DNA of 64,000 nucleotides from Dermatophagoides farinae (taxonomy: Eukaryota; Arthropoda; Arachnida; Sarcoptiformes; Pyroglyphidae). The position numbers and the translations under genes were made by a program. The stretch lies in assembly GCF_024713945.1 (NCBI RefSeq), contig NC_134684.1, positions 3,205,001 through 3,269,000 of the forward strand. The letters run 5' to 3'. Every line of letters starts with the position of its first letter. Position 1 is the stretch's first letter. The notes beneath the pieces were generated by a model. The model had not been told where the DNA came from, searched no databases, and saw nothing but the letters and a program-made list of their open reading frames with translations. Shown here in pieces: positions 1 through 64,000 of this stretch.

Positions 1-341
1 AACGAGCATATTAATTTGCATTAATATACTTGCAATTTTTTTTTCGTTTCTTGATTCGAAAAAGATTTCAATTTTTTTTTTCTTCTTCTTCTTCTTGGTG
101 ACTCTCTAGATTAAATCTTCTTGACTGATTTGACTGACAATTTTTTTTTTCGTTCACCCTCTTTGTGTGTGTCATTCTTGGTGGTTACGTGTAAGCAAAT
201 TCTTTTATCGTATTATTATATGATGATGATAAGTATACAAGTGGAAAGAATAATTCTAATACATGACATTAACGGGCGCGTCATCATTATTATTATTATT
301 ATTATCAACTATAGTACTGGGGCCATTCTTTTTTTTTGGTA
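1..341. other. A/T-rich non-coding stretch
   Basis: Poly(T), (TTC)n and (ATT)n tracts. No exon, RNA gene or open frame with family-like content could be recognised on either strand. Confidence 0.6.
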
Positions 342-834
342 GAATTGATCAATCTCATTGCATTCATTTATTCAAAGTAGAAAGAACAAAAAAAAAACGA
401 TCGCTCAAATGGATTTAACGCCATAACATGATGTCGTTGTTGTTGTTGTTGTCGTTTGATTGTATGATAATAGTTTTTTTTGTTCATTCACTTCAAATCA
501 TCGGCTTAAAAAAAACATGGACACACGAATGAAAAGCAAAAAAAAAATTGTTGGTTAATAATTGAAAATAAAGTGGAGAAAGGAAAATTAATTTTTGATC
601 CAAGAGAAAAAGAGAGAAAATCAATCTGTCAAATCATGCATACCATGCATACCATGTAAATGTCCAATGCACACACACACACGTTTGACACTTTTTTTAT
701 GGCTTGGCATGGAACTAAAAAAAAACTGATTTTTCTTTTCATTGACTTTCGATGATAATAATAATAACCGCTATGCTATTGTTCGATTTTCTGTCAGTCA
801 GATTTTTTTTTTCGAATTTAACCGATCAATATAC
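342..834 (+). repeat. Flank duplication, copy 1
   Basis: This stretch is repeated in direct orientation at 2824-3073. Both copies start at an AATTGATCAATCTC motif, run through the same GATCGCTCAAATGG and (GTT)n segments, and end in CCGATCAATATA. Copy 1 holds about 230 extra bases (roughly 508-738) that copy 2 lacks. Identity elsewhere looks above 95% by eye. The copies bracket a broken Tc1 transposon, so this is either a local tandem duplication or two haplotypes placed end to end by the assembler. Confidence 0.8.
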
Positions 835-1270
835 ACACGGTACCAGTAAGTAATTGGGCACTTTCGAAAAAAGCATTACGGCCTATGGGAGAGAGAGGGT
901 TTTTTCAAAGCTTCTAAAACAATGTTTTTTGTCGGAATCAAGCGAAAATATTTTACCAGTGCATAGTGAAAGAGTTGCTCTTTGAATAATCTGAGTTTCA
1001 ACTTCCGGCTACCATTTTCGAGAGTAGATGTGTGGTGTCAAAGTTTATGTAGGGGAAATTTTCACCCCTCTCGACTGTACTGCCATCTTGCAGATTAATA
1101 AATCCCTGAGATTAGCAAAAATGTATAGATACCAATTTTCGAATGTCGTGCAATCATACTTAACATCAATTTTGACAATTTTGCATTTGTTTTAAATCTT
1201 GTTTTAAGACCTAAATAAAATATATGGTTTATTTTGTGCCATTTTTTGTTGTAAAGTAAGAATTCAAAAT

Positions 1271-1355
1271 TCAAAATCGAGAAAATGACAAGTCCAAACT
1301 AACACGACCAGTTCAGAATCGAGAAAATGACAAATTTCAAAACTAACACCACCAG
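1271..1355 (+). repeat. 44-bp direct repeat, left pair
   Basis: Two tandem copies of a unit built around AACACGACCAGTTCAGAATC and GAGAAAATGAC. The same unit recurs as a second pair at 2723-2810 on the other side of the transposase, in the same orientation, so these are not terminal inverted repeats. Confidence 0.75.
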
Positions 1356-1826
1356 TTCGAAATTTGGTTAGTAATTCTATTTTCGAATTGAATGGTAAAT
1401 TTGTTTTCAACATGTTATTTGAAAAATTCGATGGTTTAGCCATCGAATGTTAGTTGTCGTGTTGATATTGTTAAACGTGATTAAACATTTTAAAAACATT
1501 TTCTTTGATTAATTCATTCATCCATTACCGTTATCATCATTATTATTTACTATCGTTTATTCATTGATTAATCCATTACAATTTTGATATTAAAAAATCA
1601 TGAATAAACAAATTGAAAAAACCGTTTTGCGCAGAATTGTCATACAATATTATAAAGACTGGTTAAGCAATCGAAACTGTTGGAATTGTTGTAAGAAAGA
1701 TTGAATTACTGATTAATGTCACTGTTGAGCGTATTTGATTAGTACGTTCAATAGTGAATAAGTTCTATAAATTAAGCATGATTAGCAGTTATTTATTATT
1801 ATTAAAAACCGTTTAAAGCCAAACTA

Positions 1827-2763
1827 TTGAATCCATTATTATTATTGAATCATATACTTTCAAGCCTCTTGCAAATTCTAATAGAAAAGACCAGCAAATC
1901 AAACGTTCATCATATCATTAAAACATACCATCAAAATAACCAGACAAACGCGATCAAGCCACCAGGTCGTCCTGGACCGTCAGAACGGACACTGAGACGA
2001 CTAGGTCGTCAAATCGAAAGAACTCCGGCCACAGTAAGCGAAGAATTGGCGAGCCACATGGATGTTTCCGCAAACACCGTTCGGAAATACATTCCGATGT
2101 TGGAATATGGGGCCAGAATTGCCCGAAGAAAGCCACTGCTATCTAAAAAAAACAAAAACAAACGCCGACTATGGGCAAATAAGATGGTTGAGATGCCCAC
2201 GGACTATTGGAGAAAAGTGATTTTCTCCGATGAGTGCCGGTTTTCGCAATTCAATGACGCTTACCGAACTTACGTATATCGTAAGAAAAACCAGGCCTAC
2301 CAAGCCAAGAGGCTACAAGCCACCGTGAAACACAACGGTTTCAGCGTGATGGTTTGGGGGGCTATATGGTAAGATTTTTTCGACCTGATTTAATAATAAT
2401 AATAATCATCAATATTCCTTGAAAATAGGCATGGTGGGAGATCAGAGCTGAGACTCTGCTCCAATAGCATGAATAGCGAAGAATATATTAACACATTGGA
2501 AACGACGTTATTCCCCATCTTCCGTAATAGAAGAAATAAAGTAACGAAAAGGAACTACCTTTTCCAGGAAGATGGGGCGCCATGCCATATGTCGAAGCGA
2601 TCACAGGATTTTATCAAAAAATCCAATATAAAAAATCCGGCTTCAACATCACCATTGTCATCATCTTCTAGTAAAACTCGTAATTCACCGCTGTCTAGTC
2701 TGATTATTTCGAATGCTCCGGACAATATCCAACCTAACACGACCAGTTCAGAATCAAGAAAAT
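1827..2763 (+). pseudogene. Tc1-like transposase, two exons, 3' end lost
   Basis: The first frame (1827-2368) reads a Tc1 DNA-binding and catalytic core: a PPGRPGPSERTLRRL linker, an ELASHMDVSANTVRKY helix-turn-helix, an ARRKPLLS stretch and the first catalytic Asp in VIFSDECRF. The in-frame stop at 2370 is removed if GT-AG splicing takes out 2369-2427 (59 nt). The joined frame then gives GAIWHGGRSEL followed by NSEEYINTLE and the second Asp in FQEDGAPCHMS, exactly in register with Tc1 proteins. After FIKKSNIK the protein turns into a Ser-rich tail ending at 2763, and the third acidic residue (the WPxxSPDLNPIE region) is missing. Upstream codons at 1827 are A/T-rich and the true start is unclear. 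Catalytically dead by inference. Confidence 0.7.
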
Positions 2764-2810
2764 GACCAATATCCAACCTAACATGACCAGATCAGAATCG
2801 AGAAAATGAA
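2723..2810 (+). repeat. 44-bp direct repeat, right pair
   Basis: Two tandem units starting CAATATCCAACCTAACA and ending GAGAAAATGA, same family and orientation as the pair at 1271-1355. The first copy supplies the last codons of the transposase tail. Confidence 0.75.
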
Positions 2811-2823
2811 AGACGAATGAAAA

Positions 2824-3073
2824 TGAATTGATCAATCTCATTGTATTCATTCATTTATTCAAAGTAGAAAGAACAAAAAAAAAACGATCGCTCAAATGGA
2901 TTTAACGTCATAACATGATGTCGTTGTTGTTGTCGTTTGATTGTATGATAATAGTTTTTTTTCATTCACTTCAAACATTGACTTTCGATGATAATAATAA
3001 TAACCGCTATGCTATTGTTCGATTTTCTGTCAGTCAGATTTTTTTTTTTTCGAATTTAACCGATCAATATATA
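2824..3073 (+). repeat. Flank duplication, copy 2
   Basis: Shorter direct copy of 342-834, missing the roughly 230-bp internal segment. After CCGATCAATATAT it continues into sequence not present beside copy 1, so copy 2 joins the right-hand host sequence. Confidence 0.8.
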
Positions 3074-5190
3074 TATACCATGGACCGATATATGTGTATA
3101 ATTACGATAGTCAACTCTTAATTTGAAAATGATCCTAGTGATGAATAATCATAATCAGCGAATTTCATTCTGTAAAACTGTGAAACAAATACCGATGTGT
3201 GTGTGTGTGAGAAAAATGTTGATAGCAAAAAAAAAAAAAAAAAAAAAAATACAAAACTTCACTTTGAAAATTCACTTTTTTTCCATCTCATTCTTGTTGT
3301 TGATTTCGACAATGTTTACTCTCATGAGAATAAGTTGGATCACAACCTTTCAATATACTTCTCATTTTTCTCAACGTGGACTTTTGTTGGATGGACTGCA
3401 TATGGACTGATATATATATGAACCTTGATGTAAAAAATTTTTTTTTCTTTTCATTTTCATTCTCATTCACAACCATGTTTCTGTCAAGTTTTTTTTCTGT
3501 ATAATAAAAGTGTGAAGAAAAAGTTATTCAAGAAAAAAGAGAACGAAAAAAAATGAGATCATTTTTTTCAAAGTAAAAAAAATTTGAATAATCGATTTAG
3601 ACACATATCTTGTTGCTTGGCTAACGATGATGATGATGATGATGACGGTGTGTTGTTTGTATCTTTTTTTTTTTATTCATCGTAAATATAAAACATCATC
3701 ATCTTAAATATATGAGGTGATGATGAAACAGTGATCTACAATGTCCGTTGTATTCCACCTTCTCCACCCCCACTCTCCCACCAAAAAAAAAAAAAAAACT
3801 TTACATTCGTATTCATAAGTTCAGTTGTAAATGTGAAAAATGAAAATTCTTTTTTCCATTTTTTTCTTTGCTTATGAAAATTGAATCTCTACAGTTTCAA
3901 GAATATCATGTTTCAAGTTTGTTCAAGTTTATGGTTTGGTTTAAATTTTTTATATCTTGTCTGTCTGTTTGTCTTTTTTTTCTGTTTTGTTTTGTTTCGC
4001 TTCATTGCCAAAAAAATCCAAGATGGAAAATAGATTTTAACTCAACTAAAATGAATGAAATGTAAAATTTGGCATTTTTTTTTTATTCCAACTTGGAATA
4101 TTTACGAATTTTTGCAAATGCATATCATTATCATCACTCAAGTCAAATCATGATCATCATCGTTTTTGTGATTATAAATCGGCAAAAAAAATTTTTTCAC
4201 TTTTCATTTATATACACATCCTGTTGAAATTTTCATTACAATTGTCAATTGTCAATTGTTGTGTGTTTGGGATCGTCAATTGTTTGTTCATTTTTAGCTT
4301 GTCATTATTATCATTAGAGAGAAAAAAAATTTTTTTTGACTTGATGATTAGAATTGACTGTTCTTCCTGATGTGTGTGTGTGTGTGTGTGTATGTTGAAT
4401 GAATCATTCGCTAACTTCCGATCGATTCTTTAGCATTCGATTTCGATTCAATCAGGAAATATGTTGCTGCTTCTATTAGATGCATTGCATCAAGGAATTT
4501 TTTTTCTCTTTTGAATTGCAATTTTTTCCCATTAAATTTTGATTGTATGTAATCATGTAATGATGTATTTTACAATTTTTTTTTCATTTCAAAAAAAAAT
4601 TTATTCATGTCTCTCTCTCTCTCTCTGAAATCGGAAACGGAATCTGTAACAAGCTATATGATAAAAAAGAAAATTTCAAATTCATTACGTATCTGAAATG
4701 GAAAAACACACACACAGATGAACACTAAAATTACCAAAAAAAGCCCGGTTCCTGATTAGTAGTATCCTATGTCATATATATCGTATGTATCGAATCGATT
4801 TTGATCCACAAGAAAAAATAGAAATAGAAAATAAACGGTAAATGATGAATAATGTATAATCTCATCTTAGGGGTTGTCATCATCCATCGACCTGAATACA
4901 AAATTACCAATTCCAAAGAATCCAGACACACACACATGGATCATATTGATGATGATGATGATGAATTTCAGTATGAAATTGTCACATCAATTATTTAGTA
5001 TTGACGATGATAATGATGATCTTGTTTTTTTTTCAAACATTCGTCATCATTACGTTGTAGTTTGTTGTTGTTGTCGTTACATTTATTACTGTCAATTGAA
5101 TGTTTTTTTTCTCTTTATTTTGAATCCAAATTTGAACGAATTTTTCTCATTCGATTTTTTTCTTATTATCACTAAAATAAATAAATATAG
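3074..5190. other. Non-coding; probably intron of the exon at 5191
   Basis: Ends in a splice acceptor (ATAAATATAG at 5181-5190), so at least part is presumably intron of the + strand gene that follows. It holds poly(A) at about 3227-3249, (TG)n at 4371-4391, (TC)n at about 4611-4627 and several (GAT)n runs. No other exon was recognised. Confidence 0.5.
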
Positions 5191-5414
5191 ATGCTGAATG
5201 TACAACAAGTAGTGAATGCGATGCTAGCCACGGTCTTTGCTGTCAATTAATCAAACGTCATCGTATGTCACCACGTAAAGCATGTTTATTCTTTTCGGAA
5301 CCGAAAATTTGCTTAGGACCAGTGGATATTACATTTGCAAAACCGGCCAATACATTCTATTATAATAATAAACCAAATGATGAACGAAATTATTTTCGTG
5401 CAAGTATTGGTTGA
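5191..5414 (+). CDS. Terminal exon of a secreted Cys-rich peptide precursor
   Basis: A splice acceptor at 5189-5190 is followed by 74 in-frame codons (from 5193, with two bases finishing a split codon) ending in TGA at 5412-5414. The peptide has six cysteines spaced C-x5-C-x6-CC-x13-C-x8-C (AECTTSSEC, GLCCQ, KACLFF, KICLGP) within 40 residues, a basic KRHRMSPRK stretch between them, and an Asn/Tyr-rich tail. The pattern suggests a small disulfide-bonded secreted or neuropeptide-precursor domain; an ITG-like/prohormone-3 type precursor is one possibility, from memory only. Upstream exons with the signal peptide were not found and may lie before the window. Frame, acceptor, stop and downstream poly(A) signal support a real exon; function is open. 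Confidence 0.65.
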
Positions 5415-5688
5415 AATTCTTGAAACTAGATATCGCCATCATATATAACCACAAAATAATATACTCATTATCATCATTACCATCGTAAAAACATAATAAC
5501 AACAACATGATCATCATCGTTGTCATATTGGTGAATTACTGGGAAAAACCAACAACGATTGAATTTCACCAAAATATATCAATGTAATTCACAAAATTTA
5601 AGCAATGTAAACAAGAAGATTTTGTTTCAAAAATATTTTCAATGTTTTAATTATTATCAATCATTATGGATATATGGATATTATTATG

Positions 5689-5694
5689 AATAAA
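5689..5694 (+). terminator. AATAAA poly(A) signal for the Cys-rich gene
   Basis: Canonical AATAAA 275 bases past the TGA at 5412-5414, in the gap before the convergent peroxiredoxin gene. Confidence 0.5.
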
Positions 5695-5902
5695 GATAAT
5701 TTTGAAAAAGAGATTATTTTCTTTCAATGATTATTCTGGTTTACTGTGAAATTTTTTTCGAGCTTTAGATTTATCTATATATGTTCTGTTCTAATCATTT
5801 TTAATGTTTTTCATCATTATTGGTAGATTTAGGATTGATTTGGACCGATTTACAACACATCATTCTTAACATCAAGACGGTGAAACTTGATGTGGCCATA
5901 TT

Positions 5903-7011
5903 TCAATTATTTTTGCTGAAATATTCTTTACTCTTATCTGGTGCCGGTTTAATAGTATCAGCACCTGGTTTCCAATTAACTGGACAAACTTCACCATGTA
6001 CATCAGTGTATTGAAAAGCTTGTACCAATCGAATGGTTTCATCTACGCTACGTCCAACTGGCAAATCATTGATAGTGATCTGACGTAAAATTTGTTTATC
6101 ATCAATGATAAATAGGCCACGCAATGGTACACCATCATCAAGATAAACACCATAATCCTGGCTAATCTTAGCATTTTTATCAGCCAACAATGGGATGTTC
6201 ATTTCACCAAGTCCGCCTTCTTTACGTGGTGTATTGATCCATGCCAAATGAGAGAATTTACTATCAGTTGAACAAGCGATTACTTCACAGTTCATTTTAC
6301 GGAATTCATCGGCACGTTCACTGAATGCAATAATTTCCGTTGGACATACAAAAGTACTGTTATGTTATTATATAATCATATGATTAACGAAAAAACAAAA
6401 AACAAAAATTAGACAAACATTATTTTTCAGACAAAAGATTAATATGAAACAACTTACAAATCCATTGGATAGAAAAATAGCACAACATATTTGCCTTTAT
6501 AATCTGACAAGCTAATTTCTTTGAATTGGCCACCAACAACGGCAGCACCTTTGAATTGGGGAGCAGGTTTCTGAATTCGTGGATAATTATATTCGGCCAT
6601 TTCGCGTCCTTCGGGATGAGTTACTGTGGGTGTTTACAACAACAACAACAAAAAAATTATTAAATATTAATTCTCAGGAAAAAAGATCATTCGAATGATA
6701 ATAAAAAGATGAAAAAAATGGCACAAATTGGAAAATATGATTAGAAATGAAAACTAACTCGAAATTTGTGAAGCAGATTCCGGTTGAATTCGAAAACTAA
6801 AAGTTTCTGTTTAGATGAATGAATTAGAAGAAAAAAAAAATACACAGATAAACGATATTATTAATGATCAAAGGAAAAAGTTAAAAGAAAATGGATGAAG
6901 ATTAATCACAAGATCACATAGACACATTTGGACAAGCCTTCTAGATTATACAATGAAAAAAAATTCATTCCTACTTCGTTTAGGTTTGAATGCCTTGTTG
7001 AAGAATGACAT
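5903..7011 (-). CDS. Typical 2-Cys peroxiredoxin (Prx1/2-like)
   Basis: Thioredoxin-dependent peroxidase that reduces H2O2 and organic peroxides, expected in the cytosol. Three exons: 7011-6975, 6623-6458 and 6356-5903 (657 nt, 218 aa), with GT-AG sites and matching phases. Visible features: N-terminus [11 protein letters not shown]; a [10 protein letters not shown] start of the fold; the peroxidatic Cys near residue 72 in [12 protein letters not shown]; the GGLG loop; the resolving Cys near 192 in HGEVCPVNW; and a C-terminal YF. GGLG plus YF marks the peroxide-sensitive eukaryotic type. The 12-residue first exon was chosen because its phase-1 donor joins exactly into ITHPEGREM; an ATG inside exon 2 (MAEYNYP) is an alternative start. 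A stretch at about 6760-6797 also looks exon-like but its 38 nt break the frame. Family call firm, first exon less so. Confidence 0.93.
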
Positions 7012-7137
7012 AATTGGCTGGAAATTTAAAGTCTACAAATTAAGCAACAAAAAAAGGGTTTGTTTGGCTATTATATAATGATGATGTAATGATAATTATG
7101 GCAGATAAAGATGTAGATCGGTAAGATATAATTGTTA

Positions 7138-7173
<36 letters not shown>

Positions 7174-9088
7174 GCAGACAATTTGAAAGAAAAGGTAAAT
7201 GACAAATTGATGATTGAAGTGATAAAATGAAGAAAATTCGAATTGGAAAATTCTGATGACTAATATTAACTTGAATGATGATGATGATGATGAAAAAAAG
7301 GAATTTTTTTTCTATCAAACGAACACAACACGGTGAACGGAACACAAACGGAACGGCAATATGTGAAACAAACAAACAAAAAAAATCGAAATTCACTGAC
7401 AAGTCATCACATATTAAATGTGCACACGGTGGGTGTGTATGTGTGTCATTTAATATAAGTAAGGCTGATGTATAGAAAAAAAACAACCTGTTATGAAATG
7501 AATCATTCACTATCCATTATACATAGTCATCATGGTTTTTTTTTGGACATTCCTAAATAAGGTGCGGACTATGACAACACAAGGTATCTATCTATAAAAT
7601 GAAAAATAGTAGTAGCATCCTAATTAGCGATGAAAAGAAAACTAGATTCACACACAGGTGTGTGTGTGTATGTGTTTGTGTGCAAACAATCATCATCATC
7701 AGAACTAACCAAACAACAATTAAGATAGCCAAATAGAAAACGAAGATTTTAACAAAAACAAAACGAAAAAAAAATCAATTTAGAAATTATCAAAGTTTGG
7801 GCGCCATCTTTAGTACAACAGTGGTAATTATATAACGGCTACTAATATAAAAATGATGGCTTTTGCTGAGTGAATTCAACAACTCAACACAGCTCACACA
7901 CATGTTGGATGACATCTTTTTTTTTAATGAAAAGAAAAGACAAAATGCGTACAAAAACAAAAGAAAACACAATGTGTTCGTTTTCAAGGTGAACCAGTGA
8001 AGGAGACTTTGTTTTTTTTGTGTTGGAACGTTCACATTTACCAAATAATAAAATTATCTATTAGCTAAATGATGATGATCAACATGCAGACAAAGAAAAA
8101 AGTTTATCAATTAACAATTAGATGGACAAGAAAAAAAATAATATAATGGCTTAGCAACAATATAAAATTGAAATGAATGAATGAACAGAAAAATCAATCA
8201 ATCGTTCGATTATCGAATCAATATATACATACAAATAAATTGATCAATGACAAATGAATATATATATAAAAAAAAACAACTGTTATAAACTATCTAGTGG
8301 CTAAATGGATTTTCAATAATTGACACAACATAAAAAAATCGAACGAGCATCTGAAAATCAAGAATGATGCTCGAAGGAATCTTAAATCATCAACAATTGA
8401 GAAAGAAAAACAATTGCAAACTTACCCAAAGTGTGTTGTAAGCGAAAGCAAAAAAAAATCAGAAGTAAAAAATTATTATTGGAAAAAAATCAAAGTTATA
8501 TGATCAAAAAAAAAAAAATCGTTGAAACAACAGACAGCAAAAGATGATTTTCAGATGCAGCACAATTGTGGCTATCAAAAATGTGAAGGAACAACAAAAA
8601 ATTATAAGCCGGTGCTTGCTTTTTTATCTCTCACACAAAATAAACGTCGTTGTCGACAATGTTGATGATGATGATGATGATGATGTTGAGACCACCAATT
8701 TTTTTTATTGGTTTTAACTAAATAAAAGCCATCAAAGCAGCAGCATTAATTTATGTGTGTATGTGTGTGTGTGTATGACTGTTGTTCAAATCATTTTTTC
8801 TAGTTAGTTAGTTAGTTAAACGTGAATAATATATGTTGTACCAGAAAAATGTATGGTAAAAAAAAAAATTGGGAAAACGTCAATATATATTTTGTGTGTG
8901 TGTGTGTGTAGAAGCATGCTTTCATATCTGAAAAGTTTTCTATTGAAGAAAAACGAAAACAACAACAGAACCATAAAACAAAACATGCATGTACAAAAGT
9001 CAAGTTTTTTTTTGTCATTTTCATTTGTCAAAAAAAAGAAATCAATATTTTTTTTTATCAATATAAAATTCAAATTCAAATGGCTTAC
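7012..9088. other. Non-coding upstream region of the peroxiredoxin gene
   Basis: No convincing coding exon. It holds (CA)n at 7141-7171, (GAT)n near 7275 and 8665, and an isolated minus-strand donor-like site at about 8421-8427 (GGGTAAGT) that could end a non-coding 5' exon. Confidence 0.4.
7141..7171. repeat. (CA)n microsatellite
   Basis: Uninterrupted CA dinucleotide repeat, about 15 units, just upstream of the peroxiredoxin first exon. Confidence 0.95.
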
Positions 9089-9392
9089 CATCATCATCAA
9101 CATTATTGTTATTGGACATTGTCATGATGATGGTAGTCTTTTGTTTTTTCAATTCAATCAATTCATTTGTACTAATACAATCATGACGGCGGCGTTTTGT
9201 TGTCAAGCTATCACTGTTACAGCCATCATTATTATCGATATTGATATTATTATCATCATTATGGCCGTTATCATAATCATAATTTTTATTATTATTATCA
9301 CATGTTGATTGAATTTCGATGTCCTTATCATCATCATCATCATTGAGGATTTGATTTAGATTTCTTTTCTGGCAATAGTTATTGATGGACAT
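9089..9392 (-). CDS. Possible acidic, Asp/Asn-rich first exon
   Basis: Not recognised. An ATG at 9392 opens 101 codons that end at a good donor (GATG|GTAAGCC, exon end 9089, phase 1). The peptide starts MSINNYCQKRNLNQIL, then is largely Asp/Asn, with a basic TTKRRRHD patch like a nuclear localisation signal followed by a NELIELKKQK segment. Much of the Asp/Asn comes from (GAT)n/(AAT)n repeats, so chance is possible, but the N-terminal and basic segments are not repeat-derived. No partner exon is certain. The next phase-1 acceptor on this strand is peroxiredoxin exon 2 (6624), which would make it an alternative first exon. Confidence 0.3.
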
Positions 9393-9960
9393 TTTGATCG
9401 ATCGATGATGATGATGATGATTTTTCTGATGAATAGGTACAATAAAAAAAAAAAATATATATGGGTTTATGAGATCAGGTCTTGAACAAGAATGAAATGA
9501 GACAGATTAAATTTGAACAGAAAAATTTTTAAATTAACAATAAAAAAAAACAACGAAGTAATCAAATTGATAGTTTGAATGAATAAAAAATCGATGATAT
9601 GACAAAATGTGCCACGTTTATAAATAAACTTGGCTTGGTATATACTACACATTGGACAAATTTTCTTTATAATGCATGAATGATTCATAAGAAAATACTG
9701 GGTGGCGACACATTATTTGCGTGTCATTTGGTCATTTAAAAGAAACAAATTTGGAAAAAATTTTTTATTTTCAACAAAATGTAATCCAAATGTAAATAAA
9801 AAAAAACAATGGAAATCATCATCAATGACATGAGAGAATTGCCACATTTTTTGTATCTACAGTTCATTAGAAAGAATATGAGAAAAAAAATTAGGAAAAT
9901 AAAAATCAAGAATAATAATAATTTATTACAATGATGATGATCAATTTTTTTTTCAAATAA
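9393..9960. other. Non-coding spacer with SLC7A6OS 3' end
   Basis: A minus-strand AATAAA lies at 9927-9922, 34 bases past the SLC7A6OS stop. Nothing else was recognised. Confidence 0.45.
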
Positions 9961-10988
9961 TCAATTTCTTCGTAAATTCATAATCCTTTGAGCATATTCA
10001 CGATCATAATCTTCATCATCATCATCATCATCGTCATCAGTATCGCTATCACCATCATAATCATGACGATATAATTTATCGAAATCATCACAAAGATTAT
10101 CAACTCTATCTAGATATTCATCTTCATATTCATCAAATTCATCAAATTTTTTTCCATTTTTATAATCATCATCATCATCATCATCGTCGTCGTCGTAGTC
10201 GTCATCATCGTCTTTGTCTTCATCATCAGTGAATCCATCTTCATCTGGATAATCATTATAACGATAATTTTCATCATTGCTTGATGGTTCTTCATCATCA
10301 TATACATTGGTATTATTTTTATTTCCATCGATATCATAATCACCTTTATCATCTTGTTCAACAAATTCCATTAAATCATCCATTAGGATATAATAATCAT
10401 AAAGATATTTATCCTGACGACTAAGCATTAATTCATCGGCTACGGAATTGTTTACCGTTATCATTGGCTGACCATTACAAGTGATTGTATAATGGTTGTC
10501 ATTTTCATTGCCTATACAGAATAAATTTTTCAGTTAATTAGACACACATGAAAGTAATTTATCTTACTGGTAGTATCTGATTGATTTAAATCTACTGAAT
10601 CGTTTGCGGGTAATGATATGTTTAAAATATCATTTTCATCAATCGTTTGTTCGCAACAATTGTGTTGTTTACTTTTTTTCGATTCAAATTTTCCATCATC
10701 ATCGTCGTTGTCGTCGTATTTATGACAATTATTTATATATGCAGAAAATTGTTCATCATCATCAAAATCATTGAATCGAATACGTTTTCGATCTTTGAAG
10801 CCCATTTTTTTCAATAAATTCTGTGAATTTAAACTAATTTCATCATGTTTCTGTGAAAATGAACCAATATGACGAAGACGTTTATTCGTTACAGATGAAT
10901 CATAACGATCTTGACAATTTGGATCTTCAATGTATTTCCGTTTCACACGGATAACAGTATAATATTCATTATCATTATCATTAGACAT
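9961..10988 (-). CDS. SLC7A6OS: SLC7A6OS / Iwr1 RNA polymerase II import factor
   Basis: Iwr1-family protein, which carries assembled RNA polymerase II to the nucleus. Two exons, 10988-10568 and 10511-9961, with a 56-nt GT-AG intron; total 323 aa (human about 309). The N-terminus EYYTVIRVKRKYIEDP matches the family VLRVKRK start, and KKMGFKDRKRIRFND is a basic segment. The splice restores SNENDNHYTITCNG, and exon 2 has the Iwr1 signature DKYLYDYYILMDD and later YNDYPDED. The rest of exon 2 is Asp/Glu-rich, coded largely by (ATC)n on the + strand, and the C-terminus is EYAQRIMNLRRN. An in-frame ATG four codons upstream (11000) is an alternative start. No transmembrane segment, as expected: the name reflects a neighbour gene in vertebrates. 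Confidence 0.88.
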
Positions 10989-11134
10989 TTTTATTATCAT
11001 AAATATTGCAATTTTTTGGAAAAAACAAAATCAAACAACAGATCTTCAAAGAAAAAACAATGTGAGTTCAATCATCATCATCATCACCATGTGTTGCCAT
11101 CTGTTTGATAAAAATTAAAAAAAAAACAAAATAA

Positions 11135-11148
11135 CGTCATTGATGACG
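11135..11148. promoter_or_regulatory. CGTCAT-TG-ATGACG palindrome (CRE/ATF-like)
   Basis: Perfect inverted repeat of two TGACG half-sites with a 2-bp spacer, 147 bases upstream of the SLC7A6OS ATG. TGACG is the half-site of CREB/ATF bZIP factors. Regulatory role is inference. Confidence 0.35.
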
Positions 11149-11807
11149 AACCCCTCAAATCGAGCTCAATGTAAAAAAAAAAATGTTTTACCATCATCAT
11201 TCGAATATTATGTAATAGATGGAGCTAAAGAGGTGGAATTTGAAAAAAAATTTTATAATTTTTCAATAACCTGGTTATGTAGAAAATTTCAACTTTGTCA
11301 ATTGTAAATTTGATTACAAATTAATAGATAGAAAGAAATGTTGAACCAATAAAATCATTAAATTAGTTGTTTGAAAAAAAAATTTTTTTTATTCATTTTC
11401 ATTCATTCATTCATTTATATTCTATATATCTCGTTTATTATTGGTAACGCGACGATAGATTGCCGACAAAATGCAATCATTACAATCATTATATACAAAC
11501 ACACACACATAGATAAATACCACAAATACAAAAAAAAAAGAAAAAAACAAAGTTCAAAGTCCTATTTGGAGCTTGTTGCATCTAGTTTGTGAAACACACA
11601 CACACACACACAAAAAAAATGAAATTTAATGTGGACAGAAATATGGACAGGAAAAAAATATCAAAATTCATCAGTCTCTCATATTCTGGTTTCGTAGAAT
11701 TTCGGAATCGATTTTTGTTTCAAAGACAAAGAATGAAAGTTTGAATTCTTTCGATTTTTCATTTACATTTACATATATATTGGTTTCGACAGACTTCTTT
11801 CATGGCA

Positions 11808-11840
<33 letters not shown>

Positions 11841-11997
11841 GACAACGACGACGACGAATTGAATTGATGAATGAATATGTGTAGAAACAGGGAAAAAAAG
11901 GAGAGGAAAAACAAAATACAAATTGCAAAACAAGAAACAAAACAAAACAAAAAAAAAACGAACGAACAAAAATATTCAATGTCAACGACAATTTTGT
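11149..11997. other. Non-coding spacer up to the large transposon
   Basis: Contains (CA)n at about 11595-11611 and a (CAA)n/(CGA)n run at 11805-11856. No gene seen. Confidence 0.5.
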
Positions 11998-12002
11998 TTC
12001 AA
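11998..12002. repeat. Target-site duplication TTCAA, left
   Basis: TTCAA immediately before the left terminal repeat, matching TTCAA at 16151-16155 after the right one. A/T-rich flanks leave the exact length (3-6 bp) slightly ambiguous. Confidence 0.6.
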
Positions 12003-12445
12003 AGGGTACCGGGTGGTTTTCGGTAAAATCTGCCCCCAAAAATTTTATTTTTTTAAAATGTTAGTCATGTCCATTGATGATTCTCGAGATGGTTTTTAGT
12101 TCATTCGGTCCACCCACTTCCGGTAAAATCGCGAAAAACAACGCGAATTTTCCAGATCTCACTAACTATGAGGTGGTATGCCTCAATTTTTTCTCACGAT
12201 AAAACTGATCTAATCAACATTTTATTCTGAAAATATCAAAGAAAAATATTTGGTGGAACATGTTCAAAAATCCGGAAATCCATTTTTTCACCATGTAAGT
12301 CTATGGAGTCCATCATGTGATGTCCACAACGTAAGTGTTTATGGTGTTCATTATTTGAGTCTATGGTATTGTGCATAGTGATTCGCTGTCTACAATGGCA
12401 ATCATTAATGGCATAAACTAAAAACATTCTAATACGTTATTGAAA
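12003..12445 (+). repeat. Left terminal inverted repeat
   Basis: Inverted copy of 15753-16150. It starts AGGGTACCGGGTGG and ends in ACGTTATTGAAA. Compared with the right repeat it holds extra bases around 12340-12400 in a CATAAAC-type motif region. Confidence 0.9.
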
Positions 12446-13155
12446 GATTTTATTTTTTTTATTAAAATGTGCACGATATGTCAATAAAAAATATTTTTGC
12501 AAATAACATTGTTCAGAATTAGCACCATGTCATTTATATATGAATGCCAGGCTCTCATAAAATAGCAAAAAAAAAAATCTTGGATACCTAAAATGTTAAG
12601 GAAAATCATAATCGTTATCAGCAATGAAGATTGTTTATCAGTCACAGTAACATACCCTACTATACTGATTTAAATGTTGATCAAAGTGTTGAAATCAAGA
12701 AAGCCGGACATGAAGAATTAGAAAAATAACTTGAAAAGCATGAAGATCAAAGAGAATAAGAAAAAAATCATCAACATGATAACTTGCGATGGTGATAAAG
12801 ACTATTGGGCGTCAGAATCTGATGGAATAAAATACTAAGCCCGACAGACAAAAATTGTGTGGCAATGTCGAAACAATTCAAAGAAACAAATAGAGAGAGA
12901 GAATACAAAAAGCAGACAAACTCTGATGAATGTCACGTGCAATCAAGGCTAATGTGTACACTTACACTCCTCGTTCAAATATGAACTGCTAGAAGATATC
13001 AAGTGATTGGTAGTTGATTCAATGCGAATTTTCTTTATACTATGAATCGTGGTCAAGATTCATAATATCATGGCGAGAAATCGCACGAAAAAAAAGATAC
13101 CAATTCTTGAATTTTACTAATAAATCTTTTTTGTATTCCAATATAATAGATAAAA

Positions 13156-15525
13156 ATGTCTGAACAAAAAGTTGCTTCAAGCATAAATGACAAAAAATGT
13201 CCCATTTGCAATTTTTATTTGAAAAAAGGTTCAAAAGTTGGACGAAAAACAATCAAAACGGAACAAGATGTGCAAAATGCATCGAGGTTACTTGAAGTAA
13301 ATGTCAAAGTCAATGATATTTTGTGCACAAAATGTAATTCAAAGCTATCTAGGATGATATCCTTAGAAAAGCCAAATATTTATGATCAATGCCAAACTAC
13401 TGCCGGCACAAGCAAAACTCTTACTGAACAAATCCAAACTACTGCCGGAACAAGCAAAACTCTTACCAAACAAATCCAAACTACTGCCGGCACAAGCAAA
13501 ACTCTTACCAAACAAATCCAAACTACTGCCGGCACAAGCAAAACTCTTACCAAACAAATCCAAACTACTGATGAACCGCGACCGATGGACATTTTTGATT
13601 TAATGGAAATGTCCTCTGACTCATCGATGGAGACCGATGCTACTGATTCTTGGATTGATACGCAATTATCTTGTCCATCTTCATTATCAATTGAAGAACC
13701 AATCTATAACGAGTCAACTGAGGAACAAGTGCCTAATCCAAAAGTTCATCTACCATTTTGTAGACCAATAATCACCCATAAATACTGTTTTATTTGTTCT
13801 GCGACTACCAATTTGATCACCATACCATTCGACGCCCGAAAACAAGTTTTTATTAAGCGAAAAATTTTTGTGCCCAACGGAAACCGATGCTGTCGTCATC
13901 ATTTGATAAAAAAGCGACTATACGAAGAAGATGTGGATGCTATAGAAATCTATAGTAACAATAGTCAAATCGACAGCGATGAAATTGTCAAATTCTTTTA
14001 TTCATTATCTGACAATCCCAGCAATCTTCATGGCCAAATAGGTGATCGTTCGGTGTCGGAAAGACATTTTTGGTCGCTTACTGGCCACACATGGCAACAA
14101 ATGGAGATTATAAGCAAAAAACTGGTGTCGATGAAAAATTCAGGTGTCCGTAGCATAACGCAAGCCTTAGTAACGTTGCTATATAAAATGAGAACAGGAG
14201 TTTCTAATGATATAATTGCTGCAACAGTTGGCTTGGAGTCCAGAAAACAGGTGGAATCGCACATTAATTCTGTTCTGGAATCTTTCTCTACAGACATTTT
14301 ACCGACAGAATTTGGCTTCAAATCACAAACTCGACAGTTTTTAATCAATGAACGAACATCTCCAGTAGCTAAAAAATTGTTCGACTTCGATGATCAATTA
14401 ATGATAATATGTGATGGCACATACGTGAGACACCAAAAGAGTTCAAATAATATATATCAGCGAAAATCGTATTCCATGCATAAGAATACATCATTATGCA
14501 AACCATTTACTGTTTGCACCACCGATGGCTTCATTCTAGATGTTTCAGGCCCATTTAACGCCAAAATGAATGATGCCCAAATACTTGATTTTCTTCTCCA
14601 AGAAACTAATGGCCTGTCAACTATTTTACGGCCTGGTGATATTTTTGTGTTGGATCGTGGATTCAGAGATGTCGTACCAGTATTGAAAAAGAAAGGGTAC
14701 AAAGTATTGATGCCAGCATTCAAAGACAAAGGTCGAACCCAATTGACATGCCAACAATCGAATGAATCAAGATTCGTGACAAAAATTCGATGGGTGGTCG
14801 AAGCTATACATGGCATCATTGGCCAAAAATACGACCTACTTCACCGCCAATATAAAAATTATTCACTCAAAAAATTGGGGTTATATTGCAGAATTGCGTG
14901 TTATTTATATAACACTTTTGGCAAGCGATTGACCTCCGATTATAATATGGTGGACACGATAGTGAACAGGATGAAGTCGAAACGCCATGATCAAAATTAT
15001 TTGGCCGAATTGGTTGAAGAAAATCGATGGAACCGCCGATTGACGGCCTATAAACAACTTAATAGCGAAGATTTGTTGGATTTTCCGGAAATGACGATCG
15101 ACGAATTAAAAATCTTTTTCACGGGAACATATCAACTTGGCCAGTCGATATCATACCTGGCTGAAATGTTAAATGATGACGACACTCTCACAATACGGTA
15201 CGTTATAGAAAGGCCTGGCATCATCCACCTTAAAGTACCATCACGACATGTCAGCGCCAAAAAATATCGGTGCTATGTCGAATATGAGCCCAACACCAAT
15301 GGTACAGATGGGATAAAAGGCCATTATTGCGAATGTGCCAATGGCAATCGAACAATCGGATGTTGTTCACACGTGGCCGCTATCGTATATTACCTGAGCC
15401 TCGGCAGGTATTTATCGCGAATATTTCGACCGGCACAAGCATTAACCAACATCTTCGACCACCATGAGGACGTAATCGTGATTGATGAAGACAGCGATGA
15501 CGACGGTATGGGTACGGAAAACTAA
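13156..15525 (+). CDS. DDE transposase, N-terminal Cys motifs and C-terminal SWIM finger
   Basis: Single open frame of 789 codons, ATG at 13156, TAA at 15523. In order: a Cys motif CPIC (residues 15-18) paired with CTKC (about 56-59); four perfect-frame 14-residue repeats QTTAGTSKTLT(E/K)QI (about 79-135); an acidic Ser/Thr stretch; a second Cys/His motif CFIC (about 211) with CCRHH (about 245); and a DDE core with D420 in CDGTYVRHQ, D500 in VLDRGF and E549 in WVVEAIHG. It ends with a SWIM-type CxC-CxH zinc finger at 725-739 (CECANG, CCSH). The core matches DDE_Tnp_4/HARBI-type endonucleases. The product should cut and join the element through its TIRs. All three catalytic acids are present. 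The codon pattern gives no sign of decay. Confidence 0.9.
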   Translation: MSEQKVASSINDKKCPICNFYLKKGSKVGRKTIKTEQDVQNASRLLEVNVKVNDILCTKCNSKLSRMISLEKPNIYDQCQTTAGTSKTLTEQIQTTAGTSKTLTKQIQTTAGTSKTLTKQIQTTAGTSKTLTKQIQTTDEPRPMDIFDLMEMSSDSSMETDATDSWIDTQLSCPSSLSIEEPIYNESTEEQVPNPKVHLPFCRPIITHKYCFICSATTNLITIPFDARKQVFIKRKIFVPNGNRCCRHHLIKKRLYEEDVDAIEIYSNNSQIDSDEIVKFFYSLSDNPSNLHGQIGDRSVSERHFWSLTGHTWQQMEIISKKLVSMKNSGVRSITQALVTLLYKMRTGVSNDIIAATVGLESRKQVESHINSVLESFSTDILPTEFGFKSQTRQFLINERTSPVAKKLFDFDDQLMIICDGTYVRHQKSSNNIYQRKSYSMHKNTSLCKPFTVCTTDGFILDVSGPFNAKMNDAQILDFLLQETNGLSTILRPGDIFVLDRGFRDVVPVLKKKGYKVLMPAFKDKGRTQLTCQQSNESRFVTKIRWVVEAIHGIIGQKYDLLHRQYKNYSLKKLGLYCRIACYLYNTFGKRLTSDYNMVDTIVNRMKSKRHDQNYLAELVEENRWNRRLTAYKQLNSEDLLDFPEMTIDELKIFFTGTYQLGQSISYLAEMLNDDDTLTIRYVIERPGIIHLKVPSRHVSAKKYRCYVEYEPNTNGTDGIKGHYCECANGNRTIGCCSHVAAIVYYLSLGRYLSRIFRPAQALTNIFDHHEDVIVIDEDSDDDGMGTEN
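13391..13572 (+). repeat. 42-bp coding minisatellite in the transposase
   Basis: Four tandem 42-bp units (CAAACTACTGCCGGCACAAG at the start of each) plus a partial fifth, nearly identical, in frame. The near identity points to recent expansion. Confidence 0.95.
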
Positions 15526-15526
15526 A

Positions 15527-15671
15527 GCTGGAGCCTGATCAACCAACTGATTCAACATAACAACTATAGCCATCATATCTACTATTCATAAACATTATAA
15601 TTGTATTTTAAAGATGCTGGAGTCCTGATCAACTAACTAATTCAACTTAGCAACTATAGCCATCGTATTGA
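15527..15671 (+). repeat. Two direct copies of a 55-bp 3'UTR motif
   Basis: 15527-15585 and 15616-15671 share a GCTGGAG(T)CCTGATCAAC start and an ACTATAGCCATC end with a few changes. They lie between the transposase stop and the right TIR. Confidence 0.7.
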
Positions 15672-15752
15672 TTGTTTTTTTAAATATTGTATTTTTATAT
15701 ATGTTCACTTTTTAAAAATTGTATTTTCACATTTCAATAAAAAAATAAAATA

Positions 15753-16150
15753 TTTCAATAACGTATTAGAATGTTTTCAGTTTATGGTATTACCATAAAC
15801 ACTTGACATCATAAACACTTACGTTGTGGACATCACATGATGGACTCCATAGACTTACATGGTGAAAAAATGGATTTCCGGATTTTTGAACATGTTCCAC
15901 CAAATATTTTTCTTTGATATTTTCAGAATAAAATGTTGATTAGATCAGTTTTATTGTGAGAAAAAATTGAGGCATACCACCTCATACTTAGTGAGATCTG
16001 GAAAAATCGCGTTGTTTTTCGCGATTTTACCGGAAGTTGCTGGACCAAATGAACTAAAAACCATTTCGAGAATCATCAATGGACATGACTAACATTTTAA
16101 AAAAATAAAAACTTGGGGGCAGATTTTGACCGAAAACCACCCGGTACCCT
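15753..16150 (-). repeat. Right terminal inverted repeat
   Basis: Reverse complement of the left repeat, ending CCACCCGGTACCCT. It is followed directly by TTCAA. Confidence 0.9.
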
Positions 16151-17451
16151 TTCAATGATTTTTTTTCTCTTTATTTGCAACGAATATGTCAGGAATTGTT
16201 TCGATTGTTGTTATATTTCCGGATATTGTAATTTTGTAATGGTAAATAAATGCAAAAACAAATAAATATACGCCTTAAACGGTGAATCCATACATAATCG
16301 TCATGTTTATGGCATTGGACCAATGAATCAATGAATAAATAATTTCATCAATGAACTAATCATCATCATTTTCATCTGCCGGAAGGAAAGCTGTCAAATG
16401 ATTCATTTTGCAAAAAAAAAAAAAAAATTTCGTAATGCTCAATGAAGCAATTTATTTTTGTTTCATTTTTTTTTCTTAATAAATATTCAAAAATCAATCA
16501 CAATAAAATCACTATCGATAATTAATCAATTGACTAATCATTGATAAATCAATTTCACAATGATAAGAACAGAAGAAATTCTTTAAAAAACAAGAACAAA
16601 AAAAAATAAATTTCGAAACCAAACATTTCACCCACAACATCATCATCGTTATCATGTGGACACAGGATATGATTTCGTAACACAATCATCGATTGTGTCA
16701 AACAGACGGTTAGAGAAATAACCAAAAAAAAAACTGATCCACAATTCACTACTGCTACATAGCAAAACAGACAGGCTTATCTCAAATTACGCATTACAAT
16801 AGGGTACATGTATTCTATATTCTATAAAATTGATTTTTATGTTCAATTCAAAGGAATAGAGAAAAAAAAATCCATGGGATTTACATTGTTGAAATCTATC
16901 TATTTACGTCGAACAATTGAAAAGAAGAAGAAGAAGAAAACAACAACAACAACAAAAAACTAATCACCCATCGACGTTTCGTTTATTGATTATTTTGCAA
17001 TATTATTAGATTCTGGAAATTTCGTAATTGTGAACAAAAATTTTTTTTTTGATCAGTTTCAAACGAAAACAAGAATATTGGAGAATTCTCTAGAATGGCC
17101 AATTTTTATTTTCTGTGTAATAAAAAATTGAAATTTTGTTGTTCAAATTTCAAATTTCTGAGTTCAATTTCTCAAACTTGAACAATAATAATTGAATTTC
17201 CTTTTTTTTTATTTATCCATTTTGTTTCGCTTCAGATATTGTTGAATCAATCAATCGATCGATGGATTCAATGAATTCAATCTACTGTTGTATTATTATT
17301 ATCCATGGCCACATGAGGAATGTTCAAGTTGAATAAATGACATATATGAAAAGTGGAAAAAAATGGTCGTACGCTTGAGATACAATGGATGCATGAATTT
17401 TCGTTGTTGTTGTTGTTGTTTTTTGTTTATTCAAAATCCATAATTTCAAGC

Positions 17452-17514
17452 AAAAAAAAAAAAAAAAAATTTTTTGCTTTTTCAACAAAAAAATTTTTTT
17501 TTTTTTTTTTTTTT
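17452..17514. repeat. Alternating poly(A)/poly(T) tracts
   Basis: A18 followed directly by T6, then A7 followed by T21, about 17 bases apart. They can fold back on themselves and exclude nucleosomes. Confidence 0.85.
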
Positions 17515-18220
17515 GGGGTTTACGGATCTATTTTTAGCATTCATATGGCGGCTATTATCATTGTGTTGGGTGGAAAAAATGAATTTTTTTTTTGCCATGA
17601 AGAAATGCATTTCGAATGACAATAACAACGACAACGATTTGAATTGGGGGAAAAAAAAGATTCCAAAATCATTATATGAATATATATACAAAATGAAATA
17701 TCCACACTACAATATTGTGTAGCAAAATGATTAAAACGTCATCATCGTCATTATATATAAATCGACACAAACGTCATTTTTATTCAAAATTTTTATATTG
17801 CGTCAATTTTTGTTTGTGGTAGTTTTTTTTTTTTGATTCTCAAACATCGCATTAATAAAATATACGGAAACAAATATTTTGGGCTATCATCATCATCATC
17901 ATCATCATCGTCGTAGTTGTCATAAATGTTAATGTTATGAATTTCTACATTTATTTTATATTTCGACGCAACAATTTCTTTTTTTTTTGAAAATTGTTGC
18001 ATCTCTCTCGGACAATTCGTTTGATTTATTTTTTTGTTTTGTTTTGAACTTTTCTGCAATTGCGTATTATGTTTTGATTCAATTTGTTACACTCCGAATA
18101 CACAATATATTGTCGTCAAACATATACAAAAACACAGTATATCTCTCTGTAATGTGGTAAGTGAGAAAAAAAATGAGAGAAAAAAAGAGAAAAAAAAATG
18201 GACACGATTCAAATCCTATA

Positions 18221-18235
18221 AGGTCATTGTGACCT
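18221..18235. promoter_or_regulatory. Perfect AGGTCA-n3-TGACCT nuclear-receptor palindrome
   Basis: AGGTCATTGTGACCT is the exact inverted repeat with a 3-bp spacer bound by steroid-type nuclear receptors. TATA precedes it and a further GAGGTC half-site follows at 18241-18246. In an arthropod, ERR, EcR/USP or related receptors would be candidates. Occupancy is unknown. Confidence 0.45.
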
Positions 18236-18873
18236 TAGTCGAGGTCTTATGCAAGTTTTTGTTTCCACCATTTGTATGTTTGTTTTATCCATTAAAAGAT
18301 TTGCTTCCTACATTTCTTTTTGGCTACATTATTTCAACTATTTTTTTTTCTCATTTTATGTTGTTCAATATGAATGAACTTTATATTTAATTCGATCCAG
18401 AAAAAAAAATTTCTTTTGGTGATGATGTAATCATGCATGCATGCATGTATGCATTACGATCCATTCAATCGTAGTTCAATTCAACCACAAAATAGTGGAT
18501 TATATCAATGAGATTGATACAAACACACACACACAATGATCGTATATACGAAATGTTTGAACGAATGTGAACAACAAAGCAGACAATTTATTTGTGCTTC
18601 CTTGGTGCATAAAAAACACACACAAACACACACGATAGACACATATATATATATGAATACAGGAACAGGAAGTTTGACATTGAAATCTAAACATTTGGAA
18701 AAAAGAACTGAAAACGTACAATCACAAATTGTTGAATGTAAAGATGAAAACATCCATACAAAACAAAACAAGAAAAAAAAGTCAAAATAAAATTGTTAGT
18801 AAAGGACAAACATCGTGTGTGGTGGTTTTATAGTGGAAACAATTCATGTATTGGTCAACCTTTTCTTTTCGCA

Positions 18874-18876
<3 letters not shown>

Positions 18877-18904
<28 letters not shown>
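18877..18904. repeat. Poly(A) tract, 28 bases
   Basis: Uninterrupted run of 28 A. No LINE or SINE body was recognised before it. Confidence 0.95.
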
Positions 18905-18907
<3 letters not shown>

Positions 18908-19203
18908 CATCGTTTCAAAGACGGAAGAGAACGAAAAAAAAAATCAAACAAATGAAACAAATGAACAACAGACAGTGAAAATTAAAAAATAAAAAAAATG
19001 GGAAAGAAGAAAGAAAATTTAAATGAAATTACATAATTTGTCCAATATATTGGATTCATCATTGATTTTTAAAATTGTATTTATGAAAAGAGGCCACAAC
19101 AATTTTGATTTTTTTTTTATTTAAACAACAACAAAAAACGCTCTGCATAATTGTCCAGAATTCATTTTAAACATAATAGTCATTTATATGTCCATTATAA
19201 TAT

Positions 19204-19228
19204 CACACACACACACACACACACACAC
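19204..19228. repeat. (CA)n microsatellite
   Basis: About 12 uninterrupted CA units. Confidence 0.95.
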
Positions 19229-21422
19229 GCATATATAGAAAATTATACAATCGACTAGTTTTATCTGGTTTATCTGGTTTGTTTCTTGTTTAGTTTTTAT
19301 TTTCTCTTTGATTGTAAGTTTATTATACGTTTTCTTTGATCATGATGATGATAGTTAGGTGCAATAATAATAATGATGATGATGATGATGATTATAAATG
19401 ATCATAGTTGTCAATCATTGCCGTCGTCATCATCGTTGTTCATATACATGGATGACAAAAGCAAAAAAAAAAAAAAAAAAGAAACGTAAAGACAAAAAAA
19501 AACAAGACGCCATTTATCTCGTAGTGTTAATAACGACTGTAGACAATTTATATTGCACAATGCATATCAAACAACAACAACAACAAAAAAACGAATCACT
19601 TATGTTCGTGTATAATTAAAAGAAAAAAAAAACAAAAAAAATTGATTTCGATTACATCGAGACAGAATTTTGTTTTGTTTTACTTTTGTTGTTGTTGTTG
19701 TTTCATAAATTGGCGCCATAGGGTTAAATAACCCATGTAATTGTTTTTTTTCTGGTTACGAAATTTATCCAGCTTGTGAATACACAGACTAGAACATAGA
19801 CCAATGAATTCTGTGTATTCAATTACGAAATCACCGATATGATTAAATCTAAGTGACATTTACAGAATATAGAAAAAAACGCACACATGAATTGTTAATA
19901 CACACACGCATACACAGAGAGAGAGAGAGAAGCAAATATTCTGTGTATATTCTAACATTTACAATTTTAATGCAATCAAGTGCAAAAAAAAGCCATATAT
20001 AAGAAGAATTTTTTTTTTTGGAGGAGAAAAAAATGAAACAACGATATTATATATATGGAATATGTTTTTTTCCTTTTGCATTCAATTTGAATTTTTTTTC
20101 TTGTACATATTCTTCATCTATACGGTAATAGCATACAAACATGGAAATTCTTTGGAATATTTTGACACACACACGAGAATTTAACCGATTTTGAAATCTA
20201 ATTTTTTTTTTTTTTTGGTCGTGAATGGGTAATATTTCATAATTTTGAATAATGGAAAAAAAACTTTCATTTTCGTGAATAATAATGATTTCGTAATAAT
20301 TTCTTTTCTAATTTTTTTCCTGTTTTGCTTAAAACTCTTGTCGATCGATTGTAAATATTGATCAAAAAAAAAAAAACACACACACGTCAAACAAGAATAT
20401 AATAGAAAAAAAATTACTAAACCAATAAATGCCATAAATACATGTGTGTAGTGGGTGGGTGTTATTTTTTTTTTCACCACCAGTAGCATATTGATATGGC
20501 AATAATGATGACATGATGTCCATCAAATCATCAAATTGTAATGGATAAAATGAATTAGCATTGCAAATGAATGTCGCAATATATTGCTAATACATTTGAC
20601 AACACTTGAAAGAAAAAAAAGAAAAAAATTTTCTATCTAAACGATCTTTGATCAGGTATATGTTATATACTGGAATTATAATAATCACTTTCATCAGCAT
20701 CATCATCGTCATCGTCATCATTTATAATTATAAAAATGGTATATATAAAGAAGATTTAAGAAAAAAAAAACAGAAAAAAAACAATTTCCTACATACAAGG
20801 ACAAGAAACAGAAACTAAATTATTGTGTTATTGGCGCCAAAATGGTGCCAATCATATCCAATTTCAACAGCATCAAATTAATTATTTAGATCGTCATAAT
20901 GATGATGCCAAATCAATGATAATAATTATTATTATGTCGGTGACATTCTGTTCATTTTTTTTTTCTCTCTCTCTTATCATATAAATAATTATCATTAGAA
21001 TTTTGGACAATCATTTGATGTCGGTGAATCGGTTATTGATTGTAATATAAAAAAAAAATTTGTTCTGATTACGAAATATTTAATGAAAAAACCAAAAATC
21101 AAATTCTTTAATGGAATTTTACACTTTTGTCATTGAAAATCTATGGCTTTTCAATATGTATATGTAATGTTTACTAATCGAGAGAAATGATTTTTATCCA
21201 CATATATTACTAATTACTAATTGGATTGTGTTTTTGTCTTGTTTTTTTTTTGTTTCTCTGTTGCTCGTTCTATAAATGAGCAAAAAAAATGAAAAGAAAA
21301 TCCATCGCAGACATATACACACATACATACGTATGTTTATCATACAAAGGGGGTTTTTTCCATTTTTGGGTTTAAAAAATGGAATTAATTAATTTCTGTC
21401 TCCATATATATAAATCCATCAT

Positions 21423-21425
<3 letters not shown>

Positions 21426-21457
<32 letters not shown>
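21426..21457. repeat. (CT)n microsatellite
   Basis: 16 TC units, i.e. a GAGA-type tract on the minus strand. Confidence 0.95.
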
Positions 21458-21460
<3 letters not shown>

Positions 21461-24104
21461 ATATATATGTAGGTGGATGTTGTAATATGTTGTCTATGTC
21501 ATCTACAAAAGAAAATACATACGTTCAATACAATTACACATTTACAAATAAATCGAAGGATTTCATCATCATCATCAAATGCAATAATAAAAAATTTCTT
21601 TTTTTTCTACATTCGATTGCTCAATATCAATAATAATGAGATACAAATGTCACGATTTACTTTTTCTTTTTCTTTTTTCTTTTTTGATTTCATTACTTAG
21701 TGACATTGGCATTGATTGGTTTCAGATTGATTTCTTTGTATTTCTCTCTGCGTGTCTGTGTGTATGCGTGTGTGTGTATGTGTGTGTCGTGTTGGAATCC
21801 GTACGAGAGTCAAAATCACAAGGGGTTAAAAACAAATAACAGAAAAAAACTTTAATTAAATTTGCCAACATAATAAAGTGGGAATATTGTTTTCAAATAT
21901 ATTCAGCTTATAGAATGTGAAAATTACAAAAAAAAATTTTTTTTGAGCTTGCGCACAAGTTTGTTATCGATTTATTCTTTTTTTTTCAAAAGAATTTTGT
22001 CCATTCTGAAATCAAACACACACTGTTTCTTTGTAACGGCCGTTATATTGTGTCACCTTTATTCTCATTATCGTGATCATCATCATTATTACACGAACCA
22101 AGGGAGAGAGAGTGGAAACAAAAATTCTCTGGAATAAAAAATAAAATAACAATTCCAAGAATAATACAGATGAAAAAAAAAATTTGAAACTTTCTTAAGA
22201 ATGTAAAAAAAGGTTTCTTGGGAAAAAATTTTCATTTCATTTTCAACGGAAATTCATTCATTATAATTCTTTTGCCGAAAAAAAACAAGAAGAAGAAAAC
22301 AAAATTCAAATTCAGGCTGATGATGATGATGATGATGATGATTTTTAATGATTCATGAATAGAACACAAAATAAGGTAATTGACAACGACGATTGGCAAT
22401 GACGACTGGCAGAGAGAGAGAATAACCATGTTTTTTTTTTTGACGATTGGATATATAAATGTGTGTGTTGAATAGGGATGAATGAACATGAAAAAAAATA
22501 AAGAATTCATCATTGATGAAGATGATGGTGATGATGAAACTAGTTCCATATATAGGGATAGCACGCACTGAATTTTTTTTTTGTTTGTTTGTTCACATTC
22601 AAACCATACAGCAACAACAACAACAACCACAGACAAAGAAAGACATTTATAATTGCTATTTATAGCAGCAATAGCGGTTGAGGGTCAATTTGTCACGGAA
22701 TATTGTGATGTGATGTGGCATGAATCGAAAAACATTAAATGCGGCAGAATAACAATCATCATCATCATTTTTTTTTTTGGTTTGAAAAAGACAAAATTTT
22801 CAAGATAAATTCCTTAAAAAAACTTACGTGAGAGAAATGAATGTAGATCTGGTTTCGAAATCAATTTCATCATCATCATCATCTTATGGAAAAAGAAATG
22901 AAAAAGAGAAAAAAAACCATAATTCTATTGCCGATATCATCTTGATGATGATGAAACAAGTGCTGGAAATTATTTCATAATAGTAAAATTTTTTTTTAAC
23001 AAAACAAAAATCGATAACTAGAATAAATTTATCGATTAAAACTATTCAACGATGATTTAAATGTCAATTTCTCTCTTACTTTGTTCATTTTTTTTTTTGG
23101 TTCCAAAGAATGATAATGAGAAATGAATAATTTGTTTCAATGGAATAGTAAAAAAAATTTGTTCTCCAAAGAAAAAAAACAGTAAACCAAGAAAAGAAAT
23201 CGAAAATAAAAAATTGGTTACTTTTCAACAAAAAAAAAAAAAAAATGTCGCAATATATCGTCGTTAACGATGATGATGATTAAATCGTTACCAATTATCA
23301 AGGGTATGCACACACACACACACGCACCATGGTGCAAAAACATTTCAACAACAACAACAACAACAAAAAAAATCATTAAAATGATGATAATGATGATGAT
23401 GAAATATTGATCATCATCATGATACACACATACATTGACAATAATGAAAGAAAAATAAAATTTTATTTTTGAAACATCACACCATTTTCGTACGCATGTT
23501 GTGTGTGTGTGTGTGTGTGTGTGTAAATCATCATCATCATCATGGTGGGTATATATTATGTGTGTTTAAAAGACAGAAAAAAAAATTCAAGTGCAAATTA
23601 TTTTTTTCATCCATTCGGTTTGCAATATTTGTAAATCTTTTATCTATAAGACCAACAAACAGACACACACACACACACACATGAAAACCATTCACATTCA
23701 TTTAGTCTTTTTTTTTGTCACTATATTCATATTGGATGCTAAAGAACAAAAAAATTATCAAACAAACAAACAAACAACAACCACTATCGCCTCGGATGAA
23801 GATAATTGTTTTGTTTTTTTTTTTTATTTTGGTTATTGAATATTACAAGGTATATGAATGTATTAAAGCATAGTATTACTGTATATTACGAGGTTTCATA
23901 TTTATTGTAATCATCTTCACCATTCGTTGTTTCCTGTCATTGAATAAAAAAAAAAAATTTTTTTTCAAAATTTCATTTCTATCATCATCATCATCATCAT
24001 TTCGTAATTATTACAACAACAACAACAACAAACGATGATGAGAAAAAAAAATCTGACATTGTAGCATAGCAATATCTGCAATGAATGATGTATGGTTCTC
24101 TTTT

Positions 24105-24136
<32 letters not shown>

Positions 24137-24137
24137 G
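24105..24137. repeat. (TTG)n microsatellite
   Basis: Eleven perfect TTG units. Confidence 0.95.
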
Positions 24138-27096
24138 ATCTCCAATTTGTTTGTAAAATCAAAAAAAAAAAAAAATCAAGATTAAACAAAAAAAAATCAT
24201 ATAAACAGGAAAAGAAAACGACTAACTCTTTCGTTTTTTTTTTCTCTCTCTCTCGTCGATAATCAATTTTCTTTTCTGCATTATGTTACATTGATTACAA
24301 TGATGATGTGTACGGAAACTTTTATGTTTCCAGAATTGTAATTGAAATTTAAATTCCATATATAATGGTGCAATATTATTATGCATATGATGATGATGAT
24401 GATGATGACGTTGGTGGTTAGTAATTTCATGTGGAAGAAAAATGAAATTCTTTTTGGTCATCATTCATGATTACATACACAACAGGTATTATTGCCAATT
24501 TGATTTCGTTTCGTTTTTTGCTATCCAAAAAAAACGAAACGAAATATGAAAATATAAATACCTAAAAATTGATGCAATCGATTGACATGATTGACATGAT
24601 TGATGATTGACGATTGATGATGCCATCATTGTTGCTATCATTATGTATGGATGACAACACACATATAACTATATGATGATGACTAGAAAATCTTGCGACC
24701 AAGAAAAAAAAATTTTTTTTGTTGTTGTTGTTGTTGTGAGTGCGTTTCCGTCCAAAAGTTATGGGTGTGTGTGTGTGTGCTATATGATGATGATAATGTG
24801 ATAATGTTGATCATCATCATCAATTCAATGATGAAACCATTTTTTGTTTCAGATTCCAGGAAATATGAATTTATAATATATACACTGATTATTGGGAAAT
24901 GAAAAGAGAGAGAAAGAGAGAGAGAGAGAGTGAGTGATTCGATTTGTCAATTATCGAATAATCATCATCACATTATTGTTTATATATAAATGATATATAT
25001 CAACAAAAATGGAGGATGAAACAAAAAAGTTTTGTCCATAAATAAGCGAAATTTTTATTTTTTTTTGTGATTTCATTAATTTTATTATCAATCATCATAT
25101 GATGATGATGATGATGATGATGAAATGAAATGATGAAATCAAATTAAATGAAATTCAATTCGATCGTGTTCTCTTGATAATGGATCGATTCGATTGGACC
25201 CTTGAAAAATGATTGCATTCCAACGAAAAACAAAAAAAAAAAAATAAAAAACAACAAAACAAACAGATCACTTATCGATCAATCGATATTAATGTTAAAT
25301 TTTTTGGAGAACATTTTTTCCTTTCCCATTGTTTTCGATTTAACCTCTAATTGTGTAGCCGTTCATCGTATATATCCTGTGCATGTACAAAATACAAAAA
25401 AAAAAATCGATATCCACAAACGATTGATGTACAAATATATCTGAATGAATGAATGAATGTGTATATACATGTTCGTTGTTATTGAATTTCGAGTTCATAA
25501 ATTCAATACATACATGTATACGATAATGTTCATTTTTTTTTGGTGTCGTAACCAATATTGTTGACATTGACAATCCACATCAGCTTATCATCATCATCAT
25601 CATCATCAAATTGAATGAATGAATTGAATGTTTGAATTCAAGGCTATTGATTTTGTTTAATTTCTATTTATCATCATCATCATCGTCGTCGTCGTCGTCG
25701 TTTTTGTATTTGCCATCGTCGTCGTTGTTGTTGTTGTTGACACGTATATAACGACGTACACACACACACACACACTTTCAGAAAGATTTCATTTCAATTT
25801 CCGGAAAATTTATACGTATCAAATAATATCGAATAAGAATCTGAACTGTACACATTCCGATAATCGACCGATAATAATAATAATATATAGTTATGATGAT
25901 GATAAAAAAAAACACACGAATCAAATTGATCTGATTATTATTTGTTGTTATTTGGATTGTAATCCTGGATCTTTCCGAGACAAACAAGAGGAGAAAAAAA
26001 AACAAAACAAAACAAAAACAGAAAAAAAATTAATCTGGATCATAAATGGAAGAAAATCTTTTGCATCTCGATATCAACCACACACACACACATACATCTA
26101 ATCTGAATTTGGAAAAAAAACAAACCACATGATCATCATCATCATCATCATCACGGAATTAAACGGCCCGGAAATCTGGTTTATTTTTAATCGGAATAAA
26201 TTCATTTTTTTTTATTCCAGAAAATATTATGATTTCCAAATACGAGCAAATGTGTGGTGTGATGTTGTATTCTCGTATGATCCAATTTTCAATCAATTTT
26301 TTTTCAATTATTTCTCGTTCACTGATGCTTACAACAACAACAACAACCTCATTCATGATTGATTCAATGTGAATGTATCAAAATTTGGACCATTTGTAGT
26401 TGGTGTTCCAAATTTATTTTCTCTCTGTTTCTGTTTCTGTTTTTTTTGTGTGTTCAACATCATTAAATGGGAAAAAAATTGATTATTGACACACAAAAAT
26501 AAAAAAAAATTTGCGGTCAACACTGTTAAATACATTTGGAAAAAAAGGTCAATAAAAATGGAATGAAATTGAATCTCAATGAATGAATGAATGAATGGAA
26601 ATGAAAACTGAGATTGGTTCAATTCATCAAGGATGAATAATAATTTTGAATTCAAAAAATCATTGGCCGATGGCGATGACTCATGCAACAAATATTAGTT
26701 ATTGAATTCAAATCACGACCTTTAGAAATGACAAAATTTCAGAAAAAAACAGCAACATGAATCTTGATGAGAATTTCAAGTAAAAATAAATTTTATTATT
26801 TCAAAAAAAAAAAAAATTCACTTGATCGAATATATAAAAAACAACAACAACAACAACAATGAAAACAACAATAAGTGAAGAAAAAAATTTGTTATTCCTT
26901 TAAATAAAATGATGATGATTGTGTTTTGTTTTGTTTTGTTTTGTTCCATAAATGAATATATATCATATCATTTTTCAATTTAAAAATCTAAATGTTTTTT
27001 TTGTGTGTGTGTGTTTTTGTGTAAAATTTGTCATTTTGGTAATTGTAATTATTTTTTTTTATTTATTTATTTTTTTTTTTTTGATTATATTTATTT

Positions 27097-30000
27097 TCAA
27101 AATTTGAGATCGGGAACAACTTGGTCAAAATTCGCCGATAATGATGATGATAATAATAAACTATGATGTGCACAACATGATGGCAATAATGATGATGATG
27201 GCTGTGATGCAAACAGATAATGATGATGATTATGAGCTGCTCCTGTTGCTACTGTTTGCTGCTGTTGTAATGCTCGTATAGATGATATTGTCGATGTAGA
27301 TGGTGATGATAATAATGTCATCGACGTTGATGGCGATGATGATGATGTTGATTGTTGTTGACCATTATTGCTACTATTGATGTTATTGTTGTTATTATTC
27401 ATCATCATCGCCATTGGTGATTGTGGTGGTGATTGTTGTGACAAATTTTGATAACGATTCGGTTGCCGATGATAATTATTATTATTATTATTATTCTGGT
27501 TATTATAATTATGCTGCTGCTGGTGCTGCTGCTGCTGATGATGATGATAGGAATTCTGATTTTGTTGTTGTGATGGAAAGACACCGGAAGAAGGTGGAAC
27601 TGTTGCTATTGATGTTGTTGAATTTCTTTTCATCATAATACTATTATTCATTGAAATGGATGGCCGAAAAGAATCAAACCAACGATGTGCTAATGTATCG
27701 TCGGCTGTTAAACGTTCATCCGGATCCATACGCATTAATGATCGTATTAAACATTTTCCATGTTTAGATAAATGATCTGGAATGTAATAGGAACCACGAC
27801 GAATCTTACAAAACACTGATGATGGATTCACATCATGAAATGGATAACGGCCAACTAACATTGTATAAAGTATGACACCCATTCCCCAACAATCGGCTGC
27901 TAGGCCACTGAATGAATTGGATAAAAGAATTTCCGGTGAAACATATGCTGGACAGCCATGTTTATCGGTTAATGTATCATCATCATCAAAAAGGGAAGCT
28001 CCTTCTAAGGTTTCCAATTTTAATTGGGTTCTAGGCCATTAACAAAAAAAATGGACATGGGAAAAATTGAAGAGAAAAAAAAATTTTTGGTTGTTTATTT
28101 GGTTGCTATTCAACGAGTTTCACAAATTCAAATCGATAAATAATCTGAATATATCAGACAAGTTTCAATGCTATGCTAAATAAAAATCGGAATATACAAC
28201 TCACCTTTCTTTATTGCTAAAAATAAATTTCCTAAGTTTGAGATCTCTCAATATGATTCCGTTTCGATGACAATCGGCAACAATTTCAACAATCTGTCGA
28301 AACAATGGCATTGCTTCATTTTCACGTAATCTTCGTTTATTTCTTACATATGAATGTAGATCACCAAAGGACGGACTGAATAATATAAATGAATGAACAC
28401 GGCCAATGATAATTTTTTGTACCTGATTAATACCCGTATGACCATCCATACGAAGATGTGGTGCAAGAAAATCGTAATAGTTTTTACTTAAAACAACCTT
28501 TATATGTATAAAAAACAAAAACAAAAACAATCAACAATCATTCATCAACTCTTTTTATTATCATTATAAATTCCTAGTGTCAAATATAACAACAACAACA
28601 ATAACAAAAGAAAAATTATTATCTAAAAAAGGAATGAATAGCAAGTGACATGGATTTCTTTTTTTTTCTATTGCTCGACTTATTTTTATTTTCCAGGTTA
28701 TCACATTGAAAAATATAAAACAATTCGTGACTGCCCGACGCCATCAACAACAACAACATAAAATGTGAAATGTGGAACAACAACAACATACATCAAGTTC
28801 CAGGGCATTGCATCTTAGTAAAAGGGAGATCACCATCTATGTACAGAAAAAAAACTATTGTGACCTGAACTAGAAGTGAATGAACGAAATGAGCAAAAAA
28901 AAAAAAATATAGAAATCCTGTTCTATCTATTGGGGCAAAAAAAAATCCTGATTTGTGTTTGCGGTCGGTGGCCTGGCTTATATAAAATTTTGATGATGGT
29001 GATGGCCTAATAGACACAAACATACACATAATATAACAATCATCATCATCATCATCATCATCATCACGAATGAAAAATATTTGAGCCAATGTACTCAATT
29101 AAGGTTATGACTGTATTCAAATTTTTTTTTTGCTTTCTTTTCATATTGCGTGTGTGTGTGTGTTTGATGTTGACACAGAAATCTATCCATATCAAACATA
29201 TAAACACATCAAAGAAAAATGACTTTAAACTCTATTCATAAATTCAATTTAAAATAGGAAAAAAAAAATAATAATTATCCATCATACCTTACACCAAAAT
29301 TCTTCGGCAGTATTCAATTCTAAACAACGATATAGATTACTTGCTTCAATTTGACTTGTAAGTACAAAATTATCGCCAAATATTAATGGTAAATTCAATT
29401 TGATTGGTACATTTATTTGTGCCGGTGCTGTTGTTGCCAATATTGTTGGCTGCGGTGTTGATGGCTGTGGTTGTATCCATGATGATTGTTGATTATTTGT
29501 AATACAATGATTCGTCAATGATATTGTCGATGACGGTAATGACGATGATGACGACGAAGATGATGATGAAAATAATGATGGTGAAGAAATTATTGATCCA
29601 GAATTCGGACTCGACACATTTGGACTAGTGGCCAATGATGATGATGGTTTCCACCCAGGTTGATTTGGATGGATATGAAATATTTTATAAAATGGATTCA
29701 CAGTATTATAAGATGATGAAGGCGATGAATCATTTGATGGCCAATTTGGTATCGGTCCAAATGTTGAACCATTTGATATTGTTCGTACTAATGCCTGTGT
29801 ATTTAAACTTGATAATGGACTTGGCGATAAAATCGATGAGGATGATGATGATGTCGATATGTCATTATCGATGATCGGTGTAGTTGGTGTTGATGATGAT
29901 GGTGAGGAATTTTGTCGAACATTGGAAGATTGATTATTTGATAACATCAATGTTGTCATTGATGATGACCGTAGATTTGACCATTGAAATGAATGATGTA

Positions 30001-30214
30001 TAGAACTTGATGATGGTGATGATAATGTCGATGATGACGACGATGATGATGATGAAGCTCGTTCAAAATATGAATTTGATTTAGAATCGACAGATATTGG
30101 CGTTGTTGGACCACCATTATCACCATCACTACTATTATTACTACTGGATAATCTTTGATTTATCAATGAGGGTTCCCTGGTTTGAACATCATCATTTTCA
30201 CTATTGGTAACCAT
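27097..30214 (-). CDS. trbl: Tribbles pseudokinase
   Basis: Scaffold that brings COP1 E3 ligase to substrates such as C/EBP. Three exons: about 30214-29288, 28497-28205 and 28030-27097, with consistent phases. Exon 1 is a long Ser/Thr/Pro/Asn-rich region ending in [16 protein letters not shown]. Exon 2 reads [17 protein letters not shown] and the family signature [11 protein letters not shown]. Exon 3 reads [18 protein letters not shown] and [17 protein letters not shown]. The metal-binding DFG is replaced by the SNKERTQLKLE type of segment, typical of the family. After the kinase fold come Gln/His/Asn-rich runs, and the C-terminus has the COP1-binding motif DQVVPD. An ATG at 30229 is an equal start candidate; longer frames begin with TTG. 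A 32-codon upstream frame lies at 30264-30362. Confidence 0.93.
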
Positions 30215-30263
30215 AAAAATCGGTACCATCAATTTATTACCATCAACATTGATCACATTTTGG

Positions 30264-30362
30264 CTATTTTTGATGATGATGATCACTAATATGACTATGA
30301 TGATGATTATGATGATGACTTTGGTTAAAAATATTTGGCCCGTTAACAATCTCGGTGGTCAT
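30264..30362 (-). other. Upstream ORF, His-rich, 5' of Tribbles
   Basis: ATG ACC ACC at 30362 opens a 32-codon frame (MTTEIVNGPNIFNQS, then His-rich) that stops at 30264, 34 bases before the ATG at 30229. It is one frame off from Tribbles. It may be a translational uORF, or the true N-terminus separated by a one-base difference. Confidence 0.4.
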
Positions 30363-31284
30363 GATGATGGACAAAGGTAATTTTTTTTTATTTTTTTTTT
30401 TTTTTGAAGATTCCGTTGTATGTTGTTGATAGGCAAAATAAATTTACACTAACACCTGATATTTGAAAAAGATCACAGCCATATTTTTTTTTATTTGTGG
30501 ATATTTTGTCAAAAAAACATTTTATATTCTATAACACATACACTGAAGAATCAAATTTTTAATAAACGACTGCTGATGATAATGATGAGGATGCTGGTTA
30601 TTGATGAATAAAATGATGATTCGTAGATCATTTTTAAAGGTATAAAACTGGTGACTTGATTTATTGGAATCCGTATTATAAATAATACCGTGTGTATGCA
30701 ATCCGTTCATTGATGAGGCGGTTGATTTTTTTTGTTTTACTGTTTAACACAAGCGAATATATAAGAATTTTTTTGCAATGATATTAAACACAACAACAAA
30801 CATAACCACCACCACCACCACCATCACCAGGTTATTTGATTAAAATTGAATATATTTTGTGACGTTACAACACACACACACATTTGGATAGAATTACTAG
30901 CAATCATCATCAATGTTGAATGAATGGAAAAGATGAAAAAAATCATAATGAAATATAAAACAAATCCAAAGACTCGAGAAGTAAAGGGAAAAAAACACAG
31001 CAATGGAACAACAACGAAATTAAATGGCGAACGAAATGGTCTTCTTCGTCTTTGTATATTTGTTTCTTTCTCTCTCTCTCTCTCTCTCGTTTTTTTTACA
31101 TTCCCTTCTATCTCGGTCTCTCTCTCTGTCTATTTCTCAATTTCTCTGCATCCTACATTTATATATGTGAAAAAATTACCAATCGGGAGAAAGAAAAACA
31201 ACAACAACAACAAAAAAATCATTATTTCTATCGAATAATACTGCCTGCCAAGTTCGTTGGATATACGATATATATTTTTATTAT
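30363..31284. other. Non-coding region upstream of Tribbles
   Basis: Presumed promoter side of Tribbles. It contains (ACC)n near 30810, (CA)n near 30871 and (CT)n near 31071. No exon recognised. Confidence 0.5.
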
Positions 31285-31286
31285 TA

Positions 31287-31485
31287 CAGTAATACCCCGC
31301 TTAACGCGGGGGTTACGTTCCAAAAATTCTGAGCGTTAAGCGAAACAGCGCTAAGCGGGGCTATCTTTACATAATGCATTTTTACCCTTCATATACAATG
31401 TAACAATGTAATGCAATGTAGGGTAATTATACAGCGTTATATCGAATCAGCGCTAAACGGGGCAGCGTTAAGCGGGGTATGAGTG
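31287..31485. mobile_element. Tigger/pogo-like MITE, 199 bp
   Basis: Terminal inverted repeats CAGTAATACCCCGCTTAACG (left) and the complement of CACTCATACCCCGCTTAACG (right), flanked by TA on both sides (31285-31286, 31486-31487). Internal GCGTTAAGCG / GCGCTAAGCG motifs form further inverted repeats. The CAGT...CCCGCTTAACGCGGG ends with TA target sites are typical of pogo/Tigger elements. No coding capacity, so non-autonomous. Confidence 0.85.
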
Positions 31486-31487
31486 TA

Positions 31488-34400
31488 TATCCTCACCCTC
31501 ATTATATTCATTGACATAAATGAAAAATTGGCATCAGATCAGTAGCAATACATTTTATATATAATATATATAAACCGATACTTTTTTCCTCATCCTCCTC
31601 TTTATTTATTTAAATGATAGCAGTATGATTCAATGAAACATAGCAATGTGTAAAAATAATGTATCCGAAAGATGATTAAGTAGTGGCATATAATAGTGAT
31701 AGTTGGATGTAGTAAAACATAAAACAAAACTAAAAAATAAGAAAATGGCCTTTATCGCTATGGTCACAATGGATATCATAGTTTTATGCAACAAGTATAT
31801 AGAATCATCATTTGATTGATAAATGGCGCCCATGAATGACATCATACACATATAATTAACGGATACGGATTTTCAGACATATATAATTGTGACCACACGT
31901 ACTTACAAACGGATAGACAATTTTTTTTTATCAAATTTTTTCAGCATATTGCGCCAATCGGTTTGCACTCTCAATGTCTCGCCCCTTCCCCCCACACACA
32001 ATCATCACCAACACCCACTGACTACATCACAAAAGAGAGTGAGGAAAAAAAAGAAAAAAAAAACCGACAGCGATTGCAACATGATGAAGACAAACCAAAA
32101 TGATATACACTCAAAAACAGAAAAAAAACCCCCAGGTTTGGGAAGCATAGAAAATAAGTAATCGGTATTACACTTTAAGTTTGTGAATCAACTTTAAACT
32201 ATGCCGCTACTTATCAAAAAAAAAATCGGGGACTTTTTTTTCGTATGTATGATGATGATGATGATGATAAAGATTAGATGCAAAAATACAGAACAGAACG
32301 CAATACGACCACCGCCAATTGGAATCGATTGTGTATGTGTGTGTGTCTGTGTGTGTATATGACAAATCCAATGACGTAAAAATAATGTCAAATTATATGG
32401 CAACAACAACATCAACAACACGAAACATGCATTTCATATGTACAAGTTGTTTCTTCTTTTGCAATAATCATAAATATACGAGAGATACGACGATATATAA
32501 TCAAACAAACAAAAAAAAAACGAGTATTGAAACAACGTGTCTTGGCAATTTCAAACGGATAAAATGCAATTGAATTTGAAAGTCAACTATATATTTTATT
32601 ATAATAAAAATCGATTCTTTCAATGAAAATAAATGCATCAATGAATGAATGAATGCTACATCTGCATTTTTAATTTTTAATTAAATCAAATAAATTAAAA
32701 TGAATGTGTATGTGTCTAGGGTGGAAAGAATTTTTTTTTGTTTTGTTTTGTTTATTATAAATATAGATGCATGCATTAAAAACAGGATTAAATCATGATG
32801 ATGTGTGTGTATATATAGCGATATATGTAATTCCTGGAATTCAGAATTAAATATTAATCATGTTGTGCATATCACACAGTGTACAAGAACATCATCGGTC
32901 ATATGGTTGCGAAATTCATTAGTAAATAAAAAAAGAAAGAGTTGAAATGAATGAGGAATGAGGAAAAATGATACATACACAACACATGTAAATTGACAAT
33001 TTCTATTAATAAAATATTCAAAAAAAGGATGATGAGGATGATGATGATATATATAGGAATTGTATGAATTTATCTAAAGAATCGGCCAATGTCAATGCCA
33101 TTCATCAAAACAAAAATCTTAACAAAATGATGGCCATAATGAGAGAGAGAAAAATGGCCAAAAGGTCAATAAAAGAGAAAAAAAAAGATTGAGAAATCAA
33201 AAAAAAAATCTCCAATAAGATACATTTGCTATAGAAACAAACTTATGACGACAAATTTCCAATGAATTTTTTTCTCACTGCAAGCATTGTGCAATCGCAC
33301 ACATGTACACAGTAGTGAATCGAGATGAAACATCTGATTATGATTGTAAGCAGTGAATATGAATCATTTCTGGTTTTTTTTGTAAGCGGATAAAATGACC
33401 GTTTAATTGATCGAATTGAGAATTGAGAATATCAAAAATGGATTGAAATATTTACACTATAGACACCTACCTAAAATATCATGATGATGATGATGATTTC
33501 AATGTTCAATAATTTCTCTTCACAAATAGTTTTGTTTTTCAATTTTTGATGACGACGTAGATCCATCATCATACATACAAACAGAGACACACGCATACAC
33601 TGTTTGTTTGAACAAAAAAAAGTCAATGATTGCGAAAACAAGTTGCCTGAAACATTATTTCATAGAGATTTTGATAAATTGAAATGAAGAATAACAAAAA
33701 AAAGAGAGAAAGAGTTTCACTGTTTTTTCACTATCTCTCTCTCTATGGAGATATCATTTCTTCCTGACAACGATGGCGACAATCATGATTTGTCGAGAAT
33801 GCAATCTGCCATAACATTCATGTTCAGCTGGCAATTTATTTATTTATTATATATTTGATTTTTAGCTTTTCTCATCATTTCTTCTATCTTTCACCATTTT
33901 TACTTCATCAAATATCAAATAAATATCAGTAGCTTGATAAATTATATATATTGTATATATTGCGCAATCAGTTAAAATGAATAAATGATGATGAAAAAAC
34001 AAAACAAAAACAAAAATAAAATTGCCACTTTTTCAATGGAATATTGAAATTATTGATCGGCAAACAAACAAAACAATTGATTGATAATAATGGATAAATG
34101 ATGACAAGAAATAATGAGGTTTTTATCAAACAACCAAACACACACGCACTTATGCTAGAGGAAATCGAATTTGATGGAAAACATTCGAAATAATGGACGA
34201 CAATATCGATATATGATCGATGGAAAAAACTTAATCAAAAGGAAAAAAAAATTACAACTTCCTTTTTGTTGTTGATCATCATCAATAGTTTTAAGCTGGA
34301 AAAAAAGGTGTGAAAACAAAAATCGATTAATTTATTTTTTTTTTTTTTTTGCTAACATTGACACCTGTCCACTGTGTTGGATGATGATATATGAACGAAA

Positions 34401-34729
34401 AAACCTTTGAAACATAACTTCAAAAAAAAATATTGACGTCTAGACTCGAAGAAATTTTATTTGTGTTGTACCACCTCTCGTACATACCAGGTGCAACCTA
34501 AATTGTGACCTAAATCTGTGATCTACTGGTCATGCATAGGTTATTATTCAAAAAAAAACCAGTCCATTTTTTTCAGCTTTTATTTTTTCAATTTCAATTT
34601 TTTTTTCACTTAAAATATACACAACAAACAGAAGAAGAAGAAAAAAAAACATTTTCTCAATTCAAATCGAATCGAAAAAAAAATTGTACTAAAACTTGAA
34701 AACTAATAATGATGATTTGAATTATATTT
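31488..34729. other. Non-coding, repeat-rich
   Basis: No gene found over 3.2 kb. (GAT)n, (TG)n and A/T homopolymers account for the open frames. Confidence 0.5.
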
Positions 34730-36409
34730 TCAATGTGAAGCCGCTTTTATCTTTTCTTTATCATTATTACCGGCTTTTGCCTGATATTGTTGTATACGTT
34801 CCATTATGACTGGCCTAAAATGTCGAATCAAACCCTGGAAATGAAATATTGAAGAAAAAAAAAATTTTAATGAAAACTAGTTCATAATGGGTGTGTAACT
34901 CACTTGTACAGGCCATGCAGCACCATCGGCAAGAGCACAAATAGTATGTCCTTCAATTTGTTTGCTCATTTCGAATAACATATCAATTTCTTTTGGATCA
35001 GCTTTTCCTTCCACAAGACGCCACATAATTTTATTCATCCATCCGGTACCTTCTCGGCAAGGTGTACACTGGCCACAGCTTTCATGTTTATAGAATGAAG
35101 CTAAACGTGCAATAGCTTTGATCACATCTGTTTGTCGATTCATAACTATCAATGCAGCCGTACCAAGACCGGATTTATTCTCCACAAGTGAATCAAAATC
35201 CATCAATACGGTTGAGCAAATATCTTTGGGTAGAATAGGCGTGGATGATCCACCAGGTATAACGCCAAGTAGATTATCCCAGCCACCAATTATTCCGCCA
35301 CAATGCCGTTCAATTAATTCTTTCATCGGAATGGACATTTCCTCTTCAACAGTACATGGATTATTCACATGACCGGAAATGTTGAACAATTTCGTTCCAC
35401 TGTTACGTTGACGGCCAAACGATGCAAACCATTTGCCACCACGACGACAGATTGTCGGTGCAACGGCAATTGTTTCCACATTGTTTACGGTTGTAGGGCA
35501 ACCAAATAAACCGATATCAGCTGGAAACGGTGGTTTCAACCGTGGCTTTCCTTGTTTACCTTCAATCGATTCGATCAATGCCGTTTCTTCACCACAAACA
35601 TAGGCACCAGCACCTCGATGAACGAATACATCGAAATCATAACCAGAACCACAGGCATTTTTACCAAGCAAACCAGCCTGGTAAGCTTCCTGTATGGCGA
35701 TCTGAAGATTCGATGCTTCATTATAGAATTCACCACGAATATAAATATATGCAGCACATGCACCCATAGCACGTCCTGCAACTAAACATCCTTCGACCAA
35801 TTTATGTGGATCATGACGCATAATTTCACGATCTTTGCAGGTACCAGGTTCTCCTTCATCGGCATTGACAACCAAATATTTTGGACGACCATCAGATGGT
35901 TTGTTCATGAAACTCCATTTCAAACCAGTGGGGAAACCGGCACCACCACGTCCACGTAATCCGGACGTTTTTACTTCGCCTTGTATCCATTCATGTCCTT
36001 TTAGTAATATTTCTTTTGTTTTATACCAATCACCCTAATTGATTATGAATCACACAATGAATCGAATGTTAAACATGAATTATGGACATACTCTTTTAAG
36101 GGCTCCTTTTAAACGCCAATCATGACGGCCATATAGATTGGTGAAAATACGATCTTCATCGGCTAATGGGCCGAATTTTGTCTACAAATTTAAAATCATA
36201 ACCAATTCAGATATTATTATCGATGTTTTTTTTCATTTTTACCTTGGGTGGTGGTGAATCCGATGCTGAAGTTTGTTGGAAACGTATCTGAAATAATTTA
36301 ACTTGTGATGCTATCAAGATTGAAAGATAGCAGGTTACAAGAATGAATAAATAAATGATTGCACATATTTACCGGTTAATGTTCGATGATGTTGTAAAAT
36401 GGATTTCAT
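34730..36409 (-). CDS. NDUFV1: NADH dehydrogenase flavoprotein 1 (complex I)
   Basis: Catalytic 51-kDa subunit of mitochondrial complex I: binds NADH and FMN and carries the N3 Fe-S cluster. Five exons: 36409-36373, 36310-36243, 36181-36092, 36034-34904 and 34834-34730 (1,431 nt, 476 aa; human 464). The N-terminus [19 protein letters not shown] is a basic, probable matrix-targeting presequence. Then [16 protein letters not shown], the Gly-rich [13 protein letters not shown] nucleotide/FMN loop, [16 protein letters not shown], and the cluster ligands in [12 protein letters not shown] with a fourth Cys in HTICALADG. Exon 2 was started at 36310 because only that acceptor keeps the frame with exon 1. 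Head-to-head with CHRAC1. Confidence 0.97.
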
Positions 36410-36771
36410 ATTGGATCGAATCACCAATGGATTCTACAATACAACCGATATAAAGAATATTCAAACAGAGCAAAAGAGAAAAGAATGGATATTGTAAACA
36501 AACAACAAATATAAAGATTCGACATACACACAAAAACACAGACAACTTGGCTAGGTCATACTCCGGGAAAATTTCCTAGAAATCTATTTCTAATTAAAAA
36601 TGATAATTTTCCCGAAAATTGAATTAAATGTGTTTTGTTTTTTTTTATGAATTTGTCCAATGAATTTTTGTACAATTTTTATTTTTTCTTTTTATTGTTT
36701 TTAATTATTGAAAAAAAATAATTTTATTTGCCCATATAAATTACATTACAATTAATTCATTTTCTTCACAA
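36410..36771. promoter_or_regulatory. Divergent NDUFV1/CHRAC1 promoter region
   Basis: 362 bases between two opposing start codons, so both promoters must lie here or in first introns. It contains a CTCCGGGAAAATTTCC segment (about 36562) and A/T tracts. No TATA box could be assigned. Confidence 0.55.
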
Positions 36772-37321
36772 ATGCAGTTAAAAATGAATAATACAGATTC
36801 ATCATCACCATCGACGTCCGAAGGACAATCACTTTTGGCGCCACAACAAACATCAATGGATTATAATTCTGGTGAAACATCAACATCGTCGAATACAAGA
36901 AAAAAAATGTATACAACCGTACCGATATCACGTGTAAATGTTATAATGCGTTCATGTCCAAATTTGACCACAGTTAAAAATGATGCCATTGCTTTAACAT
37001 CACAAGCGGCAGAATTATTTATACAAGATCTTGGTTAAAAATACCTACAAATTAAGTCCAGATAAAGAAAACCTTACTTATAATATTCTATCAGATTTCA
37101 TAGCCAAATCTAAATATTCATTTTTACGTGAAGCCATTCCACAGAGAATAACTGTTCAACAATATGAAGAATTGAAACGAAAACATGAAAATGAAAACAA
37201 CAATGATGATGGTGACGATAATGATGAAGAAGTCGATGACGACGACGACGACGATGATGATGATGATGATGAAGGAGAAGAGGAAGAAGAAGAAGAAGAA
37301 GAAAGATCAAATTCACCATAA
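36772..37321 (+). CDS. CHRAC1: CHRAC1/CHRAC-15 histone-fold protein, with apparent +1 frameshift
   Basis: Small histone-fold subunit of the CHRAC/ACF nucleosome-remodelling complex, partner of the POLE3/CHRAC-17 type. Frame 1 (36772-37029) reads TVPISRVNVIMRSCPNL and TSQAAELFIQDL, then runs into TAA at 37036. Frame 2 from 37031 continues exactly where the family continues: VKNTYKLSPDKENLTY, SFLREAIPQRI, then a Glu/Asp-rich tail to TAA at 37321. The join needs a +1 shift at CTT-G (37030-37033) and gives about 182 aa. A 28-nt GT-AG intron (37034-37061) would also restore frame but would delete residues that the family has. Either a programmed shift, a one-base assembly error, or a real mutation. 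ATG at 36784 is an alternative start. Confidence 0.85.
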
Positions 37322-37405
37322 ATTTCAAATTAAGACAAACAAACATTCATCATCAGTATTCATTTTTGTTATGTGATTGTCATTAATTGTCATGATGATT
37401 GAAAA

Positions 37406-37411
37406 AATAAA
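37406..37411 (+). terminator. AATAAA poly(A) signal for CHRAC1
   Basis: 85 bases past the CHRAC1 stop, in the 220-base gap before the convergent STT3A stop. Confidence 0.55.
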
Positions 37412-37541
37412 AAAAAAAATTTTATTTTATTAATCAAAGATTAGTGCGTACCTCACTACTATTTACAATTTACATTTTTTTAATTATTATCCAAGACGAA
37501 AAAAAAATCAAAATTTTTATATCAAAATAAAAAAAAAATCA

Positions 37542-40017
37542 TCAACCACGATTGGGCATTTTTTTCACCTTATAAATTCGTACCAACCAATGTTCAGTAG
37601 TATAGGCTTCTTCCAATGTGGTCAATTCAAAATCTTTATTACCGATTTCTGTACCACGAACACGATCATAGCCAGGCGGTTTACCACCTTCCGTATATAC
37701 TGATCCAAAACGATAATAAGACATTTTATACATCAAACAATTCAATAATGTTTTTGAACCTTCTTTATCCACACGAAATTCACCACTGGTTGTATAATAA
37801 TCTTGTTCTTTTATATGGCGACCACGATCAGTGGAACCACCAATACGTACCATCCATAAGAATTTATTAATATCATCTGATGAATATCCAGTTAGGCCAC
37901 CAAATATGATCAATACATAATCAACATCTAATTCTTGCATTATTTTATATGCATGTTGTTCATCCGATGCCATTGCTTGGCCAACACGTGATATATGTGT
38001 ATTATTCCAAGTATTATTATCCACAAGTATAGTACGATTAGCCATTGCCGTTATTTGATAGCCATAATCCCACCAGGACATAATTTTTGCATCTTCCGGT
38101 GTGTTCATTCGTAGCCAATAATATGCTTCACGAAAATCATCGAATATAATTCGACTACCATCATGTGTACGTGCGGATAATACAATCGATGGTGAACTAT
38201 ATGCTTCGGATGTTACCCAAATACAATGATAACCATATGATAAAAGCATACCAGTAGCTATGAATACAAAAACAGTGGCCACTTCTTTTTTCATTACAAA
38301 AGTATTTTCAATTCGTTTCTGTTTACGTTCAGATTGATGATGTGTTGTCGATGATGATGATTGACCTGTTGTTGAATCCAAATGGCCACAATAAATTGTA
38401 AGCAATCTTGATATGCCAATACCAGAAAGTATACACATGACCGGTGCCAATACCAACATTAATCGTACCATAACACCCTGAAATTCATCAAAAATTATTG
38501 TTAGAAATTGGAAAAAGAATTTTAGTCCAACTATACTTACAGCAAAATAAATACTAGTCACACCATATAGTATGATGAATATATTATAATCGGTAAGATT
38601 TTTAAAACAAAAATATAATCCAACTGGAAATAGAAAGACAAGAATCTGTAGATCAAAATAGAATGATGACCATGATGTTGGTTGATGTTCGGACACTGAT
38701 GCAATGATGGGTATATTATTTTTGGCATATGATGGATCCAATAATGAATAGAAACGGCCAGTCCATGGTGATATTTCTATATTGTGAATAGATTGTATAT
38801 ATATGTGTTAATCACTATTGTTTGAAATTTAACAAACTAATAAATGCTTACTGCCAATAATTGTCAATATAATGATGGCGGACAATGAAATAATACCGAT
38901 AAATAAAACTAATGATCTAAATAGAATACTATAATATTCTTGTGAAAGTTTTGAACGAATAAATGAATTGAAAGCATAAAGTTGACAAAGACCAAAAACA
39001 CCAAATGCTGCCATATGTTCACTGGATTGAACTGGTTGAAAACCAACAAACGGTATCTGCATAGATAACAATGTTCCTATGCAATACATCTTTAAAGAAG
39101 AAAATTTAATAATTTAAAAAAAATATTTTTTCAGAAAATCAAAAAAAAAAATTTCGACTTACCGTCGAATAGGCAACATATACCCGTTTGGTAAACCGAC
39201 CGGTAATAATCAATGTAAAAACATGTAACGGTATAAGATTGATAAGGAAAACATAACCACCCCATGATGATACCATGTAGAAATAAGCTAATGAACAAAG
39301 ACAAGACCAGAATATTGATCCAGTTTTCACTGCTTTAATCCACATATAATAAGTGAATAGCATACAGAATATGGCTATTCCTTCGTTATCATATGATCCG
39401 GCAACTGAACGCGAGATATAACCAGGTACAATCGATATCATTGCAGCAGCAACTAATCCGGATGCTTCATCTGATAATTCTTTTGTCAATGCATATGTTA
39501 TGATTGTAGTAAGTGATGAAAATAATGGTGCTAAAAATACACAAACATCTTTTATATCGACAGGAAAGCTTAACATTTTAAGTAAATTAAATAGTACAGC
39601 CGATGTGACCATCAATCCTGGATAAATGGTACCACCGATAATACGACCCAATGGATACCAGGCTCGATCATCAAACCAATTATGGAAATTATAAAAACCA
39701 TTTTCAGCCAAATATCTTGTTGTACGATAGTTGAAATATGGATCAAATTCATGTATAACACTTTCGAAACGTAACACAGAAAATAATCTTACGAAAAATG
39801 CTACAATGTAAACAAATGGAAAATATTTACGAATATCTACAAAAATGAAAACCGACAAACAAAGCTTACCCAACAAAGCTGATATGACCAATATGACAAT
39901 TTTCATTAGGCTAACTGTCGAACTACTACTGTTGTTGTTGTTGCCAAAAATTGTCGTATCATTTTTGGCCATTGTTTGGCTATCTTTTTTAACATTTAAA
40001 AACGAATGTCCAGCCAT
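37542..40017 (-). CDS. STT3A: Oligosaccharyltransferase catalytic subunit STT3A
   Basis: Membrane enzyme of the ER that transfers the lipid-linked glycan to Asn in NxS/T. Five exons: 40017-39870, 39800-39163, 39089-38852, 38776-38541 and 38477-37542 (731 aa; human 705). Visible: multiple hydrophobic segments; the first luminal-loop motif in [45 protein letters not shown]; and the catalytic-site WWDYG (W555-W556-D557) within [16 protein letters not shown]. The C-terminus [17 protein letters not shown] fits STT3A rather than STT3B. The first and fourth introns (69 and 63 nt) are multiples of three with no stop in frame, so unspliced RNA would still read through. Their removal restores the family sequence. 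Confidence 0.97.
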
Positions 40018-41658
40018 TTTGATTGTTATTCATAATTTGAATAATAAAATGTCACAAAATAAATAATGGAAAAAAATTTTGTTTCATCAAAAATACACGT
40101 GCCATAAAATAACACAACGGTCCGTTTTTTGTCATTTTTTTGTATGCGCATTACTATTCCACACAAACAACACCTACAATGTGAAAATAGCTTAAAATGA
40201 TGGCGCGAAATTTAAATAAATAAATGGTTGACCTTTTCGTTACAACAGAAACGAAATTTTCAAGGTTTTTTTATTCATTTTTGTAATTGAATATTAAAAA
40301 AAAAATCTTTGTTGTCCTAATTGACTAGATAATAATCTACTGATGGGAATGTGTCAGATAATTTCAGATTGAAATGCACCATATGGTCGATCACGCCACC
40401 TGAATGAAATGTGTATCCATCTGAAAAATGTCACATTTTTTATCCATTCCTGACACACAAACATTGATCAATCACAAACAGAGTAGAATCATTGGATAGA
40501 TTGATTGATGGCCAAATTCTTGCCATATTTACCAGTCTGATTTTATTTTCGTTCTACTCAGGTAATCATCATTGTAGTTTATTTTATTCTGTTTTTTGTC
40601 CAAAATCGATGACAAATTTGAATTGAATTTCTATATTAAGTAATAAACAATTTTTCCTGTATTTTTAAAAAAAAATGAAATCAAAAATAGTCATTTCTGG
40701 AACGCCTCTGCAATTGAAAAAAAAAACAAACGGACCACGAGGTCATCGTAAACAAAAGTCGATTAAGTGTGCTTGTATATACAATTCCGTGTCCTCTGGT
40801 GTGTGTGTATGTGTATGCGTGTTAGTTCCATGGAATAAAACGTGAAAGAAAGAAAAAAAAAATCATTGCATACACATCACGATCATTTCGTTTTTTTCTT
40901 TCCGAAATAAAAATTGAGAAAATGCTCACAATAATAATAAAAATATTGAGTTCAATATAGTTCAAAATTGTGTGTAGAATTCCTACGCACGTTGAAAACC
41001 TTGATTTGAAATGAAAAAAAAGCCAATGCATGACATGTCTGTTTTTTTTTCATTATTATTATATTCGTCTAATAATTAGCTGCATTTGATCAAATCGAAT
41101 GCAAGAATTGATGAAGTGTTACTTTGGTGAATTTTTCTATTTTTTTTTTGCCAATTAGAGGAACGAATATTCTGTATTGAAAAAAAAATAAATGGTCTAG
41201 CTTGGCCTTTATTCAAGGATCATCATGAAAATAATAATAATCTGTTTTATGATAATTCTTGTACATTGAACAAAAAAAAATATTCTTTATTCGGTGGCTA
41301 TATATATATGCCAGACAAAAAAAAACATTCACATTCATTCAATATATATAAAAACCTAGTTCAAGGTTAACCTATTTATACACACACCATATACACGCCC
41401 ATATATCGACATTGAATGTCAATTTTTTTTTTGTTTTCATTTCTTTTCATATTGTTCAAATAATCAGATCAAAATAATACGCGTATTATATGGTTTATCC
41501 TTGTCGTTTTTGTTGTTGTTATTGTCTAATCTAATCTGATTAAATCGTTTTTTATTATCATTGTTGTTTTTTTTTACTATCATCATCATCATCATCATCA
41601 ATCGATCCATTGCAATTGATTGAAACACGCAATTTATTTGTTTTTTTTTTCTGGATTG

Positions 41659-41689
<31 letters not shown>

Positions 41690-44600
41690 GATCATCATGT
41701 AGATCATTTCACCACATTGGAAAATTATCATTAAATCATGGTCGTTTTTTTACCAAAAAAAAAAAAAAAAAATTTTACAGTTCCAAATGCGTAGCCATAA
41801 AACAACAACAACAACAACAAAAATGCCTTGACACAAACAAGATCAGCAGAAAAAAAACAAACAAACAAATCAAATCAAATTTGCTACGTGTAAAAAAATA
41901 AAAATTTCTACATTCATCATCATCATCATGATGATGATGAATATGAATAGAAAAAAAATAATACAAAATGATAGTGAGAAAAATTCCAGGGAAAAATTTT
42001 GGCCATGGTCCCGTTTCTTTTTTTTTGTTCTTTGGTTCATTTTGATCATTCTGGGCACAAGAATTTTACACACACACAAACGCACTCAAAAGAAAAAAAA
42101 ATTGCACGCATGTATTTTGTTTGTATGACCGTTGTATGTACCTCAATATTTCTTGGATCATCATCATCATCATCATCATTCGAGGTCCTTGAATCTTTTG
42201 AAATTTTTTGTTGTTGTGTTTGTGTATAGGTTGCCATCCCCAAATAATTCTAGCATAGCAATTGTCCATAATAATTTGATTGGCGACGTTTTTTTTTTCT
42301 TCTTTACACTGTTACACGATGGGTCTGTTTTCATATATGGATTTTTCTTTTTCTCCACTTTTTTTTTGGTAGAAGGAGTGTTTTCTCCATCTCTATCTCT
42401 CTCTCTCTCTCTTGCTCATCGGCGTCATTATCACATTCGATTCGAATTTTTCGTTATTTTATTTTCTGGTTAATTCAATTCCATTACCACTACCAAACTA
42501 TAACTATATGATATATGAATATTATAATCAACAAAGCGCATGCGATATATCAATTTGGCTACGTTGTAACCAAAAAAAAAATGAAAAAAAATGAAATTTA
42601 ATATAAAAAAAAAAAAATGAAAAAATGAAATTTATATATGAGAGAAACCTATGATCCACAATGGATAATGGCGCCCAAACTTTGACTACTACTACTACTT
42701 CTTTCGTCCCCCCTCTCTCTTGTCATTCATCTTTTTTTTCTCAGTGTTTTGAGGAGGATGAAATTTTTTTTTTTTTTTTTTGTACTAAGAGATTAGAAGT
42801 ATAATAATAAGAAATGGCGTGAGAAACACACACACACAAAAAAAACAGGGGAAAGAAATTTAAATACTTTTCTCTTCTTTTCATTTGAATTCAAAATTGA
42901 TTGGGAGGGGGGGAGAGCATGGAGTGAAAAAACCAAAATCCAAAAAAAAAAAACCAGAACCAACTGACGACAACGAGTTTTTTTCTATTTCGTTTACCAA
43001 CAACAACAACAAAAACGGGTAACTCTACCTGCACACTGTATATATATAAACCACCAGAGGCGAAAAAACTTCTGATCATCATCATCATCATCGAGAAAAA
43101 AAAGGGAAATCCATCAACAGTGTGTGTTGGATACAAAAAGGACCCAAAAAACACACACAGGGTCCATTGATAGCCATTAATAATAAAAATAGTTTCAGAT
43201 CAGATAAGACAAAAAAAATATGCAATAAAAATAACCAGAAAACCACATCAAAGACACAGACACAGATACAGACAATCAAATAGAGATTTGTTGTTTCATT
43301 TAATTCAACAGAAAATTAATAATAATTCCATTCCATTGCATTGCATTTAAATTTTAAAACGAACAAAACTCAATATATCTCAGTGGTTTATATTCTCATC
43401 ATCATCATCATCAACATCCTCCTCATCTAGTATACGACCAAACCTGACCATCATCATCATCATCATCATTATCCTTATATATCCGCAACAAAACAACAAC
43501 AACAATTTCTGGTGGTATATATTGATGATATGGTCTCATTTATTCATTTCATTCATTTAACAAAAAAAAAACTTCTATATAGTGATAAAGATGATGATAG
43601 TGGTATATATCAATATTATAGACCACTACTATAAATTGTTTTTAGTATATTACATTACATTAACAACAACGAGCAATAATACATCCACAAACAACGAACG
43701 ATTATTTTTTTTTCGTTCGTACGTGTGTGTGTGTGTTTGTGAATGTGAGTAAAACGATCCAAACACAAACATCATCATCATATTATAATGTACACAGAGT
43801 AAAAAGCAAGTAAAAAAAAAAAACAAAACGAAATACTTAAAACTCTATACTAGCCTGATCAACATCAACCTCATCAAAATCATCGTCATCATCAAACATT
43901 AACCAATTGCTACAAGTTGAGTTTATTTTCCTCGAACTTTTTTTTCTGTATATTATGATCGTGTGTGTGTATTTGTGTGTAATGAGAAAAAAAGTGTACG
44001 TAGATTTTTCTTGTGAATAATTGTGATGGGGTTTCTGATCATCAAAAATTGTCGTGTATAATAAAAAAAATTAAATTTGTTTTCTCCAATTTCACAAAAT
44101 CAATCAATATCATCATCATCATCATCATCAACGAATGGAAACCTCAAAAATATTCATATCATTAGTGATGAATAATAATGAAAAAAAAATTCTGCCTGTT
44201 TAGTATTTACTCAAATTAATAATCAAGTTTGCCAACAACAAAGGTGTTTCGAATCCGTTTGTATATGTGTGTTCCAGGATCCAATGATTGTGTCGCTTGT
44301 CTTTGATTTTGTCCATCTAATCGAACAATCCATCCATCCATCCATTCGAATTATTATTCAAATTTTCTCAAAACTTTGGACCCAATATTTTCAACCATCT
44401 ATCTTTCATTGCTCATTCATATTGTGTATGTGTTTGTATATTTTATTTTTGATCATTAATCCTTCTAGTCTTGTAAAACGAACCTTTTTCCATCATCAGA
44501 TCAGAGATCAAATTGAACTGGATTGAAACATTTGTGTTATTTTTTTTTGTCGATACTGATGGTGATGATGATGATGATGGTTGTGGTCAGATTTTAATTT

Positions 44601-46681
44601 TCGTTCTCCAAGACAAGTGTTTCAAATGTAAGTTTTTTTTTCTACGTGTGTTTTCTGTGTTCTTTGTTTCTTCTGTTTCAAATGATAATGATGATAATGG
44701 AACATATTGCCATGTAAACTTGTTCCATTCCATTCATTACGAATGGATAGTAAACACGATTCGACGATTTTTTTTGTTTTGTTTAGTCGTTAGACTATGT
44801 GTGTGTGTGTTTGTGTGGCTTCCATCTGTTTGCGAATTTTTTTTTGTTATTCGTTTGTTCCACATGATAAAAAGGTTTCATTCAATTTTCGTTGTTCCAT
44901 TTCTTCTCTTTCATTATCAATTGACATTATCTTTTCTATGTAAAAAAAACAAGAACGATAGAAAAAAAAGAACTGTTGTGTATATATCGACATCTTTGTT
45001 ATTGTCTTTTTTTTTATTATTATTTGGCCAAAATAATCGAAAACATTAAATCATCAAAATGTCCTTTGTGTGTTGTGTTTTTTTTTCTAATTACGAAATT
45101 CAAGTAGCCACATAATTAGTGAATCGTGTGAAAGACGTGGTGGATTACCAATGGATTATCATCACATTTTGAACCCCATCATAGGTATTTTTTTTTCTTC
45201 CAAATAATCAGATCATCATCATCATGCATTTCATATGGGAAACGAAGAAAATTCATAATCAAAAGTCATCAATTCAAGTCACACGACTTTTTTTTATTTT
45301 TATTTTCCTTAAAATATTTATAAGTTTAGCCTGTGACAGTGTTATAACCTCAATATCATCATCATCACTCCTCATGTGTTGTATATATAAGAAAATAAAA
45401 ATTTTTTTTTTTGCTGCCTTTACACACACATTCACAATGTTTGTATATATGATGTTATGTGGTGTGGCATATAGCATGTCATCATTATCGAGATATGATG
45501 ATGTTGATGTAACAAATACGACACAACACACACACACACACATCTTATATATGTGCTCATCATCATCATCATTGTAGCCGTATAGTTTTGATTTAATTTT
45601 TTTTTCTTGATTGAAAAACATATATATACACACAAACACACAGCCAACAACAACAACATATTTTTGTGTAATAATAAACGTCTTAGATCTCACAATCTTC
45701 TTTGTTTTTTTTTTGTTGATTAATTTTTTTTTTCATTGTTTGTTTCATATAAACACAGTTTTTATGTATTCAGAAAGTAGGTGTGTGTGTGTGTGTAATT
45801 TGATCAAAGAATTTATATATTCATTTTTTTTTTTTTTTTTTAGTAAGCAAACCCATTTTTATTTCTACCCATAATAATAATAATTTTATATATGATGGAA
45901 CTTTTTTTTGTGAAAAGGTCAATCTTTTATTTTCTCTTCATAGTGGGTGGTGGGTGGGTTTGGTTTAATTTTTTTTCCAATAAAATTTTTTTTTTGTTTT
46001 CTTACTTGTGCCATAAACCAATGATGACAAGAAAAAAAAACACACACAAATGACAATCTTGATCAAACTCAATATGTGTGTGTGTAGCTTCTTGGTTGGT
46101 TTTCTTTTTATTATGATGATGATGTGATAATAATGATCATTATCTGGTAAATTGTTTGTATTGGAATTTTTTTTTTTTTGAAATTCGAATGTTTAAAATT
46201 TTTTTTGTTTTCCATCAAGTTTCGTTCGATTTTTTTGTTGTTGTTGTTGTATCGAACAATCATTGTTTTTTTCTTTCTCAATTTTTTTTTTTTGTTGGTT
46301 GTTCATTGTTTTTCTCATGGCTAACCTGTTTTTTTTATTTGATTTCTTTTTTTTCTGTTTCTTTCATTCTTTTTTTCCATAATAGCGGTGAATTTTGATT
46401 TTGCTGAAGTGGTGCACACCACTATATACACCAAAAAAAGATGATTGTTTGAATTGAAAAAAAAACCGAACCGACAAATCTGTCTCTTTTTTTTGCTGGT
46501 CATTTTTGGTTGGTGGCTGAAAAAAAATTCCTGGAAAAATCGTGAATAAATAGTCAAAAAAAAATTTGATCATCTGTTCTAATATATAAATAGAAGAATC
46601 AAAAAAAAAAAAAAACAAAATCAATTCGTGATCGAATATATATTTAAAAAAAAATAGGAAAAAATTAAAAAAAAAGTAAAA
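40018..46681. other. Gene desert of about 6.7 kb
   Basis: No recognisable exon on either strand. (ATC)n at 41659-41689, (CAA)n near 41805, A/T homopolymers and (CA)n tracts explain the open frames. Confidence 0.5.
41659..41689. repeat. (ATC)n microsatellite
   Basis: About ten perfect ATC units, one of many such tracts in the window. Confidence 0.95.
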
Positions 46682-47719
46682 ATGTCCAAAACAAATTTAT
46701 GTAATACGGTTGTTGGTGATAAATATCGCATTATACGGCCAATTGGTGCCGGTTCATTTGGCGATATATATCGTGCCATTAATCTACAGAATGGTGAAGA
46801 TGTTGCCGTCAAAGTTGAACCAGTATCAGCACGACATCCACAACTACGTTATGAAGCACATGTTTATAAATCAATACAGAATTGTTTTGGCTTTCCAATG
46901 CTCAGATATTTTGGTATTGAAAAAAATTATCAAATTATGATCATCGACCTATTAGGTCCATCATTGGAAGATCTATTCTCATATTGTCGACGGCGATTTT
47001 CATTGAAAACCGTATTAATGTTAGCCGATCAGATGTTGATCCGTATTGAATATCTACATTCACGTGGATATATTCATAGAGATATTAAACCCGATAATTT
47101 TCTAATGGGTATTGGTCGTTTTTCACCCCGTGTATATCTTATTGATTTTGGTCTGGCGAAGAAATATTATGATGTACGTACAGGAAAACATATTGAATAT
47201 CGTGAAGATAAACATTTAACAGGTACGGCACGTTATGCATCAGTCAATGCTCATTTAGGTATCGAACAAAGTCGTCGTGATGATCTTGAATCATTTGGTT
47301 ATGTGTTGATCTATTTTCTTCGTGGTTCATTACCATGGCAAGGTCTAAAAGCATCGAATAAGAAACAAAAATATGATCGTATAACCGAAAGAAAAATGTC
47401 CACACCAATTGAAGCCCTTTGTTTGGGTTTTCCAGCCGAATTTCAAATGTTTCTCAATTATTGCCGTGGTTTACGGTTTGAAGAAGATCCGGATTATATG
47501 TATTTACGGCAATTATTTAGAATATTATTCCGTAGTCATCATTATGAATATGATTATGAATATGATTGGACGATACGTAAAGAGATTGAAAGGCGAGCTG
47601 GTATTGATAATAATTATAATAATAATAATATGGCCAATACAAAAATACCGGCTAATAAACAGCAACAAATGCAACAGGATTCAACGAATGTACATGATGG
47701 TTTATTTGAAAAGAAATAG
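46682..47719 (+). CDS. Casein kinase 1 alpha-like Ser/Thr kinase, intronless
   Basis: Single-exon frame of 345 codons, ATG at 46682 in AAAAATGTCC context. Kinase features: Gly loop [13 protein letters not shown]-binding Lys in [17 protein letters not shown]; catalytic loop [12 protein letters not shown]; the metal-binding Asp in [10 protein letters not shown]; the CK1-specific [23 protein letters not shown] in place of APE; and SLPWQGLKA. Closest by memory to CK1 alpha, including [16 protein letters not shown] and [21 protein letters not shown]. The C-terminal 45 residues are Asn/Gln-rich and unlike CK1 alpha. Expected to phosphorylate acidic or primed Ser/Thr sites (Wnt, Hedgehog and circadian substrates). 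All catalytic residues are present. Absence of introns, unlike its neighbours, suggests a retrocopy that stayed functional. Confidence 0.93.
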
Positions 47720-50700
47720 TGATTTTTTTTCTGTATATTATATTCTCAACAACAACAACAACAATATCTGACATTCACACACACACACACAAAATATATT
47801 TACACCAAAATCCGTTGCAATATACATTTTATTAATGCATCATACATCGATATGAATTGATTGATTGGAAAAAATGAATTGAATGAAGAATAATTTTTTT
47901 TGTTTGTTTTAAATGCCTCATCATCATCATTTGTTACTGAATTTCGTATGAGAAAAAAAACATTAACGATGGTCATTGGTCAATTACCCAAATGGAATTG
48001 ATTCGGTGTAACATTTGTAACATGGTCTGTCAACGGAATCGTTATAATCACATATAGAACAACAACAACAACAACAATAACTTTCAGCATCAAATTAAAG
48101 TCAATTTCATTGTCATCACAAATATCATCCATTTTTTTTATTATTCTTCATTATGAACATCATCATCTTGAATTCAAATGGAACCAGTGATGAAGAATAA
48201 ACTTTTTATTCGATTGGAATAAATGGCCATAAATTCTCAAATCAGAATTGTTTAATTGTTACCATTTCTTTTTTTTTCTCATAATACGAATATACAAAAA
48301 CTTGATATTCACAAAAAACACAATGATCATCTTCTTCATACTTTCATCATCATTTTATCATCATTTGAAGAAATTGTAATATGACATTGTTCATGATTGT
48401 CATATTATCATCAGCTGTTAATTGTATGTTGATTTGTTTGTCATCATCATCATCATCATTATATTTCCATAATATTGATGATATATTATACCTGTTGTAA
48501 TCATTTTCTTTTCTTTTCCTTTGCCATAAGATTTTATTGTACACACACACACACACACCCACTTACACACACCTACAACACCCGATAGTTAAATGTCCAC
48601 AAATTTTTGTTCTCAGAAAATTAAACTCCAAAATCCTTTCTTTTTTACAATCCTTCAATTATTAGGATTTTTTAGTGAGTAAAACAAAATTCATTTATTC
48701 CGTTTGTTTGTTCCCGCACACACACACACACACACACACACCAACCAACCATGAGCACACACATACACCCTTCATTTTAATGATGATGATGATGGCCAAT
48801 TCAATGATGAATGAATTTTATTTTATTTTTTTTTTTTGTCATGAAGATTGTTATCTGTTGTTTTCTGTTTTGTTTATTTGTCATCATCATCATCATCATC
48901 ATCATTTCATTGATTATTACCATTTATAATCATGTGTATGTGTGTATGCATGTGTTTGTGTGTGGGTGTGTCTTATATAGGATATGTTATTATAAAAAAA
49001 AAATTTTTTTTCTCCCAATTTTTTGTTTTTTTTTTTCATCATCCAACATCATCATTATCAACTCAGCACTGAATTTCCGCTTATTATATTATTATTATGA
49101 TTGCAAAAAACTAATATATTCAATGTCTCTCTATATATATAAATAACAAAAAAAAAAATTCTTTATAAATAAAAAAAAGTCACAAATTTGAAAAATTATC
49201 TTGTCTTGTGTCTTAATTCAAAACGGAAACAGAATGCAAACAACAACAACAATGTGGGGCCATGATATCAAATAATTTTCATAACCACCTGTATTGACTT
49301 TGAACAATATGTCCCTGTGTGTTTATCTTCATTTGTTTTTCAATTCAAATAACATGTACACGTATTGGCCATATGGACGTCAAAAAAAAAAAAAAAAAAA
49401 TGAAATGAAATGAAATATGATGAAACAAACAGACTATAGTAATAAAAATAAAAATAATTTATGATGATGATGAGTGCATGGACAAATGCACAACATTTGT
49501 CTTATTGCATTCAATCGTTCATTGTTTAGACATATATACGATCGAATTAAAATATCAACAATAAAATTTCATAAATCAATATAAAAAAAAACAAAACAAA
49601 GTCATCAATAAAATCGAAATGAAAAAAATGATGATGATGATGATGACAGTGAAAATCATCCAAAATGTTGTTGTTGTTGTTGTTGTTTTTGTTGGAGATG
49701 AACAATAATTTTCCACTTTTTTTGAATTCCGTCAACAGAACAGTACAATTATAACTGTCTATAATTACCTCCACCTTAAAGATACACATTTTATTTATAT
49801 TTAGTTTATTAGGCCATTTGATGACCATATGACCAAACCATTGGTAAATATATAGAAAACAATGACCATTTTTTTTTTCTCTCTCTCTCTCTATTATGAT
49901 CCAAGAAATAATCTATTAGATAGAAACATAGATGAAAGTAACTATAAGTATTGCTTACTTGTATATTTTAATTGTTTTCTTGTTCCTAATATCAAATACA
50001 TGATGATATCAGGGATCAAAAGCCAAGAAAGACCTAACTTGCTGGTTTGCTGTCCAACACTTGAACACACACACACACACACACAATGAATGATACTCTG
50101 ATGTATTCGTTATTATTGAAGGATTGATTGTTGATGGATCGATATATCTGAAATTAAATCGATGGATTTGAATAGTAGTAGTTAGACATGATGTAGATCG
50201 ATATCTTTGGACAAAACAATTGACTTTTTTTTCCATTCAGATTTCGATCATTCTATTGATCTATCTGCAAACTATTTCTTCATCATTGTTATTTGAGAAG
50301 AACAAGAAAAAAAATTCCAAGTTCTAGCCATTTCTGGTTGCTATCATCATCATCATCAGCCTTTTTTTCATGAGTAATCTAATTAACTACAAAATTCCGG
50401 CCATCATTCATTTATCATTGAGGTTTTTTTTTCTTTCATTTAGATTTTTCTTATTTGTTTTTGTTTGCAAATGTGGAATTCATATCGTGTCTCGATGGTA
50501 GGCCACAATATGAATGTGGCGATCAATTTTACATCCGATTATTATTATTATTGATGTAATCCACAAATATATCTGAAAAAAATGATCAATTGGATAGTAG
50601 AAAAAATTCAATCCATCACTGTCACACTTACCTTTCTATCGATGATGATGATGATATGACCATTGTATCATGGTGTGATTATAATGATAATACAAACGTT

Positions 50701-53326
50701 GGTTGGTTCTTTCCTTTTTGTATTGATGAATTGTTCATATATCGATGATGATGATGATGATGATGATCAGGATATTCGATTTTAAAATCTTCATGATGAA
50801 TAGAAATGAATTTTGTTTCACTTTTCATTATTCATCAATCATAATGAATGTGAAAAACAGATTTGATGACAGAATTAAATTCAATTATCAAATGTCAAAA
50901 CGACAATTCTTCTTACTTTCTTTCATTCTTCATTTCTCACTTTTCGGTTTTTTTTTAATTTTCATCGTTTTGCTTCATCTTTTTTTTGTCGTTCTATTTT
51001 TTGTCTTCTTTTCATGTCTAGTTCTAAGATTTATCATACGAAAACAAATAAAATTTTTTTTTTCGAACGAATTGAATGAACAAAAACAAAATAAAAATCA
51101 TTAGTTTTTTTTACATTTGAAATTTACGACACATGACACATACATACAAAATGAACAAATGAGAATAATTTGAATATTTTTAAAAATATAACTAAATTTA
51201 AATTGAATTGAATTTCATCATTTAGAGAATGAATGAATGAAAAATATTCATGAGGTTCGATCCAATTCCAGTCACAAAAAGAATCTTGTTGCATTTATAA
51301 TTCATAAATGACATATCACAAATGATCATGATGATGACAGGTAATTTGATACAACAACAACAACAACAACAACAACAATGATTGAATTCTTATAATAACA
51401 TGAATATATAATGAATTTTGCTACATGTCATGAGTTGTAAACGGAAGGAAATGAACGGTCTTAAGGAACAAGAACAACGAAAACCAATGATTCAATTAAG
51501 AATCAATGTATTGCAATATTAATTAATAAATAATTTGAAACATGGTATGTGTTTGGTACAATTAAAATGTCATTAATTATTTTTTTTTCGATTCATTACC
51601 ATGATGATTAAAAAAACGGGCATACACATACAAAATCTGTTTTTGTCATTATACAGACAAAAAAAAAGAAAGAAGAGGCAGAATAAAAATTTAGCGTATC
51701 AGGTATTGATTTGGTCCGCTTCATCAACATTTTTTTTTTTTTTAGTAATTTTGCTAACGAAAACGATCAATACCAGACAAATAGTGGATGAATTCGAAAA
51801 TCGTACAATGAAAGAATTGGGAAAAGAAACCGCCCAAATCAAATTGACGGAAGGAACCGTACATTTTTCACGAAATTCAGTCGTCTATTTTTTCAATGCA
51901 AAAAATTCACGAAATTTTTTTCAACAAATTTCGATCCTGAAAATCATAATTTACTTTGAAAAATGTGAATTTTTCAAACCAACAACAGCAACAACAACAA
52001 CAACAAAAACGTGTCAATTTTTATGGGCTCAATATTAACAATCATTGAAATGAATCGACAACGATGATGGTCATCATCATCATAATCACCGTGTGAATGA
52101 TAATGTACGACAATAAAATGATTTCCTTCTTTTTTTTCAGGAAAAAAAATCGGGAAAATGAGTGCAATTGAACAAAAAAAAAAAAAAAAAAAAAAAATCA
52201 AACCCGATGATCATGATGAGCATGTAATTTCATAACATTTGACCACATTTTAGTTCTTCGACATTTTTCTCTTTTGTAAAAATTGAAAAAAAAAAATTTT
52301 CACAATATTTATCAAATTATTATTACAAAATGGTGGTCAAAGACGAATGAGATCCAAATGGAGAAAATGAAAAAAAAAATTTTTGTTTTTTTTCCATGTA
52401 TTTCACTCATTCCAATTCCATTGTCATGTCACAAATCATTATCATGAAAATGTTAATGATACAGATGTTGCTGGCTGTTGGCGTTTTGTTCCAATACGTA
52501 CAAATTTTTTTGTTGTTGTTGTTGTTCATCTTACCACTATAGTCAGAAAATGATAGCTGCCTTTTTTTTTTTTGGCCATCCGTAACGATCCAGAACCGAT
52601 GCCAACAACAGACACTTTGAAATGACCACTATCATCATCATCATCATCAACACCACCACCACCACAAGATCATCACACCGTAACAATAATTATCATCTGT
52701 CAAATGATCCTATACGAATGAATACGAAAAAAAAGACATTTGTTCATCATGGCCAATTGTTGTTTGCCTATCGCTTCAAATGAATGAATGACCACAAATC
52801 ACTGTGAGGACAATTGCAAATCTCTTTTTCTTTGAATTCGAAAATAAAGCTGCCACGCGCATTATTATGATGATGATGACAATTGTCTACAAAGACAACT
52901 AAATTGTAGAGACAAAAAAATGGTGTGAATGAATCGATCAATGGAAAGGGAAATGAAATTTTTCCCTGTCTAATGATGATGATGATGGTGATGAAAAAAT
53001 CGACCCTATCCACAGATAATAATAATGTCATTAATTTGGATTTAGATTTAATCTACGTTCGAAACAAAAAAAAAATCCGAGCAATCTGATCAAATTTTTT
53101 AAAAAAGTTATTATTAGAATTTTTCACAATTTGAATGTGTATGTTTGTGTGTTTGATGGAATTTTTTTTTTTTTTTTGTTCATTTGTCTCAACGACCAAA
53201 AATATCGTTGAGTATTATATCGATTGTGTTTGTACGAGTTAAATGTCTGTGTGTATTGGATTTACAAATTTAGAGAAAAAAAATGGATGATGATGAAAAT
53301 CTCATGATGAGCTAAATGGTTGTATA
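47720..53326. other. Gene desert of about 5.6 kb
   Basis: No recognisable exon. The longest repeat-poor frame (around 51760-51960, +) has no family resemblance. Simple repeats include (CA)n at 48717-48741, (ATC)n near 48882 and poly(A) at 52171-52197. Confidence 0.5.
48717..48741. repeat. (CA)n microsatellite
   Basis: About 12 uninterrupted CA units. Confidence 0.95.
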
Positions 53327-53752
53327 TTATTTATTTCGATTTTTATACGACATTTGATTTGATTTTGGATTTCGATTTTGATTATTTCGTCCACTTCCAC
53401 CGAAATTTCCACGTCCACTTGGACCACCACCACCGCTATTACGATTCAATAATGGCCGTTTATTTGTATCGATTTTACCACGTGATTGTCGTTGATGTTT
53501 AGATTCTTCTTCACGAACCATATCGATCACTTCATCAGGTATACGAAGATATTTGATATTTACACCACGTATATAAACTTCAGGCATACGCCAAAATCGA
53601 TCACCATCACGTGATGTACAGATCACTTCACGTAGATTGATATTCATCCAATTATCACAGCTAACCAAATGGCCATTATAAGTTTCACCATTTTTTAGCT
53701 CAACTAACATCGGATGATTCTGAGCAGTACGCAACAATGTCAATGGTAACAT
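53327..53752 (-). CDS. LSM4: U6 snRNA-associated Sm-like protein LSm4
   Basis: Subunit of the Lsm2-8 ring (binds the U6 snRNA 3' end in the nucleus) and the Lsm1-7 ring (cytoplasmic mRNA decapping). Single exon, 141 aa (human 139). [20 protein letters not shown], then the Sm1 motif [20 protein letters not shown] and the Sm2 part [15 protein letters not shown]. The C-terminal tail is basic and Gly/Asn/Arg-rich ([15 protein letters not shown]), the type that drives P-body assembly. The start was set at the ATG at 53752, which gives the family MLPL start; the frame upstream is open only to a TTG. Confidence 0.97.
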
Positions 53753-54163
53753 GGTCAAATTGTTCTTATTCTTATAGGATTTAATTTGAAAAGAACCGAA
53801 AAATAAAGATTTTTAAAATGAAATTTAAATAAACGGCTTTCGAATCATATGATCATTGACAAATCGAATATCGATTGTATCGATGAAAAAATATTTTTTT
53901 AAAATTTTTTCTGATCAATGGCGACACCTGACGTCGAAAATTGACAGTTGTTGATCGATTTCATGATTCTATAGCACTGTTCCAGAAGAGTTTATTGACA
54001 TTACACTGATCCAGAATGTGTTTGTGTTTCATAAAAAAAATACCTTTGCCAGCCAATCTGGTCATCATCTATCTTTTTTCTTTTTATCATATTAAATCGA
54101 TTTTTTCACTTATAATAATGATGACAATTATCAATTGAATGGAATGATCAAAATTCCATTGAA
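53753..54163. promoter_or_regulatory. Divergent LSM4/FBXO45 promoter with paired TATCGAT
   Basis: 411 bases between opposing start codons. TATCGAT occurs twice, at 53869-53875 and 53878-53884, nine bases apart. It resembles the DRE (TATCGATA) of arthropod housekeeping promoters. Role inferred. Confidence 0.5.
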
Positions 54164-54997
54164 ATGGTCTTAGCCAGATGGGATTATTTGCCTTCAAATT
54201 TGATTGAATTGATTGCAGCCAATTTTACCGATTTACATGATGTATTATCATGTATGTTGATGTGTAAAAAATGGTATTATACATTAAATGATGATAGATC
54301 GGATATATGGCGAATATTCTGTCAAAATAATCTCTCAAAAGCTGTAATGAAATCGAATGTATTATCAAGTCTGACATCTTACAAGGCAAAACTTCGTGCC
54401 TATTATTATTCCTGGGATTCGAATGAATGTTCAAGGAATATTTATATCAAACCAAATGGCTTTACATTGCATCGTAATCCAGTTGCTCAAAGTATTTGTT
54501 TTGTTTTGTCTTTTTTTCTGCCTGATTGATTAATTGATTTGATTTATTTTTTAGGCACAGATGCTGCCAAAGGTAAAATCGGATTCCTAACCGGACGCCA
54601 TTGTTGGGAAGTTTGTTGGGATGGACCACTTGGAACCGTAGCTGTTGTTGGTATTGCAACCAAAGAGGCCAGTGTTCAATCACAAGGTTATATCGCATTA
54701 ATAGGATCAAATCCACATAGTTGGGGTTGGAATCTTGTTGAAAATCATCTTGTACATGATGGCCATTGTATTGGATCATATCCACGGCTTAATAATGCAC
54801 CACGTTATCAAACTGGTGATCGTTTACGTATCATTCTTGATTGTGAATCACAAACATTAGCATTTGAACGTGATTATGAATTTCTTGGTATTGCATTCTA
54901 TTCATTACCTCGTAAACCATTATATCCTGCTGTATCGGCTGTTTATGGCAATACTGAAATATCAATGGTATATTTAGGATATCCATTGGATGGATGA
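54164..54997 (+). CDS. FBXO45: F-box/SPRY protein FBXO45 (Fsn/DFsn orthologue)
   Basis: Substrate adaptor of the PHR (MYCBP2/Highwire) ubiquitin ligase, which controls synapse growth and axon stability. Two exons, 54164-54491 and 54555-54997 (63-nt intron), 256 aa (human 286; the N-terminus is shorter). The F-box is at about residues 5-50 ([33 protein letters not shown]). The linker [12 protein letters not shown] crosses the splice into [11 protein letters not shown]. The B30.2/SPRY domain has [41 protein letters not shown] and [12 protein letters not shown], and the end LGYPLDG matches the family C-terminus. Only 411 bases separate its ATG from that of LSM4. Confidence 0.96.
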
Positions 54998-55016
54998 CAA
55001 TCTTGTAAAAAAAAAC

Positions 55017-55022
55017 AATAAA
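55017..55022 (+). terminator. AATAAA poly(A) signal for FBXO45
   Basis: 20 bases past the FBXO45 stop, embedded in an A-rich stretch. Confidence 0.55.
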
Positions 55023-55372
55023 TTTATACTTAATTATTATTGCTATACAAATGTTTGCCAAGCAAACAAATCAATTAATTAAATCATTATTATCATAATA
55101 AAATTAATTCTGAAAAAAGAATTAATGAATGGAAAGTGAAATCTTTTCTGTTGGATGTCATATATGACACACGCATACACACACACAAACACACACAAAT
55201 CTTCTGTTGCTCAGTATTGTAAACATAAAGATTCGTTGTTCCATTATTATTTTATAATTTAAATCCATTATCATCATTGTTGATTTATCATGATAAACTC
55301 ATTGATTCCATAAATAATGACAATTACAATGGTGATGATCATGATGATGAAACCTTGAAAATATTACCATTT

Positions 55373-56113
55373 ATGAGTATGAATTTTTTCCATTTTCAAA
55401 CAATTTCCATCATCTGGATTCTTGTTATTACAATCATCATCATTAAGTTTATCGATGGATGCCAAATTGATAATAAAATGATGCACGTCTGTTTGCACAC
55501 ATATTTGGAAAGAGATTTTTCCATTATTGAAGAGCTATTAAAACGTCCACCATATAGCAATAATGGTCAGATATTGATCGAAGAAAGTGAATATGACGAT
55601 ATGTGCGCCAAAATTAATGAATTAAAACAATGTTATGAAAGAATGATGTCTGCCTGCATTTCATATGTTCAATATGATCATATGAAACGTGTAATACGAA
55701 CATTACGTTCATTATATGAAAATCTTTGTGGACAATCATTCCTAATAAGATATCTGATTGAAGGTGGATATTGTATTGAATATGTTCGTCGAGAAAGTAT
55801 ATGTCTTGATTCGAATCCAAAAAATAAGATTCCATCGCTACCAGAACGATTACGATGGCCATTGTCATTAACTTCGATGTTTCGTTTCGAAATTGGTCAT
55901 CAGATTTGTCCATATCTATCTAGCTTTAATCAATGTCTTTCGCCTTTAATTGACCAACGATGTCCAGAAACGACACGTGAATTATGGAATACATCAATGA
56001 AAAGTTTACTAAACAATTGGTGTTCTAATCACGGTATCATAGCTGAATTTTCTGCTTCAAATCTAATCATCATTTTATCATCACATCTAATCTTTTTACA
56101 TTGGTTTCTTTGA
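55373..56113 (+). CDS. Cys-rich, probably GPI-anchored surface protein, orphan
   Basis: Not recognised. A single open frame; the ATG at 55373 was chosen because it gives a signal peptide (MSMNFFHFQT, then IIWILVITIIII, cleavage near DGCQ); the frame upstream starts only with TTG. The mature part, about 200 residues, has 12 cysteines (VCLH, MCAK, QCYE, ACIS, LCGQ, YCIE, ICLD, ICPY, QCLS, RCPE, WCSN, plus one near the cleavage site), an even number that suits disulfides, and is largely helical in character. It ends in a hydrophobic LIIILSSHLIFLHWFL with no basic residues after it, the usual GPI-attachment signal. The Cys spacing recalls DUF19-type ectodomains, but only loosely. Total 246 aa. 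Confidence 0.7.
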   Translation: MSMNFFHFQTISIIWILVITIIIIKFIDGCQIDNKMMHVCLHTYLERDFSIIEELLKRPPYSNNGQILIEESEYDDMCAKINELKQCYERMMSACISYVQYDHMKRVIRTLRSLYENLCGQSFLIRYLIEGGYCIEYVRRESICLDSNPKNKIPSLPERLRWPLSLTSMFRFEIGHQICPYLSSFNQCLSPLIDQRCPETTRELWNTSMKSLLNNWCSNHGIIAEFSASNLIIILSSHLIFLHWFL

Positions 56114-56445
56114 AATAATATTGATCTATACTATATTCTTGAAAATCATTTCATTCACATCATTCATACTGCTCTTATCTGGAACATGATGATTTTTTCT
56201 TGTCATACAATTTCCGATTATTTTGTTGGTTTTTTTGTTTGCGTTTTTATTGAAATAAAATTTGTATAAAAAAAAATTTCGAAAAAATCGAATTATAGTT
56301 TTAATGTCCTGACTTTTATGTATGGCACAAGCATCATGGTTTTTTTTATTTTTTTTCATGTGATGAGTTTCAAAGTCATTTGGATAATCGGATTTTTTTT
56401 TTTTGGATTTAAAAATAAAATCTGCCTATTTGACCATTGAAAATT

Positions 56446-56876
56446 ATGGCATCGAAAATCACTGGAAAGGGTAAAATATTACATGAATTACGTATTCATC
56501 TTTGTCCTAATGGTTCTACTAGTCAAGGCGCAAGGTAAACATTTTATTATTCGTATTTGTTTTTATGCAAATCAAATCAAATAAAACTTTTTTTTTTGAT
56601 ACGTAGAAATTTTATCCAAGAACATTATGCAAATCTGAAAAAACAATTGCCTGATACACCAATATTGATTCGTGAAGCTCGAGGTATTGAACCGAAAATT
56701 TGGGCTCGATATGGTAAGTGTGTATAAGTTGATGAACAATTAAAAAAAAATTTACATTCAAACTTTGTTTCCACTTAATCAAATATCATACAGAATTTGG
56801 TAAAGAACAATGCATCGTATTGAGTAATCAAAATTCATCATCGATAATGTCAAATATGAAACAATTGATTGTTTAG
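56446..56876 (+). CDS. NDUFA2: NADH dehydrogenase 1 alpha subcomplex subunit 2
   Basis: Accessory subunit of mitochondrial complex I with a thioredoxin-like fold. Three short exons, 56446-56534, 56607-56713 and 56794-56876, joined in phase (279 nt, 92 aa; human 99). Reads MASKITGKGKILHELRIHLC, then GSTSQGARNFIQEHYANLKK, LPDTPILIREARGIEPKIWA, RYEFGKEQCIVLSNQN. This matches the family LREIRIHLC, SQGVRDFI and LPILIREC...PKLWARY landmarks. Its ATG is about 330 bases past the orphan gene, and its stop is 58 bases from that of the convergent kinase gene. Confidence 0.95.
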
Positions 56877-56934
56877 AAAAAAAAATTATTTACGAATAAA
56901 CACATATAGAATTCATTCATTATATGATATTTTA

Positions 56935-58259
56935 TCATTGGAAAATGTTTTCGTTTGCAATGCGTGCTTTAAATTGTCTATATTCTTTGTATCGGCTTTC
57001 AGCCCAGATCTAAATAAAAAATGAATGAAATTAGAGGATAATAATTTAAAAAAAATGTCCATCAAACATACACAATATTCATCTCGATGTTTTGGTTCCG
57101 TTATTGTTTCCCATAAACAAAATAAAATGTCAATCATTTGTGCAAACAATACAAATAATTTTCCTTCTCTGAGCAATGTATTCGAAGAATTTCGTGGATC
57201 ATGACGATAATTTTGGCCATAAATATGACAATTTTCATCCAAATAATAATGTATGAAACTTAACATTTTTTCATCACCAATAATACCTTCATCAGAATAT
57301 TGTTCAAATTTTTCACAATCAGCAAAATAACGTCCAATATCCATGCCACGAAGATTATAACCAGAATAATCGAAATCAATAAATTTTATATCCATTTGTT
57401 GTTTGTCGTTGATGATGAATATATTACTATGGTTAAGATCCTGATGACAGAATACAATGACAGGATCAATTGATTCAATTTGTTCGCGAAGAAATTTACA
57501 TTCCATTCGAACATTATAGTCTATTATCGTGTGGCATTTATTCTTTCGCAATGCATTCATTCCAATTGATGATTCATCGTATATTTTTTGCCAAAATTTT
57601 TCATCAGCCCATCCTTCAAATACATAACGATATCGTTCTTTATAGGAATTTTTTGTTATCGGTACTTGTAACGAATGAAATCGTGCCAATCTTGAGGCTA
57701 ATAATTGAACGAATTTTTCATCCATATCATTTTGTCGGCTAAATGCTTTGGCCTAAATGTTGAAATTAAAAAGTTGATTTGTTTATTCATTTAAATTTTA
57801 ATTCAATCAAACAAAATTTACCTACATCGATATATTCCATGACAATATAATCATCACCAGTCAAATATATTCGTGGTCCTAAACGTTCAAAACCGGTGAT
57901 TAATGAATTCAATTTCGATTCATATGGATTGTATGGTGGATCAGGACGAAAAAGTTTGATAACCAATTGTTGAATCGGTATTTGATTACTTCCATCATTC
58001 ACGATTGGTTGTTTGCCATTTTTAAAAACAATTCTATAAATTTCACTAACACGTCCTTGACTGTATCAAAAAAAAAGATTACATTACATAAAATATAAAT
58101 TCAAGTTTCGAATAAAATGTCAAACACAAACTCGAATCTCAAAATTTCGATATCATCGATAGTCACATGAAATCCAATGGAAAGTTGATTGCAAATTTCC
58201 AATAATCGTTTATCTCTATCCAACATCGATGGTGATTGTTCATCGATAATAGAATCCAT
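56935..58259 (-). CDS. Choline/ethanolamine kinase
   Basis: Phosphorylates choline and/or ethanolamine with ATP, the first step of the Kennedy pathway to phosphatidylcholine and phosphatidylethanolamine. Four exons: 58259-58132, 58060-57826, 57752-57072 and 57009-56935 (372 aa). Visible: RFDQGRVSEIYRI nucleotide-binding loop; IPIQQLVIKLFRP with the ATP Lys; GDDYIVMEYID; ASRLARFHSLQVP; Brenner motif VIVFCHQDLNHSNIF with the catalytic Asp; and the choline-kinase motif FIDFDYSGYNLRGMDIGRYF. The last exon IWAESRYKEYRQF closes the family C-terminus. The donor of exon 1 (GTTTGT) is weak; the donor of exon 2 was placed at GAT|GTAGGT because only that keeps frame. Choline versus ethanolamine preference cannot be told from the sequence. 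Confidence 0.94.
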
Positions 58260-58660
58260 AATAATAATGATGATGATGGTGATTTTCAAACCAAATTTAA
58301 TTCATTTAATCAATCAATCAGTGGAATTAGACGCCCTAGATCATCATCATAAATCATAAATAATAACGATGTGATAATCTTAAGACAGATTTCTTGTACT
58401 TTGTACTTATCATCATCATACATAAATCATAAATAAAAAGCTGATAAAATTCAATTGGATACATACATACATACACAATCAATATATGTAGAACATGAAA
58501 ATGCATTCTAAATTTGACCGAAAAAAAAATTTAATAATAATTTTCAGACACACAGATATACAAAATAATGATGATGATGATGATAATAGAAATTAAATAA
58601 AATTCGTCAAATGGTTGTCTGTGTTTATTTTCCTGTTAATTCATTCGATAAAGATTATTT
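58260..58660. other. Spacer between choline kinase start and ATG5 stop
   Basis: Both neighbours read leftward, so this holds the ATG5 3' end and the kinase promoter. (CATA)n near 58462 and (GAT)n near 58570. No gene seen. Confidence 0.55.
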
Positions 58661-59688
58661 CTATACATTGGATTTATCATGTATGACAATGTGTAGAAAA
58701 TTATCCAAATAACTTAAATGTTCACTCATCCATTGTAATGGTGTGTCCATTTCCGGTTGAATACCATGTACAATTAGATTATATTTATCATTATTTAAAT
58801 ATTCATCACCGAGTACTTGTATGATTAGATCACGATATGTGGCTTGATCACCAGAATCAAGTATTGGTTTAATCAATTTCTGCACAAGCAATGGTTGATC
58901 ACTAAATGTTGGTGAACGTATGTAGAAACGAAATGGAATATAACGAAATGTTTGCTGATTGGTTGTAGGCGCCATTAATCGACGATTAATTGACCAGAAT
59001 TGATCAAATTTATGATTTACGACGGCCATCCAAAGTTGATTATGGTCTTTCTTTGGCATTGTCGAAACGATCGGTTCACGTCGTTTGAGTGCATCGGCTT
59101 CTTTTAGGCTGGAAAGAAATGCCGATTCCATTGATGAACGATTATTGCAACGAACTATTGTGTCTTCGGGAAAACGCTAAGCAAAAAAAAACGAATATTG
59201 ATTAATTTTGTCCAAAAAATTCAACAATTCAAATGTCATACATCAAAATTTACAGTTATATTCCATGGCAGTTGAATATCAGGCTCATACAGATCATATA
59301 AGAGACCAATGGGATAATTACTATGATAATGAATGAATTTATCATATAATTTCCTTGTTCAATTTTGATGTTTACTTACAATTTCAATGGAATATCCAGA
59401 TATTCTAGCCATAAATTAGCTGAGGTTTTATTATTAATATCGATAAATTGAGAAAAATAGACAGCTATTTTGTCGATAATCAGTGAAAAATAAGAAAGAC
59501 GAGGTACTAACGACTGTAGAAAAGAAAGCAGAACAAAACAATCAATTTAAGTTTGAAATTTTCGAAAAAAAACTTACGTAATATGGTTCAGGAATTTTGA
59601 TAGAATGTCGATCCTGGTCGGATAAATGAAATGCGACGGGCAATGTCGAATCCCAAAGATAACGGAGAATTTCACCGTCTTCGGCCAT
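58661..59688 (-). CDS. ATG5: Autophagy protein 5
   Basis: Conjugated to ATG12 and, with ATG16L1, forms the E3-like complex that lipidates LC3/ATG8 on the growing autophagosome. Four exons: 59688-59578, 59513-59380, 59320-59242 and 59176-58661 (840 nt, 279 aa; human 275). Reads MAEDGEILRYLWDSTLPVAF; LVPRLSYFSLIIDKI; WLEYLDIPLKFNYPIGLLYD; LPWNITVNF; then FLSSLKEADALK, where the Lys near residue 133 corresponds to the ATG12-acceptor Lys130 of human ATG5. The last part has KKDHNQLWMAV, FDQFWSINRRLM, FRYIPFRFY, IVHGIQPEMDTPLQWM and SEHLSYLDNFLHIVI, a full family C-terminus. Its ATG lies 298 bases from that of HCCS, head to head. Confidence 0.97.
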
Positions 59689-59986
59689 TTATTGGTATGA
59701 GCTTTTTTTTAGTTTTATTTGTCGACAATATTTTCATTGATTAATTATCACATTTTATGAGAAAAAAAAGATTTGATTTATATTTAAAGTTTTGTTTGCA
59801 ATGGGTGGTAAATCAAGTTTTTTAATGATATATACAATGATTGATTTTTGCAATATTTTTTGCCAAGTTCTTCATATAGAATGTTACCACATGCGATCGT
59901 TGATGTTTACGCAACTCTTTCAAAACATGTGAGTTTGTATGTGAATCTCTGGTATATTTAATTTTTAATTCAAATTTTGATAAACA
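59689..59986. promoter_or_regulatory. Divergent ATG5/HCCS promoter region
   Basis: 298 bases between opposing start codons. Contains an ATGCGATCG motif at about 59891. No TATA box assigned. Confidence 0.5.
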
Positions 59987-60835
59987 ATGGGTTCAAATTC
60001 CTCGAAAGAAGTATCTGGTCCATTGGGTACGGTCACAATTAATGATAATAAAGAAAATGTTCCTATAAAATCAACATCTTCATCACCACCCAGTGGTTGT
60101 CCAATGCATTCAAATCAACAACAATCAACAATCGTTTCTGAATGTCCAATTAATCCGGATAATCGTATGCCAATGGAAGCAAATCAACAGCCATCAGTTG
60201 GACAACCATTTGATTTGAATAAAAATCGACAAACATCTACTATACCGAAATTTAATCCAAAAGATGAAAATGAAAAATATTGGGTATATCCATCCGAACA
60301 AATGTTTTGGAATGCAATGCTACGAAAGGGTTGGAAATGGCAAGAAGCAGTTGAAGGTAAAGATGAAACAATCAATAAGGAAAAATTTACATCAGAAGAT
60401 ATGAGTCATATAATTAAGATTCATAATTTCAACAATGAAATGGCTTGGCGTGAAGTACTTAAATGGGAAATGTCATTCCATATGAAAGAATGTCCATGTG
60501 GGCCAACATTAAAACGTTTTGGTGGCCGGGCACAGGATTATTCACCAAGGGCGAGAATTCGTGGCTGGTTGGGTTATGAATTACCATTCGATCGTCATGA
60601 TTGGATTGTTGATCGTTGTGGTAAAGAAGTTCGATATGTGATTGATTATTATGATGGTGGATTTCTTGAAGATACAGGAAATTTTGCACTACTAGACGTA
60701 CGACCAGCATTGGATTCATTCGAAGCACTTTGGGATCGTATGAAAGCTACTTATTGGCGATGGACACATGAATATTTTGATTATGGCCACAAACACTCAT
60801 CATCATCACAACAAGAAACAAAACAATCTGGATGA
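59987..60835 (+). CDS. HCCS: Holocytochrome c-type synthase
   Basis: Attaches heme to apocytochrome c (and c1) in the mitochondrial intermembrane space. Single exon, 282 aa (human 268). The N-terminus [10 protein letters not shown] carries a possible myristoylation signal (Gly2, Ser6). Two Cys-Pro heme-regulatory motifs follow, SGCPMH (about residue 37) and SECPIN (about 51). The catalytic domain shows [24 protein letters not shown]-type [70 protein letters not shown] and [15 protein letters not shown]. The conserved His of HNFNNE and His/Asp of DRHDW are present. Convergent with the carboxypeptidase at 60942, 106 bases apart. Confidence 0.97.
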
Positions 60836-60941
60836 ATTGTTTTTTTTTTGTTTTTGTCATTTTGTATTATTAATATTTTTTAGAATATCGTAATCATGAT
60901 AATTATTGATTAGTCAGCATTGTTATTATAATCAGAAATGA

Positions 60942-62427
60942 TTAAAATGATTCATTTTTAACAAAACGTGTTATCATATCCAATGCTACTTTCGGTTGAT
61001 CATATGGTAATATATGGCCAGCATTTCGAATAATCACCTGATAAAGATTACCAGCTTGCCGTACATAACCTGCAACTGATGGATCATTTGGACTAATACG
61101 ATAAATCAAACGTTTAGCCATACGATATTCATTCGATCGTTTCCATTTTAAATGTCTTAAAAAATTTTCAGTTAATGGTGCAGCTACAATTATATCCAAT
61201 TGACCACTGTAAAACATTAATCGATAATTTCCATCCAATAATTTTTCAATCCATGGACTAACACTGGCCATCATATCATTGAGTAGATGTTCTTCAACAC
61301 GAATAGAATCATCGCCAAAATGTAAATTGCCCACATGTATTGATTCACGTGTTTTAGCTGATGCCAAGAATTTAGAATAATAACCAAAATCATCTGGCTG
61401 TCGATCATAAAGAATGTTGTAATAGAAATTCAAACCAGTTGCATTGTAGAAATAGGATTTTTTATCAAAATCACCATCCAAAAGACGATCAAATATTTGT
61501 GCTGCTTTCATCATCTGTCCATCATCAATGTATTTTATGGCCAGTCGTTGTTCTTCTTTGAAATGAGCACGTTGAATTTCATCGATTAAACCTACTTGAT
61601 ATAGGTAATCTCCATAATCAACCATATGTTTTGGATCGGAAAATCCATCACCAATGGCTAAACCTTGAAGATTTATGCCAGATTTCTCTGCTTCTTTACC
61701 CATGCAGTGAATTTTATATCCAATAGCCGGAACATATTTTCCGGCATAAGATTCACCAGTCAAAAAGAATGGATTTCCTTTATATTCATAGTAAAGAGTG
61801 AAAAATTGTCGTAAAGCTTCATAAAGATTTTCGGCAACATCTACTTCGTTGGTAGCATAACCACGATCATCTTTAGTGAAACTAAAACCGGTACCGACCG
61901 GATTATCAATGTATAAAACGGCAAATTCCCGATTCCAGGTACTATCACGCATATAAGGCTTTCCATTTGCCGAAACTTTGATTGGGCCATTTTCGACAAA
62001 CAAACCAAACAAAGAGGAACCACCAGGACCGCCTTGAAGCCAAAGTAGCACGGGTACATCGGTTTTTTCTGTCTAAATACGATATTTGAAATTAGATATT
62101 AGATAATATATTGTTATGAATACATACCAATGCAGGAAAAAACCAGAAAAACATATTCGAATCATAAGTCTTGTTTACGGTAAAAAATCCGGAATAACTT
62201 TTCAAATCAAGACCAGTTAAGCCATTAACTTCACTTAAACGACGTCCTTTATCCAATTGACCGGATTCAATATATGGTGTTAAAAATAATGGTTTCGAAT
62301 CAATTGTACCGATCAATCGATTAGCCGGTTCAGTTGGTGGATAAAGATTTTTTAGGAAAAAACCATTTGATAATCCAATGATCAATGTGATTATAAAAAT
62401 TATCGAATTAATCTTAATCTTAATCAT
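60942..62427 (-). CDS. Serine carboxypeptidase S10, vitellogenic-like (CPVL type), copy 1
   Basis: Secreted or lysosomal peptidase that removes C-terminal residues. Two exons, 62427-62128 and 62072-60942 (476 aa; human CPVL is also 476). The signal peptide MIKIKINSIIFIITLIIG ends near SNGFF. Then LKSYSGFFTVNKTYDSNMFFW, the oxyanion-hole LLWLQGGPGGSSLFG, and the triad: nucleophile Ser in GESYAGKY, Asp in SGQLDIIVAAP and His in NAGHILPYDQP. GFSFTKDDRGYA and IGDGFSDP are family landmarks. The start at 62427 was chosen for the signal peptide; upstream is only a TTG. A second copy lies just upstream on the same strand. Confidence 0.95.
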
Positions 62428-62848
62428 TATGGTGTTATGAAAATTGACAACAGCAAAAATAAAATGCAATACGCTACAAATGATGATTGATTTTATTGTT
62501 CCATAACCACATAAATCACTCGATCAATCTATAAATAACAACGTTGAATTGATGATAAAAAAATGCCATTACCTAGTTATCGATATGGATGGCCCTTTTT
62601 TATTCTTTGCCCATGTAGTAACACTACTACATTTTAATCTAATCGCTTAATAATCATCATTTGATTTTAAATCAAAAGTTACATTTTTCATGTCTTTCAA
62701 TTCAATTTTCCTTCTTGTCTACCACTGTCTGACAAGCATCATGTCTTTGTCTTTGAGTGTTTGCGTGTGTGTGTGTGTGTGTGTGTGCGGACGGGTGTGT
62801 TGGTGTTTTTAACCTGATGAATGCGTCATCAACAATCCGGATATTCAT
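62428..62848. other. Spacer between the tandem carboxypeptidases
   Basis: Promoter of copy 1, with (GT)n at 62765-62787. No gene seen. Confidence 0.6.
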
Positions 62849-62880
62849 TTAGTCAGCATTGTTATTATAATCAGAAATGA

Positions 62881-64000
62881 TTAAAATGATTCATTTTTAA
62901 CAAAACGTGTTATCATATCCGATGCTACTTTTGGCTGATCATATGGTAATATATGGCCAGCATTTCGAATAATCACCTGATAAAGATTACCAGCTTGCCG
63001 TACATAACCTGCAACTGATGGATTATTTGGACTAACACGATAAATTGAACGTTTAGCCATACGATATTCATCCGATCGTTTCCATTTTAAATGTCTTAAA
63101 AAATTTTCAGTTAATGGTGCAGCTACAATTATATCCAATTGACCAGTGTAAAACATTGTTCGATAGTTTTCATCCAATAATTGTTCAACCCATGGACTAA
63201 CACTGGCCATCACATCATGGAGTAGATATTCTAAAACAAGAAAAGACTCATCGCCAAAATGTAAATTGCCCACATGTATTGATTCACGTGTCTTAGCTGA
63301 TGCCAAGAATTTAGAATAATAACCAAAATCATCCGGTTGTCGATCATAAAGAATGTTGTAATAGAAATTCAAACCAGTTGCATTGTAGAAATATGATTTT
63401 CCATCAAAATCACCGACTAAAAGACGGTCAAATATCTGGGCTGCTTTTAACATCTGTCCATCATCAATGTATTTTATGGCCAGTCGCTGTTCTTCTTTGA
63501 AATGAGCACGTTGAATTTCATCGATTAAACCTACTTGATAGAGGTAATCTCCATAATCAAGCATATGTCTTGGATCGGAAAGGCCATCACCAATGGCTAA
63601 ACCTTGAAGATTTATGCCAGATTTCTCTGCTTCTTTGCCCATGTAGTGAATTTTATATCCAATAGCCGGAACATATTTTCCGGCATAGGATTCACCAGTC
63701 AAAAAGAATGGATTTCCTTTATATTCATAATAAAGTGTGAAAAATTGTCGTAAAGCTTCATAAAGATTTTCGGCAACATCTACTTCGTTTGTAGCATAAC
63801 CGCGATCATCTTTAGTGAAACTAAAACCGGTACCGACCGGATTATCAATGTATAAAACGGCAAATTCCCGATTCCAGGTACTATCACGCATATAAGGGGT
63901 TCCATTTGCCGAAACTTTGATTGGGCCATTTTCGACAAACAAACCAAACAAAGAAGATCCACCAGGACCACCTTGAAGCCAAAGTAGCACGGGTACATCG
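62881..64000 (-). CDS. Serine carboxypeptidase S10, copy 2, cut by window end
   Basis: Exon 2 equivalent of the neighbouring gene; exon 1 lies beyond 64000. The 369 residues visible from the LLWLQGG Met differ from copy 1 at about 25 positions (roughly 93% identity). The oxyanion hole, Ser of GESYAGKY, Asp of TGQLDIIVAAP and His of NAGHILPYDQP are all kept, so it should be active. About half of the changes fall in one window, GDESFLVLEYLLHDV to ENYRTMFYTGQ, next to the catalytic Asp. Confidence 0.94.
   Translation of the reverse strand, partial: DVPVLLWLQGGPGGSSLFGLFVENGPIKVSANGTPYMRDSTWNREFAVLYIDNPVGTGFSFTKDDRGYATNEVDVAENLYEALRQFFTLYYEYKGNPFFLTGESYAGKYVPAIGYKIHYMGKEAEKSGINLQGLAIGDGLSDPRHMLDYGDYLYQVGLIDEIQRAHFKEEQRLAIKYIDDGQMLKAAQIFDRLLVGDFDGKSYFYNATGLNFYYNILYDRQPDDFGYYSKFLASAKTRESIHVGNLHFGDESFLVLEYLLHDVMASVSPWVEQLLDENYRTMFYTGQLDIIVAAPLTENFLRHLKWKRSDEYRMAKRSIYRVSPNNPSVAGYVRQAGNLYQVIIRNAGHILPYDQPKVASDMITRFVKNESF

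Follow-up and report, generated by a model that had tools for sequence, protein, structure and literature searches.

An intact, presumably autonomous DNA transposon, probably of the Spy group, in the house dust mite Dermatophagoides farinae

A 64,000-nucleotide stretch of the Dermatophagoides farinae genome (contig NC_134684.1, positions 3,205,001 to 3,269,000; hereafter the window) contains an element that we assign, with a probability of about 0.9, to the Spy group of the PHIS superfamily as an intact and presumably autonomous cut-and-paste transposon, on the basis of described traits. Spy elements are characterized by insertion into AAATTT without a duplication and by a single transposase ORF (PMC4482050, PMC11304231). 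The family to which the window element belongs shows the Spy traits tested, namely the AAATTT target, the lack of a duplication (9 of 10 insertions, one of the ten being from a second family), one DDE ORF and the length of the terminal inverted repeats (TIRs). D. farinae as the host agrees with the mite-allergen family Blo-t-5, which has two matches on C4 and one on C1 of this genome and none in 14 control genomes; Der f 5 and Der f 21 are placed on chromosome 4 of a D. farinae assembly (PMC11074847). The features of the element are collected in Table 1.

Table 1. Features of the window element; positions are those of the window.
Feature	Position	Strand	Evidence
Complete Spy-type DNA transposon, 4146 bp, GGGTACCGGG...CCCGGTACCC	12004..16149	+	Ends common to family copies elsewhere
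AAA adjoining the left end, target sequence and not element on the Spy reading (left half of AAATTT)	12001..12003	+	22/22 intact termini
TTT adjoining the right end, completing AAATTT	16150..16152	+	Flanks of family copies
Left TIR, outer block	12004..12347	+	345 columns, 96.5% with right end
Right TIR, outer block	15806..16149	-	345 columns, 96.5% with left end
Left TIR, second block, register shifted relative to outer block	12406..12471	+	66 columns, 90.9%
Right TIR, second block	15728..15792	-	Pairs with left second block
Transposase ORF, 789 aa, uninterrupted	13156..15525	+	DDE_Tnp_4, E 4.4e-15
N-terminal module 1, C15xxC18 ... C57xxC60	13198..13335	+	Four Cys kept in 4/4 aligned sequences
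Tandem repeat of a 42-bp unit, in frame within the transposase gene, four complete units	13393..13560	+	Not present in the other three aligned sequences
N-terminal module 2, C211xxC214 ... C245C246, H249	13786..13902	+	Kept in 4/4 aligned sequences
Catalytic core D420, D500, E549	14413..14802	+	Residues between: 79 and 48
SWIM-like motif C725xC727x9C737xH739 (CxCx(9)CxH)	15328..15372	+	Also kept in second intact family
AATAAA 3' of the ORF, possible polyadenylation signal	15736..15741	+	Pattern only

The initial annotation had placed the element at 12003..16150. The element itself stands, with ends GGG...CCC, but on the Spy reading one target base on each side had been wrongly included. Its description of complete ends is borne out by the match between the window termini and family copies at other sites, and that of long TIRs with little divergence agrees with the outer blocks, which differ at 11 alignment positions in their first 340 bases. 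In the window, the inverted repeats extend over 359 nt at 94% complementarity when flanking bases are included (11998-12356 with 15797-16155), and the element has an additional inverted-repeat pair of 61 nt at 89% complementarity.

The uninterrupted transposase frame and its three catalytic acids were likewise found as first described. The Pfam DDE_Tnp_4 match covers residues 420-586 and is accompanied by a second one, to DDE_Tnp_1 (E 3.7e-10). The DDE_Tnp_4 core and the two Cys modules of the initial annotation hold. Its C-terminal SWIM finger is present as a SWIM-like CxCx(9)CxH motif; the Pfam SWIM model stays below its cut-off on the window transposase (12.3 bits versus 19.6, E 0.13); on the transposase of a second intact family described below, this model scores 18.3 bits against the same cut-off of 19.6 (E 0.0017). 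Units of the 42-bp repeat begin at 13393, 13435, 13477 and 13519, and part of a fifth unit follows at 13561. Apart from the transposase frame, the element has just one ORF of at least 100 aa, a 120-aa antisense frame inside the transposase; a second sense ORF of that length, and hence a Myb/SANT ORF, is absent from the element. No MULE transposase domain occurs among the six Pfam families matching up to E 1, and a sequence search of the PDB with the transposase gave no match at E up to 1. An IMG/VR scan with the window transposase alone, which detects close relatives only, yielded no relatives, and phage records gave a single match, a cyanophage 'transposase' with 31% identity over 20% of the query. 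Elsewhere in the window, Pfam identifies genes for two protein kinases (27097-28038 and 46658-47719), the complex I 51-kDa subunit (34877-36034), STT3 (37542-38807) and a serine carboxypeptidase (60942-62072).

Family copies and their flanks were gathered by the genome search that the initial annotation had proposed, with about the first 100 bases of the TIR. The query comprised 101 bases of the left end, including the first outer A but not the next two, and gave at least 24 matches in the D. farinae genome, with the terminus kept in 22 when up to 7 mismatches in 34 bases were allowed. Outside these 22 are C6:1159830 and C2:285528, whose alignments begin at query bases 10 and 18 and whose terminus is lost. 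Nine two-ended copies contribute 18 of the 22 termini, and the other four come from one-ended copies, which do not enter the two-ended count. Among the short copies, C8:681999-683317 and C4:4848886-4850204 are both 1319 bp long and 100% identical, and C3:2913983-2915344 and C2:7260056-7261415 are 99.6% identical; the 300-base flanks, compared within each pair, show no similarity. Since they are identical and lie at unrelated sites, the two 1319-bp copies are taken as recent. The TIRs of both young pairs measure about 460-484 bp at 97-98%, so that the 1319-bp copies are mostly foldback, with two 461-base arms, and several short copies carry a piece of the transposase gene corresponding to residues 463-509. 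We also observed a 3085-bp family copy (C10:381791-384875) with an interior rich in diverged internal repeats, in which no transposase gene sequence was detected under the search settings applied.

AAA lies directly outside GGG in all 22 intact termini. With a flank background of 8.5% for AAA (7.5% for TTT), this would occur by chance with a probability of about 7e-25 if the termini were independent. Joining the flanks gives AAATTT in 10 of 10 two-ended insertions, nine from this family and one from the second family. These ten insertions were searched for duplications of 2-15 bases at four boundary settings, in which 0-3 outer bases were taken as element. No flank match of 2-15 bases was found at any setting in the nine two-ended insertions other than the window copy, and the only matches among the ten were TTCAA and, within it, TCA, both at the window copy. 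Accordingly, none of the ten has a 2-bp match, and thus an AT duplication, at the four settings, none has a 3-bp TWA duplication, TCA being the sole 3-bp match, and none has a duplication of 9-12 bp, even with one mismatch allowed.

TTCAA does flank the window copy on both sides, and the initial annotation had taken it for a 5-bp target duplication; it is best read as a chance match, because the sister copies, young ones included, show no duplication. The coincidence is an uncommon one, given that 0 of 90 mismatched pairs of left and right flanks match over five bases at the setting that gives TTCAA at the window copy. Age does not explain the missing duplications, since they are absent from all four young copies (on C8, C4, C3 and C2) of the near-identical pairs as well. 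On the chance reading, the preinsertion site of the window copy is TTTCAAATTTCAATG, which is itself repetitive. Empty sites corresponding to nine of the joined sites were looked for in the same D. farinae genome and none was found, so the treatment of AAA and TTT as target rather than element rests on published work. There is no duplication whether they are counted as target or as element.

A second Spy-type element was found at C1:3958188-3962255 by protein similarity to the window transposase (54% identity). It has an intact 716-aa ORF, ends of the form AAA|GGGTATC and TIRs of about 590 bp at 98%. Beyond the element's own two ends, this TIR has no matches other than two partial stretches (74% and 82%), and the element is apparently present as a single copy. 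Other related frames were noticed in the genome. Two neighbouring open frames of 529 and 522 aa (C10:1249820-1253665) are related to the window transposase, with a gap of eight residues following the first catalytic D and, in the 522-aa frame, the second of the pair, the catalytic E replaced by K. No TIR-like inverted repeats were found in the examined loci, the frames have no SWIM region, and dN/dS between the two is 0.60; the pair may represent either decay or adoption by the host. An open frame of 262 aa at C4:655258-656037 consists of Cys modules of the N-terminal type (36-44% identity) with no DDE match and, judged by its sequence, could be a DNA-binding part adopted by the host. At C2:4726056-4726487, a 302-aa open frame that is not among the listed matches to the window transposase also matches DDE_Tnp_4 and is possibly a Harbinger-type gene.

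Published Spy elements provide the frame for this assignment. Spy proteins are about 700 aa long in the five elements studied (PMC4482050, PMC11304231), and Spy TIRs span lengths of 5-691 bp, with 467 bp in cgSpy of Colletes gigas (PMC11304231). Eight Spy elements were counted in seven arachnid species (PMC11304231). Of the cgSpy insertions obtained in cell assays, about 60% fell at AAWTT (PMC11304231); the cgSpy target is thus a matter of preference and less strict than in the mite, where 10 of 10 insertions conform. The window element resembles Spy and cgSpy, the latter by described traits and not by sequence, in AAATTT insertion without duplication, a single DDE ORF, a transposase of about 700 aa, TIRs that can be long and an arthropod host. 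It differs in that its host is an astigmatan mite and in its SWIM-like motif, which goes unmentioned in the parts of the Spy texts used here. The original Spy paper is reportedly that of Han 2014. The literature matches listed, which do not cover the arachnid host names in PMC11304231, include no title on Spy in Dermatophagoides, and a literature search on transposons of house dust mites bearing terminal inverted repeats found no report.

The other groups compared share single traits with the window element. PIF/Harbinger elements belong to the PHIS group and have a DDE transposase, but long TIRs are rare among them, about 93% being under 60 bp, and they are distinguished by a TWA duplication and a second ORF with Myb/SANT, neither of which was found in the mite element (PMC4482050). 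The initial annotation was thus right, by target as well as coding capacity, that the element does not fit the usual Harbinger layout, and Harbinger is ruled out on these two counts. ISL2EU, the published sister of Spy (PMC4482050, PMC11304231), is likewise a PHIS group with TIRs usually starting GG. It is set apart by an AT duplication and by a further ORF that carries YqaJ (PMC4482050); the mite insertions show no AT duplication and YqaJ has no match anywhere in the D. farinae genome, which rules ISL2EU out by target and by coding capacity. The duplications described for NuwaI (CWG), NuwaII (C|TNA|G) and Pangu (ANT) (PMC4482050) were not seen, the only 3-bp match being the TCA of the window copy. 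With Mutator-like elements the window element has long TIRs in common, and Mutator-like elements carry SWIM fingers. They differ, however, in their 9-12 bp duplications (PMC11304231), and the missing duplication of this length together with the missing MULE domain excludes them.

Whether the mite element stands apart from Spy was weighed on the same evidence. The initial annotation had suggested a separate lineage and had named as evidence against it a described family holding the transposase core and having the same TIR and target-site pattern. As regards TIRs and target, Spy is such a family (PMC4482050, PMC11304231): its target behaviour is the same, it has one ORF, and its TIRs are long in some members. 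The suggestion is not supported. A separate lineage making 5-bp TTCAA-like target duplications is scarcely credible, as the repeated TTCAA of the window copy has no counterpart at any boundary in the nine other two-ended insertions, very recent copies included. A sister lineage of Spy, sharing the AAATTT target, lying outside the described Spy clade and marked by the C-terminal SWIM-like motif, appears improbable. Both intact mite families retain the motif, and SWIM is not mentioned in the main texts of PMC4482050 and PMC11304231; the absence of a word is weak evidence, however, PMC11304231 draws no more than a DNA-binding and a DDE domain, and ISL2EU, the published sister, has an AT duplication, unlike the mite element. 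We retain membership in the Spy group as the preferred reading.

The possible activity noted in the initial annotation, which called the element apparently intact, is supported by the open ORF, the complete ends, a pairwise dN/dS of 0.19 and the near-identical short copies at unrelated sites. The dN/dS value was obtained over 177 codons between the window transposase and a decayed relative on C7 with two stops, and does not separate the two branches. It is nevertheless conceivable, although we consider it rather unlikely, that the family is dead and that the window copy is intact by luck: among the protein matches listed, no further copy of its family is intact, the other relatives being truncated or interrupted by stops. 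The identical short copies at unrelated sites speak against a dead family, as does the low pairwise dN/dS, within the limit just given, and activity in human cells is reported for cgSpy, an element of similar layout (PMC11304231). The window family has likely been active recently, and the window copy may be active at present. From its sequence, the window element is a plausible source of transposase for the short copies that moved recently. The identical 1319-bp pair may derive from another copy, since the window ends are only 89.5% and 93.9% identical to the ends of that pair.

Beside the observed anatomy, the placement between AAA and TTT without a duplication and the recent spread of short derivatives, we propose a mechanism for the movement of the family. 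The transposase would bind the long TIRs, with the paired-Cys modules and the SWIM-like motif as candidate binding parts, and would excise the element at GGG/CCC. It would then join the element to the two target strands at points facing each other exactly, midway through AAATTT between AAA and TTT, and as a consequence no gap would be filled and no duplication would arise. The window transposase, or a close relative, could move the short copies in trans.

The foldback structure of the short copies invites a further speculation. For dust mites, an absence of piRNAs and transposon silencing through Dicer siRNAs have been reported, although one sentence of the same paper, contrary to the rest of its text, has piRNAs involved in D. 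farinae (PMC5886382). In the main text of the original paper (PMC5805368), the terms 'hairpin', 'terminal inverted', 'DNA transposon' and 'DNA element' do not occur. Foldback short Spy copies, if transcribed, might produce hairpin RNA and from it siRNAs that restrain the intact element, an idea to which we give little weight. If it were true, young deletion copies would act to silence the autonomous element from which they arose.

The analysis corrects a lead: the flank match at a single copy had resembled a target duplication, and comparison with the sister copies indicates that it is not one. Spy leaves no duplication, unlike most cut-and-paste groups, and one member of the group is under development as a gene-transfer tool (PMC11304231). 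Our results extend this group, in a mite of relevance to allergy, by a family that shows indications of having moved recently and by a further intact family.
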